Source: an uncultured Saprospiraceae bacterium (GTDB lineage: Bacteria; Bacteroidota; Bacteroidia; Chitinophagales; Saprospiraceae). Taken from it: a DNA stretch of 62,091 nucleotides. Under the pieces are notes generated by a model. It worked only from the letters and a program-made list of their open reading frames with translations, was not told the origin of the DNA and searched no databases. Numbering within the stretch: the stretch's first letter is position 1; each line of letters starts with the position of its first letter. The position numbers and the translations under genes were made by a program. Where the stretch lies: positions 1 through 62,091 of the forward strand of contig CAKZVJ010000197.1 of the NCBI GenBank assembly GCA_937923345.1, read 5' to 3'. Shown one piece after another: positions 1-62,091 of the stretch.

Positions 1-26
1 CTAGACCCCTAGACCCCTAGCCCCTG
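1..26. repeat. Short ctagacccct direct repeat at window edge
   Basis: The first bases hold ctagacccct twice in a row and then a degenerate third copy (ctagcccct). The repeat runs off the left edge, so its full size is unknown. It lies upstream of the dnaE promoter and has no coding frame that I can support. Confidence 0.35.
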
Positions 27-80
27 TTTATCAGTCCCTAAGTTTACCATTCATAATTCAGTATAGCATCTAAGTATTTT

Positions 81-88
81 TATCTTTG
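81..88 (+). promoter_or_regulatory. Bacteroidota -7 box for dnaE
   Basis: TATCTTTG matches the Bacteroidota TAnnTTTG -7 consensus exactly. It lies 47 bases before the ATG at 136, giving a leader of roughly 40 bases. A clear -33 TTTG is not visible. The position disfavours the in-frame TTG at 109 as the start, because that codon would fall close to the transcription start. Confidence 0.55.
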
Positions 89-135
89 GGACAGAACTAC
101 ATTGCACTTTGCGCGAGCTCAAAAACACTCGAATT

Positions 136-3100
136 ATGAACGAATTTGTCCATCTACACTGCCATACACAATATTCACTCCTAGATGGGGCATCAGATAT
201 TGGCAAAATGATGGATAAGGCAGTGGCTGATGGGCAGAAGGGGGTGGCCATGACTGATCATGGAAATATGTTTGGTGCATTCAAGTTTGTTTCTGAAGCT
301 AAGAAGCGAAATATAAAACCCATCATAGGCTGCGAATTTTATCTAGTAGCAGATAGAACGAAGCAAAGTTTTCAGAAAAGTATTGGAGAGCGAGATGTGC
401 GGCATCACCAATTGATGCTAGCGAAAAATGCGACAGGCTATGCTAACTTATCAAAGTTGTGTTCTCTCGGATTTATCGAAGGAGCCTATGGCAAATTTCC
501 AAGAATAGATAAAGAGTTGCTTGTAAAGTATACGGAAGGAGTGATTGCAACGAGTTGTTGTATAGGGGCCATCATACCGCAGTTGATATTACAGGGAAAA
601 GAAGAAGAGGCGGAAAAGGAATTGCAGTGGTGGTTGGATCTATTTGGTGAAGACTACTATATAGAACTACAGCGACATCGTGGGCTGGAAGATATTGACG
701 TAGGCGGTGTGCATACAGGTATAAGTCAAGAATACATCAATCAAGTGCTCCTCAAGTTTGCCAAAAAATATAATGTAGAGGTCATCTGTACAAATGATTC
801 CCATTATGTGGAGGAAGAAGACAATTTTCCGCATGATATCTTGCTGTGTGTCAATACTGGGGCGAAGATAGATGATGAAAAGAGATTTCGTTTTTCTAGT
901 TCTGATTTCTATTTTAAGACGCAAGCAGAGATGGCGAATATTTTCAAGGATGTGCCACAGTCCTTGGAGACCACAATGAAGATCTATGATAAGATCGAAG
1001 TCTTGGAGCTGGCGCGAGATGTTATCTTGCCCAATTTTCCGCTGCCTGAAGGATTTGAAACGCAAGCGGATTTCCTTCGCCATTTGGTCTATGAGGGAGC
1101 CAAGGTTCGCTATGGCGAAATCACTGAAGAAGTAAGAGAGCGTTTGGACATGGAGCTTGGGGTCATCACAGATATGGGTTTTGAGGGCTACTTTTTGATT
1201 ACCCAAGATTTTATCCATGAGGCTAGGAAAATGGATGTTGCGGTCGGGCCTGGTAGAGGATCGGCAGCCGGATCTGCGGTGGCTTATTGTTTAACCATTA
1301 CAGATATTGATCCGATTAAATATCGATTGCTCTTTGAGCGATTCTTGAATCCGGAGCGTATTTCGATGCCTGATATAGATATTGATTTTGATGATGAAGG
1401 ACGGCAGCGGGTCATAGATTATGTTGTAGATAAGTATGGAAAAAGCCAAGTAGCTCAGATCATTACCTTCGGAACAATGAAGGCGCGCTCTGCGATTAGA
1501 GATGTCGCAAGAGTATTGGAGTTACCGCTTTCTGAGGCAGATGGTATCGCAAAGTTGGTTCCCTCTAGACAGGGTAAGAGTCCATCATTAGGTAAGGTAG
1601 TGAGTGATAAGTTTAAAGACCTTAAGTCAGATTGGCCTACAGAGGAATTTCAGCAAATAGAAAAGTTGCATGATTATATCAATCATGATAATTTGGCTTC
1701 TTCTACCTTGATGAACGCAGCGAAACTAGAAGGTACGATTCGGAATTCTGGTATTCACGCAGCTGGGGTGATCATCGCACCAGATGATATCACCAACTAT
1801 ATCCCCGTCTGTACGGCGAAAGATGCAGAACTATTGGTGACTCAATTTGATGGTTCTGTAGTGGAGAGCGCTGGGATGCTAAAGATGGATTTTTTAGGAC
1901 TAAAGACACTGTCTGTCATCAAGACCTGCATCAATATCATTATTCGTAGGTATGGAGAGAATGCTAGGATTATTCCCAATGATATTCCACTCGATGATGA
2001 GAAAACTTATGAACTTTTTCAGCGGGGAGATACAGTAGGTATATTTCAGTTTGAGTCCGAAGGAATGCAGAAGCACTTAAGAGATCTCAAGCCTACGAAT
2101 ATAGAAGATTTGATCGCCATGAACGCCCTATATCGTCCTGGCCCGATGGATAATATCCCGACTTTTATCAATCGTAAATTTGGTAAGGAGAAGGTAACGT
2201 ACCCACACCCATCCATGGAGCCTATACTGGAGAATACGAATGGCATCATGGTCTACCAAGAGCAGATCATGGAGACGGCCAGAGTAGTAGGTAACTATAC
2301 CTTAGGTATGGCGGATATGCTCCGTAGAGCCATGGGGAAAAAGAAGGTGAAGGAGATGGAAAAGCACAAAGGGCTTTTCGTCAAGGGTGCTGCTGAGAAC
2401 GATATTAGTGAGGAGAAGGCCTTAGAGATTTATGATATTATGTTCAAGTTTGCGAACTATGGTTTCAACCGTTCGCATGCCGCAGCGTATTCGGTAGTGG
2501 CCTTTCATACTGCTTATCTAAAAGCGCATTATCCTGCAGAGTTTATGTCTGCCATACTGACTCATAGTAAAAACAATCTTGAAAAGCTAACTTTCTTTTT
2601 GAGAGAGTGTAAGCGCATGAAGTTGACCGTACTCGGACCGGACGTAAACGAATCGGAAATGAACTTTACGGTGAATGAGCTTGGTCATGTAAGATTTGGC
2701 TTATCCGCACTAAAGGGAGTAGGAGAAGGTCCAGTCACTGAATTGGTGGAGAATAGAGAAAAAGATGGGATATTCAAATCTGTTTTTGATATGATGCGGA
2801 GATTGAATCTCCGTACCATCAACAAGAAATGTATGGAGAGTCTGGTAAAGGGAGGCGCCTTAGATTTGTTTGAGACGTCGAGAGGAAATTATTTTGCCCC
2901 TTCTGATAAATACGATACCTATGTAGAGCATCTATTGAGATACGGCAATGTTTACCAAAAGCAGATAGTAGAAACAGCGAATTCGCTATTTGGAGCTTCT
3001 TCAGAAATCATGATTCCTGAACCACCGCCCCCAGCGCATACGCCGTGGCCGCTGATCAAGAAGTTGACGGAAGAGAGAGAGGTAGCGGGTATCTACATTA

Positions 3101-3684
3101 GTGGTCACCCCCTAGATGAATACCGAATGGTTGCGGAGCATTTTACGACTTGTTCTCTAGAGGAGACCTTGCAAAGACCACATGGAGCTGCTAAGGTGGT
3201 GGCTATTGTTACCGCGGCTAACCATGGTACAGATAGTAGAGGGAATGGTAGAGTATTTGCCACGCTCCAAGATTATACATCGAGTATAGAAGTTTCGCTG
3301 TGGCGAGATGATTACCAAAAGTTTAAGCACTTGATGGAAGTGGGCCAGTGCATTTACATTCGTGGAGTGTATGAACCCAGATGGAGAGGTGCGGAGCAAT
3401 GGGCTTTCAATATTAAAGATGCGAGTCTCTTAGCAGAGGTAGAATCAACCCTCGTCAATGAACTCAAATTAAAGCTGCGACTAGATCAGTTGAATCAAAA
3501 GATGATATCCGAAATCAAACAAATTATCTCTGAATTCAAAGGTAAGAAGGCCTTAAAGTTAGAGATTGCAGATATAGAGGAGCGATTGGTATTGCCGATG
3601 TATAGTCGTAGTTATAGGATTACTGCTAACAACAAATTGATAGAACGATTGGAGGAATTGAATATTCAATACAGCCTCGAATGA
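136..3684 (+). CDS. dnaE: DNA polymerase III alpha subunit
   Basis: Replicative polymerase of the C family, about 1182 residues, the usual DnaE length. It opens with a PHP domain (HLHCHTQYSLLDG at residues 5-17). The palm carries GPGRGSAAGS and the catalytic PDIDIDF at about residues 412-418. Helix-hairpin-helix and OB-fold parts follow (OB around GRVFATLQDYTSSIEVSLW), and a divergent C-terminal tail ends the protein. There is no exonuclease insertion, so this is DnaE and not PolC. I chose the ATG at 136 because MNEFVHLHCHT is the usual family N-terminus; the frame also has a TTG at 109. The gene is followed after 74 bases by an unrelated lipoprotein gene. Confidence 0.97.
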   Translation: MNEFVHLHCHTQYSLLDGASDIGKMMDKAVADGQKGVAMTDHGNMFGAFKFVSEAKKRNIKPIIGCEFYLVADRTKQSFQKSIGERDVRHHQLMLAKNATGYANLSKLCSLGFIEGAYGKFPRIDKELLVKYTEGVIATSCCIGAIIPQLILQGKEEEAEKELQWWLDLFGEDYYIELQRHRGLEDIDVGGVHTGISQEYINQVLLKFAKKYNVEVICTNDSHYVEEEDNFPHDILLCVNTGAKIDDEKRFRFSSSDFYFKTQAEMANIFKDVPQSLETTMKIYDKIEVLELARDVILPNFPLPEGFETQADFLRHLVYEGAKVRYGEITEEVRERLDMELGVITDMGFEGYFLITQDFIHEARKMDVAVGPGRGSAAGSAVAYCLTITDIDPIKYRLLFERFLNPERISMPDIDIDFDDEGRQRVIDYVVDKYGKSQVAQIITFGTMKARSAIRDVARVLELPLSEADGIAKLVPSRQGKSPSLGKVVSDKFKDLKSDWPTEEFQQIEKLHDYINHDNLASSTLMNAAKLEGTIRNSGIHAAGVIIAPDDITNYIPVCTAKDAELLVTQFDGSVVESAGMLKMDFLGLKTLSVIKTCINIIIRRYGENARIIPNDIPLDDEKTYELFQRGDTVGIFQFESEGMQKHLRDLKPTNIEDLIAMNALYRPGPMDNIPTFINRKFGKEKVTYPHPSMEPILENTNGIMVYQEQIMETARVVGNYTLGMADMLRRAMGKKKVKEMEKHKGLFVKGAAENDISEEKALEIYDIMFKFANYGFNRSHAAAYSVVAFHTAYLKAHYPAEFMSAILTHSKNNLEKLTFFLRECKRMKLTVLGPDVNESEMNFTVNELGHVRFGLSALKGVGEGPVTELVENREKDGIFKSVFDMMRRLNLRTINKKCMESLVKGGALDLFETSRGNYFAPSDKYDTYVEHLLRYGNVYQKQIVETANSLFGASSEIMIPEPPPPAHTPWPLIKKLTEEREVAGIYISGHPLDEYRMVAEHFTTCSLEETLQRPHGAAKVVAIVTAANHGTDSRGNGRVFATLQDYTSSIEVSLWRDDYQKFKHLMEVGQCIYIRGVYEPRWRGAEQWAFNIKDASLLAEVESTLVNELKLKLRLDQLNQKMISEIKQIISEFKGKKALKLEIADIEERLVLPMYSRSYRITANNKLIERLEELNIQYSLE

Positions 3685-3758
3685 TGAAGCTTTCGCTCCA
3701 TAAAACTATTCTTTAGCTTATTTGTAATATTGCTTATTAAGCAACATAAAAACAAAAA

Positions 3759-4601
3759 ATGAAAAACACACTTATTTTTATTTCCCTTGTTCTTTTCTTG
3801 GGAATGATGTCCTGCGATGCAGGAAACTCTGCCGCTAGCAAGGCAAAAGATATGGCTAATGATGCAGCTTCGAAAGTAAGCACTTCTCAACCTAGCGCGA
3901 CTTCCCAGCCGGCAAAAGCGATGGAATATCCTCCGCTATTCAAGAAGATATTGGATGCACACGGTGGATTAGACACTTGGACTGCCATGAATACTCTAAA
4001 GTTTACTAGAGGTGAAGGCCCTGGGGCAGACAAGCACGTAGTAGACCTCAAGAGTAGACGATCTACCAATACAGTGGATGGTAAGTATACCTTGGGTAAC
4101 AATGGGGATAAGGTATGGGTGAGCCCTCATAGAGATTCTTTTCCTGGCAAGTCTCCACGCTTTATGAACAATTTATTTTTCTACTTTGTGGCTTTGCCGT
4201 ATGTATTGGCAGACCCAGGAGTAGTGTATGAAGACCTAGGACAAAAAGAGGTAAATGGCAAGAAGTACGAGGTGTTGAAAACGAGCTTTAAAGCTGGAGT
4301 AGGAGACGCACCAGGAGATCAATATATCTTGTATGCAGATCCTGAGACATACGTTATCGATTTTATCAATTACTCGGTGACTTATTTTGATGCCTCTAGA
4401 GCAGAGCAATACAGCGCTTTACAGTTTGTGTGGGAAGATGTCAATGGCCTCAAGTTTCCAAGTGTAGCCAAGAGCGTAAAATGGGAAGATGGAAAGCTAG
4501 GAGAGGTTAGAAGAGAAACAAAATATACTAATTTTTCTTACTCAAAGGATAGAATGGATTTGAGTGCGTTTGATGCACCGAAGGGGGCGTATATGGAGTA
4601 G
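3759..4601 (+). CDS. DUF6503-like lipoprotein
   Basis: Protein of 280 residues with a lipoprotein signal (hydrophobic residues 4-17, lipobox ending MMSC, Cys19), so probably anchored in the outer membrane or facing the periplasm. A linker rich in Ser/Ala/Gln (STSQPSATSQPA) leads to a beta-rich domain that starts KKILDAHGGLDTW. That opening is typical of a Bacteroidota family I recall as DUF6503, of unknown function and distantly like LolA/LppX-type lipoprotein-binding folds. The fold assignment is inference. The same TSQP-type linker occurs in the DinB-like protein at 60765. Transcription probably ends at the hairpin at 4668. Confidence 0.75.
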   Translation: MKNTLIFISLVLFLGMMSCDAGNSAASKAKDMANDAASKVSTSQPSATSQPAKAMEYPPLFKKILDAHGGLDTWTAMNTLKFTRGEGPGADKHVVDLKSRRSTNTVDGKYTLGNNGDKVWVSPHRDSFPGKSPRFMNNLFFYFVALPYVLADPGVVYEDLGQKEVNGKKYEVLKTSFKAGVGDAPGDQYILYADPETYVIDFINYSVTYFDASRAEQYSALQFVWEDVNGLKFPSVAKSVKWEDGKLGEVRRETKYTNFSYSKDRMDLSAFDAPKGAYME

Positions 4602-4667
4602 AGGGAGATGTTAATCCTAGGCCTTGATTTTGGGTTTGATTAGGATTTGATATTTTATAGAAAAGTA

Positions 4668-4704
4668 AAAGGTGTTTTTCCATATAGGAGAAACACCTTT
4701 TTTA
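4668..4704. terminator. Bidirectional terminator between convergent genes
   Basis: Inverted repeat AAAGGTGTTT (4668-4677) with AAACACCTTT (4691-4700), flanked by A-rich and T-rich runs. It lies between the stop of the lipoprotein gene on the plus strand and the stop of the O-antigen-ligase-like gene on the minus strand, so it can serve both. Confidence 0.75.
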
Positions 4705-6543
4705 ATTGCACTCTGCAATATTTTCATCTTGTATAAAAGTTTCAAGTTCTTTTATTTTTTTAGAAAAGAGTCTTAATTCTTTACTTTTGACAATCAGATT
4801 TTTATTGGGTTTTGTTTTTTGATTGGCTTTTGAAAATCTTTTTATTTTGTTTTTCAAATCACAAAATTTACTTGCCGCGGTAGCATCGTTTCTTAAAAGA
4901 AATTCACTTTTGGCTATTAATATTTGTGGGTCGATAAGATTCTTATTTAATTGATGTGCTTTATTAGCCAACTTGTTTGCTGCGTGATGATTTTCATCAT
5001 TCAATTGGACAGCAGCTAAATGGGTAAGTAGCTCTACATTGTATGGATCATTTTTTAGGGCTTTGCTTAGGATGGATTTACCATGAGTAATTTTATCCTG
5101 ATTCAAACTATTTTTAGCCAATATTATCGCTTGGTCAGCATTTAGATAATTACTTTTCTTGGAATATTTTACTACTTGAGGATTTTCGGTTTCCGTATAA
5201 TTTTGTCTTTGTTGTTGTGTAGCAAGAGTATTAAAAAAATGGGACGTCTGAATATGTGCGTTAAAATAAAGGATACAGGGCACTGCAAATAGAATAGTCA
5301 AACCGCTACTGATTTTGGATGGTATTTGGCCTAAATATACACTTCTATTACTTGTCTTGCTAAGTATGGCCAAGCCAATAACAGCTATTATATTTAGTCC
5401 TTTGAAATTATCATAAAAGTTTATGATCGATCCATAAATTAAACTTAATAGTAGGAACATAAATAGCATACAAATTGCCGCTATTTCTAATTTAGAAAGT
5501 AATAGTCTTTCATTGAATATTCTTAAACATGGAAGTACAAATAGGTAAGTATAAATTAGAATACCAATAATGCCACCTTCACAAATGATGGAAATAATTG
5601 AATTATGAGGATGAACGAAGCTTTTAAAGTTGAATTTATTTAATTTGAAAGTATCATAGCCATTGTATCCATACTTGCCGTATTCGATAGCCCAATTGTT
5701 TTTACCGTGGCCAACAATAGGAGATTCTGTGAAAAGGTTTATACTATTTTTCCAGATGAGGAGTCTATCATTTTGTTGATAAATTTCATTTATCACATGG
5801 GATCCATTTTGGGTAGTACTAGCTGTATATAAGGCTGCACCAATAATTCCCATAAATCCTACTAGCACTAAATATTTGATGGAGCGTCTATAGGGTATGC
5901 TGTACAAAATATATATAACACACAGAAAGCAAACCAGTATAGTTACTTGTACTGATTCGCTGAAGTACGACAATATAAGAGAAAGCGAAAGTAAAATCGG
6001 AGCAATTATTTTTGTGCTTTTATTTTCATTAAAAATGACAAAGGGAAGTAATAGCACTATTATGGAACCAATAACATGTAGGTTTTTTTCCGCCATTTTT
6101 TGTAGGTCTGCAGCTTGATCTCCAATAGTTACTACGGAAAAATTGTATTCATATACGGCTAGAAATTCAACGAGTAGTGCAGACAATAAACAAATCATAG
6201 CTGCCCAATAAATACAATTTTTTATATTTTTTGATTCTAAATCAATATTCTCAAAAGATTTGTAGCAGGCATATAAAAGAAGCGTTGTGAAAATTCCATA
6301 GGTCGCATAGACTGTATTTGTAGCCCAGAGGGTGCTCAGGGCAGTATAGATAATAAGGACATGCCACCACACATCTACGGAGTATATTTTTATCTTTTTG
6401 GATGATGAGAATAGTGAGCAGGTAGCCAATACTAAAACACAAATGCCCACACCAATAGCTCGGATACTAGAGTTCATAAGTGAAATGGTATTCGTAGGCA
6501 CACACAATGCGGCTAAAAGGAATACTCCTAATAGACTAAGCAA
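4702..6543 (-). CDS. O-antigen ligase/polymerase-like membrane protein with TPR tail
   Basis: Polytopic inner membrane protein of 613 residues with about ten to twelve hydrophobic helices. The large periplasmic loop holds GHGKNNW and HPHNSIISIICEGG, the signature of the Wzy_C/WaaL family (PF04932), in which the loop His is needed for glycan transfer. After the last helices the final 170 residues form TPR-like helical repeats (around ALKNDPYNVELLTHLAAVQ), common in Bacteroidota members. The start is a TTG at 6543; no ATG lies between it and the upstream in-frame stop, and the first helix begins directly after it. Substrate unknown. It may act with the polysaccharide locus at 13-25 kb, but it is separated from it by unrelated genes. 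Confidence 0.85.
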   Translation of the reverse strand: MLSLLGVFLLAALCVPTNTISLMNSSIRAIGVGICVLVLATCSLFSSSKKIKIYSVDVWWHVLIIYTALSTLWATNTVYATYGIFTTLLLYACYKSFENIDLESKNIKNCIYWAAMICLLSALLVEFLAVYEYNFSVVTIGDQAADLQKMAEKNLHVIGSIIVLLLPFVIFNENKSTKIIAPILLSLSLILSYFSESVQVTILVCFLCVIYILYSIPYRRSIKYLVLVGFMGIIGAALYTASTTQNGSHVINEIYQQNDRLLIWKNSINLFTESPIVGHGKNNWAIEYGKYGYNGYDTFKLNKFNFKSFVHPHNSIISIICEGGIIGILIYTYLFVLPCLRIFNERLLLSKLEIAAICMLFMFLLLSLIYGSIINFYDNFKGLNIIAVIGLAILSKTSNRSVYLGQIPSKISSGLTILFAVPCILYFNAHIQTSHFFNTLATQQQRQNYTETENPQVVKYSKKSNYLNADQAIILAKNSLNQDKITHGKSILSKALKNDPYNVELLTHLAAVQLNDENHHAANKLANKAHQLNKNLIDPQILIAKSEFLLRNDATAASKFCDLKNKIKRFSKANQKTKPNKNLIVKSKELRLFSKKIKELETFIQDENIAECN

Positions 6544-6729
6544 ACTAATTATATGTAATGCTTTTGTTTTTATTGTGTTTGTGTGTTTGTTTCAATTTAG
6601 CACTTTTAAACTAAAGACGTATTTATTTGTGAATAAAAATTTTAACTGGTCACCATAAAGCTCGAAATTAACTAACATATTAAAACCATACTTTATATCT
6701 TGCTCTCAAATGAAGTATGGGTGTAAAAT

Positions 6730-7311
6730 ATGAGAAAGAAGAGTGCAGAGATTTGTTTACAATTTAATCCGTTCCCTGTATTAAAAACAGAGCGCTTATA
6801 TTTAAGATCCTTTTTGGTAAAAGATGCTAAGGACTTATTAGAGATGCGGACAGATGATCGGGTCATGAAATACTTAGGTAGAGATAAGATGAAAGATCTC
6901 ACGGAGGCCAAAGCGTATATTCAAAAAGTAAATAAAGAGACACAGAGCAATAAAATAATAGAGTGGGCAATTACTTTAAATCATAAATTTATCGGCAAAC
7001 TAGGCTACTGGCAAATCATGCCGCAGCATCGCAGAGCAGAGATAGGCTATACCTTGATGACTGAGTATTTTGGAAGAGGACTTATGTCTGAAGCAGTGGC
7101 AGCAGTTTTGCAATACGGTTTTGAAGAAATGAATTTACATTCCATAGAGGCGAATGTAGACTCAAGGAATCTAAAGTCAGTACAATTGCTTACTCGAAAT
7201 GGATTTGTCAAAGAAGGACACTTTAAAGAAAATTACTTTTACGATGGTTTGTTTACAGATACAGGAAGCTATGGTTTGTTGTGTTCTGAGTGGACGAAAA
7301 ATAAAACCTAG
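6730..7311 (+). CDS. GNAT N-acetyltransferase, RimJ/RimL type
   Basis: Protein of 193 residues with the RimJ/RimL layout: LKTERLYLRSF near the N-terminus, the acetyl-CoA binding region around RRAEIGYTLMTEYFGRGLMSEA, and NLKSVQLLTRNGFVKEGHF towards the end, where Asn and the aromatic Phe/His positions are typical. Such enzymes acetylate the N-terminus of ribosomal proteins or small amines; the substrate here cannot be read from sequence. It stands alone, with a repeat element immediately downstream. A near-consensus -7 (TATCTTGC) lies about 35 bases before the ATG. Confidence 0.88.
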   Translation: MRKKSAEICLQFNPFPVLKTERLYLRSFLVKDAKDLLEMRTDDRVMKYLGRDKMKDLTEAKAYIQKVNKETQSNKIIEWAITLNHKFIGKLGYWQIMPQHRRAEIGYTLMTEYFGRGLMSEAVAAVLQYGFEEMNLHSIEANVDSRNLKSVQLLTRNGFVKEGHFKENYFYDGLFTDTGSYGLLCSEWTKNKT

Positions 7312-7377
7312 CAATCACACGAATAAGAGTCGCTTAAAAAAAAAGCTTTGGAAAAAGACATTAAAAATAGAAATGGA

Positions 7378-7640
7378 CAAGCGCTGTGAAACTGTGACCC
7401 TGACTGAATGTTGCGCAGCAATCTAGGTCCAGTGGACCTAGATAATGAAGGAACCGCTGTAAGTATACAGCGGTTTGGGGAAGACTACATATGGCTGGTG
7501 GCAGGCTTGGGGATGTAGGCCGAGCGAGCAGCGAGCAGTGTAACATAGCGACCCGACAGAACGGTGCGCAGCAATGGAGGTCCAGTGGACCTCTATAGTG
7601 ATGGAGCCACGGATAACTATCCGTGGGATGGTAGGCCCCA
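7378..7640 (-). repeat. REP-like element, two units in tandem
   Basis: Two diverged units of the dispersed repeat family, reading on the minus strand. Each has a GGTCC-agt-GGACC hairpin (7421-7443 and 7577-7593) and a second GC-rich hairpin (7452-7475; 7607-7626). Each also has a GTGACCCTGACTG or GCGACCCGACAG box. The right end is GGCCCCAAAAAA (GGGGCC with a T run on the minus strand), as at the ends of the other copies. Small reading frames across it are by-products. Confidence 0.8.
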
Positions 7641-7688
7641 AAAAATTATAAAGACACAATACCATAAGATTCAAAAAAAAAAAATAGG

Positions 7689-8372
7689 ATGCAGCTTATC
7701 TACTATACACCGACGCCGAATATGAAAAAGAGTAAAGAATATTTTTCTAAACTCGATTTTGACCTACACCAAATTGGGGAGACTTGCTATGCCTACGATC
7801 AGCAATTATGCTTATGCATCACATCGGATAAAAAGCAAAGGCCTGGACTGTGCTTCGTCAAAAAATCATGGTCAAAAGAATTGGATGACTTGCGAATATT
7901 CGCCAAAGTTCATTCTGTGGATGGGGTGCATTACCTTGCTAGCCCAAGTGGCACTTGGATACAACTTCGAGAGGAAGAGGAATTTAAATTGCCCCTAAGT
8001 CAAAAAAAATCCTTGTTAGGAAATTTTGCGGGACTCAGTGTAGAAACTTTGGATATAGAATTGTCAGCGCGAATATTCGCTTGTCTAGGTTTTGAGCATA
8101 GTATGGGCGATCTTGATAAAGGATGGATGACTTATACTGATCGGCATGATAATAATATTAGCTTAATGGCTCCATTTTCTTGCCCGCATTTATTCTTAAA
8201 TCCTTCATTGACATTTTTTAACGGAGCAGAAAATCATAGGATAATTCAAGCCTTACGCGATTTGTCTATACCTATCCTCGAAGAAGTCACTGCATTCAAC
8301 AAAAATGGAATGGTAGACAACATAATTTTGAGCGAACCAGGAGGGTATGGGTTCTTTGTGTTCAATGACTAA
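7689..8372 (+). CDS. VOC-superfamily (glyoxalase fold) protein
   Basis: Protein of 227 residues that appears to hold two VOC half-modules. The first starts LIYYTPTPNMKKSKEYFSKL. The second starts near residue 118 (FAGLSVETLDIELSARIFAC) with KGWMTYTDRHDNNISLMAP. This is the classic beta-alpha-beta-beta-beta arrangement of glyoxalase/bleomycin-resistance/dioxygenase proteins. The metal-binding His/Glu set is not obvious, so catalysis cannot be claimed. Divergent from common family members; function unknown. It lies immediately after the repeat at 7378-7640 and before an acyl-CoA dehydrogenase gene. Confidence 0.7.
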   Translation: MQLIYYTPTPNMKKSKEYFSKLDFDLHQIGETCYAYDQQLCLCITSDKKQRPGLCFVKKSWSKELDDLRIFAKVHSVDGVHYLASPSGTWIQLREEEEFKLPLSQKKSLLGNFAGLSVETLDIELSARIFACLGFEHSMGDLDKGWMTYTDRHDNNISLMAPFSCPHLFLNPSLTFFNGAENHRIIQALRDLSIPILEEVTAFNKNGMVDNIILSEPGGYGFFVFND

Positions 8373-8504
8373 GGAAAGTAAATTAAAAAGGGCATTTTTA
8401 TCATCTTTTATCCTTTTTACGTGTTACACCATGGACAAGCAGTAGGATAAATGTCTATCTTGCGAGAGCAAATTTTTGTTAATCTAATATCCACCACAAT
8501 ACAT

Positions 8505-9662
8505 ATGTTTTTTACAGAAGAGCACAATTTTTTCAGAAAGAGTTTCGCAGACTTCTTGCAAAAGGAAGTAGTACCACATATTGATAAGTGGGAGGAAACG
8601 GGTCAAATAGAAAGATTTATCTGGCCAAAATTTGGAGAAATGGGTTACTTCGGCATTAACTATCCTGAAGCATATGGAGGAATGGATGCCGACCTTTTCT
8701 ATACAGTTATTTTTTTAGAAGAGCTACAGAAAATAAATTCTGGAGGTTTTGCAGCAGCGATGTGGGCACATGCCTACCTAGCTATGACACATCTCCATGC
8801 AGAGGGTTCGGATGCCATAAAAGAAAAATACTTGACTGCGAGTATCGAAGGTAAGATGATTGGATGCTTGTGTATTTCAGAACCCTTCGGAGGGTCTGAT
8901 GTAGCCGGTATGCGTACCACTGCCGTCAAGAAAGGCGACAAATATATCATCAACGGGTCTAAGACTTTTATCACCAATGGTGTATACAGTGACTACCTTG
9001 TCGTTGCTGCCAAGACGGATCCCGAGGCAGGCAACAAAGGCATAAGTATTTTTTTGATAGATAGAGACACGCCAGGAGTGAGCGCTTCTAAGTTGGACAA
9101 GTTAGGATGGCGAGCGAGTGACACAGGTGAGATTGCTTTTGCGGATGTAGAGATTCCTGCGACCAATCTCATGGGAGAGGAAGGTAAGGGCTTCCCTTAT
9201 ATCATGCAGCATTTTGCCTTGGAGAGATTGATCATGGGAGTCAATGCGCATGCTCGCGCAGAATATGCTATCGAGTACACGCTGCAATATATGTCTGAAC
9301 GTACGGCATTCGGACGACAGATAAATAAATTTCAAGCGCTTCGTCATAAGATGTCAGAACATCTCAGTGCAGTCGAAGTCAATAAGATATTTAACTACAA
9401 TACAGTTTACCGCCTCGACAAAGGAGAGTATGTAGTCAAGGAGGCAAGTATGTCCAAGCTGATGTCCACTAAGATGGCAGATGAAGCGATCTATGACTGC
9501 CTGCAGATGCTCGGCGGTTATGGATATATGGAGGAGTATCCACTCGCGCGTATGCTGCGTGATTCTCGCCTAGGACCTATTGGTGGAGGTACTTCAGAGA
9601 TTCTCAAGGAGATTATTTCCAAGATGGTTATCGACAAGAAGAGTTACAAGCCTAGCACATAG
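8505..9662 (+). CDS. Acyl-CoA dehydrogenase
   Basis: FAD enzyme of 385 residues that introduces the alpha-beta double bond in an acyl-CoA. Visible blocks are CISEPFGGSDVAGMRTTAVK (FAD/substrate region), NGSKTFITNG, and the C-terminal GGYGYMEEYPLARMLRDSR followed by IGGGTSEI. The usual MCAD catalytic Glu before GTS is Gly here. As in long-chain/isovaleryl types, the base is probably the helix-G Glu257 (RAEYAIEYT). I chose the ATG at 8505 (MFFTEEHNFFRKSF) over the frame's first ATG at 8451, since the former matches the family N-terminus. It stands as a single gene; natural substrate not determinable. Confidence 0.92.
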   Translation: MFFTEEHNFFRKSFADFLQKEVVPHIDKWEETGQIERFIWPKFGEMGYFGINYPEAYGGMDADLFYTVIFLEELQKINSGGFAAAMWAHAYLAMTHLHAEGSDAIKEKYLTASIEGKMIGCLCISEPFGGSDVAGMRTTAVKKGDKYIINGSKTFITNGVYSDYLVVAAKTDPEAGNKGISIFLIDRDTPGVSASKLDKLGWRASDTGEIAFADVEIPATNLMGEEGKGFPYIMQHFALERLIMGVNAHARAEYAIEYTLQYMSERTAFGRQINKFQALRHKMSEHLSAVEVNKIFNYNTVYRLDKGEYVVKEASMSKLMSTKMADEAIYDCLQMLGGYGYMEEYPLARMLRDSRLGPIGGGTSEILKEIISKMVIDKKSYKPST

Positions 9663-9696
9663 TGATAGGTTTATTTCCACAGTTTTGTTTTTGATG

Positions 9697-9880
9697 AGGG
9701 GCCATCCCCACTAGCTAGTCACTGAAAAAGTGACTAGCTAGTGGGGTCGCTATGTTTCGGGACTCGACATTCGTCTCGGTACTTCGCTTGCCTATCGGCA
9801 GACTCGCACTGCAGTAGCAGACGCATGAAAAAATGCGACTTCTACTGCACCCCTGCACAGCGCTTGTCCAAAAAAAGTGA
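9697..9880 (+). repeat. REP-like element with an 18-bp stem
   Basis: Begins GAGGGGCCATCCCC. An 18-bp perfect stem (9706-9723 with 9729-9746) closes a GAAAA loop. The shared GGGTCGCTATGTTTC-like block follows, then a weaker long hairpin around 9810-9863. Same family as 28826, 47222, 54391 and 61535. The small reading frame across it (9741-9956) is not a gene. Confidence 0.78.
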
Positions 9881-9980
9881 AGGATTTGTTGGCATACCTA
9901 GATTGGAAATGTGGATATACATTGCCCCTAAAAGAAGTCTATTTTATTTTTTTTAATTATTTTTAGAAAAAAATAGAATC

Positions 9981-11735
9981 ATGAAAATCACATTATTTAG
10001 TTTGTGCGTGATGTTTTGCTACGGATTCTGTGTAGCACAAGAAAACATCATTTGGACCAATCCTCAAATTGCAAATATTCTTACCGGTCAGTTTGACCCT
10101 GCAGAGTACATGTCTGGAGAAGTGATTGATGATCCCACAGTGATAGCTCAAGAATTGGATGCCCGAATGAGCCCAGCCAATTTGAAAATTTATCTGGAAG
10201 AGATGTCTCTGTTTGAAAATCGAAATACGGGCTCTGATACATTGAGTACTACTAGAGGGATCGGGGCAGCCAGAAACTGGGCAAGGGATAAGTTTCAAGA
10301 ATTTAGTGATGCGGAGGAAGGAAGAATGCAAGTAGGTTTTCTACAATTTGATCAAGAAATATGCTCCATGGGGAGACACAAAAATATAGTTGCTGTCTTA
10401 CCAGGGTCTGGTCCTCAATTCGACGAAAGTGTATTGGTGGAGGCGCATTTTGATAGTCGCTGTGATACTGCCTGCGATGGAGATTGTGAAGCGCATGGTA
10501 TGGAAGATAATGGTAGTGGCTCTGCCGTGATATTGGAATTGAGCAGGATATTATCAAAGTATTCTTTTAATCGAACCCTTATATTCATGCTCACCATTGG
10601 CGAAGAGCAAGGACTATTAGGAGCAGAAGCGATGTCTTTATGGTGTCAAGATAATAATGTAAAGCTGAAAGCGGTCCTGAATAATGATATCATCGGGGGA
10701 GTGATCTGTGGAGAAACTGCTTCACCTCCGGGTTGTCCAAGTCTGAATCACGTGGATAGTACCAATGTGCGGATATACAGTAGAGGCGTGATGAATAGTC
10801 CTAATAAGCAGTTAGCGCGTTGGACAAAATTGCAATACGAAGAAATGATAGTGCCAATCACAGAGTACGCAAACGTGATAAATATCCTTACCCCTGAGGA
10901 CCGAGAAGGTAGAGGAGGAGATCATATTCCATTTCCGTCTAAGGGTTTTCCAGCCTTGCGCTTTACGTCTGCCAATGAACACGGCGATGGTAATCCAGCA
11001 CAAGAGGATTATCATGATAGACAACACACATCGACTGACCGCTTAGGAATCGATACAGATGGAGATAGTGTGCTGGATAGCTTCTTTGTAGATTTTAACT
11101 ATCTGGCTAGAAACGGAGTCATCAATGGCATATCTTTAGCCATGGCGGCTTGCTCTCCCGTTGCACCTTCTGATTTTGACATGGATGATATTCCTGGTGG
11201 CTTTAGCTATAGCATAGAGGATCCCAACGAAATTGGGCGCTATAGGATAGCCATCAAAGGAATTGACGGCAATGAATGGACAGAACTAAGAGATGTGAAT
11301 CAGAGGACAGGAGAAATAACGGGATTGCCATCAGGTTTTTATATCCTGAGCGCTTGTACGGTAGATGAGAATGGTATAGAGAGTTTATTTAGTAGAGAAA
11401 GATTTATGAGTACTACTGGATCCACTACTGCTACACAAGATTTGCAAATCCAAAAATCTCTTGTACATTTATTGCAGAATACACCAAACCCTTTTGATGA
11501 GGCGACGATGATCAACGTGGTTGTTCAGGGTGAGATAGATTACAAAGAGGCTAGTGTTTTAGTGCATAGTCTTCAAGGCAAAGAGATCAAAAGATTTCCC
11601 ATACGCTTAAACCTAGGTATCAACGAAGTGTTATATAGCCATAACCATCATGGATTTGTACCTGGGGTATACGCATACAGTTTGCTTATTGATGGTCAAA
11701 TTTTCGATACAAAAAAGATGATATATGCTTATTAG
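9981..11735 (+). CDS. Secreted M28-family metallopeptidase with T9SS sorting domain
   Basis: Protein of 584 residues with a Sec signal peptide (MKITLFSLCVMFCYGFCVAQ). The M28 zinc-peptidase core follows: EAHFDSR (first zinc His and Asp region), GMEDNGSGSAV (bridging Asp), IGEEQGLLGAEAM (catalytic Glu pair), and DHIPFPSKGFPALRF with the last His. A Fn3-like stretch comes next. The final 75 residues form a type A T9SS C-terminal sorting domain (LLQNTPNPFDEATMI then GVYAYSLLIDGQIFDTKKM). The protein should be exported by type IX secretion and act as an aminopeptidase outside the cell. Its last 11 bases overlap the start of the next gene. Confidence 0.92.
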   Translation: MKITLFSLCVMFCYGFCVAQENIIWTNPQIANILTGQFDPAEYMSGEVIDDPTVIAQELDARMSPANLKIYLEEMSLFENRNTGSDTLSTTRGIGAARNWARDKFQEFSDAEEGRMQVGFLQFDQEICSMGRHKNIVAVLPGSGPQFDESVLVEAHFDSRCDTACDGDCEAHGMEDNGSGSAVILELSRILSKYSFNRTLIFMLTIGEEQGLLGAEAMSLWCQDNNVKLKAVLNNDIIGGVICGETASPPGCPSLNHVDSTNVRIYSRGVMNSPNKQLARWTKLQYEEMIVPITEYANVINILTPEDREGRGGDHIPFPSKGFPALRFTSANEHGDGNPAQEDYHDRQHTSTDRLGIDTDGDSVLDSFFVDFNYLARNGVINGISLAMAACSPVAPSDFDMDDIPGGFSYSIEDPNEIGRYRIAIKGIDGNEWTELRDVNQRTGEITGLPSGFYILSACTVDENGIESLFSRERFMSTTGSTTATQDLQIQKSLVHLLQNTPNPFDEATMINVVVQGEIDYKEASVLVHSLQGKEIKRFPIRLNLGINEVLYSHNHHGFVPGVYAYSLLIDGQIFDTKKMIYAY

Positions 11736-12288
11736 ATCAATGGCAGTGTTTAGTTTTTTGCTTGTTTTATGTGCTTGTGGACAAACTGGATCTGGTGATT
11801 CAGATACCAATACTGATACAGCAGAAACAACTACAGTCTCTGTTGCGAATGAGGATGATGCCCCAGTACATCTAGCCATATATGAAAGTTTCGAAGAGCT
11901 AGAGCATATCTTTAACTATCAGAATGATACTACTTATGTAATCAATTTCTGGGCTACTTGGTGTAAGCCTTGTGTGGCAGAATTGCCATACTTTGATGAC
12001 CTATACAAAGAGTATGAGCAAGACAAATTGAAAATTATCTTGGTCAGTCTTGATTTTCCAAAACAGATCGAAACGAAGCTCAAGCCGTTTATAAAAAATA
12101 ATAAAGTACTGCCAGAGGTGAAAATGCTGAAAGACAGCGACATCAATAGGTGGGGGTCAAAAGTTAGTGAAGAATGGGATGGAGCCATCCCTATTACTTT
12201 GATATATAATAAGGACAAAAGACTGTTCGTTTCAGGAGAATTACATGATTATGCTGATCTAAAAGATAAGGTCAGCCCATTACTATAA
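11725..12288 (+). CDS. TlpA-like thioredoxin-fold lipoprotein
   Basis: Protein of 187 residues. The N-terminus is a lipoprotein signal (FLLVLCAC), followed by a Thr/Asp-rich linker and a thioredoxin fold with the redox motif WATWCKPC, so it is a periplasm-facing thiol-disulfide oxidoreductase of the TlpA/ResA kind. The ATG at 11725 overlaps the end of the peptidase gene by 11 bases, which implies translational coupling. A role in disulfide handling of exported proteins such as the Cys-rich peptidase next door is plausible but inferred. Confidence 0.88.
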   Translation: MLIRSMAVFSFLLVLCACGQTGSGDSDTNTDTAETTTVSVANEDDAPVHLAIYESFEELEHIFNYQNDTTYVINFWATWCKPCVAELPYFDDLYKEYEQDKLKIILVSLDFPKQIETKLKPFIKNNKVLPEVKMLKDSDINRWGSKVSEEWDGAIPITLIYNKDKRLFVSGELHDYADLKDKVSPLL

Positions 12289-12324
12289 ATTGAAAATAAT
12301 TAAAACAAAATTAAAAAGGATATT

Positions 12325-13026
12325 ATGAAGTATGTAACTTATTTATGCGCCATGGTGTGCATGTTGGCTTTTTCAAATTGCAATTCTGGATCCGCATCTA
12401 TGGAAGATGACAAGATGGAAATGAATGAAGGAAAAGATATGAAGGGCAAGAAAGGCATGAAGGGCAAAAAGGGTAAAAAAGGAGAAGATGCAGCTCCAGT
12501 ATTAAAGGTGGGAGATGTGGCACCTGATTTTAGCTTGAAAGGGGTAGATGGTAAGATGACATCTTTAGCGGATATGAAGGATGCAAAGGGCTATATCGTT
12601 ACATTTACTTGCAATCACTGTCCATACTCAGTAATGTATGAAGATAGATTAATCGAGCTACACAATAAGATGTCTGCTAAAGGGTATCCAGTAGTAGCTA
12701 TCAATCCAAATGACCCTGCGGCAGAACCAAAGGATAGTTTTGATGGTATGGTAGAAAGATCAAAGGAAAAAGGATTTCCTTTCCCATATTTATTTGATGA
12801 TGGTCAAAAGATTTATCCTCAATACGGAGCATCTAGAACACCTCATATATTCTTATTGGATGCAGATAGAAAAGTGAGATATATAGGGGCTATTGATGAT
12901 AGCGCAAGAGATGCAGAGAAAGTCAGCAAGCGATATGTAGAAATGGCTATTGAAGCACTTGAGAAAGGAGAAGAGCCTACACCTAGCTTTACCAAAGCCA
13001 TAGGTTGCTCTATTAAAAAGGCATAA
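12325..13026 (+). CDS. Redoxin/AhpC-TSA-like lipoprotein
   Basis: Protein of 233 residues with a lipoprotein signal (MLAFSNC), then a very Lys/Gly/Met-rich linker (KGKKGMKGKKGKKGE), then a peroxiredoxin/thioredoxin-like domain beginning VGDVAPDFSLKGVDG. The active site reads FTCNHCPYS, a CxxC of the alkyl hydroperoxide reductase/thiol-specific antioxidant-like group often annotated as thioredoxin family. It lies 36 bases after the TlpA-like gene and closes the unit at the terminator at 13048. The charged linker may hold the domain away from the membrane; that is inference. Confidence 0.85.
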   Translation: MKYVTYLCAMVCMLAFSNCNSGSASMEDDKMEMNEGKDMKGKKGMKGKKGKKGEDAAPVLKVGDVAPDFSLKGVDGKMTSLADMKDAKGYIVTFTCNHCPYSVMYEDRLIELHNKMSAKGYPVVAINPNDPAAEPKDSFDGMVERSKEKGFPFPYLFDDGQKIYPQYGASRTPHIFLLDADRKVRYIGAIDDSARDAEKVSKRYVEMAIEALEKGEEPTPSFTKAIGCSIKKA

Positions 13027-13047
13027 ATAATTCCTTATCTAAAAAAG

Positions 13048-13083
13048 AAGCCTTGCTCAACATATTGAGCAAGGCTTTTGTTT
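13048..13083. terminator. Strong bidirectional terminator
   Basis: A 13-bp perfect stem (13048-13060 with 13065-13077, core AAGCCTTGCTCAA) closes a 4-base loop and is flanked by an A run on the left and TTTTGTTTTTT on the right. It separates the convergent redoxin and glycosyltransferase genes. Confidence 0.9.
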
Positions 13084-13144
13084 TTTGGGTTTATATTTTG
13101 GCTATGTTACAGATAGTATGAACTAATTTGTTGTTACTTTGGAT

Positions 13145-13954
13145 TTAGAATAAAAATGACTTTACAGTCTTCAATGAACTAGCTAAAGTATTGATTGGTC
13201 CTACCTTCAAAAATGGTTTGAAATTGTAATTAAACGCTATCTTAATCAACTGAATTGGGAATTGTATTGCATCTTTCAAGGTGATTTTTGAGCCATCTAC
13301 TTCTGTCCACTTTTGTAGAGAAACCTCTTTAAATTTATTCAGCATAGAGCTTTTTCCGTATTTATTTCGCATTCTCATTAACAATTCGATATCGAACAAC
13401 CACTTCGAGATAAATGCTTTTTTGAATAGCGTATTTGCAGTACTTCGTGTAAATATTTTGGCACCACACTGTGTGTCATTTATTTTCAATCCTATTATCC
13501 ATCGTATTATAACGTTGAAGATGTTACTACTGGCAGATCTAAAGGCCGTTCTCTGGATGTTGGCAGTATTGACCCTTGTTCGAGATCCGATTACCATACC
13601 ATCTGTATCAATATCGTTATCCAAAGAATCTGCTAAGTTTTCGTAATCCTCAAAACCAGTAGCCAAATCAGCGTCCATGAACCCAATCTTGTGGGCTTGC
13701 GTATTTTCTAACATATAGTTTACGCCTGCTCTGATCGCTTCTGCTTTACCGTTATTTCTAGGCGCATCAAAGACATGAATCCTGTTAGGACAGTTGGCTT
13801 GAAATGTTTTGAGAATTTCTAAGGTATTATCTGAGCTTCCGTCATTTACAAAACAGATAGTATAATTGTCATTTTGAGATAGAAACTCTTGAAAGGCGTT
13901 TAAATCTAATCTGCCGGCTTCGTTGTAGCAAGGAACTACTATAGCATTCTCCAT
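13145..13954 (-). CDS. Family 2 glycosyltransferase, dolichyl-phosphate glucosyltransferase-like
   Basis: GT-A enzyme of 269 residues. Motifs are VVPCYNEAGRL at the N-terminus, FVNDGSSDNTLEIL (nucleotide-sugar binding), GFMDADLATGFEDY (DxD metal site) and NDTQCGAKIF, the last typical of DPM1/ALG5-type enzymes that move a sugar from a nucleotide to a polyprenyl phosphate. No transmembrane helix is apparent. Such an enzyme would feed polyprenyl-linked sugars to GT-C proteins, and a GT-C-like gene lies divergently 207 bases away, which suggests a donor-acceptor pair. Confidence 0.88.
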   Translation of the reverse strand: MENAIVVPCYNEAGRLDLNAFQEFLSQNDNYTICFVNDGSSDNTLEILKTFQANCPNRIHVFDAPRNNGKAEAIRAGVNYMLENTQAHKIGFMDADLATGFEDYENLADSLDNDIDTDGMVIGSRTRVNTANIQRTAFRSASSNIFNVIIRWIIGLKINDTQCGAKIFTRSTANTLFKKAFISKWLFDIELLMRMRNKYGKSSMLNKFKEVSLQKWTEVDGSKITLKDAIQFPIQLIKIAFNYNFKPFLKVGPINTLASSLKTVKSFLF

Positions 13955-14160
13955 AATAATTTACTGTCATATGGAGGGTATTGGTTAAGAATATTTGGAG
14001 GAACAGTAAGGATAATTCAAGTTTATTGCCAAATACTTTGTTTTTGATGCTCAAAACGTCAAAAATCGTATATTATTTATGTCTATTCATATCTTTCAGG
14101 GATTCAATTCGTAATAGAATAGACAGAAATATTAAGTAATAAAATTTATTTAATAAAAGA

Positions 14161-17100
14161 TTGGATCGAGGACGAACATATTATTTTATTGCCCTGCTGT
14201 TGGTGTTAGTACTGCATGCAACAACTAATTTTTTAACTTTTGATCAAACCTATGATGCATATGTGCATATATTCTTTGCTGATCATTATGCGGAGAACTG
14301 GTTTGACAATTGGGACTATCGTTGGTACACTGGTTTTAACATCATTTCATACCCGCCTTTAGTTCATCAAGTTGTTGCATTATTATCGTATGTCATGGGA
14401 CTTAAACTGGCCTTTTTCTTTTGGTCGGTACTGATGATGTTATGGCTAGTAAGAGGAATGTATAATTTTGCTCAGTTATGGGTTAGTAAAGAGTCTGCAG
14501 GTGTAGCAGCTATTTTAGCCGTTTTCACGGGTAGTCTTACTGAAGCTTTACACATCTTTGGCCAGGTTCCTAGTATCACGGGTATTGCATTTTTACTTAA
14601 TGCTTGCCCAGAAATTTATAAGTGGATTTGTACAAAAGACAATTCTCATCTATGGTTAGGAATAGCTTTTTTAAGTGTTACCTCAGCCGCTCATCATGTA
14701 ACGACCATTTTTGGAATGGTCTTTTTCATTTTTCCAGTGATTGGAATTGCTATTTTTGATTTATGTAGCAAAGATAAAGCTGGCATTTCAAAAGTGACCA
14801 TCCGTGATTTCATTGCGAAAACAATGATTAATTTCAAAAGACTTATTTTATTTGGGATTACCATAGGAGGCATTATGATTTTGGTGATTTTACCGTATTG
14901 GCTTTGGACCAAGTCTGATCCCATTTCTCAAGTATCCATTCCTCATGGCACTAGAGAGTCATTTATTGAGAATCCAGACCTAGGGATTGTTTTTTTCTTA
15001 CTTCCTTGGGGCATTATGTTGTTTGCTCTGCCATACATTTTTGCGCGGTCATTCAATAGAAGACACATCTTCTTGGGCTTATCTTTGGCACTACTTTTTA
15101 TTCTTGGTACGGGAGGTACGACTCCTATTCCAAGATGGATATTAGGAGATACAGCTTTCGAGATACTAACACTCGATAGGTTTACTTTTTGGGCTACTAT
15201 TATTTCTGTTCCTTTCTTTGGAGAGTTCATGTATCGCCTATATTTAGGAGACTTAAAAAAATTTAAATACAATACTTTTTTTCGAAGGTTCACCCTATTG
15301 TTTTTCTCTATCGGTATAATTTTGTTTAATGTTTTGATAGTTAACGCTAGTTACTTTCAAGCATTTCAACCAAAGAAAATCGATCCTCAGCCAATTGTCA
15401 ATTTCCTAGAAAGTGATATGCATAGCAATTGGAGATACTTGACTCTCGGTTTTGGAGACCAAATGGCCTGGTTGTCTGCTAATACGGATGCGCTATCCGT
15501 AGATGGTAATTATCATAGCGCCAGACGCTTGCCGGAGATGACTTCTAAAGCAGTCGAGCGACTAGAAAATGCAAAGTATCAAGGGGAAGATGGAATTAGT
15601 TCATTAAAAGAGTTTTTGACAATTCCTGAAAAATTTAATCTCAAATATGTATTTGCAAACGATAAATTTTATGAGCCTATGTTGTTTTTCCTTGGATGGG
15701 ATAAGATAGGCCAACTTGAAAATAATATTGTTGTTTGGGAACGGCCGGACGTGCCACCCTTACCAGATTTATTACCCCGTCAAAACATACCTAAATTTCA
15801 GAGATTTATGTGGGGCGTACTACCGCTATTGTGCCTATTTTTTGCTATGGTAGTATACTTTAGTTATTTATCTCGCAAGAAATGGAAAATAATAAATGTA
15901 GAGTTAGTTGAATTTTCACATCAAGCACTACAGGAAGTTAAAAATAAATCAGTTTGGTTTACACAATCAGCATGGATGATATTTTTAACTATTCTATCTG
16001 TAGGTTTTTTATCCTTTGTTGCTATCAATCAATTCAATCATGCTACTCCTCAGAAGGCACTAAATGCTTACTTTGATGCCCTTAACTATAAGGATTTTAA
16101 AAAAGCGTACTCTTTTTTAGACGAAGAAACACGACCTATTCTAGATCAATATATGCTTGAATTATCCTTGGAAGATGGAATTCTTGCCTCCTATTCTATT
16201 TTGGATTCGCTTGAGGTGCTTGATATTCATTATGAAGATGAAAATCATGCCGTCGCTGATGTAAGCTTATTATCCACAACATCTTTGATGAATTATAAAA
16301 CAGTGGAAAAGATTCATTTAATCAAAAGAGATAAGGGTTGGTTTTTGATGCACAAAAAGTATGATCGTGATATCCCGGCAGATCAATTTTATGGGATACC
16401 CGATGTAGCCTTTTTCAATCAAGGTAGAAGGAAAGCAGATATTTCTATTACCAGAAGAGAAGATGTATTAGATAGACCAGAAGCGTATATCATACAGTCT
16501 TCATTAGTGAAAAAAGATGATCAGTATTATATAGTAGGAGAAATACAGAATGTGGATAATGTGCCAGCTTATCTCACTGTTGATGGGACTTTGATGGATA
16601 AGCATGGAAATTTATTAGCTAGATATAATGCTGGTAATGCCATCATAAGAAGACTATTGCCCAATGAAAAGACGCCCTTTAGGATTGATTTTATAAATAA
16701 TTCTCAGATTGAAAATGCTAACTACTCTTATTTGGAAAACAAAAATGATTTCAAAAACGAACATTTCAAAGAGCCAACAAATTTCAAAGTATTTGTGAGA
16801 ACAATGGTCAGCGGTCAAAAAATGTATAAACTTACTGGAGTAAAAGATCTCTCCATAAAAGGGAATGAATTGAAAGGTTCAATTGTAAATTATGGTACAA
16901 AAGAGATTAGTATCCCGCAAATTTTAATTGCAGAATATGACTTTAGCGGCCAGCTAAAGTGGGTAGATGATTCATTTTTAGAGAGTGGAATTAGGCCACA
17001 AAGGGAAAAAGAGTTCTTCTTGAAATCAAAGATTGATGAAGTAAACATAATTAAGAAAGCGAATAGTGATTTTTTATACGTGAATGGGACATCCATAACG

Positions 17101-17223
17101 CAGCTAAATTACTTCGATGAAATAGATGATCATATAGGGGAAGATCGAATTGTGAAAGTAAATAAGATAGATAACAGTACTTTAAAGATTTATCTAAATG
17201 GATTTGTTTTTGACTTAAATTAA
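14161..17223 (+). CDS. Large GT-C-like membrane protein with NTF2-like tail
   Basis: Protein of 1020 residues. The first ~400 form a polytopic domain with a loop after helix 1 reading TYDAYVHIFFADHYAENW, then WYTGFNIISYPPL. That pattern is typical of the PTPS-related membrane family (PF10131-like) and of GT-C enzymes that use polyprenyl-phosphate sugars. More helices follow near residues 555-580 and 600-625. A periplasmic NTF2-like segment (ATPQKALNAYFDALNYKDFK) and a beta-sandwich (FxLYD-like) region make up the rest. The start is a TTG at 14161; the first helix begins just after it. First gene of a tight three-gene operon. Exact reaction unknown. Confidence 0.72.
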   Translation: MDRGRTYYFIALLLVLVLHATTNFLTFDQTYDAYVHIFFADHYAENWFDNWDYRWYTGFNIISYPPLVHQVVALLSYVMGLKLAFFFWSVLMMLWLVRGMYNFAQLWVSKESAGVAAILAVFTGSLTEALHIFGQVPSITGIAFLLNACPEIYKWICTKDNSHLWLGIAFLSVTSAAHHVTTIFGMVFFIFPVIGIAIFDLCSKDKAGISKVTIRDFIAKTMINFKRLILFGITIGGIMILVILPYWLWTKSDPISQVSIPHGTRESFIENPDLGIVFFLLPWGIMLFALPYIFARSFNRRHIFLGLSLALLFILGTGGTTPIPRWILGDTAFEILTLDRFTFWATIISVPFFGEFMYRLYLGDLKKFKYNTFFRRFTLLFFSIGIILFNVLIVNASYFQAFQPKKIDPQPIVNFLESDMHSNWRYLTLGFGDQMAWLSANTDALSVDGNYHSARRLPEMTSKAVERLENAKYQGEDGISSLKEFLTIPEKFNLKYVFANDKFYEPMLFFLGWDKIGQLENNIVVWERPDVPPLPDLLPRQNIPKFQRFMWGVLPLLCLFFAMVVYFSYLSRKKWKIINVELVEFSHQALQEVKNKSVWFTQSAWMIFLTILSVGFLSFVAINQFNHATPQKALNAYFDALNYKDFKKAYSFLDEETRPILDQYMLELSLEDGILASYSILDSLEVLDIHYEDENHAVADVSLLSTTSLMNYKTVEKIHLIKRDKGWFLMHKKYDRDIPADQFYGIPDVAFFNQGRRKADISITRREDVLDRPEAYIIQSSLVKKDDQYYIVGEIQNVDNVPAYLTVDGTLMDKHGNLLARYNAGNAIIRRLLPNEKTPFRIDFINNSQIENANYSYLENKNDFKNEHFKEPTNFKVFVRTMVSGQKMYKLTGVKDLSIKGNELKGSIVNYGTKEISIPQILIAEYDFSGQLKWVDDSFLESGIRPQREKEFFLKSKIDEVNIIKKANSDFLYVNGTSITQLNYFDEIDDHIGEDRIVKVNKIDNSTLKIYLNGFVFDLN

Positions 17224-17226
17224 TGG

Positions 17227-18435
17227 ATGACTAGATATTATTTAAGCTTTTTGAGTCTTGGAATATTATTCTTACTCTTTGGGTGTACCTTTGAAACCCT
17301 AGAAGCAGTCACCTGTATGTCAAAAGGTAAAGGCGAAATCTCATATTTAGCTAAGCGTTATCGAGCAGGAGATAAGATTAAATTCAAATTAAAAACGGAG
17401 AATCTCAAGGACGAAGATATTCTTATAGTATGGGATAGTAAATTTGGGGTAAGGTACTTTGACAAAACTGTATTTAGTGAAGAATTTCTATACGTTTTTC
17501 CGGATTCATTAAGCATATATAGTGGATTTGCCACTGTAAAGGTAGTTCATTGTGATAGGATTCTCTGCCAAGAAAGTACATATATTGAAAGTCTGCATCC
17601 AGTGGGGTCAATTGAGTCATATATAGGGCCTAAAACTTTGGCCATTGATCAAAACATGGAATCCATGTTATGTTTGATCCCAACTGATAAATATGGGAAT
17701 GCACTTGAAAACACAGAGAAGGTGTTATTCAGTACTAAATATAGAAACTTGCAAACACAAAGGGTAACTAAAAACATTGATAATTTATTATCCTTTATCA
17801 AAATTGAGAATAATCAACAAGTAGGTAAAGTACTATTAGGCGCAAGATGTGTGGATACGTACATCGATGAACAAGAAATTTCTATTGTACAAGGACCAAT
17901 GAAAGAGGTCAATATCAATATTGTTGAATTGCATCCTTATGGTGATGATCGACAACTTATTCATCTAAATACAGATGTGATATATGATGTGAAAGGGAAT
18001 ATCATTGCCGATGGAAGCAGTGTGATTTTTTTAGTGCAAGAAGGTGATAAAGTGATAGCACAATACCAAGCTTATACTGTAAGCGGTATAGCTACGGTAT
18101 TTATAGAAAATCCAAAGGATGCAGCTAATTGGACCGTATCTATTTCTGGTGCTGCAAAAGGAAACGAAGTGCACCTAAAGTTTGAGGATAATATTGAATC
18201 TATTCCTTTGCGAATTGAAAAGGAGCATCTGATTATTGGTCCTGTCATTGGTTCATTAGATCAATATATTCCTGATGGAACCCAGGTTTCCATTACTTTC
18301 AATAATAGATTCTATAGAGATGCTATTATTGAACATGGATTTGCAAAAGTAGAAATTCCGAAGAATGCACTGGCTGATGCAGAATTAGTATCAGAAGTTA
18401 CGATTAACAACATAACAGTGAAGTTGATTTATTAA
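17227..18435 (+). CDS. Lipoprotein of unknown function in polysaccharide operon
   Basis: Protein of 402 residues with a lipoprotein signal (FLSLGILFLLFGC, Cys20) and an otherwise beta-rich sequence without a family that I recognise. It probably consists of several immunoglobulin-like sandwich domains, judging by alternating short strands (AVTCMSKGKGEISYLAKRYR at the first, PDGTQVSITFNNRFY near the end). Three bases separate it from the GT-C gene and its stop overlaps the next ATG (TAATG). Translational coupling in the operon suggests a periplasmic partner of the polysaccharide machinery, comparable in place to PelC, but no homology is claimed. Confidence 0.65.
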   Translation: MTRYYLSFLSLGILFLLFGCTFETLEAVTCMSKGKGEISYLAKRYRAGDKIKFKLKTENLKDEDILIVWDSKFGVRYFDKTVFSEEFLYVFPDSLSIYSGFATVKVVHCDRILCQESTYIESLHPVGSIESYIGPKTLAIDQNMESMLCLIPTDKYGNALENTEKVLFSTKYRNLQTQRVTKNIDNLLSFIKIENNQQVGKVLLGARCVDTYIDEQEISIVQGPMKEVNINIVELHPYGDDRQLIHLNTDVIYDVKGNIIADGSSVIFLVQEGDKVIAQYQAYTVSGIATVFIENPKDAANWTVSISGAAKGNEVHLKFEDNIESIPLRIEKEHLIIGPVIGSLDQYIPDGTQVSITFNNRFYRDAIIEHGFAKVEIPKNALADAELVSEVTINNITVKLIY

Positions 18436-20417
18436 TGGTAGCACAAAGGAAAATAGCACGGATTATTTTATCAAGACTATTGTACTTAATAGTTCTTACT
18501 ATTTTTCTGTCTGCATTTGCAAACTTGTATGTTTTTTTTAGCCACTCTGAGTTTCTATCGAAAGAAAAACAAGAAAAGTCAGTTTACAGTACTAGCTATC
18601 ATGTACCTAAGGTAAAGTGGGAGCAACCTCAAAAAGCAAGAGGTCGTCTCTTAGAGGAATTTGATAATAACCAGATTACGGATGCTTACCAAAATGCATG
18701 GTACTTTTTGAATGAAGCACTACGTAAAAAATCCAATGTTGGCTTAGAGGATTTTTTCTCTGAAAACCTAATCAAAGAGATAGAGCTGTTAATTAGCTCA
18801 GATATTGGCTATTCCGAAGATAGAGTAGATCTAGAGCATAATATTGATATGCACTTGTTTTCCATTGATAAACAAGTAGTTGCCTTTAAAGATTCCAATG
18901 TAAGAATTAAGAGAAAAGTACTTAAGGGACAAAAAGTATTGTACGAAGAAGAGGTATACAAAAGCTTTGAAGTGATAATGACTCTAGCTGATGGTAAATG
19001 GAGGGTGTTGCATATGAAAGAAGTGGCAAATGATTATAAAATGTCTCCAATAGCAAATATCGAAGGACCACAATTCGTTTTTGACTCATTAGTTACTTAT
19101 GTCAATTCAGGCAATAGTCCCCAAATAGCAAGTCCAATTGTCGCTTGCAATGAAAAGCCTTTTTCTGGATTTCATAAAATAAAATCTGGCGAAACAGTAT
19201 ACCGACTGAGTAAAAAATATAATGCATCTGTAAAAGATATCATGTCTTGGAATAATCTAAAAAACACTTCAGATATTGAAATCTGTAGTCACATAAGGGT
19301 GGAAGCTCCAAAGCATGAAAAAAAGAAAATAGTCCTAGTAACACCTAGAGTTAAGAGAGGGCCAAATTCAGATAAAAAAACGGTTAAAAATGGAGAGACA
19401 ATTTATTCAATCGCAGATGAATTTAAAATAAGACCCACAGAGCTAAGAAAAGCAAATGATATAAAGAATAATGAAGTCGCCGTTGGTCAAGTGTTAAATA
19501 TACCAAGTCCGAAGAACATCAATATTTCAAAAATCGATGCTGTAAAAGGACTTAACTACTATACTCAATCTTCACCATGGTTAGATTTTTGGACCGAGTT
19601 TGATTTAAAAATTATTAGAAAAGATTTATCGATAGTCAAAAATCTAAAGATGAATACTATTCGGATATTTATACCAAGTGATGGCGTTGTAGTTGGATTG
19701 CAGCATAAAGTGATGCTTGATAAATTGGAGATGCTGCTAGATGAGTGTTTGGTGATGGGTATAGATGTGATTGTAACTTTATTCGATTTTCCAGTGAGCT
19801 TCGATTTATCCTACTATCCAAAGTCAGATAGGCAATTAGAAAATCTACTTTCTAGATTTAAGGACCATGCAGCATTGCTTGCGTATGATTTAAAAAATGA
19901 ACCTGATTTAGATTTTGAACGAATTGGTAAAAAGAAGGTCCTACAATGGTTAGACTTTATGATTGAAAAAGCAAGGGTATATGATCCAAACCATTTATTA
20001 ACTATAGGTTGGTCTAATCCAGAAGATGCTGTATTACTTGCAGACAAATTAGATTTTGTTAGTTATCATTATTATCGTGATCCTGAAAACTTGACCTTGG
20101 ATATGCTAAATCTTAAGAAGGCTGTAAACAAGCCTTTGTTGCTAGGAGAATTTGGTATTCCTTCAAATAGAAAATGGTATTACCCAATCGGCATTTCTAA
20201 AAACGAACAAAAGGAGTATCTAGAAGATATGAAGATAGAAATGGATAAGAATGATTTACCATATTTACTGTGGACGCTTCATGACTTTGACGATATTCCT
20301 ACAGAAGTATTTGGGTTTAAAAAATGGGCACACAGTAAACAAAAGTACTTTGGCCTTTTAGATAAAAATGGCAAAAAGAAACCTGCGTATTATATTTTTG
20401 CTCCCTCCGAAAAATGA
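18435..20417 (+). CDS. Membrane-anchored LysM and GH5-like glycoside hydrolase
   Basis: Protein of 660 residues. One signal anchor (residues 9-33) is followed by an NTF2-like region (about 60-205) and two LysM repeats (about 247-290, KSGETVYRLSKKYNAS; about 316-358, KNGETIYSIADEFKIR). A TIM barrel of the GH5/cellulase-like clan follows from about 375. Its acid/base candidate is Glu489 in LKNEPD and its nucleophile candidate is Glu572 in LLGEFGIPS. LysM domains bind GlcNAc-containing glycans, so it could hold the enzyme at peptidoglycan while it trims a polysaccharide in transit, as PelA, PgaB and BcsZ do in other systems. That role is inferred from position. Confidence 0.82.
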   Translation: MVAQRKIARIILSRLLYLIVLTIFLSAFANLYVFFSHSEFLSKEKQEKSVYSTSYHVPKVKWEQPQKARGRLLEEFDNNQITDAYQNAWYFLNEALRKKSNVGLEDFFSENLIKEIELLISSDIGYSEDRVDLEHNIDMHLFSIDKQVVAFKDSNVRIKRKVLKGQKVLYEEEVYKSFEVIMTLADGKWRVLHMKEVANDYKMSPIANIEGPQFVFDSLVTYVNSGNSPQIASPIVACNEKPFSGFHKIKSGETVYRLSKKYNASVKDIMSWNNLKNTSDIEICSHIRVEAPKHEKKKIVLVTPRVKRGPNSDKKTVKNGETIYSIADEFKIRPTELRKANDIKNNEVAVGQVLNIPSPKNINISKIDAVKGLNYYTQSSPWLDFWTEFDLKIIRKDLSIVKNLKMNTIRIFIPSDGVVVGLQHKVMLDKLEMLLDECLVMGIDVIVTLFDFPVSFDLSYYPKSDRQLENLLSRFKDHAALLAYDLKNEPDLDFERIGKKKVLQWLDFMIEKARVYDPNHLLTIGWSNPEDAVLLADKLDFVSYHYYRDPENLTLDMLNLKKAVNKPLLLGEFGIPSNRKWYYPIGISKNEQKEYLEDMKIEMDKNDLPYLLWTLHDFDDIPTEVFGFKKWAHSKQKYFGLLDKNGKKKPAYYIFAPSEK

Positions 20418-20441
20418 AAATAGGCTATTGTCTATTTTTTT
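20417..20441. terminator. Hairpin across convergent stop codons
   Basis: AAAATAG (20417-20423) pairs with CTATTTT (20432-20438), followed by further T residues. It overlaps the stops of the hydrolase gene (plus) and the GT4 gene (minus), so the two halves of the polysaccharide locus meet here. The stem is short. Confidence 0.5.
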
Positions 20442-21709
20442 ACTAACTCATTAAAATGCATTACATACCAATCGGCAATATCCCCGATGCGTAAACCACT
20501 TGCAGCAGCATAGTTTTGCTTAGCGATTTCCATCCTTTTTTGATCATCACATAGCAGGTTCTTCATAGCATCAGCCATTCCTTGAATATCATTGGGCTTA
20601 AAGTATTCACCTGCAAATCCTTCTTCCGTAATGAGTTCCTTTAAGTCTCCAATATTGGGTAACATGACTGCTTTTCCAAAGCTGCCAGCTTGATGCAACA
20701 CCCCTGAACTACCTGTCGTACTGGTATAATCAAAAGCAACAATAGTACTATTAGAAAAATGCACGGGTACATCCTCTTCTTCAACATATCCAGTGAAATG
20801 TATGCCTCTTACATGACTATATTTTTCTGCTACACTCTTTAAGTATCCTTTGACATTAGGATTATCAGTCCCAGCTATGGTGAGTTCAATATCTAAGTGG
20901 GTTTCCTTTCTGACAATAATCATTGCTTCTATCAGATTCTCTACTTTTTTATAAGTTCCAAATTTACCAAATGTAAGAATACTTTTTTTCTTAGGATTGT
21001 ATTCAAAGTCTGGCGTGTCACTCATTTCAAAACTGCCATGTGGCAATAGGGCGACGTTTTTACATCCGTACTTGTTTTCAAGAATTTTTACATATTTAGG
21101 TATAGTAACGCCAACCATATTTGCAGAGAGAATAATCTTAGTTATTTGTTTACCAATGAAATTGTATAAACCAGACATGAGTTGGCTAGACGTTATGCCA
21201 GCGGAATTGTAGTCTACTGTCTCTATTATATTATGTAGTAAGACAATTGAAGGAGTACCTTCTAATTTACTAATTAGTGGACTTAGTAGCCCTAAGGTAG
21301 CAGCGATTTTGTTGTCACCAAAGGACAAGAACTGCAGATTGTATAGTACGACATCTGGATTGATGCTTTTTATTGATTTTCTTATTTTTAAAACCGTATT
21401 CTTATCATTGAAAGACCATACAGGATGAAGGTGCACATTAAAGGGGCGGTCTCCTGCAGAATAGTGCTCTCCATTCGGTAAAATATCTGTAATTAAATGA
21501 ATTTCCTTAATCTCACTCTTTTTCTTGAACTGCTCTACTAAGTGAAAGGCATATTCGTTAAGTGTGCCTTTGCTCGGTGGATATGGAGATACTACAGCAA
21601 TGCGTAAGGCTTTGGTGGTCGTTTTACAGTCAAGCTTACTCAAAGGTTGTGCTCTAGTTTGACCTATATTTTCTGCAATTGTATTATTTGTATATTGTAA
21701 ATTTTCCAT
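20432..21709 (-). CDS. Family 4-like glycosyltransferase
   Basis: Cytosolic GT-B enzyme of 425 residues. The N-terminal half starts ALRIAVVSPYPPSKGTLNEY. The C-terminal half has ILTFGKFGTYKKVENLIEAM, LTIAGTDNP and IHFTGYVEEEDVPVHF, all characteristic of GT4. The usual EX7E glutamates are not visible: the matching region reads TTGSSGVLHQAGSFGKAVML. The donor is unknown. It is the last gene of a four-gene operon, two bases after the flippase gene, and in position resembles pelF, the cytosolic GT4 of Pel loci. Confidence 0.88.
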   Translation of the reverse strand: MENLQYTNNTIAENIGQTRAQPLSKLDCKTTTKALRIAVVSPYPPSKGTLNEYAFHLVEQFKKKSEIKEIHLITDILPNGEHYSAGDRPFNVHLHPVWSFNDKNTVLKIRKSIKSINPDVVLYNLQFLSFGDNKIAATLGLLSPLISKLEGTPSIVLLHNIIETVDYNSAGITSSQLMSGLYNFIGKQITKIILSANMVGVTIPKYVKILENKYGCKNVALLPHGSFEMSDTPDFEYNPKKKSILTFGKFGTYKKVENLIEAMIIVRKETHLDIELTIAGTDNPNVKGYLKSVAEKYSHVRGIHFTGYVEEEDVPVHFSNSTIVAFDYTSTTGSSGVLHQAGSFGKAVMLPNIGDLKELITEEGFAGEYFKPNDIQGMADAMKNLLCDDQKRMEIAKQNYAAASGLRIGDIADWYVMHFNELVKK

Positions 21710-21711
21710 AA

Positions 21712-23013
21712 TTAAGAAATGTCAGATTTTAGAATTATGCTTGTCTTTAATTTTTGATCTATTTTTCTCCTTTTTATAGCGTACAAGCAGTGGTAGATAC
21801 TCATGGTTACAAACATAATGGCCATCAAAATGATTTGTACTTTGATTATCGATTCCATATTGCTATGGATATAGTAAATTCCTATGATTTGTATTATGCC
21901 TATAGCCAATGAAATAAATACTGGAGTATAATTTTCTAAAGACATGTGATAGTAGACGAATACATTTGCGCAGGAGAAGAGGGTAGTAGCTACTGCATAT
22001 TTCCAAAGAAGCGGAGCTGTACTAAGGTATGCCTCCCCAAATAATATAGAAACTATCCAGAGATCAAAGAAGTAGCATCCCAAAGTGATAAATGCACCGA
22101 ATAAAGTAACCACCCCAACAGAAGACCAAAACAAATGACTATGTGGTTCTCCTTTTTTTTCTTTTTCGATTACCATGGGAAACAACAAGGTGACTATAGT
22201 CCAGGTAGCAAAATAGACCACTCTGCCAATCAATGCTAGTGAGGCATATAGCCCAGCTTCCTTGTTTTCAAAGAAATGCTTTGCTAAAATGACGTCACTA
22301 TTATTTATTATGATTTGACTAAACTCGTACATTGCCACAATTCCTAAGAATAGAAACACCTTATTAGACTGTGCAAAGTTAGTAGCTTTAAAAATGTTAA
22401 AAGTTGAGACCTTTCCAAGGTAGGCAGCTGAAGCAAAGGCAGCAATAAATCCGATTGAAATAGCTTCTATTGCCCATGTTTGTTGTAGAGATAAACAAGT
22501 GTATACCAGTACACCAGTTACCAATAGCCTGGCAAGCATCTCTGCAATATAAGTATAGGCTAGCTTTTTGAACTGATTGGTTCCCTGAAAGTACCCTCTA
22601 GATACACTCATGTCTATATACAATGGAATAGCAACAAATAACATAATTAGTGGCCCGCTAGATGCAAAATTTAAATAGGAGCTAATTCCCTCTTGGCAAA
22701 GAATCAGTAAGAAGGATACACTTACAGAAAAAATTAGTGCATATTTTTTGATCCATGTTATGAAAGAATCTAATTTGTCATGTAGATCCTCAGCTTTATA
22801 GGTAGCAACGAATTTTGCAGTAGCTAATTGAAATCCTAAAGCGGTAAAAGATAGCACCAATACAATAGTAGTGAGGATATTAGCCGCAGCAAATTCCTCT
22901 GGACCCAAGAAGCGGCCTAGTAGTAAATTAAGTCCATAGTTACCGATATTTACTATTAAGGTACTAATGAAAAGAAAACCGCCTTCCCCAAACCTTTCAA
23001 TCCATTTTTTCAT
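21712..23013 (-). CDS. Wzx/PST-type polysaccharide flippase
   Basis: Membrane protein of 433 residues with about 12-14 hydrophobic helices. It opens FGEGGFLFISTLIVNIGNYGLNLLLGRFLGPEEFAAANI (only the general pattern is diagnostic: a first helix, then GRFLGPEEF), the standard start of oligosaccharide flippases in the MOP superfamily. It would move a polyprenyl-linked glycan or a growing polymer across the inner membrane. It lies between the STAS gene (9 bases upstream) and the GT4 gene (2 bases downstream), so it is part of the locus's core. Confidence 0.85.
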   Translation of the reverse strand: MKKWIERFGEGGFLFISTLIVNIGNYGLNLLLGRFLGPEEFAAANILTTIVLVLSFTALGFQLATAKFVATYKAEDLHDKLDSFITWIKKYALIFSVSVSFLLILCQEGISSYLNFASSGPLIMLFVAIPLYIDMSVSRGYFQGTNQFKKLAYTYIAEMLARLLVTGVLVYTCLSLQQTWAIEAISIGFIAAFASAAYLGKVSTFNIFKATNFAQSNKVFLFLGIVAMYEFSQIIINNSDVILAKHFFENKEAGLYASLALIGRVVYFATWTIVTLLFPMVIEKEKKGEPHSHLFWSSVGVVTLFGAFITLGCYFFDLWIVSILFGEAYLSTAPLLWKYAVATTLFSCANVFVYYHMSLENYTPVFISLAIGIIQIIGIYYIHSNMESIIKVQIILMAIMFVTMSIYHCLYAIKRRKIDQKLKTSIILKSDIS

Positions 23014-23022
23014 AACTTTAGC

Positions 23023-23340
23023 TTATGCTGTTTGTCTATTTACACAATGAAAGGATAGTTTACTCAAATGTATATATTGATGTATAGGGTGAGCCCTATT
23101 AGCAACAAGTAATAAATTTATATCCCTTTTTATGGCTTCTTTTTTAAGCATAACTATGGAATTAAATCCTGTCAAATCAATATGGTCTACATTCGTTAAA
23201 TCAAGAGACAATTGTCCTTCTCTTATTACAATAATAGAAGTAACCTCATCTCTAAACTGTAAAGCCTCTATTCCGCATAGTGCTCCTTCCAAAGAAATGA
23301 TTTGTTGTGTTGATGATATGTTGTTTTCTATATTAAGCAT
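23023..23340 (-). CDS. STAS-domain protein
   Basis: Protein of 105 residues that is a single STAS domain of the anti-sigma-factor-antagonist type: SLEGALCGIEALQFRDEV, then LSLDLTNVDHIDLTGFNSIV. The DLTG matches the DSSG of SpoIIAA, and Thr57 sits at the phosphorylated Ser position. Such proteins switch partners according to phosphorylation. It sits inside the polysaccharide operon, two bases after the TPR-barrel gene. A precedent is SypA of the Vibrio fischeri syp polysaccharide locus. No kinase or phosphatase partner is encoded nearby. Confidence 0.82.
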   Translation of the reverse strand: MLNIENNISSTQQIISLEGALCGIEALQFRDEVTSIIVIREGQLSLDLTNVDHIDLTGFNSIVMLKKEAIKRDINLLLVANRAHPIHQYIHLSKLSFHCVNRQTA

Positions 23341-23342
23341 GA

Positions 23343-25412
23343 TTAGTATTTCTTTTTTCTGCCGAATGTATACACTGCTTGTAATCCTATAGCAGTATAA
23401 CTGAAGCCAGTCACGGTTGTTTGAGATGCATTGCTATGTCTATAGTATCCTACTAGATAGCTACTCTCATTAAATCGATACCCTAATTTTGCATCAACCC
23501 TTCTTGTGAACTCACTAGGAGATTCACGTGTCGTTTGTTGACCTAAGGCAATAGTCAGGTCATAAATAATTTTATTTTTTCTCCTTTCTATATTGTTGAT
23601 GTTGACAAAGCCTTCTATATTTTGAAAGTAATCTGGACTAAAGTATAAATTAGGATACTGATCTCGATGAGTCATCACATTATAATTTATTCCAAATTTT
23701 ATATAAGGTATCTCTGCCAAATTGTAGTATAAAGAAGCATACAATAGATTTCGTAAATTGCCATCACTTTGAGTTGTAGAAATAAATTGTGTGTAAAGTC
23801 CAATTTTATAAGGTGTTCTGATATGGTAAAAGAACGTGTGGTGACTCATGGTAATATTGGCTCTCAGTAAATCCGCATTATAGTTGTGTATTTCTTGGGA
23901 AAAGGAATACCCAGTAGTCTGGTTCTTGTTAAGATCATACCGAACACCAGTATTTAATAAAATGTCTTGGCCTATGCTGGGGCCGTCTCCATCAGAGCTT
24001 TGAAATGGAGTCATATGTGCAAAAAAACTAAGTTTTTTACTCGCCTGAAATTTAGTTCCGATAGTAAGGCTATTTATTTGAGCACTGTTTAGTTCTGTGA
24101 CCTGCTCTAACTTTCGATTTGTAAAATGTATAAAAGATCTAAATCTACCATTATCACCAAGCTCAAATTTGACTTGGCTTACGTATGCAAAATTATCTCC
24201 TACATCCTGAGCATACATGTAGTCAAGGGTTAGTTTTGGGCGATATTCATCTTTGACAACTTCTCTTAATCTCAATGCGTCAGGTTGGTTGGGCACAATT
24301 TTTAATGCTTCATCAATATATGCCACAGCTTCTTTAAATTTTTTCTCACCACGCATAGCTTCAGCGAGTCCCATTTTTACTTCAAAGGAAGGCGCATATG
24401 TACTATCTAAGAAATGATAGTATTTTAGTCCCTTCTTTGTTTCGTTATCCCATACATACATTCTGCCTCTTGCCAGTATTAAGTCTTTATGATCGGAGCC
24501 ATAGGTCAACATGAGGGTATCAATCATATCATGGGCCTGACTATATTTTCTGTCAAATCCCAAAGCATTGACCATATTTACGCCCGCTCTTATTTTATTT
24601 TGTTCTGTGACCTTTGGATTTTCTGCTAGCAGCATCGCTATTTCAGCATAGTTGCGTGCCTGTGTTTTTTGGTGGAGTAGCACATTGGTATAGGAGAGTC
24701 CTATATTTCCTTCTAGCGGTTCTATATTTTTATCTGTAATTGTTTGATATATTTTGTTAGCCTTATGTGGCTTGTCCATCCATAGATAGTTAACTGCTTT
24801 GTTGAGTAAGGCTTCTTTATCATCGGGATGATTAGATAAGATAGTATCCAGATGCATCATAGAAGTATCATAGCTAAGTTTATTTCTGTATTCAGATGAT
24901 ATAGCCAGCAAGATGTATTTTTTACTAATGATGGCATTCTGGTTCTCAGGATCTACAGATAGAGATTTATCGATATACTCCAAGGCAGTATCATTATTTT
25001 TCAAGGCGGCATTGGCATTCGCATAACCAAGGTTGGCAACAAAATTATCAGGCGCTAAATCTATAAGTTCACTATACAACTGAGACGCTTCTGCATAGCG
25101 TTCATTCCACATAAATGATTCAGCTAGATTGAGTAGAATTTCAAAATCACCAGGATAGTGCGTTTGTAAATGTTTGAATGATAATAGGGATTCTTCTTTT
25201 TCACCAGAAAGCCCTAGTGCACGAGCAAAACAGATTTTGGCCGTTTTATTATTGGGTTCGATTTTAAGTACTTCTTCAAAATAGACTTTCGCATCTGCAA
25301 ATTCTCCGCCCTCCAACATAGAAAATCCCTCCTGCATATTTACTTGAGAATAACCAAGCTGCAGGACCAAGCATAGAAATATACCGATTATTACCTTTTT
25401 CTCTATTTGCAC
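23343..25412 (-). CDS. TPR and beta-barrel outer membrane protein, polysaccharide export candidate
   Basis: Protein of 689 residues. A signal peptide (KVIIGIFLCLVLQLGYSQ) precedes roughly ten TPR units from residue 27 to about 400 (for example YFEEVLKIEPNNKTAKICFA). A C-terminal membrane beta-barrel of about 270 residues follows, with alternating aromatic strands and a final strand AIGLQAVYTFGRKKKY. This is the plan of YaiO-like and PelB/PgaA/BcsC-like export proteins. The start is GTG (25412). Four bases separate it from TTTTG of a near -7 box, as in the leaderless genes of this window. First gene of the minus-strand operon. Confidence 0.85.
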   Translation of the reverse strand: MQIEKKVIIGIFLCLVLQLGYSQVNMQEGFSMLEGGEFADAKVYFEEVLKIEPNNKTAKICFARALGLSGEKEESLLSFKHLQTHYPGDFEILLNLAESFMWNERYAEASQLYSELIDLAPDNFVANLGYANANAALKNNDTALEYIDKSLSVDPENQNAIISKKYILLAISSEYRNKLSYDTSMMHLDTILSNHPDDKEALLNKAVNYLWMDKPHKANKIYQTITDKNIEPLEGNIGLSYTNVLLHQKTQARNYAEIAMLLAENPKVTEQNKIRAGVNMVNALGFDRKYSQAHDMIDTLMLTYGSDHKDLILARGRMYVWDNETKKGLKYYHFLDSTYAPSFEVKMGLAEAMRGEKKFKEAVAYIDEALKIVPNQPDALRLREVVKDEYRPKLTLDYMYAQDVGDNFAYVSQVKFELGDNGRFRSFIHFTNRKLEQVTELNSAQINSLTIGTKFQASKKLSFFAHMTPFQSSDGDGPSIGQDILLNTGVRYDLNKNQTTGYSFSQEIHNYNADLLRANITMSHHTFFYHIRTPYKIGLYTQFISTTQSDGNLRNLLYASLYYNLAEIPYIKFGINYNVMTHRDQYPNLYFSPDYFQNIEGFVNINNIERRKNKIIYDLTIALGQQTTRESPSEFTRRVDAKLGYRFNESSYLVGYYRHSNASQTTVTGFSYTAIGLQAVYTFGRKKKY

Positions 25413-25573
25413 TTTTCAAAATTTAATAACAGAACTAAATTTATTTAGCCCTACTAATTGAGGATTATTTCAAAATATAAATGGGATAAGAGGTGGCTCT
25501 ACTCAGTAAGTAAAACACACCTCTTTATTCATCCATTGCAAAATTTCTTATAAACGCTCTCTGTATTTTAATT

Positions 25574-28330
25574 TTAATTCATGATGACCTTATTGGTATA
25601 TATTTTTCCATCACCAGCGATCACTTGTATGAAATATATACCAGGTACCATATTGTTATTTCTCTCTAAATTGAATGTATTCAAGCCTGATAGTAGTGTT
25701 CCACTTTCAGAGGACAGTAGTCTACCCGATGCATCAGTCAACTTCATTTCAAAGTTGGTGACTACCTCAGAATTAATAAAGTACTGAGTAGTAGTTGTAA
25801 ATGGATTCGGTTGCACAATCAATTCTCCATCTCCAGGATCAGCACCTAAGGTTGGTATTTGACCATTATTGAAATTTAAATTTCTCAGGCTTACGTTTAT
25901 GTTTTGTGTTTGACCTTCATGGTTCACAAGTTCAAATACAACCATTTTGACGTCTGTCCAATCTATCTTTTCCGAAAACTGTGTTTTCGACAAGTGATAC
26001 TTTGTATTTTCTTCCGTCAATCGTACAGCAGCTCTAGGTTGATTTTCCCACAAGACTATTCCTTCTTTAACCAATACAACATTCACAATCGCATTACCAG
26101 ATCCATCGAATGAAAAGTTGTTATACTGGTCTAAGTCTACCGGCCTAAACTTTGGTCCTAATCCTCTAAAAATATTTATAGAAGAATTCATCTCCGCCTC
26201 TAAGGATACGTTTCTATTTAAGGCATAGATTGTATTATCCTCTACCGCATCTGAGCCAGAGATCTCATACGACTTTACCTCGTTCTTATTATTGTCAAAC
26301 TCAGTTCCCCATGGACCATCAGCAAAAAATAAGTCATCCATTGCGCCATGTTCTGTAGAGATTCTACATCCGATATCATAGACATCTTTCATGTCGATAC
26401 TGATCATATCTCTTAATCCTTTTTCTAGAGTATAGTCAATTTTTATATCCTGAGCATTGTCCAACTCTGTTGCGGACTTCTTCCCTTCCAGCGTTATATT
26501 TTGACTTTGAGCCTTATTGACTAGGTATAAATTCAATTTATCATTGACTATTTTTCCGTGACTCACAAAAACTCTTGGTGGTGTACTGACTTCAATTGAA
26601 GTGATATTACTAAATTGATTAATTCTATCAAATGTACCATCTATCAGCTTAATTAAGGTTTCCATACTATTGGTCCAGATTTGGAAATTATACATCTCAG
26701 CTTGAGTAGTATATCTTTCTTTCAGCCAGTGATTTTCGATGTGTGCCCCTTTTTCATTAATATATGCTGCGAAAGAAACGGCGTATTCAATATTACCATT
26801 CGCCTGTAAAAGTTCAGTTACGATCAGTTGGTTCCCATCATAGAATAGAGTAGAAATATCTTTTATTTGCGCTCCATCCAATCGATCACAGATATACTTA
26901 GAGTGTTCGTAGGTATCATTCTCAGTCTTCAACAAAAGTATTGTAGCCAGTCTTCTATCTCCGCTAATATAATCTGCACTAAATACCTCAGTTGCATTGG
27001 TGATGTGCACGAGATCTTTTGGAGAAGTTACCTGTGCAATAGTTTCTGGCAATACATCCGTTGGGATAAATATAGACATGTCAAATCCTGTTCTTTGATT
27101 TGGATCGATGTCTCGCTGTTGGAATGTAGGATACTCTTTAAATCCAACATCATTTTTCTTTCTTACAAAATTACGCTGCGCTATGGCTAGACCAAGTCTG
27201 CGATTACTTTCCAGACCACCTTCATCTCCTTGACTAGAATTACATTGTGGATCTTCACCGTCTACCAAACCATCTCCGTTATCATCAACCCCATTATCAC
27301 AAATCTCTACACAGGTAGTGATTTGTTGGCACTCTGCGTCTGCGCAATCTATGAAACCGTCTCCATCATCATCGATCCCATTATTACAAATTTCTACTAG
27401 ACAAGTATTTGAATTTAAACAATCTGGATCTTCACAATCAATCAGCCCATCTCCATCATCATCAATTCCATTATCACAATCTATTTCAAATGGTGGCAAG
27501 GCAGCTCCACAATTAAATCCATCATTAGAACTTAAGTTGGCGGTAGCATTCATAACCTCGGTAGCAACTCTAGTTTCAATATCTATAGAATATATTTTTC
27601 CTGACACACCGTTGGCAGCAAATAAACTACCATCTCGATTAGCCCATACTGCTCCATAATATCCATCGTCATTATTTATAGGACCGACTAGATCTGTATA
27701 AACTACTTCCTCTGTGTCTGGATTTATGGAAATTAATCGATTATCATTTCCAACTGCGTATAAATTTCTGTCGCCGTAGTGAAATGCAAAATCAGTACCT
27801 CCTGGGTAGGGGATACCTGTATCTTCCCAAGCCAATGTAGCCTGATTCAAATCTATTTTTAGAATGTTTCCTTCAAGATTAGCGAGATACATAATTCCTC
27901 CATCATCTATGGTCGCCATAAAATATACTGAACTGCCAGGAAGCACTAAACCAAGACTACCAAGACTTCCATTATTTCCTACCAATACCAGTATGTGATT
28001 GCCATTCGATATCGCTGACGCATATACATGACCATCTATCGGATTCATTGCAGCACCATTTATTGCGTTGACGCCATTTAGTCTGAATATATCAGTATAG
28101 AATTGATTTTCGATATCTAGTGTAGCAAGAAATCTATTATTAATTACTTGATAAAATCTTTCATCACATTCAAAACAAAAAGCATACGTTTCACAATCTG
28201 AATCATGACAGTCAATTGCTCCATCTCCATCATCATCAATTCGATTAAAGCAAATTTCGACCTGTGCATTTATGGACATTACGGAACAGCTACATATCAA
28301 ATAAAACAAAAATTGGTAAAATCTATTCAT
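25574..28330 (-). CDS. Secreted T9SS protein with DGDG calcium-type repeats
   Basis: Protein of 918 residues with signal peptide, an Asp-rich repeat after residue 22, then a beta-propeller-like region (GHVYASAISNG, LYAVGNDNRLISINPDTEEV). Three further repeats of the type EICNNGIDDDGDGFIDC follow near residues 285-375. These are MopE/thrombospondin-3-like motifs that should bind calcium. A long central part resembles nothing I know. The end is a type A T9SS sorting domain (VQPNPFTTTTQYFI to GIYFIQVIAGDGKIYTNKVI). Probably a large surface or released protein. It lies 161 bases upstream of the TPR-barrel operon on the same strand, with only a weak hairpin between them. Confidence 0.82.
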   Translation of the reverse strand: MNRFYQFLFYLICSCSVMSINAQVEICFNRIDDDGDGAIDCHDSDCETYAFCFECDERFYQVINNRFLATLDIENQFYTDIFRLNGVNAINGAAMNPIDGHVYASAISNGNHILVLVGNNGSLGSLGLVLPGSSVYFMATIDDGGIMYLANLEGNILKIDLNQATLAWEDTGIPYPGGTDFAFHYGDRNLYAVGNDNRLISINPDTEEVVYTDLVGPINNDDGYYGAVWANRDGSLFAANGVSGKIYSIDIETRVATEVMNATANLSSNDGFNCGAALPPFEIDCDNGIDDDGDGLIDCEDPDCLNSNTCLVEICNNGIDDDGDGFIDCADAECQQITTCVEICDNGVDDNGDGLVDGEDPQCNSSQGDEGGLESNRRLGLAIAQRNFVRKKNDVGFKEYPTFQQRDIDPNQRTGFDMSIFIPTDVLPETIAQVTSPKDLVHITNATEVFSADYISGDRRLATILLLKTENDTYEHSKYICDRLDGAQIKDISTLFYDGNQLIVTELLQANGNIEYAVSFAAYINEKGAHIENHWLKERYTTQAEMYNFQIWTNSMETLIKLIDGTFDRINQFSNITSIEVSTPPRVFVSHGKIVNDKLNLYLVNKAQSQNITLEGKKSATELDNAQDIKIDYTLEKGLRDMISIDMKDVYDIGCRISTEHGAMDDLFFADGPWGTEFDNNKNEVKSYEISGSDAVEDNTIYALNRNVSLEAEMNSSINIFRGLGPKFRPVDLDQYNNFSFDGSGNAIVNVVLVKEGIVLWENQPRAAVRLTEENTKYHLSKTQFSEKIDWTDVKMVVFELVNHEGQTQNINVSLRNLNFNNGQIPTLGADPGDGELIVQPNPFTTTTQYFINSEVVTNFEMKLTDASGRLLSSESGTLLSGLNTFNLERNNNMVPGIYFIQVIAGDGKIYTNKVIMN

Positions 28331-28825
28331 ATCAGTTATTAAGTTGAATAGGGGGCACTCTTTCTAACATTACAATGATGCACTGAATATTTAATATTGA
28401 CTAAAGCATTTTGATGATAACTGTGACTAGGTCAAAAATTCTTATATGACTTGCTTTGTAAACAGATTATTATATGTATAATTTTCCTCTTGCGTACTTT
28501 ATTAAGGTACACCAATATTTGTAAGTGGATTAAAGATATATCACTGTATTCTTTATGTTTGGAGCAATAATGTGACTAAGAAATTGGTACTTATTTAGAA
28601 GATTGTTTTGAATTAATTGATATGTATATTTCATATATCAGACACTATTTTCGCCACTTAGTTTAGCAGACACTTTTATGCAGTTTTTTTTTAGCTTAAC
28701 TGAATGACTGGGAGATTACGAAGTAAAGCAATAATTAGAAGCAAAATAATTCCATAAGAATTATGTTTTTGTCCAATGAATGAGCTTGATAGCCTTAGCC
28801 TGTATTGAATATTGCTGCTATTTAT
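28331..28825. other. Intergenic region with no supported gene
   Basis: AT-rich stretch of about 495 bases upstream of the 918-residue secreted protein (minus strand). It must carry that gene's promoter, but I see no exact TAnnTTTG on the minus strand near the start. No reading frame, RNA fold or repeat is evident before the REP-like copy that starts at about 28826. Confidence 0.5.
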
Positions 28826-29010
28826 TTGGGGACTCCACCAAGTAGTGTACTCATCCACTCCGTTCCTTCCTACCCTACGGTGTCGGGTCTTTCGCTAATA
28901 CCGACGAAAAAGTCGGATCCGCTTCACCCCCTAGTCTCTTACGCACTCCGTTTGTCGAGCTTGCCTATCGGCCGGCAAAGCCGGGTCACCTTTGGTGAGT
29001 CGCGACTATT
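28826..29010 (+). repeat. REP-like element, diverged copy
   Basis: Starts TTTGGGGACTCCACC. It has the shared GTGTCGGGTCTTTCGCTA block and the hairpin CCGAC-GAAAAA-GTCGG (28901-28916), then TCCGCTTCACCC and GCTTGCCTATCGGCC, which also occurs in the 9697 copy (GCTTGCCTATCGG). The first stem is degenerate. Confidence 0.7.
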
Positions 29011-29078
29011 TACTATGCAGTCTTAACTATTTTGGATTTGAACTTCAGATTTTAATTGTGTTTTTTCTATATCACATG

Positions 29079-29924
29079 TTACTGCGTAGAAATTTTTTGT
29101 AACCATGCAACCAATTGCTTACGCATAGCATTGTCCGTATGCGCCCATGCTGCAGTATCTAAGTGTGATGCATCAGCAAGAGTAGTGTACTCCATATATC
29201 CTGGATGTAATTTTTCGAACTGAGTTTGGAAAGAGTAAGAAGCATTATACTGAACCAGAGCATCTAGTTTTCCATGCACACACAAAATCGGAATGGGTAA
29301 GCTTCCTTTTAAATGTTGAATAGGAGAGGCACTATTAAATCGATTTGAATTTTGTCTTCCTGCGTATCTATAAAGTACAGGAGTACTTTTCATTTGGCTT
29401 AAATCTAGAGGAGGGGCATAAAGAAACATACCACTAAAATTTTCTTGCGTAAATTTAGATTTCTTAAGGAGTTCACTTTGAAAGTAAATTAAAGCTGCAA
29501 GGTTTGCCCCAGCACTGATACCTCCTAGTATGATTTTATCTATACACTGGATTTTGGATTCTGTAGCAAGTACATGGAGTTTGTCAAGCATTAGGCTTAA
29601 GTCCTCTAGAATGTGGTCGGCATTGTATCTAGGTACTTTCCGATAACATGGCATAACAACCTGATATCCAAGACTAGTAAATAGGGCTGCTTTTTTTACA
29701 AAAAAATCCGGCTTCCCAAATATCCAACCACCCCCATGATAATAAATGATTAGTGGTTTATGAGGGTCAACCATGACAGGACTGTACAAAACAAGGTATT
29801 GACTAGGGTGGTCCCCGTAGGATATTTTTTCATTTATCACACGGTCCGCAGCGGTGAGCGCCCTGGTCTTTTTCCAATACGCCATGATTTGATAAAATTC
29901 GTAAATGAGAGTCCCTTTCAGCAT
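29079..29924 (-). CDS. Alpha/beta hydrolase, HSL/esterase-like
   Basis: Protein of 281 residues from the second of two adjacent ATGs. The oxyanion motif YYHGGGWIFG (HGGGW) and the nucleophile elbow GGISAGANLAAL (Ser in GxSxG-like context) identify the hormone-sensitive-lipase/BD-FAE branch. The acid and base are likely the Asp of VHGKLDALV and the His of DASHLD. No signal peptide, so cytoplasmic; substrate unknown. The start is set by a -7 box, TATATTTG, that ends 1 base before the first ATG (29927) and 4 bases before the second (29924), matching the spacing of other leaderless genes here. Confidence 0.88.
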   Translation of the reverse strand: MLKGTLIYEFYQIMAYWKKTRALTAADRVINEKISYGDHPSQYLVLYSPVMVDPHKPLIIYYHGGGWIFGKPDFFVKKAALFTSLGYQVVMPCYRKVPRYNADHILEDLSLMLDKLHVLATESKIQCIDKIILGGISAGANLAALIYFQSELLKKSKFTQENFSGMFLYAPPLDLSQMKSTPVLYRYAGRQNSNRFNSASPIQHLKGSLPIPILCVHGKLDALVQYNASYSFQTQFEKLHPGYMEYTTLADASHLDTAAWAHTDNAMRKQLVAWLQKISTQ

Positions 29925-29928
29925 CATT

Positions 29929-29936
29929 CAAATATA
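29929..29936 (-). promoter_or_regulatory. -7 box directly before the esterase start
   Basis: TATATTTG on the minus strand matches TAnnTTTG and ends 4 bases before the ATG at 29924. Transcription would start at or near the start codon, so the mRNA is predicted leaderless. Confidence 0.5.
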
Positions 29937-30015
29937 AAGAAACTTTAACATAACAGTCACACATAATTACTGGCTTGGTACGTTTTATGAGAGTATATAT
30001 TAAACCATTTTACAT

Positions 30016-31065
30016 ATGAAATTGCAGAATTCCTTTCTACTAGCCATATTCATCCTTGCTTTATCTTGGTCCTGTAAACCCGATGACGGAATGAACGTCA
30101 TTACTGAAAATAATGACCCAAGCCAGTTTGAAATTGTCATTCAAAATCAATTTGTTACTCCGCCTTCAAAGGTATCTATATTTTATAGAGTTATAGATGG
30201 GATAGGAAATCCGGTATCTAATTTAACAGAAAGTGATTTTACCATTTTTGAAAGAGGTAGGAATGATACGGAATTCAAATTAATCTCGGAGGATGAGGCA
30301 GAAAGAAATATCTCTGACAACAAAGATATCTTCAGAAACAACGTAGTACTATTGTTGGACTTGAGTGGATCCGTTGTGAACAATGACCTGGATGCCCTCA
30401 AAATATCTTCTGCTCAATTTGTAAATAACTTGTTGAGTACCGACAATTCCTCTACCAAGATTGGAATCTTTTGGTTTGATGGGGTAGATGTGTTGCATGA
30501 GTTGATTGGTTTTACGAGCGATCTAGGAAGGCTGACAGATGCCATTGACAATATGAATGCTGGACTTTCCTCAGATAGGTCTACTGATCTTTTTGGTGCT
30601 ATATTAAAAGGTACTGCTAAGGCCCAAAATGCAATCGCCGATAACAACGCGAGCGGTTTCCAATCAGCTGCCTCTGTCATCACATTTACGGATGGATCAG
30701 ATCAAGCGGCAAGATATCTGCGTAGCGATGCTATACAAGCAGTAGAGGAAGCATCTGCAGAAATTGACTTTTATACTATTGGTTTAGGCGCAGAGATTGA
30801 CGATGAAATACTTCATGCTCTAGGACCTAAAAGCGCTTTATCAACAGATAATCCTGCGGAGCTTTCAGACAAGTTTCAAGAAATTTCAAATGCTATCTTT
30901 GATGAAGCAAATAGTTTTTATCTATTTGAATATTGTACTCCTAAGAGAGATGGTTCTGGTGAGAATGGACTTAGGATAGAAGTAAGAAATGCCGTAGGAG
31001 AAGGTGCTGTAAATACCACTTTCAATGCGGACGGTTTTGAAAGCGGCGTTTGCTCTTTCTTCTAA
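30016..31065 (+). CDS. Lipoprotein with von Willebrand factor A domain
   Basis: Protein of 349 residues. A lipoprotein signal (AIFILALSWSC) is followed by a short beta domain and then a VWA domain with the MIDAS residues DLSGS (in NNVVLLLDLSGSVV) and the later acidic/Thr pair around VITFTDGSDQA. VWA domains bind a metal and mediate protein contacts; adhesive or scaffolding use at the cell surface is likely but unproven. It ends in a Cys near the C-terminus (SGVCSFF). Single gene, convergent with the DUF1801 gene. Confidence 0.82.
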   Translation: MKLQNSFLLAIFILALSWSCKPDDGMNVITENNDPSQFEIVIQNQFVTPPSKVSIFYRVIDGIGNPVSNLTESDFTIFERGRNDTEFKLISEDEAERNISDNKDIFRNNVVLLLDLSGSVVNNDLDALKISSAQFVNNLLSTDNSSTKIGIFWFDGVDVLHELIGFTSDLGRLTDAIDNMNAGLSSDRSTDLFGAILKGTAKAQNAIADNNASGFQSAASVITFTDGSDQAARYLRSDAIQAVEEASAEIDFYTIGLGAEIDDEILHALGPKSALSTDNPAELSDKFQEISNAIFDEANSFYLFEYCTPKRDGSGENGLRIEVRNAVGEGAVNTTFNADGFESGVCSFF

Positions 31066-31168
31066 TCTTTAAAATCTAAAAGTGCCGTATGAGAATAGTT
31101 CGCAGTATTGCTAGGCGGAAAAATTTATTCTGGTAACAGAAAATAGAAATTTGATTTAAGGCTAGTAT

Positions 31169-31594
31169 TTATTGGTGCCATCTAGCATCTTTACTTTTTT
31201 CGATGAGCTGTCTCAGAATAGCTAAATCTATATCTGCTAATTTGTTGATGTATAAACAGCCTTTTCCAAATTTACATTTGCCGAGCTTGCTCAAAATTTC
31301 TTCCTCCTTGGAAATGTCAAATGTGAGGTATACTGTGAGTTTATTTTTCCTTGGGGCAAAGCCAACATGAAACCACTCGTATTCTTCTTTGCTGTTTTTT
31401 CTATGGTATTTGTATTTTCCGAATCCAATAAAATAATTGTCTCCCCATACTTTTGGTTCGAATCCAGTGATTTCTTGGATTGTTTGCAAAAGTATCTGGC
31501 TATCCTCTCTTTTGGACTTATTATCTATCGATGCTATAAATTTAGAGACGCTTTTCTTAGTCTCTTTGTTTACCAATCCTGCCATGATTTTCAT
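31169..31594 (-). CDS. DUF1801 (YdhG-like) domain protein
   Basis: Protein of 141 residues. The pattern DSQILLQTIQEITGFEPKVW, GFGKYKYHRKNSKEEYEWFHVGFAP, and KGCLYINKLADIDLAILRQL is that of DUF1801/YdhG-like proteins, a small cytoplasmic fold related to frataxin-like iron chaperone proposals in Bacillus (Fra). Function in this group is not settled. The start may be Met1 or the Met at residue 4. No operon partner. Confidence 0.85.
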   Translation of the reverse strand: MKIMAGLVNKETKKSVSKFIASIDNKSKREDSQILLQTIQEITGFEPKVWGDNYFIGFGKYKYHRKNSKEEYEWFHVGFAPRKNKLTVYLTFDISKEEEILSKLGKCKFGKGCLYINKLADIDLAILRQLIEKSKDARWHQ

Positions 31595-31758
31595 TATTTA
31601 TCTTCTCAGTAAAGTACAAATTATAGATAATAAATTGGTTTAGCTTTGACCAGATATTTTTATTCATTTTGTTTGTATTCGATTGCTAGATTTTATTCTA
31701 TGAATTGTTAATTTTGCTTTTAATATATAGATATCCTTAACTCAACTCATAATTTATT

Positions 31759-32433
31759 ATGGCGCATTTCACCAAATTGCAAGTCTTGACGCTTCTTGAA
31801 GATCAAGGAATGGTTCCCTTATTTTATAATCCTGATATTGAACTTGGTAAGCAGGTTGTGAAAGCTGTATATGATGGTGGTGGAAGAGTGATAGAGTTTA
31901 CAAACCGAGGTGATTTTGCTCATGAAGTGTTTGGCGCATTAAACAAATATTGTCTAGCAGAATTGCCTGGTATGATGTTAGGAGTTGGTTCCATCGTCGA
32001 TACAGGAACTGCAGCCCTATACATGCAGCTAGGGGCCAATTTTATAGTGACTGCATCATTCAGAGCGGACATTGCTAAGACTTGCAATAGACGTAAAATA
32101 CCATACATGCCAGGATGTGGTACTTTGACGGAGATAGGGCTAGCTGAAGAATCAGGAGTAGATATTGTGAAGCTGTTCCCAGGAAGTACGTATGGACCAG
32201 GATTTGTAAAATCAATAAAGGCGCCTCAACCATGGACTACCATTATGCCTACTGGAGGTGTATCACCAACCGAGGAGAATCTTACTGCATGGTTTGATGC
32301 AGGAGTTACTTGCGTAGGTATGGGTTCAAAATTGATCGGAAAAGATATATTAGCCAACAAAGATTTTGCTAGACTAGAAAGTCGTACAAAAGATACCTTG
32401 GCCTTGATAAAGCGTATAAGAGGTAGAGCGTAG
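31759..32433 (+). CDS. eda: KDPG/KHG aldolase
   Basis: Class I aldolase of 224 residues that splits 2-keto-3-deoxy-6-phosphogluconate into pyruvate and glyceraldehyde-3-phosphate, or acts on 4-hydroxy-2-oxoglutarate. The Schiff-base Lys lies in VDIVKLFPGS. The catalytic Glu region is RVIEFTNRGD, and the phosphate site is TIMPTGGVSP. The family's length is about 210-220. No dehydratase (edd) or sugar kinase gene is adjacent, so the pathway it serves (Entner-Doudoroff or uronate breakdown) cannot be read from here. Its stop is two bases from the convergent hemJ-like gene. Confidence 0.92.
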   Translation: MAHFTKLQVLTLLEDQGMVPLFYNPDIELGKQVVKAVYDGGGRVIEFTNRGDFAHEVFGALNKYCLAELPGMMLGVGSIVDTGTAALYMQLGANFIVTASFRADIAKTCNRRKIPYMPGCGTLTEIGLAEESGVDIVKLFPGSTYGPGFVKSIKAPQPWTTIMPTGGVSPTEENLTAWFDAGVTCVGMGSKLIGKDILANKDFARLESRTKDTLALIKRIRGRA

Positions 32434-32434
32434 T

Positions 32435-32986
32435 TTATTTGGCTTCTGATTTTCGATGTCTTAGTTTCTTGTAAAACTTAGCGATAAAATAAATGCTGAC
32501 CATAAAAGCTAGGATGTAGGGCAGTGTACCTACAAATTCACTTGTACTGCGCAGTGTAGCGAGAAGTACAATTGCCAGCAGTAGGATAGAGGGCAGTTCG
32601 TTGAAGAGTCTAAAACTAAAGGCAGACATCACAAAGTCACCTTGTTCAAGCTTTTTGATTATAACGCCGCAATAGATATGATATGCCGTCAAAATAAGCA
32701 AAAGAACTATTTTGACATGCAGCCAAGTGTTGAGCTTGAACCACTCCATTCCATACAGATAAATCATACTGATACCACAAAACCAAGTGAGGATAGCAGC
32801 GGTGTTGCAAATGATGCTAAATACTCTTTTTTGCATCAGCGTAAACTGCTCTTTCAAGATCTTTCGTTTGGGTTCTTTTTCTCCGTCCGCCTCCACATGA
32901 TAGACGAACATTCTTACCAAATAAAATAAACCTGCAAACCAGGCTACGAAGCCAAAAATGTGTATCGCCTTGAAATAGAGAACCAT
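32435..32986 (-). CDS. hemJ: Protoporphyrinogen IX oxidase HemJ-like
   Basis: Membrane protein of 183 residues with four to five helices. It has the HemJ/UPF0093 pattern: first-helix His in FKAIHIFGFVAWFAGLFYL, then RMFVYH, and a conserved Lys in WLHVKIVLLLILTAYH. HemJ oxidises protoporphyrinogen IX to protoporphyrin IX in haem synthesis in organisms lacking HemG/HemY. The window also encodes HemL 4.4 kb away on the same strand, but they are not one operon. A TATGTTTG -7 box lies 19 bases before the ATG. Confidence 0.88.
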   Translation of the reverse strand: MVLYFKAIHIFGFVAWFAGLFYLVRMFVYHVEADGEKEPKRKILKEQFTLMQKRVFSIICNTAAILTWFCGISMIYLYGMEWFKLNTWLHVKIVLLLILTAYHIYCGVIIKKLEQGDFVMSAFSFRLFNELPSILLLAIVLLATLRSTSEFVGTLPYILAFMVSIYFIAKFYKKLRHRKSEAK

Positions 32987-33005
32987 TTGATTTTTTTAGG
33001 TGATA

Positions 33006-33013
33006 CAAACATA
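33006..33013 (-). promoter_or_regulatory. -7 box for hemJ
   Basis: The minus strand reads TATGTTTG, an exact TAnnTTTG, 19 bases before the ATG at 32986. The leader would be about 14 bases. Confidence 0.5.
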
Positions 33014-33159
33014 AAATATTTTCTCCCATCGAATAGGAAAATCAATGTAATAAATGCGTCAAGTCCTACTCAATTCTTGGTTAGATGCGAAAAAGTCAAG
33101 TACTGTGTAGAGTCAAAATGGCCTAGCGATGTGAAAGAAGCGCAATGAAATGGAGCTGT

Positions 33160-33288
33160 CTGAAAGACCGAAGCGTAGCGAAGTCTGTAACGTAGCGACC
33201 CTGACTGAGTGATGCGAAGCAATTGAGGTCCTGTGGACCTCAATAATGAAGAAACCGCTGCAAGCCTGCAGCGGGTGGGTAGGCCCCT
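33160..33288 (-). repeat. REP-like element, single unit
   Basis: Same type as each half of 7378-7640. It has GCGACCCTGACTGAGTG, a 10-bp hairpin ATTGAGGTCC/GGACCTCAAT (33222-33244), then CCGCTGCA/TGCAGCGG (33255-33274), and ends GTAGGCCCCTAAAAAA. On the minus strand this begins TTTTTTAGGGGCC, like the plus-strand copies. Confidence 0.8.
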
Positions 33289-33443
33289 AAAAAATAAAAG
33301 TAGATATCCATCACAATAGATCGAAGCAATTCTTGATTTATAACTTATTCTTGATTTAACTTGGATTCACTGACCCTATTAATGGCTTTATTCGTCTAAA
33401 AGCTTTGGATAGTAAAAGTAAAAATCGTTTTTTTGAGCACTGC

Positions 33444-34784
33444 ATGAAGCTAAACACCTCATATAGAGATATATTCTCACTTTCAGGACCAATAATGTTG
33501 GGTAGTGCTGTGCAGCAAATCATAGTCTTGACTGACGGGGTGTTTTTATATCATAAAAGTGAGGCAGATTTTGGGGCTATTGGGATTGTAAGCGCCTTTT
33601 ATCTAATGATTGCTGCGATCGGATACAATTTCTCAAAAGGAGGTCAAATCATGATAGCGCGTAGAGCCGGAGAAAACTTTCCTAAAAAGGTTGGACAGGT
33701 TTTTCAAGCAGCTCTAATTTTTGAATTTTTTCTAGCCATAGCCATGTTCTTGGTGATGCAATATGGAGGCTACTATATATTCTCATTGCTTACGGATAGT
33801 GATGTCCATTTTTACAAGTGTTTAGAATATTTAGAGTTTCGATCCTTCGGAGTTTTCTTTAGTTATGTAGGACTAAGTATCATAGCACTCTACACTGGTA
33901 TCTCTAGGACAAAATTTATTTTGATAGATTCCATCATCTTGGCCATTACAAATGTAGTCCTAAATTATGGATTTATTTTTGGACATTTTGGCTTGCCAGA
34001 ATTAGGAATACAAGGGGCGGGTATAGCAAGTACGATCGCTGAGGCTTTTGCTTTTTTTATATTTCTTATCTACATAGCATTTGATAAGAAAATTAGAAAA
34101 TACAGATTGTTTACGATTCCTAAGGTTATAGACATAGACGCCATAAAAACTCAAGTCCGAATCTCAGCGCCAGTGGTCGCCCAAGCTGTAGTGGGCTTAG
34201 GTTCAGGTTTTGTATTTTTAGGTCTAATTGACAATCTAGGAGAGAGGCCGTTAGCCATAACCAACGTAGTGCGTATCGTCTTTTTGGCCTTGTCAATCCC
34301 TACCTGGGGATTTACCTCTGGCGCCAATACTTTGGTTAGCAATTATATTGCTTTGGGTAAGGAAGATCAAATCATATCTTTGCTTTGGAAAATCAGTAAG
34401 ATATGCCTGTTGTGGACCTGTATTTTACTATTGCCTATATTGTTATTCCCCAAAATGATATTGTATCCACTTTTTGGAAAACAGGATATGTCACTCATTG
34501 CGGATGCAGAACCCATCTTTTACATCATGGGGATAATATTGTTGCTTTTTTCAGTGTCAGCAGTTTTCTTCAATGGACTTGCTGCTACTGGAGCCACTAG
34601 TTTTGGGCTATTGATTCAGACCCTTATCGTATTTATATACTTAGTTAATGTTTATGTCGTCATCGAGATTGTTGAAGGTGGTTTAGCATGGGCATGGGCA
34701 GCAGAAATCTTATACTGGGTCATCATTTTCATTGTATCTATTTGGTTTTTGAAATCAAAACGTTGGCTAAGCTTGAAAGTGTAA
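33444..34784 (+). CDS. MATE-family multidrug/toxin exporter
   Basis: Inner membrane protein of about 446 residues with 12 hydrophobic helices in two related halves. The opening DIFSLSGPIMLGSAVQQIIVLTDGVFL matches in pattern the MatE start (helix 1 with a P-x-x-x-G-x-x then D in helix 1). Family members exchange H+ or Na+ for cationic drugs; substrate unknown. The frame also has a TTG at 33405, but I prefer the ATG at 33444 (MKLNTSYRDIFSLS), just before the first helix. It lies 155 bases after the repeat at 33160-33288. Confidence 0.88.
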   Translation: MKLNTSYRDIFSLSGPIMLGSAVQQIIVLTDGVFLYHKSEADFGAIGIVSAFYLMIAAIGYNFSKGGQIMIARRAGENFPKKVGQVFQAALIFEFFLAIAMFLVMQYGGYYIFSLLTDSDVHFYKCLEYLEFRSFGVFFSYVGLSIIALYTGISRTKFILIDSIILAITNVVLNYGFIFGHFGLPELGIQGAGIASTIAEAFAFFIFLIYIAFDKKIRKYRLFTIPKVIDIDAIKTQVRISAPVVAQAVVGLGSGFVFLGLIDNLGERPLAITNVVRIVFLALSIPTWGFTSGANTLVSNYIALGKEDQIISLLWKISKICLLWTCILLLPILLFPKMILYPLFGKQDMSLIADAEPIFYIMGIILLLFSVSAVFFNGLAATGATSFGLLIQTLIVFIYLVNVYVVIEIVEGGLAWAWAAEILYWVIIFIVSIWFLKSKRWLSLKV

Positions 34785-35004
34785 ATTTGGACAACACGAC
34801 ACATGGGTGATCCATATGGCTTAGCCTGCTTATTTGTGTTAAATAACTGTAAGATTTGTTAATAGCGATTTCGCTAATATGTACGTCAAAAAAGTACCCT
34901 ATTAAGGTTATTTTTAACAATAAAAATTAACATTTTTTGACTTGAGCATTGAAAGGAGCTATCTTAGGTCTCTGTGCTTAAACACTGCAGGAATTTAAAT
35001 TCCC

Positions 35005-36963
35005 ATGGACAACAAACTTACTATTAAACAATTACTCTTCTCCTTAGCCTTATGTTTTGGGGTGCTGTTTCTTTCAGCCCAGGACCATAGACCGATAGGC
35101 CTTAATAATAGCGATTTACCTTCCCTCAAGCCACATCAACTACCTGAAATATCCTTTTCTGCTGTAGAGAAAAATGACTTAGCCAATAACTGGCAGGATA
35201 GGGTTTCTATTCCTACAAAAGTAAATTTTAATTTCAAAAATGCTGGTACTTGGCACAATCTAGAAGCGGGAGGCCGTATCTGGAGAATGGATGTGAAATG
35301 CGAGAATGCATATGGCCTTGCTTTCATGCTCAGAAAAGTGGAAATCCCAGCAGGAGCATATTTAGACATATACTCAAAAACAGGAAGACACATCATAAAG
35401 AGAATAACAAGCAAGGATTTGAGTATCAAGGGAGATTTGCTTGCTGGACCCGTGGCAGGGAGAGAAATCATTTTAGAATATTATGAGCCAGCTAGCGCAG
35501 CAGGGCAAGGGAAGTTAGAAATATTCAACATACATCGTATGTATAAAGACTACTTTCCAAAGAGTGTTTCTGTAAATCCCAATAGAGACTTTAATGATTC
35601 ATGGGATTGTAATGTAAACGTTAGGTGTTTTGACAAAGATAATTTTGATGATGTAGAAAGAAGTGTCATGAGAATCATTATGACCACGGAAGAGGGGATG
35701 GTTTACTGCTCAGGAACACTGATGAATAATACGGCCGGAGACATGACACCATATGTGTTGACTGCTTTCCACTGCGTAAGTGAGCTGACTCCTTTATATG
35801 ATTTCTATAGATTTGACTTTAATTTTATTAGTCCATTCTGTAATAATCCTGGACAAGCGCCTGGTTTTCAGTCCTTGATGGGTTGTGCAAAATTAGCAGG
35901 TTACGCAGACAGTGACTTTGAGCTACTTAGAATCTTTTCATCCATACCTTCTGAGTACAATGCTTATTTTGCTGGATGGAACAGAACACAAGACTATCGA
36001 CCAGATACGACGACCTTGATTCATCACCCAGTAGGGGATGTCAAAAAGATTTCCCAAGAGCATAGCAGGGTCATTATATTTAACAGCACCATCGATTGGG
36101 ACAATGGATTGGTTACTTCACCAAGATCTCACTACAGAGGCTTTTTAGACTTAGGGGCGTATCAGGGTGGTTCATCTGGCTCACCTTTGTTTGATAATGA
36201 TGGTATGCTAATCGGTCAACTTCATGGTGGAGACGCTTTGTGTGATGATGCTAAGGCATATTCAGGAAGGCTATCGGTTTCGTGGACTGGAGGGGGGTCT
36301 TCAGCTACTAGATTAAGCAATTGGTTAGATCCGATAGGTTCTGGCAATTTAGTTCAATCTGGATTTGATCCTGCCAATTCGGGAGTGTCGAGCGCTAGTG
36401 TTTCTGGAAAGGTGCTGACTGTAAATGGAGCACCAATGAGAAACACAACGGTATACTTAAATAGTAATGGTAATTATCCTCAAGCACTTGGTTCTATGGT
36501 AGATTCTACTCTCACAGATGCTAATGGCAATTACAGTTTCACGAATGTGCCCATGGGGAGTAGTTATTTCGTATCAGCAAATAATGATGGCTGTCCAAGA
36601 GATGGTATAGGTGTTAGTGATGCTACCAAAATAATAGCGCACTTGCTCTTTCAAAACCCCTTTTCTGATCCCTATGAGTATATAGTGGCGGATACCAATG
36701 GAGATGGTGCAGTGACAGTTACAGATGTTTTGGTGATTCGATTTTTACTTCTTGGGGTAATTACGGAGTTGCCAAATCAAAGCTCCTATGTGATTGCTAG
36801 AAGCGATATGATATTTACAGAGGACAATCCCCTGACTACCTCATGGCGTCAGAACGCTTTAATATTTGAGGTGAGAAATTTGTCTGGACCTGCTTTAGTT
36901 CCTGATTTTATTGCGTACAAGACTGGGGATACAACCTTTACGTCCACAGGATGTGATGAATAA
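35005..36963 (+). CDS. Secreted trypsin-like serine protease with dockerin-type module
   Basis: Protein of 652 residues with signal peptide (LLFSLALCFGVLFLSAQ). A prodomain-like part is followed by a lysyl-endopeptidase-like S1 domain with TAFHC (catalytic His), an Asp in the region DSDFELL, and GGSSGSPLF (catalytic Ser). A carboxypeptidase-regulatory-like beta domain (SVSGKVLTVNGAPMRNTTVY) comes next. Then two dockerin-type F-hand repeats follow: DGIGVSDATKIIAHLL and DTNGDGAVTVTDVLVIRFLL. The protein stops at TGDTTFTSTGCDE with no T9SS sorting domain, unlike most such proteins in the phylum. Probably released or truncated at the end. Confidence 0.87.
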   Translation: MDNKLTIKQLLFSLALCFGVLFLSAQDHRPIGLNNSDLPSLKPHQLPEISFSAVEKNDLANNWQDRVSIPTKVNFNFKNAGTWHNLEAGGRIWRMDVKCENAYGLAFMLRKVEIPAGAYLDIYSKTGRHIIKRITSKDLSIKGDLLAGPVAGREIILEYYEPASAAGQGKLEIFNIHRMYKDYFPKSVSVNPNRDFNDSWDCNVNVRCFDKDNFDDVERSVMRIIMTTEEGMVYCSGTLMNNTAGDMTPYVLTAFHCVSELTPLYDFYRFDFNFISPFCNNPGQAPGFQSLMGCAKLAGYADSDFELLRIFSSIPSEYNAYFAGWNRTQDYRPDTTTLIHHPVGDVKKISQEHSRVIIFNSTIDWDNGLVTSPRSHYRGFLDLGAYQGGSSGSPLFDNDGMLIGQLHGGDALCDDAKAYSGRLSVSWTGGGSSATRLSNWLDPIGSGNLVQSGFDPANSGVSSASVSGKVLTVNGAPMRNTTVYLNSNGNYPQALGSMVDSTLTDANGNYSFTNVPMGSSYFVSANNDGCPRDGIGVSDATKIIAHLLFQNPFSDPYEYIVADTNGDGAVTVTDVLVIRFLLLGVITELPNQSSYVIARSDMIFTEDNPLTTSWRQNALIFEVRNLSGPALVPDFIAYKTGDTTFTSTGCDE

Positions 36964-36970
36964 GCTGCGT

Positions 36971-37339
36971 CTATTGAAGCTTCTTTTTCAACACCATTCG
37001 CTCCGCCGTTCCTGTTCTATTCATCGCAAAAACAAGATTGAGGTCCTCGTCAAAATCAAACTTCACAAGTTTTTCTAATTTGCCGTCTTCTGTGGTATAT
37101 AGGTTACGACCGAAAACCCGGAATGTACCTCGCTCTACTTTAGAGCCATATTTGGCTTCATAGGTCTTGTCGCCGTTAAAGGTGAACTGGACATTTACTT
37201 TGTCAGTTTTCTCTGCGCCTTCTACAGTCCAAGAAATAGAATCCCAAGTACCAACCAGTTCATCCGACAACTCATCTCCGCAGCTCGAAATTGTCAATGC
37301 GCCTAAGGCTAATAGTAGTATAGTATAAATTTTTTTCAC
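36971..37339 (-). CDS. Small lipocalin-like lipoprotein
   Basis: Protein of 122 residues with a lipoprotein signal (LLLALGALTISSC). A compact beta-rich domain starts ELVGTWDSISWTVEG and has VQFTFNGDKTYEAKYGSKV, the pattern of Bacteroidota lipocalin-like (GTW) lipoproteins. Ligand unknown. It converges with the protease gene across a 7-base gap and lies 43 bases downstream of hemL on the same strand, so it may be cotranscribed with hemL. Confidence 0.78.
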   Translation of the reverse strand: MKKIYTILLLALGALTISSCGDELSDELVGTWDSISWTVEGAEKTDKVNVQFTFNGDKTYEAKYGSKVERGTFRVFGRNLYTTEDGKLEKLVKFDFDEDLNLVFAMNRTGTAERMVLKKKLQ

Positions 37340-37382
37340 AACCCGTGTTTTTAGATATAACGGACTTTAGTGAAAAAAGTGA

Positions 37383-38690
37383 CTAAGAACTAAATACAAT
37401 TTTTAGGCATTCCTTGATTTTATCGGCTGCTTCTTTCAAGTCTTCTGCTGTGTGTGCAGCGGATACAAATCCTACCTCGTATCCACTTGGGCCTAAATAG
37501 ACGCCGCGTTGTAGGAGTTCATGATGTAGTATCTTGAATTTTTCCATGGAGGCAGGGTCAATTTGATCTGCACTCTTAATTCTTTCTTTTGTAAATGCGA
37601 TCCAGAATATAGATCCAATTGTGGGCATCGTCATCGGCATATCCTCAGCTTGTACAAATCGCATAATATCATCCACAAAACCCTTAGTCTTTTGGGTGAG
37701 CTCCGCATAGAAGTTTGGAGCGAGAAGTTGCTCGAGTGCTGCATAACCAGCAGCCATCGCCACTGGGTTGGCGGATAAGGTGCCTGCTTGGTATACTGGT
37801 CCATCAGGGGCTATATGGCCCATGATGTCGTGGCTTGCTCCGTAGGCTCCAACTGGAAGTCCACCGCCAATGATCTTACCATAGGTCAGAATATCTGGCT
37901 GAATGCCATAGTGATGTGCGGCTCCCTCAAAACCTACTCTAAGTCCCGAAATAACTTCATCAAATATTAAAAGGGCTCCATGTTTGTAGCATTTTTTGCG
38001 CAAACATTCCAAGAAGTGCTGATCTTGTAGGAGTAGGCCATTGTTGGCAGGGATAGGTTCAATAATTATGCAGGCGATTTCGTCTCCCATCTTTTGCATC
38101 AGATTGTGCAGCGCCTCAGAATCTCCTAAGGGCAGTACTATTGTTTCTTGCACAAAGGCCTCTGGTATCCCAGCGGATGTACTTTCTCCAAAAGTGGCCA
38201 GCCCAGAGCCAGCCTTCACTAGTAGTGAATCTACATGTCCATGATAACAGCCTTCGAATTTGATGACTTTGCTACGGCCAGTGTATCCTCTTGCCAATCG
38301 AATGGCAGACATTACGGCCTCCGTTCCAGAACTAACAAAACGAATCTTGTCGATGTACCTGTTGTTGTCAATAATCAGTTTACCTAATTCATTTCCAAGT
38401 TTAGTGGGTGTTCCAAAGGAGGTGCCTTTTGATATGGTAGCGATGACTTGCTCTCTGATATGAGGGTTGTTATGCCCCAAGATAAGTGGTCCCCAGCTAC
38501 AACAAAAATCGAGATAAGTATTGTCGTCTTCATCGACTATTCTACTTCCCGTGGCTTCTTTGATAAACAAGGGTGGACCAGACACAGATTTGAAGGCCCG
38601 CACAGGGGAGTTGACTCCTCCTGGAAAGTATTGCTTAGCTTCAGCGAAAAGTTGCGCTGATTTTTCTCTATTCTTGACTATGGTTTCCAT
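37383..38690 (-). CDS. hemL: Glutamate-1-semialdehyde 2,1-aminomutase
   Basis: PLP enzyme of 435 residues that makes 5-aminolevulinate in the C5 haem pathway. Visible: YFPGGVNSPVRAFKSV at the N-terminus, FVSSGTEAVMSAIRLARG (PLP phosphate), CYHGHVDSLL, LIFDEVISGLRVG (Asp binding the pyridine N), and TYGKIIGGGLPVGAYG with the Schiff-base Lys. The frame extends to an ATG at 38720, but a TAGCTTTG -7 box lies at 38703-38696 between the two. So I take the ATG at 38690 (METIVKNREKS), which also fits the family length. Confidence 0.95.
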   Translation of the reverse strand: METIVKNREKSAQLFAEAKQYFPGGVNSPVRAFKSVSGPPLFIKEATGSRIVDEDDNTYLDFCCSWGPLILGHNNPHIREQVIATISKGTSFGTPTKLGNELGKLIIDNNRYIDKIRFVSSGTEAVMSAIRLARGYTGRSKVIKFEGCYHGHVDSLLVKAGSGLATFGESTSAGIPEAFVQETIVLPLGDSEALHNLMQKMGDEIACIIIEPIPANNGLLLQDQHFLECLRKKCYKHGALLIFDEVISGLRVGFEGAAHHYGIQPDILTYGKIIGGGLPVGAYGASHDIMGHIAPDGPVYQAGTLSANPVAMAAGYAALEQLLAPNFYAELTQKTKGFVDDIMRFVQAEDMPMTMPTIGSIFWIAFTKERIKSADQIDPASMEKFKILHHELLQRGVYLGPSGYEVGFVSAAHTAEDLKEAADKIKECLKIVFSS

Positions 38691-38695
38691 AAAAG

Positions 38696-38703
38696 CAAAG
38701 CTA
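38696..38703 (-). promoter_or_regulatory. -7 box 5 bases before hemL ATG
   Basis: The minus strand reads TAGCTTTG followed by CTTTT and the ATG at 38690. This predicts an essentially leaderless hemL mRNA and rules against the longer frame starting at 38720. Confidence 0.55.
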
Positions 38704-38829
38704 GTATTCTTTTGGGCCAAATAGAAGTAATATGTGTAGGACTCGCATCATGCTTTTGTCAATAAATGTGATATCCATGCACGCCTATATGTGCTCTTAA
38801 TCTAATTAACTGATTAGAATTTATTTATA

Positions 38830-38837
38830 TATCTTTG
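38830..38837 (+). promoter_or_regulatory. -7 box 4 bases before the HU-SPOR ATG
   Basis: TATCTTTG then CTTC then the ATG at 38842. Transcription should start at or next to the start codon. It is divergent from the hemL promoter, about 130 bases away. Confidence 0.6.
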
Positions 38838-38841
38838 CTTC

Positions 38842-39825
38842 ATGTCAGATAAGGATATCATATCTATTGTTAGTGAGGAAATTGCTTATTTCCTGAGTTT
38901 GGAGAAGCAGGCCGCCATTCCAGGATTTGGCTGCTTTAGGTCTGATTATCAATCAGCTATAATAAATAAAGAGGGGGGAGTGCTCCTTCCAGGAATAAAC
39001 AAAATTACATTTGAGCAAAATCTAGGAGAGTCTGATACTGGGTTCGTTGATTACTTCAAAGCATATCATTCAGAGGCTTTGCTACTAGATGATTTTGTAG
39101 TTAGCTTTATCCAGCAAATAAAAGAAAACAAAAATGTACTCCTTCCTGAGTTGGGACTTTGTGTAATAAATAAAGAGGGGAGTGTTCATTTTGAAAGCTT
39201 AGATCAGTCGCATAATGTGCTTGGCTTTGGTGCAGAAACCATTACTTTGAAGCCTTTGACAAACTTAGAGGCAATGCCGAAGCCAGAGGCAGCTAATGCT
39301 CCAGGTGCAGCAACAACGGTACCTATAAGTGACAAATCGAGGAGTAATTTGATTCGTATCGGTATGGTACTATCTTGCATAGTGCTCTTGTTTGTTTTCC
39401 TTTCTACATTTAACTGGACTGAATCCACTGCTGCTATAGATTTTCAGAAAGTTCCTACAAATTTTAATGTAAGTCCACAAGATCAAGATGTAATAATTGC
39501 ATCTATGGATGACGATGCTACATCAGAAGAAATACCGCAAGAGCGTCGAGAAGAAATATTGGTTCGCCAAAGGCTAATGAGTGAAGCGATACCGAAGGCT
39601 AGCTTGCATACTGCAACCATAGTGACCAACACTTTTGGTAGTGCAAGCAATGTGAAAAAACAGCTCGACAAAATTGCGGAATTAGGATACCAGGGTTCTA
39701 CAGTAGAGAAAGCCAATGGCTTGGTATCCACGCTAATTGCCATAGAGTATCAAAATGAAGAAGAGCTAGAAAGCTTGCTTGATGAAATAAAAACACATTT
39801 TCATCGCGCAAAGTTGAAAATGTAA
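38842..39825 (+). CDS. HU-CCDC81/SPOR-domain membrane protein
   Basis: Protein of 327 residues. The N-terminal half resembles the paired bacterial HU-CCDC81 domains (AIPGFGCFRSDYQSAII, then VLLPELGLCVINKEGSVHFE). One transmembrane helix lies near residues 170-192 (IRIGMVLSCIVLLFVFLSTF). The C-terminus is a SPOR domain (ASLHTATIVTNTFGSASNVK to the end) that should bind denuded glycan strands at the division site. This is a common Bacteroidota architecture linked to cell-division peptidoglycan. It is followed by kdsA after 52 bases, but kdsA has its own -7 box. Confidence 0.85.
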   Translation: MSDKDIISIVSEEIAYFLSLEKQAAIPGFGCFRSDYQSAIINKEGGVLLPGINKITFEQNLGESDTGFVDYFKAYHSEALLLDDFVVSFIQQIKENKNVLLPELGLCVINKEGSVHFESLDQSHNVLGFGAETITLKPLTNLEAMPKPEAANAPGAATTVPISDKSRSNLIRIGMVLSCIVLLFVFLSTFNWTESTAAIDFQKVPTNFNVSPQDQDVIIASMDDDATSEEIPQERREEILVRQRLMSEAIPKASLHTATIVTNTFGSASNVKKQLDKIAELGYQGSTVEKANGLVSTLIAIEYQNEEELESLLDEIKTHFHRAKLKM

Positions 39826-39835
39826 TTCCCTTTCA

Positions 39836-39843
39836 TAGGTTTG
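39836..39843 (+). promoter_or_regulatory. -7 box for kdsA
   Basis: TAGGTTTG matches TAnnTTTG and begins 10 bases after the stop of the HU-SPOR gene, 34 bases before the kdsA ATG. Confidence 0.45.
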
Positions 39844-39877
39844 TACACTCAGTACACCCGTTTCAAATTGTGTCAAC

Positions 39878-40687
39878 ATGCAAAATATCCCTCATCTAAA
39901 GAATATTGATTCTGGCAATTTTTTTCTTATAGCAGGTCCCTGTGCTGTAGAAAGCGAAGAGATTTGTATGGCGGTGGCAGAAAAAATGGTAACAATTACC
40001 GATAAGTTAGCTATCCCTTATATTTTCAAAGCCTCTTATCGCAAGGCCAATAGAACGCGCTTAGACTCTTTTACGGGTATTGGTGACCAAAAAGCTTTAT
40101 CCATATTAGGTAAAGTGAAAGAACAATTCAATGTTCCCATCACTACAGACATCCATTCAGTAGAGGAGGTCGAAGCAGCAGCGCAGGTCGCAGATGTGCT
40201 TCAGATACCAGCTTTTCTTTGTAGGCAAACAGATTTATTGGTAGCAGCCGCCAAAACTGGGCGGTTCATTAGCATAAAAAAGGGGCAGTTTATGTCTCCT
40301 GAGGCTATGCAATTTGCTGTGAAAAAGATCCAGGACAGTGGAAATGACCGTGTAGCCCTGATGGAGAGAGGCACTACCTTTGGATATGGAGATCTGGTGG
40401 TAGATTTTAGATCGATTCCAGTGATGCAGCACTTCAAGGTGCCTGTAATTTTGGATTGTACCCACTCTTTGCAACAGCCCAATCAAGCCAGTGGCGTGAC
40501 TGGTGGGAAACCTGCTTTGATCAGCACTATCGCTAAAGCGGGTATTGCCGTAGGGGTGGATGGATTGTTTATCGAGACGCATCCTAATCCTAGTGAGGCC
40601 AAATCGGACGGAGCCAACATGTTATCCTTAGAAAAAGTGGAAAATTTGCTATCTAGCCTTGTTAAAATTAGGCAATCCATACAATAG
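39878..40687 (+). CDS. kdsA: 3-deoxy-8-phosphooctulonate synthase
   Basis: Joins phosphoenolpyruvate and arabinose-5-phosphate to Kdo-8-phosphate for lipid A-Kdo. 269 residues, normal length. Blocks: LIAGPCAVES, FKASYRKANRTR (substrate binding), ITTDIHSVEE, LPAFL-like IPAFLCRQTDLL, DCTHSLQQPNQASGVTGG, and FIETHPNPSEAKSDGANM. The Cys in AGPC with His in CTHS, Glu in ETHP and Asp in SDG is the metal-binding set of metal-dependent KdsA (Aquifex type). The E. coli enzyme has Asn at the Cys position. Shows that the cell makes Kdo-containing lipopolysaccharide. Confidence 0.96.
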   Translation: MQNIPHLKNIDSGNFFLIAGPCAVESEEICMAVAEKMVTITDKLAIPYIFKASYRKANRTRLDSFTGIGDQKALSILGKVKEQFNVPITTDIHSVEEVEAAAQVADVLQIPAFLCRQTDLLVAAAKTGRFISIKKGQFMSPEAMQFAVKKIQDSGNDRVALMERGTTFGYGDLVVDFRSIPVMQHFKVPVILDCTHSLQQPNQASGVTGGKPALISTIAKAGIAVGVDGLFIETHPNPSEAKSDGANMLSLEKVENLLSSLVKIRQSIQ

Positions 40688-40765
40688 AAAGAATATTATT
40701 TTGTAATAATTTGTTTTTGTAGACTTTAATACTTATGTTTATGTTGTAACCAAAATATATAAGAT

Positions 40766-41194
40766 ATGGGTGCCAATCGAAAAATATTCCTAGTTCTTTC
40801 CTCCCTATTTCTTTTCCTAAACATAAACGCACAACAGATAGTAGAGAAGACCTTGGTTAAATCATTCAACTTGCAAGGCAATGATATTGTTGATTTGGAG
40901 CTACAAGGTGATATCCAAGTCGAAGAATGGAATTCCCCTATAGTACGAATAGAGATGTTGATTTCCTTGAAAAATGGTAACGAAATGCTTCTGAAATCGC
41001 TCATTAAAGCTGGACGGTATAACCTGGTCTCCACCGAAACAGCAGACTCCTATAAAATAAGTATACCTGGGCTAGAAAGAGATGTAACCGTAAAAGGGAA
41101 AACACTTATCGATAAGGTTTCCTATGTCATCAGCGTACCTGAGGGTGTAAATATTCGGGAATCAGAATTTGCAACGGTACAAATTGAAAAATGA
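40766..41194 (+). CDS. Small secreted protein, paralogue of the next gene
   Basis: Protein of 142 residues with a signal peptide (IFLVLSSLFLFLNINAQ). A beta-rich domain follows with DIVDLELQGDIQVEEWNSPI, GRYNLVS and VSYVISVPEGVNIRESEF. The pattern recalls DUF4097-like putative adhesin/auto-transporter-adhesin strands found in many Bacteroidota, but the match is loose. It shares layout and key positions (ExW, IxxGRY, xRES) with the protein encoded at 41543, so the two arose by duplication. Function unknown. Confidence 0.7.
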   Translation: MGANRKIFLVLSSLFLFLNINAQQIVEKTLVKSFNLQGNDIVDLELQGDIQVEEWNSPIVRIEMLISLKNGNEMLLKSLIKAGRYNLVSTETADSYKISIPGLERDVTVKGKTLIDKVSYVISVPEGVNIRESEFATVQIEK

Positions 41195-41542
41195 CCAGGT
41201 TCTGTAGGACTAACTAAATCTAAAAAGCTCTCCTTTAGTGATTATTCTTTTAATCTAATCTTGTAATGATTAGACATCATTTGCTAATTATTAGCTCGCC
41301 AAAGCCTAAAATCTTATTGTTGTCTTAATACAGACGAGTATTTCTAATTTTTTTCATTTGGTAATGAAATCTTTTGACAGAATATATTGTTATATTAATG
41401 CATATATAGATGCGATAAATACCCATTTTGGAGGATTGTTCGTTATTGTATTTTGCTTTAATTTGCATACGTAATCTATTTAGGCTCTTAATATCAAGGC
41501 TGAATTATAGAAATACATTTATCGATTACTAAATGAAAACAC
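41195..41542. other. Intergenic region between paralogous genes
   Basis: About 350 AT-rich bases. A small inverted repeat (ATCTAATCTTGTAATGATTAGA, region 41253-41275) may end transcription of the first paralogue. No reading frame, repeat family member or exact TAnnTTTG box is evident. Confidence 0.4.
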
Positions 41543-41974
41543 ATGTTCAAACACTTGTATTTAGTTATAGCTATAGTGCTTTTTGCTTCTTTAGCTTTGA
41601 CAGCACAACACGGTAAAATTTTAAATAAAGACTTCGCTATAGACTCCTATAATACTGTAGAGTTTGATCTTTATGGTGAAACCCATTATGAACAGTGGGA
41701 AGCAGACTATATCCTTGTTGAAACGACAATCAAAGTCTGGGATACCCCCAAACAAGTATTCACAAATTATATCAATAAGGGACGCTACTATTGTGAGATA
41801 AAGAGCAACAATGATAAGGCTAAAGTGCGAGCAGTGCCCGTTGAACGGAGTTCTTTGGCTGTAAGGGAGTCCGTCGTTTCTGTAGTTTACTATCCAAGCT
41901 CTTTCATAATGAGTGATTCTAAAATTGTACGACAAGAACCTGTATTCTCTTCAAGAGAAGAGAAAGAGAAGTAG
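41543..41974 (+). CDS. Small secreted protein, paralogue of the previous gene
   Basis: Protein of 143 residues with a signal peptide (LVIAIVLFASLALTAQ). Its domain lines up with the 40766 product: VEFDLYGETHYEQWEADYI, IKVWDTP, NKGRYYCEIK and RSSLAVRESVVSVVY. The C-terminus differs, ending in a charged tail (FSSREEKEK). Function unknown. A terminator-like hairpin lies 100 bases downstream. Confidence 0.68.
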   Translation: MFKHLYLVIAIVLFASLALTAQHGKILNKDFAIDSYNTVEFDLYGETHYEQWEADYILVETTIKVWDTPKQVFTNYINKGRYYCEIKSNNDKAKVRAVPVERSSLAVRESVVSVVYYPSSFIMSDSKIVRQEPVFSSREEKEK

Positions 41975-42074
41975 TTTGTAGTCATAAGTTAATTTTCCTA
42001 CTGCGCTGATAAAGAGAATACATCCCTTCCAAATGGGATTTCTCTAACAAATAAAGTTTAATATCAATCGTTAT

Positions 42075-42108
42075 ATTGCAGACTCGCTGATGCTTGTCTG
42101 CAATTTTT
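42075..42108 (+). terminator. Intrinsic terminator
   Basis: ATTGCAGAC (42075-42083) pairs with GTCTGCAAT (42096-42104) around a 12-base loop and is followed by TTTTAT. It is placed to end transcription from the 41543 gene before the serine hydrolase gene. Confidence 0.7.
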
Positions 42109-42176
42109 ATTTGCTGAAGCCCTAGCTTGGTTATTTTTCTTTTATCCGCATTTTATTAAAACCAAAATATCAGATT

Positions 42177-43292
42177 TTGAATAAGTTGAATCTTGTTTAT
42201 TATTTATTCCTTGCTGTGCTATTTATATCCTGCCAAGAAGAGGAGGCAGTCATCATTGAGCCCATTATAGAGGAGCCTAATGTACCACCAGTAGACAGTG
42301 TGTATTTTCCAGGGCTAGAGCAGTCGGATTGGGAGACGGTCAGCCTGATGGAGCTAAATTGGGATGAAGAGAACCTGCAAGACTTGATACAATTTGCAGA
42401 AGCTAATAATTCTAAATCACTCTTGATTCTAAAAGACGGGAGAATTGCTTTAGAGGCATATTTTAATGGGCATGATCAAAACGCCACCTGGCCTTGGTTT
42501 TCTGCAGTGAAAAGTTTTACCTCAGTAGGTATCGGGATCGCGCAGGGAGAAGGATTACTCGATATTAATAATAAAACCTCTGATTACTTAGGGGACAGTT
42601 GGACTGCAATGGAGCGCGAAAAGCAGGATCTGATCACGGTGCGAAATCACCTCACCATGACCACTGGGATGATCAGCAATATTGGGGAGGTGGTAAGGTG
42701 GTCTTGTATAGCGCCGAGCTGTATGCGGTACGATGTAGATGCGGGTGCTAAGTGGGCCTATCATCAGGGCGCTTTTACGCAGAACCAAGAGATTATTTCC
42801 GCCGCAACGGGGACAAACTTTAGAGATTATCTCAAAGAAAAAGTACAAGATAGGATAGGCATCCAAGGCAGTTGGAATAGTATTGGGGATATCAGAATTT
42901 TTAGTAGTGACACCAGAAGTATGGCGCGCTTTGGATTATTAGCCTTGAATGAAGGGAACTGGGATGGAGAACAAATTTATCCTTCGGATTATCATGAGGT
43001 AATGATCACTCCTTCTCAAGAATTGAATAAAGCCTACGGATATTTGTGGTGGTTAAATTCAGAGGATGATTTTTTGGGTACTCAAGATCAAACCCTGACC
43101 CAAGGCAATTTGGTGCCCAATGCGCCTAGGGATATGTTTGCTGCTTTGGGCGCTCAAGACCAAAAGATTTATGTGGTGCCTAGTGAAAATATGGTCGTCG
43201 TCAGAATGGGAGAGCCTGCGGCATCCGAAGAGTTCGCGCTGTCTGATTTTGATAACCAATTATGGCAAATGATAAACAAGCTTATCCAGTAA
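42177..43292 (+). CDS. Beta-lactamase-family serine hydrolase, lipoprotein
   Basis: Protein of 371 residues with a lipoprotein signal (YYLFLAVLFISC) from a TTG start at 42177. The penicillin-binding/class C beta-lactamase fold is shown by the SxxK motif in WFSAVKSFTSVGIGIA and by ITVRNHLTMTTGM. The Tyr of the YxN-type motif is probably in KWAYHQGAFTQ. The third motif (KTG/HTG-like) is not clear. Such proteins in Bacteroidota are esterases or peptidases of unknown substrate; resistance to antibiotics cannot be inferred. It is followed by a short membrane ORF. Confidence 0.85.
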   Translation: MNKLNLVYYLFLAVLFISCQEEEAVIIEPIIEEPNVPPVDSVYFPGLEQSDWETVSLMELNWDEENLQDLIQFAEANNSKSLLILKDGRIALEAYFNGHDQNATWPWFSAVKSFTSVGIGIAQGEGLLDINNKTSDYLGDSWTAMEREKQDLITVRNHLTMTTGMISNIGEVVRWSCIAPSCMRYDVDAGAKWAYHQGAFTQNQEIISAATGTNFRDYLKEKVQDRIGIQGSWNSIGDIRIFSSDTRSMARFGLLALNEGNWDGEQIYPSDYHEVMITPSQELNKAYGYLWWLNSEDDFLGTQDQTLTQGNLVPNAPRDMFAALGAQDQKIYVVPSENMVVVRMGEPAASEEFALSDFDNQLWQMINKLIQ

Positions 43293-43368
43293 TGTTTCTA
43301 ACCAAAAGAGCCAACTTATTTCAACTATTGTACCGATAGCGATTTATATTATAGTTCCTCTAGTAGGA

Positions 43369-43689
43369 TTGTATAGTTTTTTCATATTCATAATAAAGGT
43401 AATTCCTGAACAGGATAGGGTAAGTTTTCAGGTCAACTCGTTTATTACGTTTGCTAGTCTAGGAAGCCAATTACTTATTGCATTGACCGTATTATTTTGG
43501 CAATGGTCAGGTTTGGCTTCTCTAGGAGTGGCTTTTACTTTTTTGATAGCGCCTATATTCATGGGATTTATTTTGCATAAATCGCTTCAACGACGACAGG
43601 ATAAAGCGCATGACATTCTGTTTAAATTGTCTTTGTCTTTTTTTATTGGTATTCCACTTATTGTTTTATTAAGTTTTATGATGGAGTAG
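43369..43689 (+). CDS. Small membrane protein with unclear start
   Basis: The open part encodes at least 106 residues from a TTG at 43369, with about three hydrophobic helices (FITFASLGSQLLIALTVLFW; LGVAFTFLIAPIFMGFIL; ISFFIGIPLIVLLSFM-like). The same frame stays open upstream for about 29 codons and encodes a convincing extra helix (ISTIVPIAIYIIVPLVG), but no ATG or GTG occurs there. So the true start is a rare codon, or a small frameshift separates it from the ATG at 43292 that overlaps the previous stop. Function unknown. Confidence 0.5.
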   Translation: MYSFFIFIIKVIPEQDRVSFQVNSFITFASLGSQLLIALTVLFWQWSGLASLGVAFTFLIAPIFMGFILHKSLQRRQDKAHDILFKLSLSFFIGIPLIVLLSFMME

Positions 43690-43727
43690 TTACTACTATG
43701 GTTCTTAATCTCCTTTTTTTGGGCTAG

Positions 43728-43810
43728 GGGTAGTAGCAGTGGGCAGCTCTGCTGACCAGTCCAAAGGACCAAGCTGCGCATGACCCGACCCTTGCCTTGA
43801 AAATATATAT
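43728..43810 (+). repeat. Possible degraded REP-like fragment
   Basis: CTTTTTTTTGGGCTAGGGGTAG, a GGTCC-type hairpin (CCAGTCC-AAA-GGACC), ATGACCCGACCC and TTGCCTTGAAA recall the ends and boxes of the other copies (the 61535 copy also ends GCCTTGAAA). Too diverged to be sure. Confidence 0.35.
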
Positions 43811-43915
43811 GCCATATCCAAACAAAGCCTTTTTGATAGTGCAAAATCTCTATCTTAAAAATGATCTTGGCAAGGGGAGCCCCCAAATCATGCTTATAAA
43901 ACAGCTAGACTATTA

Positions 43916-43923
43916 TATCTTTG
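43916..43923 (+). promoter_or_regulatory. -7 box 4 bases before the flavoprotein ATG
   Basis: TATCTTTG then CACT then the ATG at 43928: the same box and spacing as at 38830. Predicts a leaderless transcript. Confidence 0.6.
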
Positions 43924-43927
43924 CACT

Positions 43928-45502
43928 ATGATAAAAGAGGTGGAAGTAAGAATAGACTTGGCTCATGTGGGCGATGATGCGTACTTGAAGGAAAGGGGGC
44001 TCAAAAAGCTCTCCGTCAAGCCTGCGCGAGTTAAGCATTGGGAGATAGTCCGGCGGTCGATTGATGCCCGCAAACGAAACCCCATTTATGTGTATCGACT
44101 GCGCTATTTTCTAGATGAAGCGCCTGATGAAAAAACAAGCATTCTCAGTACTTTTCAGACCATCAAGGATAGACCTAGGGTGCTTATCGTAGGGGCTGGG
44201 CCGGCAGGGTATTTCGCTGCGCTTGAATTGATAGAGCTAGGGCTGCGTCCCATTATATTTGAGCAAGGAAAAGATGTAAGGGCGCGCCGAAAAGATCTCA
44301 AGGCCATTCAGCAAGATGGTTTTGTAAACGATAAATCTAACTACTGTTTTGGTGAAGGTGGCGCGGGGACTTACTCAGATGGTAAGTTGTATACGCGATC
44401 GCACAAGAGAGGTAAGATAATCAAAGTATTAGAGCTCCTAGTAGAGCATGGCGCGCAGACGGATATACTCATAGATGCCCATCCGCATATCGGTAGCAAT
44501 AAACTGCCCAAAATCGTGCAGAATATCAGAGAGACGATAGAAAAATATGGTGGAGAGATTCACTTTGATGCCACTATGACGGACTTGATGATGGATCAGG
44601 GGAAGTGTGTCGGAGTGGTAGTGAATGATGATACAGAATACAAGGGAGAGGGGGTGATACTAGCAACGGGTCACTCTGCGCGGGAAGTGTACCGGCTCTT
44701 AGACAAAAAAGGAATCACCATAGAGGCCAAGCCATTTGCCTTGGGAGTGCGTATCGAGCACCCGCAGTCGATCATCGACGAGGTGCAGTACAATAGAAAA
44801 GAGCGAGGCGATAAATTGCCAGCGGCCAGTTATTCTTTAGCTTGCCAAGTGGAAGAGAGAGGGGTATTTTCTTTTTGTATGTGCCCAGGTGGATTGGTCG
44901 TGCCTGCAGCTACTGCGCCAGGGGAGATCGTGGTCAATGGGATGTCCTTGTCCCGCAGAGATTCGCCCTACGCCAACGCTGGCACCGTGGTAGCGGTAGA
45001 AAAAGAAGATTTAGCACCCTATGATGATCATGGTGTGTTTGCGGGAATGGCCTTTCAGCAGGCAGTCGAGCAGAAGATGTTTTCGTTTGGAGATGGCTCG
45101 CAGCGAGGGCCGGCACAACGCTTGACAGACTTTGTCCAGGGGGACCTCTCTACAGATTTAGCAGCGAGCAGTTATATCCCTGGATTGTATCCCGCACCAC
45201 TGCACGAATTATTGCCTCACGGGATATATGCACGCCTCCAAAAAGGGGTGCAGCAATTTGGTCAGATGATGAAAGGGTACTACACCAGCGAAGCCAATGT
45301 GATTGGGGTAGAATCAAGAACAAGTTCGCCCGTCAAAATACCTAGATCTAAGGAGACGTACATGCATGAGGAGGCGGAGGCCTTGTTTCCATGTGGAGAA
45401 GGCGCAGGCTATGCAGGTGGCATTGTATCTGCGGCCATGGATGGTCAAAATGTCGCTAAAGCAGTTGCCAAGTATTTGAATAAAGATGCAAATAAAGCCT
45501 AA
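43928..45502 (+). CDS. COG2509-type FAD-dependent dehydrogenase
   Basis: Cytoplasmic flavoprotein of 524 residues. After about 85 N-terminal residues typical of this group, the Rossmann motif VLIVGAGPAGYFAALELIEL binds FAD. Then come NYCFGEGGAGTYSDGKLYTR, VILATGHSAREVYRLL, and near the end FPCGEGAGYAGGIVSAAMDG, the second FAD motif. This is the uncharacterised FAD-dependent dehydrogenase family (COG2509). The electron donor and substrate are unknown. The DoxX gene follows 78 bases later and may be cotranscribed. Confidence 0.88.
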   Translation: MIKEVEVRIDLAHVGDDAYLKERGLKKLSVKPARVKHWEIVRRSIDARKRNPIYVYRLRYFLDEAPDEKTSILSTFQTIKDRPRVLIVGAGPAGYFAALELIELGLRPIIFEQGKDVRARRKDLKAIQQDGFVNDKSNYCFGEGGAGTYSDGKLYTRSHKRGKIIKVLELLVEHGAQTDILIDAHPHIGSNKLPKIVQNIRETIEKYGGEIHFDATMTDLMMDQGKCVGVVVNDDTEYKGEGVILATGHSAREVYRLLDKKGITIEAKPFALGVRIEHPQSIIDEVQYNRKERGDKLPAASYSLACQVEERGVFSFCMCPGGLVVPAATAPGEIVVNGMSLSRRDSPYANAGTVVAVEKEDLAPYDDHGVFAGMAFQQAVEQKMFSFGDGSQRGPAQRLTDFVQGDLSTDLAASSYIPGLYPAPLHELLPHGIYARLQKGVQQFGQMMKGYYTSEANVIGVESRTSSPVKIPRSKETYMHEEAEALFPCGEGAGYAGGIVSAAMDGQNVAKAVAKYLNKDANKA

Positions 45503-45579
45503 ATTTGCCCATCAGAAGGTGAGGCATATTTTTTATCTGATATGGACTACCCCGAACTAAAAAGCACAAAAAATCACTG

Positions 45580-45996
45580 ATGAAAGATGTAGCTGACCTG
45601 ATAGCTCGTATATTTCTAGCCTTTATTTTTCTGTTTGAGGCCTATGACTCCATTGTTTTTTTTAAGGCGAACAAGGAGACGATGACTGAATATGGCATCA
45701 CTTGGAATCAAGATTTTCTGATGTATGCGAGTATCTTGCTTTTGATCCTAGGAGGGATCCTGATACTTATCGGATATCGCACATCGCTTGGCGCTATATG
45801 TTTGCTCATTTATTGGATTCCGCTCACCTTTGTGTTGTATTCTTTTTGGAATGATCCTGAAGAGGTGCGCCGAATCAATAGTTTGATGTTTATGAAAAAT
45901 ATGGCGATAGCTGGAGGCTTGCTGATGTTGTATGTCAACGAAGCTGGGCGCTACAGCGTCAAGCGAATTTTTGCTCGGGTGTACAACAAATCATAA
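45580..45996 (+). CDS. DoxX-like membrane protein
   Basis: Protein of 138 residues with four hydrophobic helices. The opening VADLIARIFLAFIFLFEAYD and the later LLLILGGILILIGYRTSLGA match the DoxX/DoxD-like family (SURF4-like fold). Members are often coupled to thiol or quinone chemistry, but the role is not defined. It lies downstream of the COG2509 flavoprotein on the same strand. Confidence 0.8.
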   Translation: MKDVADLIARIFLAFIFLFEAYDSIVFFKANKETMTEYGITWNQDFLMYASILLLILGGILILIGYRTSLGAICLLIYWIPLTFVLYSFWNDPEEVRRINSLMFMKNMAIAGGLLMLYVNEAGRYSVKRIFARVYNKS

Positions 45997-46062
45997 GGAA
46001 GCCTAGTCGAAAGAAATTGCTAAAAAATAGATTTTGTTTCGCTGCGTTTTTTTAGAGTGGAC

Positions 46063-46935
46063 TTATGACAAGGCATCATTATCATTCCGCAAAGAGACAT
46101 GTAATTCTTCCCCACATATTCTGCAAAATCTTGCATCATCTCGGTGGTGATCTTCTCCGCAGTCTGAACAAACTTGCGTATTGAGGTCAATTACTTTTTT
46201 GTTATTTTCTTTGACCATCTCTGCAGATACAATCCCCGTAGGCACTGCTATCACGGCATATCCTAATATCATCACCACCGAGGCCAAAAACTGTCCTAGT
46301 GGAGTAGAGGGGGTGATGTCTCCATAGCCCACCGTGGTCAAGGTGACGATCGCCCAGTATATAGAAGTAGGGATGCTGGAGAAATCTTCATTGAATCCTC
46401 CTTCTACCAAGTACATCACGGAGCCTAAGATGATGGTCATCAAAAATACAAAAGTCAGAAACACTGCTATTTTTTGCCTGCTGGCTTTGAGAGAGTCGAT
46501 GATATATTGACTCTCTTTGAGAAAGTTAGCGAGCTTAAATATTCTAAATACCCGCATCAATCTCAAGGCGCGTACCACGATGAGAAAGTGACTGTTGGGC
46601 AAGAAAAGTTCTAGGTAAGTAGGGATGGTCGCAAGCAAATCTATGATTCCAAAAAAGCTGGTCGCGTACTTGATCGGTCTGTGCACACAATATAGGCGCA
46701 AAGCATATTCAACGGTAAAAAAAATGGTGAAGAACCATTCCAAGACAGACAATTGGGCCTCGTACTTCACTTTGAACCAATCTATACTCTCCAGCATCAC
46801 CGTGATGACACTCAATACGATAATCACCATCAATATGATGTCAAACCATTTTCCAGCTTTTGTGTCCGCTTCGAAAATGATTTCATGTATCCGCTCTCGC
46901 GCAGGACTGAAATCTGATTTTACTTTTTTTGCCAT
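46063..46935 (-). CDS. Voltage-gated-type K+ channel with C-terminal zinc ribbon
   Basis: Six-helix ion channel of 290 residues. The S4-like segment IVVRALRLMRVFRIFKLANF carries regularly spaced Arg residues, the pore helix and filter read TLTTVGYGDITPSTPLG, and S6 follows. This is the Kv/ion transporter family. The cytoplasmic tail is unusual: QVCSDCGEDHHRDDARFCRICGEEL, two CxxC pairs with intervening His, a probable zinc ribbon. No RCK or cyclic-nucleotide domain. Gating by metal or redox is possible but inferred. Single gene. Confidence 0.9.
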   Translation of the reverse strand: MAKKVKSDFSPARERIHEIIFEADTKAGKWFDIILMVIIVLSVITVMLESIDWFKVKYEAQLSVLEWFFTIFFTVEYALRLYCVHRPIKYATSFFGIIDLLATIPTYLELFLPNSHFLIVVRALRLMRVFRIFKLANFLKESQYIIDSLKASRQKIAVFLTFVFLMTIILGSVMYLVEGGFNEDFSSIPTSIYWAIVTLTTVGYGDITPSTPLGQFLASVVMILGYAVIAVPTGIVSAEMVKENNKKVIDLNTQVCSDCGEDHHRDDARFCRICGEELHVSLRNDNDALS

Positions 46936-47221
46936 TACTATTGTCCAGGATGGTTTGGTAATTTTCGAAAAATCTTAAATCAAAGCAAACTAATTGTATG
47001 ATTATTTGCTGGTTACGAGTTGCATTGCTTTAGCTATAGCCTACTCCTTTTTGCGATCTAAAATTTGGTCTCCAACCATTGGTATTTATAAAAACGAATT
47101 TTCGCCTTTATAGGTGCAAATATATGAAAAGCATGTAAAATCTGTTTTGGCGCTTCAGTTTAGGAAGCTTTTCATAGGTGCTAGCGCTGCTATCTTCTGC
47201 TCATCAGACTTGGATTAGTAT

Positions 47222-47405
47222 GTTTTGGGGTCATCACGAGCCCGATGAAAAATCGGGCCGTGACCGCGTCGTTCGCTATTACCCTACTAGACGCATGGCC
47301 ATGCGTCTAGTAGGATACCGCTACCACCGCTTGCCTCTAGCGCCCTCCGGTTGCCGTGCTTGGATGCCTACGGCATGTCGCAATGGCGACAATTGTGCTG
47401 AGTCA
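47222..47405 (+). repeat. REP-like element with two strong hairpins
   Basis: Starts TTTTGGGGTCATCACG. The first hairpin is GCCCGAT-GAAAA-ATCGGGC (47240-47258), followed by CGCGTCGTTCGCTATT. The second is a perfect 32-base palindrome (47283-47298 with 47299-47314), then ATACCGCTACCACCGCTTGCC, shared with the 61535 copy. The reading frame across it is not a gene. Confidence 0.82.
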
Positions 47406-47757
47406 AATCGGCTATGGGATCATCAAAATAAGACTAAGATGACGAAAAAATTGCCGAAATCATTGCACTGTGGCCTTTTGAATGGTCTCAAAAAGGACTT
47501 AAAAGTGAAAATTGGTCGACCGACAAAAATTACGTCAAAAAGCAAACCTTTTTTGAAATGACACGAATTACATATGTTATGTGTTCATATTCAACATTTT
47601 TTAGATTGTAATTACTTTATATTAGAAATTTTTCATTTCTTTACCCTCGGAGAAGTTTAGCAGCTATCCACTATTACAATCAATTCTATGTTAGGACGAA
47701 AATACTACTCCCACTGCGGAGCATAGATGCTATTGTAAATCTGTTTAAATAAGAAAT
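47406..47757. other. Region upstream of the LytTR regulator gene
   Basis: About 350 bases. It holds one short ATG frame (47439-47561, 40 codons; very basic, with KVKIGRPTKITSKSKP). This frame has no ribosome-binding or -7 signal that I can see, so I do not call it. The rest is AT-rich and should contain the promoter for the regulator-peptide-kinase locus. Confidence 0.4.
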
Positions 47758-48519
47758 GTGATAAGAGCGATTATTATTGAGGATGAGTTGAATAGCCTCA
47801 AAAATCTAAAAAATTTAATCCAAGAGCATTGTCCTGATATTGAATTATTAGGGACAGCTACTAGTGTAGCGGAGGGTCAGGTACTACTACAAAATCTAGG
47901 TACCAAGATTGATCTAGCCTTCATGGATATTCAGTTATCAGATGGATTGATTTTTAACCTATTGGATCAAAATCCCAACATCACGTTTAATATTATTTTC
48001 GTGACTGCCTTTTCTGAGTATGCTATTCAGGCCTGTAGATATAGTTCTATCGACTATGTGCAGAAACCTATAGATCCAGATAAATTGGTAGAGGCGGTGA
48101 GTCGTTATTCACCCAGAGCAGACGAATCGATCAGTGAACGCTTGGATGTATTCAGAGAGTACTACACCAATCCTAACATATTTTCAAAGATGAGTATCTC
48201 CGCAGTAGACGGAATCTACTTTGTAAATATCAAAGATATAGTCAGATTAGAAGGAGAAGATAACTACACGCATATCTTTTTGGAAAACAAGCAGAAGATA
48301 ACGGTTTCCAAAACTATAAAGTGGTATGCTGATTTATTGGAAAACAAAAATTTCTTTCGTGTACACAAAAAGCATGTGATCAATTTGAACTACATGCAAA
48401 AGTTTGTGAAAGGAGAGGGCGGATATCTTATAATGGATGATAGCAAAGAGATAGAAGTATCGAGAAGAAGAAGACCTGCTTTTATACAGCAGTTAAAGAA
48501 TATGCAAATGGGAATGTAA
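47758..48519 (+). CDS. LytTR-family response regulator
   Basis: Protein of 253 residues from a GTG start. The receiver domain has the acidic pair in IIIEDELNSL, the phospho-acceptor Asp in LAFMDIQLSDG, Thr in FVTAFSEYAI and Lys in YVQKPIDP. The C-terminal LytTR DNA-binding domain follows (IVRLEGEDNYTHIFLENKQK to FFRVHKKHVINLNYM). It should bind direct repeats upstream of target genes. It is followed by a double-glycine peptide gene (108 bases) and a TPR histidine kinase, which together form a likely signalling cassette. LytTR regulators control bacteriocin and pheromone genes in other phyla (AgrA, ComE, PlnC). Confidence 0.93.
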   Translation: MIRAIIIEDELNSLKNLKNLIQEHCPDIELLGTATSVAEGQVLLQNLGTKIDLAFMDIQLSDGLIFNLLDQNPNITFNIIFVTAFSEYAIQACRYSSIDYVQKPIDPDKLVEAVSRYSPRADESISERLDVFREYYTNPNIFSKMSISAVDGIYFVNIKDIVRLEGEDNYTHIFLENKQKITVSKTIKWYADLLENKNFFRVHKKHVINLNYMQKFVKGEGGYLIMDDSKEIEVSRRRRPAFIQQLKNMQMGM

Positions 48520-48626
48520 TACGACAATGTAGTATTACCTCTCAGACGCAAAAGGGATTGTGTTTTTTTTGGAAAGCGCAATATTGTATTTACTGACAAT
48601 TTTTAACATTACGAAAATCCTATACT

Positions 48627-48764
48627 ATGGGAAAATTGGTTAAACTTCAGGACTTGAAGAAGGACCTGTTTGTACTCGACCTTGTGGATATGCAAAAAAT
48701 CAAGGGAGGAAGCAAGCGATCATTTTTCTGGTTTGGTGGTTGGGGAGGTACTGTACCTCACTGA
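48627..48764 (+). CDS. Double-glycine leader peptide, putative pheromone or bacteriocin precursor
   Basis: A 45-residue precursor. The leader ends LDLVDMQKIKGG, which fits the GG-leader consensus LSxxELxxIxGG position by position: Leu-12, Asp-11, Asp-8, Met-7, Ile-4, Gly-2, Gly-1. Cleavage would release the 17-residue core SKRSFFWFGGWGGTVPH, with five aromatics, two basic residues and four Gly. GG leaders are cut and exported by C39-peptidase ABC transporters; none is encoded in this window. There is no Cys, so no lanthionine. It lies between the LytTR regulator and TPR kinase genes on the same strand. A signalling peptide is my first choice, an antimicrobial the second. Confidence 0.8.
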   Translation: MGKLVKLQDLKKDLFVLDLVDMQKIKGGSKRSFFWFGGWGGTVPH

Positions 48765-48840
48765 TTCACTGTCAAGAAATTAACGGGGCACAGTTTTGTG
48801 TACCCGTTTTTGTTATTTTTTGTCTTTACTGTTTTGTCCT

Positions 48841-50745
48841 ATGTATACAGAATCTATTTCTCGACTCGAACAAGCTATTCTATCTAGCGAAGAGCCTATC
48901 CAACGACTTCGTATGCTTGATCAATTGACTGATCAGCTTATTTACACTGATAATAAGAGAGCAAAATTTGCTATTCATCAAATGGAGATGCTGCTAAGGG
49001 AGCATAAAGAGCCTGAGATATTTTTGAGCTATTTGCTGAAAGCAGGAGTGATTCATAATCAAGACTACGATTATGAATTGGCTGAGAGTATGTTTAAAAA
49101 TGCGATCGAAATTTTAGAAACATCTGGGGACGTCAAAGAACAAATCGAAGCATATATTGACTTTGCCGGAGTTTGTATCAATCTGGACAAACTAGATGTA
49201 GCTAGGTATTACATTGCTAAAGCAGAGCGTATATTGCGTGATTTTCCTGAACCAAAACTAAAAGCAAGACTACTCTGTAGAGAAGCAGGAGTACTGCTCA
49301 AAGCAGAAAATTATGATAAGGCGCTTTCTGTTTTTCACAAAGCGCAAAAGAGATTCGATAAGGCGGTAGCCTTAGAAACTAAAGATTATTATTTCCAAAC
49401 AGTCATCCAAAGTGGACTGGGTAATATCTTTGAGCACAACGGCGATGTGAAGCAGAGCGTACAGGCCTATACCAATGTGGTAGACATCTGCGAAAAGAAT
49501 AAAATCAAAGGCCGGATGAGCTGGCACTATCTATTGTGTGGCTTAGGCTACATCGCTTTGGAAGAATATGAAACGGCAAAATCATTTTTTGAAAAATCAA
49601 TATCGACCACCGATGATGATAGTATGGCTGCTAAAGCGGGAGCTTATGCCAATGCTGGGTACTGCCTATTCGAACAAGGCGAAAACAAAAAAGCATTAGA
49701 AAAATATATTGCTGCAGAGAATATTTACGATCAGCAAGAAAAGAAGGATTTAAAGAATCTTTTCTATTTACAACTATGGAAAGCGGAGGCGTACTTACGA
49801 TTGAATAAAAACCAAAAGCGGTCAGATTCTCTTCTCCGCGCTTTTGAGTATGCTAAAGCTAGTGGGAGCAATAAATTATTGGCTATCATGTACCAGTCGA
49901 TTGCTGCTTTTTATGCAGAACAAGAAAACTTCGAAATGGCCTATAAGTATCAATTGATGCACACCAACCATAACGAAGAATATCAACAGGAAGTAAAAGC
50001 AAGAAAAATCACTGAGCTCCAAATAAAGTACGACGCACAAAGAAAGGAGCAAGAATCAGAACTACTGCGTTTGGAGTCAAAAAAGCTTCAGCTAAAAGCC
50101 TTGAGAGCGCAGATGAATCCTCATTTTATTCATAATGCACTCAACTCTATACAGGGCTATATAAGTTCTAATGAAAAAGAAAATGCAGCCAAATACCTTG
50201 CGCAATTTGCGAGCCTAATCAGAAAGAGTCTTTACTATTCTGATATAGAAAGTTTATCTCTTGAAGACGAGGTAGAATTTCTCAAAGAGTATTTAGCCAT
50301 CAATAAAAAACTACGCTACTCTGATCAGATGTCTTACCTGGTCAAGGTAGATGAAGACCTAGAGGAGGACTTGACTTGTCTACCGAGTATGATCGTGCAG
50401 CCTTATGTAGAAAATGCATTAGAGCACGGCATACGAACTAGAAGCGATGGTAAGTTGCTGGTAGAGTTTCTGTATCATACCGACGATACTATCAAGTGCA
50501 TTATTGAAGATAACGGAATCGGAAGAGTAAAAGCAGGCGAAATTCAAGCCAAGGGGGGGTATCATGAGCAGCATAAGTCCATGGGCACCTCTATTACCCA
50601 AAAGAGATTGGAAGTCCTCAAATCTAGCCTTAATAGCCCCGACCTATCTGTAGAAACCATCGACTTGTATGACAAAAATACAGGCAAAGCTATGGGGACA
50701 AGGGTAGTACTGATCCTCCCCGTTGTCGATTTTAAACTCAAATAG
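48841..50745 (+). CDS. Cytoplasmic TPR histidine kinase, LytS/YehU-like catalytic part
   Basis: Protein of 634 residues. Residues 1-390 are about eight TPR-like units (for example YELAESMFKNAIEILETSGD). A coiled coil (QRKEQESELLRLESKKLQLK) and a His_kinase (PF06580) module follow. The phospho-acceptor His is in QMNPHFIHNALNSI, and HATPase motifs are IVQPYVENALEHGI and IIEDNGIGRVKAG. Unlike most Bacteroidota TPR kinases there is no transmembrane helix between TPRs and kinase. The ATG at 48841 gives no signal peptide, so it should be soluble. The frame also opens at a GTG at 48796. The likely partner is the LytTR regulator two genes upstream. Confidence 0.9.
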   Translation: MYTESISRLEQAILSSEEPIQRLRMLDQLTDQLIYTDNKRAKFAIHQMEMLLREHKEPEIFLSYLLKAGVIHNQDYDYELAESMFKNAIEILETSGDVKEQIEAYIDFAGVCINLDKLDVARYYIAKAERILRDFPEPKLKARLLCREAGVLLKAENYDKALSVFHKAQKRFDKAVALETKDYYFQTVIQSGLGNIFEHNGDVKQSVQAYTNVVDICEKNKIKGRMSWHYLLCGLGYIALEEYETAKSFFEKSISTTDDDSMAAKAGAYANAGYCLFEQGENKKALEKYIAAENIYDQQEKKDLKNLFYLQLWKAEAYLRLNKNQKRSDSLLRAFEYAKASGSNKLLAIMYQSIAAFYAEQENFEMAYKYQLMHTNHNEEYQQEVKARKITELQIKYDAQRKEQESELLRLESKKLQLKALRAQMNPHFIHNALNSIQGYISSNEKENAAKYLAQFASLIRKSLYYSDIESLSLEDEVEFLKEYLAINKKLRYSDQMSYLVKVDEDLEEDLTCLPSMIVQPYVENALEHGIRTRSDGKLLVEFLYHTDDTIKCIIEDNGIGRVKAGEIQAKGGYHEQHKSMGTSITQKRLEVLKSSLNSPDLSVETIDLYDKNTGKAMGTRVVLILPVVDFKLK

Positions 50746-50905
50746 CTCCATTTCGACCATATTTTAGGCAAGACTGACGACCGCTTTCTAAGCCAAAGGA
50801 ACCACTTCTATATCATTTGCTACACCCCCGTCAAAGTGGCTAACATATAACATAAAACACTCATATATTTATCCTAGTTTTCTCATAGTATGTTTGTTTA
50901 ATCTT

Positions 50906-50948
50906 CCTGCATCTTACTCCCTTTTAGATGCAGGGATTTTTTTTTGTA
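50906..50948 (+). terminator. Terminator of the kinase transcript
   Basis: CCTGCATCT (50906-50914) pairs with AGATGCAGG (50926-50934), followed by GATTTTTTTTTT. It lies 160 bases after the kinase stop. The surrounding 50746-51160 gap holds no gene that I can support. Confidence 0.85.
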
Positions 50949-51160
50949 CCTAGGTAAGGGGGTTCATTGATCATTGCCTCAGGTAAATAAAGATGGTTCT
51001 ACTAGGATTTGTGTGGGTAGGCCTGATAAGGGACCTAGTGAAATGGAGAGTGGACTAATAGTTCTAGATAAGAGCTATGGGACATCAGATATAGGCGCTT
51101 CTAAGGAAAGAATATATTTGTTGACTCTATTCATTAATATTGCTACTTTTTATACTGTCC

Positions 51161-52219
51161 TTACAAAGCCTTTTCTATTTTTTTAAGCAATTCTTTTCCT
51201 GCTTCATCAAATGCATCTAGTGAGGAAGGGTCTTTTTTGGATAAGGCGAGAATCATAAAATTATCCGCCAAGACTTCATCTGGATGTATGATATATTGGG
51301 TGTTGTATTTTATTTGATCGAAGAAGGAAGGCATCGCATCATCAGGCACCATTGCTTGCCCCTCAGCATCAGAAATTACTTTCCAGCTTCCATCCGATTG
51401 CTTCTGCACCTCAAATAAGTCAAAATAGAGATAGTCGAAAAACTGCCCTTTCTCTTTTGTGAATTTCGGTAGGGTAGAGCTAATGATTGGAATGCATTTG
51501 ATATCTCCTTTGCTAGAAGTCAAATCAATGGCATAGGCAAAATTAGGACCATCTGGATTAGACAATATGCGTTCTTTCAAAGGGCTGTCTATAAGTAGCT
51601 CTCTTGAGTCTCCAATCTGCTTAAAGCCGATGATGTTGTATAGTGCAGCTTGTTTATCTGGCTTTGCTCTACTGTATAAATGAAAGATCTCGTGCAACAT
51701 CACTGAGAGCATAGACTGATTATCTCTTAATGCGATCCGCTCCGCTGGAAAAACGATACAGTTTTCGCGTGTGTAAAAAGCGTCTCCACCATAGTAGGTA
51801 CCTTTGGATTTGATGAGCTTCACATTCGGGGGGAGTATATTTTTGTTGAGTCCATTGCATAGATTAACGGCCTCCGCCCAAAGACCACTCATCCACTTGA
51901 TTTCTTCATCTGTAAAGTTGGTGACGTCTACTTGTAGGTATTTCTTATATCTACTGACTAGTGACTCCATCGACTCATCCTCTTTGCAATCGCCTTTCAT
52001 CTGAATGCACATATCCAGTCTTGTCAATCGACTGAATATTTGATTTGTATTGTCGATGAGCACAGTTTTGGACGCATCTAGACTATCGAGAAATTCTACG
52101 GTGATGTCTGAAACGACCGTTGGGCTAGGAGTGGATTGACCTATTTGTTTTGGCTTGCATGCAAAACAGATGCAAACTACTGCGACAAGTAATATAATTT
52201 GGTGCGTATATTTTTTCAT
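51161..52219 (-). CDS. Lipoprotein with HExxH metallopeptidase-like motif
   Basis: Protein of 352 residues with a lipoprotein signal (ILLVAVVCICFAC). In the middle, SMLSVMLHEIFHLYSRAK contains a zinc-binding HExxH helix. A later segment, YIIHPDEVLADNFMI, carries a plausible third ligand Glu in the ExxAxNF style of gluzincins. That suggests an extracytoplasmic zinc peptidase, but the family is not one I can name. It is one base downstream of tex on the same strand, an unusual partner for a cytosolic RNA-binding factor. Confidence 0.7.
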   Translation of the reverse strand: MKKYTHQIILLVAVVCICFACKPKQIGQSTPSPTVVSDITVEFLDSLDASKTVLIDNTNQIFSRLTRLDMCIQMKGDCKEDESMESLVSRYKKYLQVDVTNFTDEEIKWMSGLWAEAVNLCNGLNKNILPPNVKLIKSKGTYYGGDAFYTRENCIVFPAERIALRDNQSMLSVMLHEIFHLYSRAKPDKQAALYNIIGFKQIGDSRELLIDSPLKERILSNPDGPNFAYAIDLTSSKGDIKCIPIISSTLPKFTKEKGQFFDYLYFDLFEVQKQSDGSWKVISDAEGQAMVPDDAMPSFFDQIKYNTQYIIHPDEVLADNFMILALSKKDPSSLDAFDEAGKELLKKIEKAL

Positions 52220-52220
52220 T

Positions 52221-54353
52221 TTATTGATTTACATCTTTCATAGAAAGTTGGATTCTGCCTCTGTCTATATCTATCTCTAAGACTTTGACTTGTACGTGTT
52301 GTTCTAAGTGTACCACATCAGCAGGATCTTTGACAAACTTGTTAGCCAATTGGGAGATGTGTACCATGCCTCCCTTCTTGATTCCTATATCTACAAATGC
52401 ACCAAACTTGGTGATGTTATTGATTACCCCTGGTAGAATCATCCCAATCTCTAAATCTTCTATACTTTTTATTTTATCGTTAAATTCTATTTGCTTGGCT
52501 TCCCCTCTAGGGTCAAGACCAGGTCGCTTCAGTTCTTTCTGAATATCTTTTAGAGTGGGTAAGCCCGCTTCAACGGATATAAAAGTACTTAATTTGATAG
52601 CATCGATCTTGGCGTCATTGCCAATGAGTTCTTCCACCTTGCAGTTTACAGAGGCGGCCATCTCTTTTACTAAGGTATAACGCTCGGGATGTACTCCTGT
52701 ATTATCTAGTGGGTGTTTACTTTGTTTGATTCTCAGAAAACCAGCACTTTGCTCAAATGCTTTTTTACCTAGGCGCTTTACTTTGTTGAGCTCTGATCTT
52801 GAACTAAAGGAACCATTCTCATTTCTATACCTCACTATGTTTTTGGCTAGTGTAGTATTGAGGCCAGATACATTACTTAATAAAGGTTCGCTTGCTGTAT
52901 TAAGATTGATGCCTACTGCATTCACACAAGAAGATACTACTTGGTCTAAATTTTCCTTAAGCCTCGTTTGATTTACATCATGCTGGTATTGACCTACACC
53001 AATAGATTTGGGATCTATCTTCACTAGCTCTGCTAATGGATCCATCAACCTGCGGGCAATAGAAACAGCTCCTCTGACGGTAATGTCTTCATTGGGAAAT
53101 TCTTCTCTAGCTATTTTAGAAGCAGAGTAAATGGAAGCCCCAGCTTCATTGATAAAGTAAATGTCGACAGGGTAGGGCAAGTCAATTCCTTTGCACAATT
53201 GCATGGTTTCTCGTCCAGCGGTACCATTGCCGATAGCAATGGCTTCCACCTGATACTTTTCTATCAACTGGGCTAATTTGTGTTTGGCTTCCGCAGCTTT
53301 ATTTTGAGGTGGATGCGGATAGATAGCGGTATTGTACAGCAGAGTACCCGTATTATCGAGGACAGCTAGTTTGCAGCCCGTTCGAAATCCAGGGTCTAGG
53401 CCTAGGACTACCTTTTCGCCCAGTGGAGCGGCCAGTAAGAGTTGCCTCAAGTTTCGGGCAAATACTTCCATGGCCACTAAGTCCGCCTTATCCTTACTCA
53501 GGTTTTTGAACTCCGTTTCTATCGATGGTTTCAGTAATCTCTTGTAGGCGTCAGCGATGGCTAGTTTAACTTGCTTCGCTGATTCGCTGTTATTTTTAAT
53601 GACTACTCTTTCGATTGCATCTTGAGCGCGATCTAAGTCTATGTCTATGCTGACGCGCAGGAGACCTAGTTTTTCACCGCGACGAATGGCCAGTAGTCGA
53701 TGAGAAGGGCACTTTGCTAATGGCTGTACATAGTCAAAGTAATCTTTGTACACTTTTGCTTCCTCTTCTTTACTTTTTACTTTTTTGGATTGAATAGAGG
53801 CTTCTTTTGAGAACAATCTTCTAATCTTATCTCTCAAGCCCGCATCTTCGTTGATCCATTCTGCGATAATATCTCTTGCACCAGCAAGGGCATCTTCTAC
53901 ATTTGGAACTTCCTTATTAAGATATTTATTAGAGGCGTTTTTTAGAGCTACATTATCTTGGGCAAAGATCAATTTGGCTAATGGTTCTAGACCTAGCTTC
54001 TTAGCTTTTTCTCCTCGAGTTTGTCTCTTCTTTTTATAAGGTAAGTAAATATCCTCCAGGCGGGTAGGGTCCCAGCAGTCTTTGATTTGTTGAGCCAATT
54101 TTGGACTGAGCTTTCCTTGCTCGGAGATGGCTTTTTCGATGGTTTCTTTTCTTGCTACGAGTTCGTTTAGCTTTTTGAGATGCTCTGCTATGTCTGCGAT
54201 ATTGACCTCATCCATAGATCCACTCAACTCCTTTCTATACCTGGCTATGAAGGGAATAGTCCCCCCTTCTTCCAATAAATCGATTACAGCTTTCACTCTT
54301 TTTTTCTCCAAATGGAGTGCCTTTGCTATCCTTTCGCTGAACATTGCTATCAT
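52221..54353 (-). CDS. tex: Tex family RNA-binding transcription accessory protein
   Basis: Protein of 710 residues. In order: the N-terminal helical Tex region (GTIPFIARYRKE), a YqgF/RNase H-like domain (VVLGLDPGFRTGCKLAVLD), helix-hairpin-helix motifs (VSSCVNAVGINLNTASEPLL and following), and a C-terminal S1 domain (GVINNITKFGAFVDIGIKKG). Tex binds nucleic acid and transcription complexes and affects expression of toxins and other genes in several bacteria. Length is slightly below the usual 730-780. The start may be Met1 or Met4. First gene of a two-gene unit. Confidence 0.96.
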   Translation of the reverse strand: MIAMFSERIAKALHLEKKRVKAVIDLLEEGGTIPFIARYRKELSGSMDEVNIADIAEHLKKLNELVARKETIEKAISEQGKLSPKLAQQIKDCWDPTRLEDIYLPYKKKRQTRGEKAKKLGLEPLAKLIFAQDNVALKNASNKYLNKEVPNVEDALAGARDIIAEWINEDAGLRDKIRRLFSKEASIQSKKVKSKEEEAKVYKDYFDYVQPLAKCPSHRLLAIRRGEKLGLLRVSIDIDLDRAQDAIERVVIKNNSESAKQVKLAIADAYKRLLKPSIETEFKNLSKDKADLVAMEVFARNLRQLLLAAPLGEKVVLGLDPGFRTGCKLAVLDNTGTLLYNTAIYPHPPQNKAAEAKHKLAQLIEKYQVEAIAIGNGTAGRETMQLCKGIDLPYPVDIYFINEAGASIYSASKIAREEFPNEDITVRGAVSIARRLMDPLAELVKIDPKSIGVGQYQHDVNQTRLKENLDQVVSSCVNAVGINLNTASEPLLSNVSGLNTTLAKNIVRYRNENGSFSSRSELNKVKRLGKKAFEQSAGFLRIKQSKHPLDNTGVHPERYTLVKEMAASVNCKVEELIGNDAKIDAIKLSTFISVEAGLPTLKDIQKELKRPGLDPRGEAKQIEFNDKIKSIEDLEIGMILPGVINNITKFGAFVDIGIKKGGMVHISQLANKFVKDPADVVHLEQHVQVKVLEIDIDRGRIQLSMKDVNQ

Positions 54354-54390
54354 GGCTTAAAAATATGCAATTTCCATTGAGTAAAAAAAC

Positions 54391-54560
54391 GGCTGAGCGG
54401 CTGAGCGAAGACTAGCTAGGACTATGTTTACATGCCGATGAGAGGTGCCGAGTACAAACGAATAGCGCGACCATGCCTCTATTTTTTTCAAATAGAGGCA
54501 TGGATACTCCTTTCAAAAAAAAATAGGGTAGGGGCAAAAAAAATTCCGGATCTACCGGGG
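54391..54560 (-). repeat. REP-like element on the minus strand
   Basis: A 13-bp stem CCATGCCTCTATT/AATAGAGGCATGG (54471-54483 with 54491-54503) reads on the minus strand with a GAAAAAA loop. It is followed there by GGTCGCGCTATTCGTTTG, matching GGTCGCTATGTTTCGGG of the 9697 copy. GACTAGCTAGGACTATG and an imperfect second hairpin lie leftwards. A T-rich GGGG-like end lies near 54535. The frame 54432-54659 across it is not a gene. Confidence 0.7.
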
Positions 54561-54776
54561 CGAGCGCCCAGGGCAGAATCCGGATTTACAATCGAGTTTA
54601 GCAGAAGCTCTTTATGTAGAATGCTACACCTTGACAAAAATGATAAATGGACTGTTTAGGAATAGAGAAATAATATCTGTCTCTAAACTGGACATCTATT
54701 AATCCTCTATTCCTGAGCTCTATGGAGTGGTCTTCTCAGATTGAAGAATCCATAAACTTTACAATTATTTGTTAAC

Positions 54777-54989
54777 CTAAATATAAATTCTAATCTCATG
54801 TAAATTGATTGGGTGTCTCACGTCCAAGCAATTTTTGTAATCGGATTTAGAGCTAACAGTCCATTTTTTGAAAGTGCTTCCACTTTCAGTCATCATGCCA
54901 ATATTTTCTTTGTGATCAGCAATCGAATTTTTTCTTATTTCATTCCATTCAGGGTAGAATGGAGAAAGATGGGTAAGTAGTTTTCTCAT
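54777..54989 (-). CDS. Possible small protein, 70 residues
   Basis: An ATG-started frame (MRKLLTHLSPFYPEWNEIRK) with a hydrophilic product and no recognised domain. It is the only frame of note in a 1.1-kb gap between tex and the 2TM gene. No clear -7 box or homologue that I know supports it, so it may be chance. Confidence 0.25.
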   Translation of the reverse strand: MRKLLTHLSPFYPEWNEIRKNSIADHKENIGMMTESGSTFKKWTVSSKSDYKNCLDVRHPINLHEIRIYI

Positions 54990-55455
54990 GACTAAGTATG
55001 TTCCGTCTTCCTATTATAATTAAACGGGACATCATGGATAGGTTTCCCTCAGAGGTTTCAAGGGTTACGTTTTTTTTGATAAAAAAATTATTTTTTTTGA
55101 GGAGTGCTGTAACTCACACTAATACAACATATAACAAAAATATATAATGTGTATATGTCTAGATATATTTAATAATTAATTTTTGTACTTCGAAAAGATT
55201 TCATTTTCATCAGCGATTTATAAAATAAACAAAAACATATAATAAAAATATAAATACAAATAGAGCCCCGATGACCTTTAGTCCTAGTTTCTTCAAGCTA
55301 GTGAACGTATGGGTAGAAAATATAAATAGAAGATCAGTTTTGATCAGCTCTGAAGGATTTCAGTACAGAATTATTTTTCCATAAATTGGATAAAGAATAA
55401 AAGGCTATTAAGGATAGAGTGGATAAGTTGATTAGAGTGTATTGTGAGTAGTTGA
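54990..55455. other. Very AT-rich gene-free stretch
   Basis: About 465 bases with long A and T runs (for example around 55070-55100 and 55140-55260). I see no coding frame, hairpin with T run or repeat family member here. Confidence 0.5.
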
Positions 55456-55839
55456 TTAGACAAACTCCTGATCGTCCCATTCTCTTTTCAATTCTTCAAA
55501 GTCAGGAACATCTAGTGCTTCTTTATTTGGGATTTCATCTAGACTGAGCCCTTCTTTGTTCGCTTTGTAGCGATCTTTAGAATAGAGCCTGGTCATTTCT
55601 TTTTCTATTTCGTTTTTTTCCCAGTTTTTGGAATTGAATACACCAAAGGTATCCACATACTGGAATGCAACTCCAATACCCCAACCTAACACAGGAAATA
55701 TCCACCAATGAAAACTGCCGTTAGTACTCATATTAAGTACAAAAAAGAAAATGGACATGATTAACCAGCTTGCAAAGTTTCCGTAGAAACTCTTCTTCTT
55801 TTTGACAATCTTTTTGGCTTCTTTGTAGTATTCTTCCAT
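55456..55839 (-). CDS. 2TM-domain membrane protein
   Basis: Protein of 127 residues. Two hydrophobic helices (FASWLIMSIFFFVLNMST; WWIFPVLGWGIGVAFQYVD), followed by a basic-acidic tail starting FGVFNSKNWEKNEIEKEM, are the pattern of the Bacteroidota 2TM domain (PF13239). That domain often accompanies LytTR or histidine kinase proteins. Here it stands with only a short ORF upstream. Function unknown. Confidence 0.82.
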   Translation of the reverse strand: MEEYYKEAKKIVKKKKSFYGNFASWLIMSIFFFVLNMSTNGSFHWWIFPVLGWGIGVAFQYVDTFGVFNSKNWEKNEIEKEMTRLYSKDRYKANKEGLSLDEIPNKEALDVPDFEELKREWDDQEFV

Positions 55840-55844
55840 TTGAA

Positions 55845-56042
55845 CTAAACGAGGTCTTTGTCTTGATAAAATAGTTGTTTCTTCAATATAAGAACTTCTT
55901 TTGGTAAAAAGTATGGATGATTAATGCTGTTTTCAGGAATTAAGGGAATACTGCTTTTTTTGAAAAGGCTCATTATGTACATGCCTGTCCACAAGGGGAG
56001 TAGGCTGTTGATCATAATAAAGTGAGCTGGTACTAAAAGCAT
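55845..56042 (-). CDS. Short ORF upstream of the 2TM gene, 65 residues
   Basis: A hydrophobic N-terminal stretch (FIMINSLLPLWTGMYIMSLF) and a basic tail, five bases before the 2TM gene on the same strand. A near-consensus -7 box (TAGCTTTTG, one base longer than TAnnTTTG) ends 5 bases before its ATG. This resembles the leaderless genes of the window and gives modest support. No family recognised. Confidence 0.4.
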   Translation of the reverse strand: MLLVPAHFIMINSLLPLWTGMYIMSLFKKSSIPLIPENSINHPYFLPKEVLILKKQLFYQDKDLV

Positions 56043-56189
56043 ATTGTCAAAAGCTAATCTAGAGGTTGAAACATCATTGTATACCCAAAACGTAAGTCTA
56101 AAAAACTTAGTTCCATGCCATGCGATGCACTTATATAACGTATAGATCCCCTTACCTATTTTACTTCACTTTAGTTAAAGGTATAGAAG

Positions 56190-56954
56190 CTATGATTTTA
56201 TGAACAGGTATTTGGAATCTGTAGATCCACTTTTGTCAAAGGTATAGCCCATGATATTGAGCTCTTTCAGGTCCTCCGCTTTTTTGATACGTTGTCTGAC
56301 GATTTGCCTTGCCATGTCGCCTCTTGCTTTTTTGGCTGTGAATGAAATGACCTTTAGTTTTCCATCTCGCTCTTCTCTAAAATCAATATCCAGCACTGGC
56401 TTGACTAGTTCGTCTCTTTGTATAGATTTGAAATACTCTACGGAAGCCAAATTGAGCAGGTGACTAGATTTACTCTCTGTCAGCTCATTATTGAGTTGCT
56501 CTGTTATCTTGTTACCCCAAAATTCATATAAGTTTTTGCCATGTTTATTAGCAAAAGGAGTTCCCATTTCTAGACGGTAGGGCTGTATGAGATCTAGTGG
56601 TTTGATAATTCCATATAGGCCGCTGAGAATGCGGACGGTCTTTTGCGCAAATTTCATATCGTTTTTGTCAAAGGACTGCGCATCTAGTCCGACGTAGACA
56701 TCGCCTTTGAACATATGAATGGCTTGCTTAGCAGTTTCAGGAGTAAATTCTTTTTTGAAATTCTTATACCTTCCCATATTCAGCTCCGCCAAATTGCTGC
56801 TGATGTGCATCAAACTTTCAAGCTCCTCTTGCTTGAGTTTTTTCAATTTTTTGGCAAGCTGTACACTTTCATTGGCAAACACTAAGTCAGTATGATTTTT
56901 TAGAGGACTAGGTTCTTCATTTAATGTCTTAGCTGGAGATAGTACAAGTATCAT
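56190..56954 (-). CDS. yaaA: YaaA family peroxide stress protein
   Basis: Protein of 254 residues of the UPF0246/DUF328 family. It starts MILVLSPAKTLNEEPSP and holds YKNFKKEFTPETAKQAI, FKGDVYVGLDAQSF, ILSGLYGIIKPLDLIQPYRLEMGT and SFTAKKARGDMARQIV. E. coli YaaA lowers free iron and protects DNA during peroxide stress, and the fold binds DNA. The frame extends to 56990, but the -7 box at 56988-56995 lies across that extension, so the ATG at 56954 is used. Confidence 0.93.
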   Translation of the reverse strand: MILVLSPAKTLNEEPSPLKNHTDLVFANESVQLAKKLKKLKQEELESLMHISSNLAELNMGRYKNFKKEFTPETAKQAIHMFKGDVYVGLDAQSFDKNDMKFAQKTVRILSGLYGIIKPLDLIQPYRLEMGTPFANKHGKNLYEFWGNKITEQLNNELTESKSSHLLNLASVEYFKSIQRDELVKPVLDIDFREERDGKLKVISFTAKKARGDMARQIVRQRIKKAEDLKELNIMGYTFDKSGSTDSKYLFIKS

Positions 56955-56987
56955 ATTTGATTTTTGATATATAGTATGAATGTAAAG

Positions 56988-56995
56988 CAAAACTA
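56988..56995 (-). promoter_or_regulatory. -7 box for yaaA
   Basis: The minus strand reads TAGTTTTG, an exact TAnnTTTG, 33 bases before the ATG at 56954. Confidence 0.45.
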
Positions 56996-57441
56996 ATTGT
57001 TCAATCCAAATAGATATAAGAGTTACTTAGAAAATTTGAAATTTTGATTTTTTGCATATGTAGTGGGCCATAAATGCCGTCACCTTTTTAGTGCTAACGT
57101 TCACCAAAGATTTGTAATTATGTTCGATTTTTATAAAATTTTTAAGGGAGTAAAATATAAACCCTAAGGCCTATATATGTAGGTTTATTGTTAATTGTAT
57201 ACGACAAAATCCATTTTAAGATAGTATTCTCGCAGCTAGCAGATTATGCGATGTAAATAGAAGTCACTCTTCAATTCAATGTCACATTATTTTAAAGGGT
57301 CTATTGGATGGATTAGACTATTTAACTAGTTTTAAGATGAGATATCTTTTACGCTAAGCGTCTCTAGGTCATTATCTAAGATTTGCTCGGCGTAAGTGGT
57401 AGAAACCATAAAGACAGTTTTTGTGTTTATTTGTTTGGGTT
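56996..57441. other. Gene-free region ahead of an orphan terminator
   Basis: About 445 bases with no supported reading frame on either strand. On the plus strand it leads into a terminator (57442-57484) that no coding gene uses. It may therefore encode a non-coding RNA of up to about 300 bases. I could not match it to RNase P, tmRNA or SRP RNA by eye. Confidence 0.4.
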
Positions 57442-57484
57442 AGAGGCCCTTGCTTGTTTACAGGCAGGGGTTTCCTCTTTTTTT
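57442..57484 (+). terminator. Orphan plus-strand terminator
   Basis: A stem CCCTTGCTTG (57447-57456) with CAGGCAGGGG (57461-57470), with an outer AGAGG/CCTCT extension, is followed by seven T residues (57478-57484). The T run exists only in the plus direction, where the nearest upstream coding gene on that strand is the histidine kinase gene more than 6 kb away. Confidence 0.65.
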
Positions 57485-57518
57485 GGAAAACCTCGTTTAT
57501 CAATGTGGTTTAAACAAC

Positions 57519-57558
57519 AAAAAAGCCTCTTTCATCATCAGATGAAAGAGGCTTTTTT
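57519..57558 (-). terminator. Terminator of the DUF1573 gene
   Basis: An 18-bp perfect stem (57519-57536 with 57541-57558; core AAGCCTCTTTCATC) closes a 4-base loop. On the minus strand it ends in a T run, 19 bases after the DUF1573 gene stop. It could also work in the other direction. Confidence 0.9.
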
Positions 57559-57576
57559 GTCAGCGAAAGAACGATA

Positions 57577-58044
57577 TTAGTTTCCTCCGTTCAATATTGA
57601 TGGTTCACTTAACGGTACTGCAGCAGGTTCTGCTTCAGGCTTCAATACTTCACCTTTGATCGTAAGAACTCTCTTTCCCACGTCCTCATTGGTTGTCAAA
57701 GTAACCGTTTTAGTAAATTTTCCTATTCTTTTAGTATCGTATCTAACTTTTACTTCATTGGATTCACCTGGTAGGATTGGCTCCTTCGGGTAAGTAGGCA
57801 CAGTACATCCGCAGCTACCTTTTGCATGCTTGATGACTAGTGGTTCAGTACCAGTATTGGTAAAGTTGAATACTCTGAATGGCTCAGAATTTTGCTTGAT
57901 AGTACCATAGTCTACTACGATATCATTAAACTCCATTACAGGACCGTCAGATGTAGTGTTATCGACAGCTTCTTTTGGTGCATCTTGAGCAGATAAAAAG
58001 CCAATGCAAAGGCAAAGCGTCAATAATGTTAATATATTCTTCAT
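57577..58044 (-). CDS. DUF1573 periplasmic protein
   Basis: Protein of 155 residues with a signal peptide (ILTLLTLCLCIGFLSAQ) and a DUF1573 Ig-like (ASPM/SPD-2/Hydin type) domain: FNDIVVDYGTIKQNSEPFRV, FTNTGTEPLVIKHAKGSCGC and YDTKRIGKFTKTVTL. The CGC is the family's usual Cys pair. Very common in Bacteroidota, role unknown. The frame runs upstream to 58128, but the ATG at 58044 (MKNILTLL) starts the signal peptide. A TAATTTTG -7 box on the minus strand (58117-58110) gives a leader of about 60 bases. Confidence 0.9.
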   Translation of the reverse strand: MKNILTLLTLCLCIGFLSAQDAPKEAVDNTTSDGPVMEFNDIVVDYGTIKQNSEPFRVFNFTNTGTEPLVIKHAKGSCGCTVPTYPKEPILPGESNEVKVRYDTKRIGKFTKTVTLTTNEDVGKRVLTIKGEVLKPEAEPAAVPLSEPSILNGGN

Positions 58045-58281
58045 TTTATAAGTTTTAACTTGTTGGTTAAAAAACATTCTTAGTGAGCCTATGTTCAAAC
58101 CCACTACCACAAAATTAGCAATTATCATACTAATATGAAATATCCACGCTTGATTTCCTTGTTAAACTAAGGTTAATAGTGTTAAGGGCTTGTCAAAAGT
58201 AAACCTAGGATACCCGCCAGTTGTAGTAGTATTGAGACATAAATAATGAAGCAGAGTCACCTGTATACGAACGGATATTCG

Positions 58282-58289
58282 TATATTTG
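58282..58289 (+). promoter_or_regulatory. -7 box for the E1 dehydrogenase gene
   Basis: TATATTTG, an exact TAnnTTTG, 39 bases before the ATG at 58329. Confidence 0.45.
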
Positions 58290-58328
58290 AGCTCCATTTC
58301 GACCAAATAACTAACATCTGCTATTAAT

Positions 58329-60740
58329 ATGATTGAAAATCCAGTTTTAGATCAAAATTTGCTGCAAACAGTGAGTCAAACCAATCAAAATCATGAAGAA
58401 GTACTCAGTGATTTTTGGATATGTCTGGTCAGTAGAGAAGCCAGTCTGCTCGCCAGAAAAGACGTTTTGTCGGGTCGAGGCAAATTTGGAATTCTAGGAG
58501 ATGGAAAAGAAGTGCCTCAGGTAGCTATGGCCAGGGCCTTCAAGAAGGGAGATTTTCGATCCGGATACTACAGGGATCAGACCTTTATGTTTGCCTTAGG
58601 ACTTTGCTCTGTAGAAGAATATTTTGCGCAGTTATACGCTGATGCCAATAATGACCCGTTCTCAGGAGGTAGACAGATGAACAACCACTTTGCCACTCCG
58701 CTGGTAGATGAGGCTGGAGAATGGACTAGACATACCGATCTCAAAAACGTCAGTTCTTGCATTTCCTCTACGGGAGGACAAATGGCTAGAAGTTTTGGAT
58801 TGGCCTTTGCCTCCAAAAAATATCGCGAAAACAATAACATAGACCCCGATCAAAATTTCTCCAACCAAGGCAATGAAGTTAGCTTTTGTACCATAGGCGA
58901 TGCCAGTACATCAGAAGGAGTGTTCTGGGAAACGATGAACGCAGCCAGCGTCACCAAAGTACCCTTAGCAGTGTTCGTATGGGATGACGGCTACGGGATT
59001 TCAGTGCCTAAGAAATATCAAACTGCTAAAGGAAGTATTTCCAAAGCCCTAGATGGACTTTCGCATAATAATATAGAAGGTGGATTGAAGATCCATAAAG
59101 TCAAAGGATGGGACTATCAGGCGATGGTCACTTTGTTTACGGACAAAGTAGAAGAAATCAGGGATACCCATATTCCAGCACTATTTCACGTAGAAGAATT
59201 GACACAACCACAGGGCCATTCGACTTCTGGATCACACGAAAGATATAAGTCCAAAGAAAGATTAGATTGGGAGAAGGAATACGACTGCAACGCTGTCATG
59301 GCAGAGTGGATTATAGATAATAATATCGCCACTGCACAAGAAATTGAAGAGCTGCAACAAAGAGCAGTAGACTTTGTCAAAGAAAAAAGAAACATCGCTT
59401 GGGACAATTTCCAACGACCTATTGAGGAAGAAAGAAAAAGCGCGGAAGCCCTTTTAGCGCAGATTACCATCGAGCATCCTTCGGTACAAAAACTATTAAA
59501 AGAGTTTGCCGCTTTACGAGAGCCATTGCTTTATGAGGTGACTAAATATGTGCGCAAAATTCTTTTCTATCTCAATCCCTATGACCTACCTATCAAGGCA
59601 CAGCTGCATGATTGGTTAGAAAATATTTATGAGGTTGCCACAGAAAGGTACCATGATTATTTATACAGCCAGTCAGACAAGTCTGCCATCAATGTGCCGA
59701 TAGTACATCCTGTAGTGACAGAAGATTCTACCAAAGCAACTGGCTTCAATGTCCTCAATAAATTCTTCGATATCTGCCTCTCTAGAGATGAGCGAATTTT
59801 TGCTTTTGGAGAAGATGTAGGTAGGATAGGAGATGTGAACCAAGGCTTTGCAGGCATGCAAGAAAAGTATGGCATCAACCGAGTCTTTGATACTGGGATC
59901 CGAGAGTGGACTATCGTAGGACAGGCCATCGGTTTAGCAATGCGAGGTCTCCGCCCGATCACCGAGATACAATACTTGGATTACCTGATTTATGGATTGC
60001 CGGCGCTATCAGATGATTTGGCTACCCTGAGATATAGAAGTGACAATATACAGCAGGCACCCGCCATCATTCGTACTAGAGGGCACCGACTCGAAGGGAT
60101 ATGGCATGCAGGTTCTCCGATGGGGCTGCTACTCAATTCTCTCAGAGGTATGTATATATGTGTCCCGCGAAATATGGTGCAAGCCGTAGGGATGTACAAC
60201 ACTTTATTGCAGAGCAATGACCCGGCCCTAGTCATAGAGTGCCTCAATGGTTACCGACTGAGAGAAGTCATGCCAGATAATATTGGCGAGTATACCGTTC
60301 CTTTAGGAGCACCAGAGGTGCTACAGGAAGGGGCAGATGTTACCTTGGTGACCTATGGATCATGTGTACGCATAGCAGAGGCGGCGCTTCCACTATTGGC
60401 AGATATGGGTGTAGAGGTAGAGTTGATAGACATACAAACGCTTATCCCATTTGATTTAGAAAAAACAATTTTACATAGTATCAAGAAGACGAATCGCATC
60501 GTATTTTTAGACGAAGATTTTTCTGGAGGCGCTACCGGTTATATGCTGCAAAAGGTGGTGGACAGAGACGGTGCCTATGCATTTTTGGACTCTAAGCCTG
60601 TTAGCATTTCGGCCAAAGATCATCGGACTCCTTTTGGTTCGGATGGTGACTATTTCACTAAACCGAATGTAGAAGATATCATCGAGCGCATATACCAATT
60701 GATGCACGAGGTTTCTCCAGAGTCTTACCCATTGATTTAA
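58329..60740 (+). CDS. Fused alpha-beta E1 of a branched-chain 2-oxoacid dehydrogenase
   Basis: Protein of 803 residues that joins both E1 subunits. The alpha part carries the TPP motif (GDASTSEGVFWETMNAAS to WDDGYGISV). The beta part starts near residue 465 with FNVLNKFFDICLSRDERIFAFGEDVG-type sequence (key block AFGEDVGRIGDVNQGF) and ends with VVFLDEDFSGGATGYM and a transketolase C-like domain. The enzyme decarboxylates a 2-oxo acid and passes the acyl group to an E2 lipoyl domain. Branched-chain substrates fit best, since the phylum needs iso-fatty acids, but pyruvate is not excluded. E2/E3 genes are not in the window. Confidence 0.92.
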   Translation: MIENPVLDQNLLQTVSQTNQNHEEVLSDFWICLVSREASLLARKDVLSGRGKFGILGDGKEVPQVAMARAFKKGDFRSGYYRDQTFMFALGLCSVEEYFAQLYADANNDPFSGGRQMNNHFATPLVDEAGEWTRHTDLKNVSSCISSTGGQMARSFGLAFASKKYRENNNIDPDQNFSNQGNEVSFCTIGDASTSEGVFWETMNAASVTKVPLAVFVWDDGYGISVPKKYQTAKGSISKALDGLSHNNIEGGLKIHKVKGWDYQAMVTLFTDKVEEIRDTHIPALFHVEELTQPQGHSTSGSHERYKSKERLDWEKEYDCNAVMAEWIIDNNIATAQEIEELQQRAVDFVKEKRNIAWDNFQRPIEEERKSAEALLAQITIEHPSVQKLLKEFAALREPLLYEVTKYVRKILFYLNPYDLPIKAQLHDWLENIYEVATERYHDYLYSQSDKSAINVPIVHPVVTEDSTKATGFNVLNKFFDICLSRDERIFAFGEDVGRIGDVNQGFAGMQEKYGINRVFDTGIREWTIVGQAIGLAMRGLRPITEIQYLDYLIYGLPALSDDLATLRYRSDNIQQAPAIIRTRGHRLEGIWHAGSPMGLLLNSLRGMYICVPRNMVQAVGMYNTLLQSNDPALVIECLNGYRLREVMPDNIGEYTVPLGAPEVLQEGADVTLVTYGSCVRIAEAALPLLADMGVEVELIDIQTLIPFDLEKTILHSIKKTNRIVFLDEDFSGGATGYMLQKVVDRDGAYAFLDSKPVSISAKDHRTPFGSDGDYFTKPNVEDIIERIYQLMHEVSPESYPLI

Positions 60741-60764
60741 GCATCATACGATAAACACACTACC

Positions 60765-61439
60765 ATGCAGAGAATACTATTGACATTAATTATCGCATGC
60801 ACCATGATTGGCATGACGATAGCTCAAACGACAAGACCGACGACACAGGCCACAAGTCAACCGACCACTAGTCCTAGCAGTCAAGCTTCAAAAATGATGA
60901 ACAAGATGAATGCACCCTACCAAAGCATAGGTGAGTTCCCAGAGGCTTTTACACCAGCAGCGGTCATGCAGCGCGCCATTGATGGACTTGGCTACCGATA
61001 CCATTGGGCATCTGAAGGCTTGACCGAAAAAGATTTAGCATACGATCCAGGCAATGCAGGTAAGACGGCAGCGCAAGTTTTGGAGCATATTCATGGCCTT
61101 TCGCTGACCATCCTTAAGACAGTTCTAGGAGAAGCGAATGTACGACCTGCCCCTAAGACAGATATGGATTTCGAAGCACTCCGCCTCAGTACACTCAACA
61201 ATCTAAAACAAGCAAGCGATTACCTAAACGAAAATCCTAATCTAGATTTCAATGAGCGCAACGTGATTTTCTCAAGAGGGGAGACCGCGAGCTCGCATTC
61301 ATTTTGGCGACTGATCAATGGTCCCTTATTGGATGCTGTATATCACACTGGCCAGATCGTATCTTACCGACGTTCTGCCGGCAATCCGACCAACCCAAAA
61401 GTAAACGTATTCAGAGGCACCGACCCGAATAGCAAATAA
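60765..61439 (+). CDS. Secreted DinB-like protein
   Basis: Protein of 224 residues. Signal peptide (ILLTLIIACTMIGMTIAQ), then a Thr/Ser/Gln/Pro linker (TSQPTTSPSSQ), then a four-helix DinB-like domain: YHWASEGLTEKDL, QVLEHIHGLSLTIL and AVYHTGQIVSYRR, with His residues at the usual metal positions. DinB-like proteins are often thiol transferases or metal-binding; an exported one is less common. It is 25 bases downstream of the E1 gene and likely cotranscribed, ending at the hairpin at 61464. Confidence 0.8.
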   Translation: MQRILLTLIIACTMIGMTIAQTTRPTTQATSQPTTSPSSQASKMMNKMNAPYQSIGEFPEAFTPAAVMQRAIDGLGYRYHWASEGLTEKDLAYDPGNAGKTAAQVLEHIHGLSLTILKTVLGEANVRPAPKTDMDFEALRLSTLNNLKQASDYLNENPNLDFNERNVIFSRGETASSHSFWRLINGPLLDAVYHTGQIVSYRRSAGNPTNPKVNVFRGTDPNSK

Positions 61440-61463
61440 AGAATCTTATTTTAAAAATTAATC

Positions 61464-61502
61464 AGTGGATTGTCTAAGTAGCGTAGGCAGTCCACTTTTT
61501 TT
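61464..61502 (+). terminator. Terminator after the DinB-like gene
   Basis: AGTGGATTGTCT (61464-61475) pairs with AGGCAGTCCACT (61485-61496), with two G-U pairs and a 9-base loop, and is followed by seven T residues. Confidence 0.85.
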
Positions 61503-61534
61503 ATGTGGTTTATAATTGTTGGGAGGATAATTTT

Positions 61535-61710
61535 TTGGGGCCATCCCAGTGGCTTTTGCCACCCCTGCCAATCTGCCCACCAAAGCCTTGGGTCGTGTCA
61601 TCCGCTCTTACACCATGTAAGGACACATTGCCATGCGTCCATACATGGTATACCGCTTCTACCACTTGTCCTTGCAGGGCTTCCGGCTGAACCGCCTCGC
61701 CTTGAAATAA
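61535..61710 (+). repeat. REP-like element
   Basis: Starts TTTTGGGGCCATCCC, with a GTGGC-TTTT-GCCAC hairpin, CTTGGGTCGTGTCATCCGCT and a second long imperfect hairpin (about 61606-61642). ATACCGCTTCTACCACTTGTCC follows, shared with the 47222 copy. It ends near CGCCTTGAAA. The frames across it are not genes. Confidence 0.8.
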
Positions 61711-61927
61711 ACAGACTGTGTTTATATTCTTCTTGTTACCTAATTTAATTTTGATCTTGCTTAAAAAGTCAACAAATAATTCTGTTTTATTTAAATATTG
61801 CGTATTTTTAGAGCAAGTCTAGTATAGCATATTGAAGTTTAACCCTACAGATTCTAACGCTTCACCATTCTCTGCTAACCTCACAAACAAAAAATTTAAT
61901 TTATTTCTTAACATAAACTATTACAAT

Positions 61928-62091
61928 ATGCGTAAACCAAAATTAGTAGACCAATTCGGTCACTCGTTCACTCGGTCACTCGTTCACTCGGTCACTCGTT
62001 CACTCGGTCACTCGTTCACTCGGTCACTCGTTCACTCGGTCACTCGTTCACTCGGTCACTCGTTCACTCGGTCACTCGTTCACTCGGTCAC
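61928..62091 (+). CDS. Open frame running into the tandem repeat, doubtful
   Basis: An ATG at 61928 opens MRKPKLVDQFGHSF and then continues through the 16-bp repeat without a stop to the window edge. Because 16 is not a multiple of three, the protein would have a 16-residue period (GHSFTRSLVHSVTRSL). It may be the start of a real gene beyond the window or simply a stop-free consequence of the repeat. Incomplete at the right edge. Confidence 0.25.
   Translation, partial: MRKPKLVDQFGHSFTRSLVHSVTRSLGHSFTRSLVHSVTRSLGHSFTRSLVHSV
61956..62091. repeat. 16-bp tandem repeat reaching the window end
   Basis: About 8.4 perfect copies of GGTCACTCGTTCACTC, itself two near-identical 8-mers (CACTCGGT and CACTCGTT). 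It continues past the right edge, so the copy number is unknown. Confidence 0.95.

Follow-up and report, generated by a model that had tools for sequence, protein, structure and literature searches.

Layout of the locus

The window, by which we mean the whole 62,091-nucleotide stretch of DNA analysed here, derives from an uncultured Saprospiraceae bacterium and carries three neighbouring genes for a LytTR-family response regulator, a short peptide precursor with a double-glycine (GG) leader and a TPR histidine kinase. These genes and the signals around them are as follows.

47758..48519, plus strand: LytTR-family response regulator with receiver and LytTR DNA-binding domains, GTG start (Pfam Response_reg, 1.7e-10; LytTR, 3.5e-18)
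48586..48626, plus strand: conserved block ahead of the peptide gene, TATTTACTGACAATTTTTAACA ... AAAATCCTATACT, kept in four genus members and interpreted as promoter and 5'UTR; the promoter role is putative
48627..48764, plus strand: 45-residue GG-leader peptide precursor, with family-wide conservation in this slot, dN below dS and synonymous conservation
48627-48710, plus strand: peptide leader, residues 1-28
48711-48761, plus strand: predicted peptide core, residues 29-45, SKRSFFWFGGWGGTVPH
48782..48813, plus strand: intrinsic-terminator-like hairpin between the peptide and kinase genes (fold -16.7 kcal/mol, z -3.2)
48841..50745, plus strand: TPR histidine kinase, predicted to be soluble (Pfam TPR_12, 6e-16; His_kinase, 3.3e-20), with a TPR solenoid at residues ~2-360, a long helix with the phospho-acceptor region (QMNPHF) and a HATPase domain
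50904..50945, plus strand: intrinsic terminator 3' of the kinase gene (-15.8 kcal/mol, z -4.9), followed by a T-run

The first-pass annotation had proposed the three same-strand genes, and the Pfam domains agree with it. The 45-residue double-glycine precursor reads MGKLVKLQDLKKDLFVLDLVDMQKIKGG followed by SKRSFFWFGGWGGTVPH, with the 17-residue core that had been expected, and folding supported the terminator suspected near 50906 as a hairpin at 50904-50945 with a T-run. A kinase start at TTG 48796 was dropped, ATG 48841 being the most likely start. On the minus strand, positions 46063-46935 of the window encode a voltage-gated ion channel with a C-terminal zinc-ribbon match (Pfam); in many relatives a gene that matches it in size and orientation precedes the LytTR gene, as though it belonged to a conserved neighbourhood.

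The hairpin after the peptide stop is maintained in six genus members despite differing stem sequences, and a hairpin in the peptide-kinase gap was seen in most other genera inspected. Upstream of the peptide gene, TACYTTTAC-like motifs occur in many genera and resemble what we take to be the Bacteroidota -7 promoter element. Given that a terminator-like hairpin lies directly 3' of the peptide stop, the three genes probably do not form a single simple operon, and the conserved upstream block together with this hairpin suggests that the peptide gene is probably transcribed separately as a short RNA with its own promoter-like block and terminator. Between the source genome and either G004 or G002, 85-90% of same-residue codons in the peptide gene are identical, compared to 47-59% in the two flanking genes, where none of 160 windows of 45 codons exceeded 68%. 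Synonymous conservation of this kind is what strong selection on codon use in a highly expressed gene would produce, as would a constraint at the RNA level; no Rfam RNA matched the peptide region significantly.

The peptide family in Saprospiraceae

A profile search of 248 genomes of Saprospiraceae and relatives, together with an alignment (A1) of 17 GG peptides from the first 21 kinase loci (source genome and relatives), placed the short open reading frame in a broad family. A relative of the peptide was present in 106 of the 248 genomes and an orthologue of the kinase in 123; both were found in 103 genomes, the peptide only in 3, the kinase only in 20 and neither in 122 (Fisher p 1e-44). In one of the three peptide-only genomes (G005), the contig ends just past the peptide, and of the 20 genomes with the kinase only, 7 hold a divergent GG peptide where the usual one would lie, with two such peptides in one of these 7. 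The carriers of the peptide include a culturable bacterium, Lewinella sp. JB7 (L066). As the first-pass annotation had anticipated, relatives carry a conserved short reading frame beside the LytTR and TPR-kinase genes: among 40 fetched loci, counted from gene maps, the gene immediately 5' of the peptide was LytTR in 35 and the gene immediately 3' was the kinase in 28. Such conservation at the same place in dozens of genera is far beyond chance, and on this comparative basis we conclude that the short reading frame is a real gene. The non-coding substitution pattern that had been named as evidence against it was not seen. Among the source genome, G002, G004 and G005, dN was 0.03-0.06 and dS 0.15-0.55 for the peptide gene, a difference that indicates selection on the encoded protein.

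The family appears to be confined in its distribution. All 31 matches of an order-level search fell in Saprospiraceae, 395 genomes of the phylum gave, beyond Saprospiraceae, just two leader-only matches, to unrelated GG peptides, and no plasmid-borne copies were found. We read the cassette as family-wide and chromosomal. The peptide reached no Pfam or NCBIfam cut-off and is unannotated. Its leader resembles GG leaders, and single members matched TIGR04149, TIGR01847 or Bacteriocin_IIc weakly and below cut-off (for TIGR04149, the best E among 21 members was 6e-4, short of the cut-off, and the window peptide gave no match); given that none of these matches is convincing, the peptide family has no existing model. 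It thus defines an unannotated gene family, short enough for gene callers to miss.

The core is mostly 16-20 residues long, variable and often lysine-rich, and its C-terminal end is conserved. The consensus of this end is C-G-G-I-[VL]-P-Q, represented in the source genome by WGGTVPH; of 77 peptides, 50 have C at position -7, 58 G at -6, 54 G at -5, 51 I at -4, 71 P at -2 and 62 Q at -1. The rows of this conservation table were picked for containing GG, so the invariance of the leader GG is by construction; the C-terminus was no selection criterion, yet it was included in the profile. In genus g102 (G107 and G196; L185 3051-3215 and L190 3048-3215), the peptide between regulator and kinase has lost the GG motif and kept the C-terminal KWNSRCGDLLPH, with 92% nucleotide identity across the last 12 codons and the stop. 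Since the end is conserved, and kept even where g102 lost GG, the C-terminal stretch is most likely the working part of the peptide.

Other short GG peptides came to light as well. A separate family with PPP-containing cores (L236 79-234; L237 2566-3150) occurs once in tandem and lies beside a gene starting MKIGIIREEKNPPDSRVPL, and unrelated Cys-containing GG peptides were seen in other Bacteroidota families (L229 1501-2078, a tandem pair; L228 1417-1629).

Predicted export, the TPR kinase and a second cassette

The first-pass annotation had suggested looking for a C39-peptidase ABC transporter elsewhere in the genome, and three are encoded there, two with HlyD partners and none linked to the peptide locus. 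Across the family, a C39 domain was present in 103 of the 106 peptide genomes versus 152 of 248 overall. Loss of the peptide was verified in six genomes: G014, where regulator and kinase lie 18 bp apart with the peptide absent, and three genomes of genus g26 are without any C39 domain, and two of genus g28 keep one. Peptide loss and C39 loss were associated (p 7e-5), with the four C39-free genomes representing only about two independent events. In the kinase tree, made by a quick method and containing several long branches, the losses fall among peptide bearers and well-supported branches force at least three changes. No relatives of the peptide were seen near the C39 operons of the source genome. 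At one of its exporter loci (L202, G000:C294, 1148-6584), the C39 ABC exporter is followed by a 401-residue protein that matches nothing in Pfam and a 657-residue protein with a lantibiotic-dehydratase N-terminal match, a possible RiPP cluster.

No hydrophobic segment was found in the kinase in any of 17 orthologues, and in the AlphaFold model (mean pLDDT 87.6) the TPR helices extend to residue ~360 and continue directly as a single long helix followed by the catalytic core. By sequence and model, then, the kinase is cytosolic and lacks a membrane sensor. Foldseek with the TPR model returned consensus and designed TPRs and LGN and, within the top 50, also RapI, NprR, Rap-phi3T with its pheromone and the Rap-CSF complex, a generic TPR similarity that cannot prove peptide binding. 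Positions 2, 5, 9, 12 and 13 of the repeats, which would face a ligand, were no more conserved than other helix-A positions; a conserved ligand groove was rejected on this test, leaving merely the local invariants N73-Q74, N114 and W228. The kinase gene lies apart from the regulator and peptide genes in G079, G135 and G207, and the co-occurrence holds despite this relocation; the kinase also survives loss of the peptide, as judged from the kinase tree.

A second cassette consists of a TPR protein (468 residues), a GG peptide ending in TVPH or IVPQ and another TPR protein (~230 residues), without kinase or regulator. It is present in the source genome (L224, G000:C124, 4023-6621), G001, G002, G004 and G005, its loci besides L224 being L177, L178, L179 and L241; in another genus (L209), a homologous TPR protein (26% identity, 3e-20) adjoins a CGNIVPQ peptide. 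These arrangements lend what looks like independent support to a link between the peptide and TPR proteins. A match between the C-termini of the two peptides within a genome (TVPH and TVPH in the source genome) fails in G002, G004 and G005, and no shared promoter element was found in the second cassette.

Proposed mechanism, alternatives and known systems

The explanation we consider best, and hold with slightly better than even confidence, is that the locus is a peptide-signalling two-component cassette of Saprospiraceae, whose ligand would be taken up and bound by the TPR kinase. The precursor would be produced from its own short transcript, and a C39-peptidase ABC exporter encoded elsewhere would recognise the leader, cut after Gly-Gly and release a free peptide of ~17 residues. 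The conserved C-terminus, CGG-I-[VL]-PQ or here WGGTVPH, would be the recognised part. After a presumed re-uptake, the peptide would control how active the cytosolic kinase is, most probably by docking in the TPR superhelix in the way that RRNPP receptors bind their own peptides, and the kinase would pass phosphate to the LytTR regulator, changing transcription, possibly including that of the peptide itself. We infer that the cassette may serve density or quorum sensing. The genes themselves, their conservation and synteny, the co-occurrence with C39, the lack of a membrane segment and the TPR fold of the model are direct observations; the p value of 1e-44, the fixed gene order, the conserved C-terminus, the C39 link, the soluble TPR kinase and the second cassette all argue for signalling. 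Several points speak against it: the ligand-facing TPR positions are not specially conserved, a cytosolic kinase would need re-uptake of an exported peptide, genus g102 has no GG motif with the C-terminus retained, and the C-terminus is almost uniform across the family, unlike species-specific pheromones. A more specific form of the signalling proposal, which we put forward tentatively and rate somewhat below an even chance, is an RRNPP-like intracellular peptide-sensing kinase in a Gram-negative phylum, in which the TPR domain of a soluble kinase with LytTR output recognises, inside the cell, the CGG-I-[VL]-PQ end of a C39-exported GG peptide, and stand-alone TPR proteins with a second peptide arose as a genus-level spin-off.

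The strongest rival, in our judgment unlikely, shares several of these facts. It holds that the peptide acts within the producing cell, its precursor or core being a regulatory subunit on the TPR kinase, and that C39 export does no more than set the cytoplasmic level, making it an export-status or private signal and not one between cells. A cytosolic kinase fits this, as do the g102 peptides that dropped GG and retained KWNSRCGDLLPH; the near-invariance of the C-terminus between genera also counts in its favour, given that this is expected of an internal ligand. However, outside g102 the GG leader is retained, and the presence of the peptide tracks that of C39. We considered it improbable that the peptide is instead an output, a bacteriocin or other secreted effector under the control of LytTR and the TPR kinase. 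That reading can draw on single members that weakly match GG-leader models of bacteriocins, on the tighter linkage of the peptide gene to the regulator gene (35/40 loci) than to the kinase gene (28/40), and on the promoter-like block, terminator and codon conservation, which fit a highly expressed product. In the locus maps, which list genes of >=130 residues and any relatives of the cassette genes and could thus miss a smaller gene, neither an immunity gene nor a transporter of its own recurs next to the peptide; in the source locus, the gap between peptide and kinase contains the terminator only. No extra gene recurs there that could be a linked modification enzyme, the library comparison having covered part of the neighbours, and the few sub-threshold matches to bacteriocin family models reached no cut-off. 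A bacteriocin regulon of several GG peptides sharing a leader was likewise rejected, the A1 profile giving one significant copy in the source genome. With no bacteriocin, immunity or modification gene recurring beside the peptide in these maps, and with this leader occurring only once in the source genome, the bacteriocin control proposed at first pass is not supported. An output would also sit poorly with the near-complete genome-level co-occurrence with one kinase, with a core end conserved family-wide and with the genus's second peptide, framed by TPR proteins without a regulator. Least probable, and in our view very much so, is that peptide and kinase are neighbours through ancient chromosomal synteny only, do not interact, and that the kinase senses something else. 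The genomes whose kinase gene sits apart from the other two genes, and the persistence of the kinase after peptide loss, are compatible with this; the co-occurrence persists where the kinase has moved, though, and a second, separate peptide-TPR pairing exists.

ComCDE, PlnABCD and BlpHR are GG-peptide two-component signalling systems of Firmicutes with a polytopic membrane kinase as receptor. In the cassette, as in these systems, the gene for a GG-leader peptide adjoins those for a LytTR regulator and a histidine kinase, and the genome encodes a C39 exporter; to the extent of the GG peptide and the LytTR regulator the first-pass analogy stands. The direct parallel fails, given that the Saprospiraceae kinase is of a predicted soluble TPR type without a membrane sensor; its exporter is also unlinked, its host belongs to Bacteroidota and its peptide C-terminus is conserved across a whole family, whereas the Firmicutes peptides are strain-specific. 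In encoding a TPR receptor candidate beside a small peptide gene, with a model matched by the RapI, NprR and Rap-phi3T structures, the cassette instead resembles the RRNPP systems (Rap, NprR, PlcR, PrgX). It differs from these in lacking an HTH or Rap-type effector, the output being a histidine kinase core and LytTR regulator, and in its C39-type GG leader, Gram-negative host and putative re-import; no specific RRNPP family model in Pfam matched the kinase. Since neither the membrane receptor of ComCDE nor the effector type of RRNPP is present, the cassette is part ComCDE-like and part RRNPP-like and a member of neither group.

Two kinds of Bacteroidota system come closer in host. The GG-leader RiPP clusters of Bacteroidales (TIGR04149) share the leader type and occasionally adjoin two-component genes or TPR proteins (PMC10352776); unlike them, the Saprospiraceae cassette shows no recurring modification gene, radical SAM or otherwise, in the mapped loci and keeps a fixed regulator-peptide-kinase order. 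FimS-type TPR histidine kinases likewise place a TPR region ahead of the kinase core, and HK_Porph_FimS (NCBIfam) matched weakly at 9e-6, but with 24 of 600 bits, far under the cut-off; the Saprospiraceae kinase lacks a membrane segment between TPR and core and has a peptide gene attached. The surveys of RRNPP intracellular peptide receptors consulted here cover Firmicutes (PMC10075063, PMC9765709). The literature searched, whose coverage is incomplete and to which any novelty is therefore relative, held no description of a Saprospiraceae peptide-TPR-kinase cassette and no established peptide cell-to-cell signal in Bacteroidota. Within that literature, the cassette looks like a peptide signalling system of an undescribed build. 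It offers a concrete, family-wide signal candidate for Bacteroidota, with a short predicted ligand, a purifiable soluble candidate receptor and a dedicated regulator, so that signalling can be tested directly with synthetic peptide. Should the peptide prove to be a ligand of the TPR kinase, one two-component system would here combine two designs that are separate in Firmicutes: pheromones exported by way of a GG leader, and TPR receptors inside the cell.

Follow-up and report, generated by a model that had tools for sequence, protein, structure and literature searches.

The question raised by this locus is what function is served by a small gene for a GG-leader peptide precursor of 45 aa (48627-48764, + strand, ATG start, 45 codons, encoding MGKLVKLQDLKKDLFVLDLVDMQKIKGG / SKRSFFWFGGWGGTVPH) in the window, the 62,091-nt stretch of Saprospiraceae DNA analyzed here. 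The leader occupies residues 1-28 (48627-48710) and ends in GG; counting back from the GG, it carries Leu-12, Asp-8, Met-7, Ile-4, Gly-2 and Gly-1, as the first-pass annotation had claimed, and the composition given there for the predicted core (48711-48761) is likewise correct (17 residues, with five aromatics, four Gly and no Cys). Published recognition by a C39 transporter involves Leu(-12), Glu(-8) and Leu(-7), with positions -4, -7 and -12 packed into a groove (PMC6363468, in the parts of it at hand), and because of this pattern the window leader is a plausible C39 substrate. In a scan limited to Met-started ORFs of 30-90 aa, the strict GG-leader pattern has a single occurrence in the six frames of the window, namely the peptide ORF, and it occurs in 0 of 30 first-order Markov simulations of the window; chance as the source of the motif is thereby ruled out. 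A random ORF is ruled out as well, by conservation in the family (see below) and by dN/dS against three close relatives (0.043/0.358, 0.043/0.187 and 0.063/0.548); the peptide codons are under purifying selection. A check for a longer gene over the locus found none, the overlapping listed frames being only of 37 and 62 aa (+ strand). The peptide has no strongly hydrophobic segment (maximum 12-residue mean 1.22) and no evident Sec signal. No NCBIfam or Pfam model matches it above cut-off, and 21 family members give weak matches only, mostly to generic GG-leader models (the best being TIGR04149, E 6e-4, and LcnG-beta, E 0.0011); its description as a genuine GG-leader precursor outside any named family thus stands.

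A LytTR response regulator, the peptide and a soluble TPR histidine kinase follow one another in a conserved triad, all three encoded on the + strand of the window. The regulator (47758-48519, 253 aa, GTG start as listed) contains a receiver and a LytTR DNA-binding domain (Pfam; Response_reg 1.7e-10, LytTR 3.5e-18). The sensor kinase (48841-50745, 634 aa), identified by Pfam, a structural model and fold matches, has TPRs at approximately residues 1-385 and a His_kinase domain (PF06580) from ~417. The peptide gene lies 76 bp upstream of it, and the interval contains a terminator-like hairpin followed by a T-rich run (48782-48808, + strand); RNA folding of 48765-48840 gives -16.7 kcal/mol (z -2.3), with a pattern scan finding the stem on the opposite strand only. 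Tallied over 29 wide loci, the common neighbors are the regulator, in 26, the kinase, in 25, and a K+ channel lying upstream, in 14, so that only the regulator and the kinase adjoin the peptide in more than half of them. The K+ channel-like gene of the window is located upstream of the triad on the opposite strand (46063-46935). No modification enzyme recurs beside the peptide in the 29 wide loci, in agreement with the first-pass annotation, which had noted none nearby; that annotation overlooked the flanking two-component genes and also the single Cys that most relatives possess. A 7-bp inverted repeat (48516-48538) was considered as a regulator site and rejected, as it is missing in close relatives. 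Two variants of the arrangement were seen elsewhere: in G046 one kinase is preceded by a tandem pair of divergent triad peptides (L172:6484-7055), and in G131 a single stop codon and a few codons separate a GG-less peptide from the kinase ORF, the two sharing one frame (L164:430-435).

A first search with the window peptide gave hits at E<=1 in 78 of 199 family genomes, and 29 of the 30 loci retrieved code for a similarly built peptide (L030 is false), with lengths of 45-52 aa except in L024 (44 or 75 aa by the start chosen). With a profile of 32 sequences (E<=1e-3) the peptide is found in 178 of 398 Saprospiraceae genomes, and a kinase homologue (E<=1e-60) in 204; both are present in 169, the peptide only in 9, the kinase only in 35 and neither in 185, corresponding to an odds ratio of 99 when phylogeny and genome size are ignored. 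By genus, the peptide occurs in 57 and the kinase in 60 of 112. Among 108 genomes in which both are listed, 89 place the peptide no more than 1.5 kb upstream of the kinase and in the same orientation, and 19 do not. The regulator stays beside the peptide in several of these 19 (G051, G125, G033, G093, G102, G078 and G168), and because this pair can remain adjacent where the kinase has moved away, it is probably the peptide gene that the regulator controls. When 16 loci of kinase-only genomes were read, a divergent peptide was present directly upstream of the kinase in 12; no peptide was found at the other four (G919, G063, G010 and G891, the last with only 0.24 kb upstream). Three genomes (G028, G132, G111) have the kinase and a C39 exporter with no peptide above the profile threshold, and in genus g40 (L115, L117, L122, L127) the peptide has a longer N-terminal part and is located apart from the kinase and regulator, the kinase being kept. 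A search of 395 genomes of the phylum gave matches below 1e-15 only in the window genome and G006; the other 13 matches (E 4e-4 or worse) cover part of the model, and a phylum-wide distribution was rejected on these weak and partial outside matches. Genomes of the order outside the family gave nothing better than E 0.0037 (profile of 21). At the search sensitivity used, the peptide family appears from these sequence comparisons to be close to restricted to Saprospiraceae; in the named collection, every full-length relative of the kinase comes from a Saprospiraceae MAG.

The element conserved across these peptides is the C-terminal tail, which typically reads W-N-N-G-C-G-G-I-x-P-Q. The 64 distinct triad peptides first compared have the leader GG in 63 and Pro at -2 in 63, with Gly at -5 in 52, Gly at -6 in 52, Ile at -4 in 49 and Cys at -7 in 47; the last residue is Q in 52, H in 7, L in 4 and S in 1, and 47 of the 63 GG-type cores contain exactly one Cys. 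In the window the tail is WGGTVPH (48741-48761), in place of the common family type CGGI[VIL]PQ; in genera g26 and g79 the conserved tail is retained without a GG leader. The aromatic, Cys-free core that the first-pass annotation had put forward as the distinguishing feature is therefore to be set aside as a variant of genus g1, local because Trp stands at -7 in the window peptide and in those closest to it. A second paralogous peptide occurs in that genus, with a GG leader and an ending TVPH or IVPQ (L099:5032-5205, L191, L192, L194, L195); in the window's own genome (contig 124, L099) it lies between TPR proteins of 468 and 228 aa (Pfam), and in relatives the flanking ORFs are similar in size. 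The endings of the two g1 paralogues do not co-vary (in G118, G939 and G912 one of them ends in VPH while its counterpart ends in VPQ), nor did a test of the last residue (Q/H/L) against TPR positions give clear co-variation. Genus g1 also has a third GG-leader type, with internal RGGIIDDD or RGGLIEDD (L187, L188, L189, L193), and a genome from another family within the order encodes three tandem Cys-rich GG-leader peptides of another kind (L138:2951-3633).

The first-pass annotation had left it to alignment of homologues to decide between a conserved core, indicating a signal, and a variable one, indicating an antimicrobial or self-recognition; conservation was found, at the C-terminal end of the core, and a signal or ligand is therefore favored over a variable antimicrobial. 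A class II bacteriocin-like peptide, for which the two-component pair would only regulate production, would agree with the GG leader, the short and mostly cationic core, the co-occurrence with C39 transporters described below, and the weak matches of family members to class II bacteriocin models. The tail, however, is conserved and not diversified among homologues from 57 genera, it persists in genomes that lack C39, and no immunity or transporter gene recurrently adjoins the peptide in the 29 wide loci. An antimicrobial is thus very unlikely, and it ranks lower than reading of the tail by the kinase because the tail is conserved and remains with that gene.

The kinase itself is the candidate sensor. 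No membrane segment was detected in it or in any of 54 full-length homologues; its maximum 19-residue mean hydrophobicity is 1.07, compared to 2.7 and 2.9 for two paralogue controls with a membrane segment. The TPR part is modelled at high confidence as approximately nine repeats, and no fold is claimed for the kinase half because model confidence is low there. Polar or aromatic residues with >=80% conservation occupy 14 of 152 positions in the A helices, which are assumed to form the inner face, and 2 of 133 positions in the B helices; N73, N114, R147, R225, W228 and N271 are each conserved at >90%. In fold the TPR part comes closest to LGN (Z 27.2), RapI (24.3), NprR (23.7) and a phage Rap with peptide (22.5), and it also matches RapF. 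In Rap, PlcR and PrgX the peptide is anchored by a key TPR asparagine (PMC3601992, in the parts of it at hand). N114 or N271 would be candidate counterparts in the triad kinase. The fold match supports peptide binding by the kinase and does not show it, because TPR folds are widely alike. The defence library gave only a weak generic TPR match (E 0.001).

The streptococcal ComD is a membrane kinase. A ComCDE-like pheromone that acts from outside, with the soluble TPR kinase working via a membrane partner, would account for the GG leader, LytTR regulator and kinase lying side by side as in comCDE, for a weak match to the ComC profile (E 0.03), and for the presence of a C39 transporter in every peptide-positive genome examined (below). 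It is nevertheless unlikely, as judged from the lack of a membrane segment in all 54 kinase homologues, from genus g26, which retains the tail without GG or transporter, and from the fact that the only conserved membrane protein beside the triad is the K+ channel, in 14 of the 29 loci.

The window genome encodes three C39-peptidase ABC transporters (729-750 aa, with full ABC domains), all unlinked to the peptide. All 58 peptide-positive genomes examined have a C39 exporter, as do 11 of 43 that lack both peptide and kinase (Fisher 2.7e-17); by genus, tallied by hand, the figures are 42 of 42 and 11 of 33 (Fisher 3.7e-11). The genomes were picked by the analyst, and relatedness and genome size may contribute to the association. 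Elsewhere in the window's own genome (contig 294, L100:1148-6584), a C39 transporter and an ORF are followed by a 657-aa protein with a lantibiotic dehydratase N-terminal domain. Genus g26 offers the complementary case, in which the kinase is present and C39 is absent in four of four genomes. Because the profile search missed the peptides of this genus, they were sought by reading of frames and a loose scan (ORFs ending in P followed by Q, H, L or S), which found, directly upstream of the kinase in all four genomes, peptides with the tails YCGVSTPQ, YCGTTTPQ, FCGMPTPQ and YCGSPTPQ, with no GG leader and no hydrophobic stretch. Applied in similar form to the upstream regions of 16 kinases that have no linked peptide, the loose scan returned one unrelated ORF and no such tail. 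In G010, which also has no C39, the regulator and kinase abut with no peptide between them.

With nine later peptides added to the 64, Pro at -2 is found in 72 of 73. Conservation of the GG, on which the first-pass annotation had made its claim depend, stood for 67 of the 73 distinct triad-position peptides and failed for six. Four of the six GG-less peptides come from C39-less genomes, which fits loss of the leader with the exporter; the remaining two (G079, G169), which end in WNSRCGDLLPH, contradict it, as C39 is present in both genomes. On the sequence evidence, the simplest reading would be that the tail goes with the kinase and the GG leader with the exporter, because C39-less g26 keeps the tail beside the kinase and loses the GG. 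The GG-less forms in g26 and g79, which have no signal sequence, together with the linkage of tail to kinase, could also point to an adaptor or inhibitor acting inside the cell: the small protein would accompany the TPR kinase constitutively as a cytosolic cofactor, and its GG would be structural or set levels only. The retention of GG in 67 of 73 peptides, with the pattern at -4, -7, -8 and -12 prevailing, and the strong co-occurrence with C39 argue instead for real export, and make such a cofactor quite improbable.

The reading that we favor, with moderate confidence, is that a C39 transporter exports the peptide and that the neighboring TPR kinase reads the peptide's tail in the cytosol, the signal then passing to the LytTR regulator. 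Through its GG leader the precursor would be cleaved and exported by a C39-peptidase ABC transporter whose gene lies elsewhere in the genome; the conserved C-terminal tail would serve as ligand for the adjoining kinase, bound by its cytosolic TPR domain. The kinase would hand the signal on to the regulator, and the regulator in turn probably controls the peptide gene. Reading of the tail inside the cell could take place before export, in which case export would lower the signal, or after re-uptake. OppA-like binding proteins are uninformative on re-uptake, because they are present in 40 of 40 genomes regardless of the peptide. Weighing against the favored reading are G079 and G169, with C39 and a GG-less peptide, the genomes with a kinase in which no peptide was found, the separate position of the peptide in g40, and the absence of clear co-variation in the tail endings. 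The observations behind this reading are the triad, the purifying selection and the co-occurrence of GG peptide and exporter, to which the association of tail and kinase without GG, the absence of membrane segments from the kinase and its TPR fold are added; from them we infer tail binding, phosphotransfer between the partners, autoregulation and the direction of the effect.

A more specific version, advanced tentatively as possible rather than probable, is that the triad is a Gram-negative counterpart of RRNPP systems fused to two-component signalling, whose kinase senses export flux or a returning pheromone. The TPR histidine kinase would then read the free C-terminal tail and the detachable GG leader would serve the C39 exporter, so that lineages losing the exporter would drop the leader and keep the tail. 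Should the TPR kinase indeed take the tail as its ligand, peptide-gated two-component signalling would be at work in a large environmental family of Bacteroidota, combining two separate designs, the export of GG peptides and the reading of peptides by TPRs; peptide signalling of this kind has been known chiefly from Gram-positive organisms. The lineages with leader loss and the fixed C-terminal motif provide a short ligand for testing and a soluble receptor domain, which puts the question within direct reach of experiment.

The triad has the look of a peptide signalling system, and one whose design is unfamiliar in Bacteroidota. A search of the open-access literature brought up nothing recognized as the triad, although absence there is not absence from print. 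In Bacteroidales clusters, HK/RR or TPR genes near a GG precursor have been remarked on, and the triad is not described in the portions of that source at hand (PMC10352776). Other GG-leader RiPPs of Bacteroidota, including the TIGR04149 peptides, and the bacteroidetocins share with it a GG leader in this phylum; unlike the RiPPs, the triad has no recurrent radical SAM enzyme, other modifying enzyme or linked transporter, and TIGR04149, best of the models among the 21 family members, is absent from the matches of the window peptide. A class II bacteriocin or bacteroidetocin would be expected to kill and to have an immunity partner; no immunity-like gene recurs beside the triad peptide in the 29 wide loci. 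The FimS-type TPR sensor kinases of Bacteroidota similarly carry TPRs before the kinase domain (NCBIfam FimS, E 9e-6), but the match reaches 24 bits against a cut-off of 600, and the triad kinase has no membrane segment and has a peptide gene upstream.

ComC-ComD-ComE and Blp resemble the triad in placing a GG-leader peptide, a LytTR regulator and a histidine kinase in one locus, yet ComD is membrane-embedded whereas the triad kinase is soluble with approximately nine TPRs, and the ComC model gives the window peptide 14 bits against a cut-off of 50. In the streptococcal systems, where peptide, kinase and regulator share a locus, a C39 transporter exports the peptide (PMC7595303, in the parts of it at hand); processing by the three unlinked transporters of the window genome is putative. 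The RRNPP systems (Rap-Phr, NprR-NprX, PlcR-PapR) also pair a small propeptide gene with a TPR receptor, and the 45-aa triad peptide, adjacent to its kinase, is within the 10-100 aa expected of an RRNPP propeptide. Their published signature comprises export by Sec or PptAB and receptors of 250-500 aa (PMC10075063, in the parts of it at hand), unlike the 634-aa histidine kinase and the GG leader and C39 co-occurrence of the triad; RRNPP systems are known from Bacillota, whereas the triad occurs in Gram-negative Bacteroidota (Saprospiraceae). The TPRs of RRNPP receptors bind the mature peptide, and the triad kinase has the TPRs and the modelled fold, with binding putative. Because defining features of RRNPP and of ComCDE are each missing, the triad is distinct from both, and it is called here a form of peptide-linked two-component signalling.
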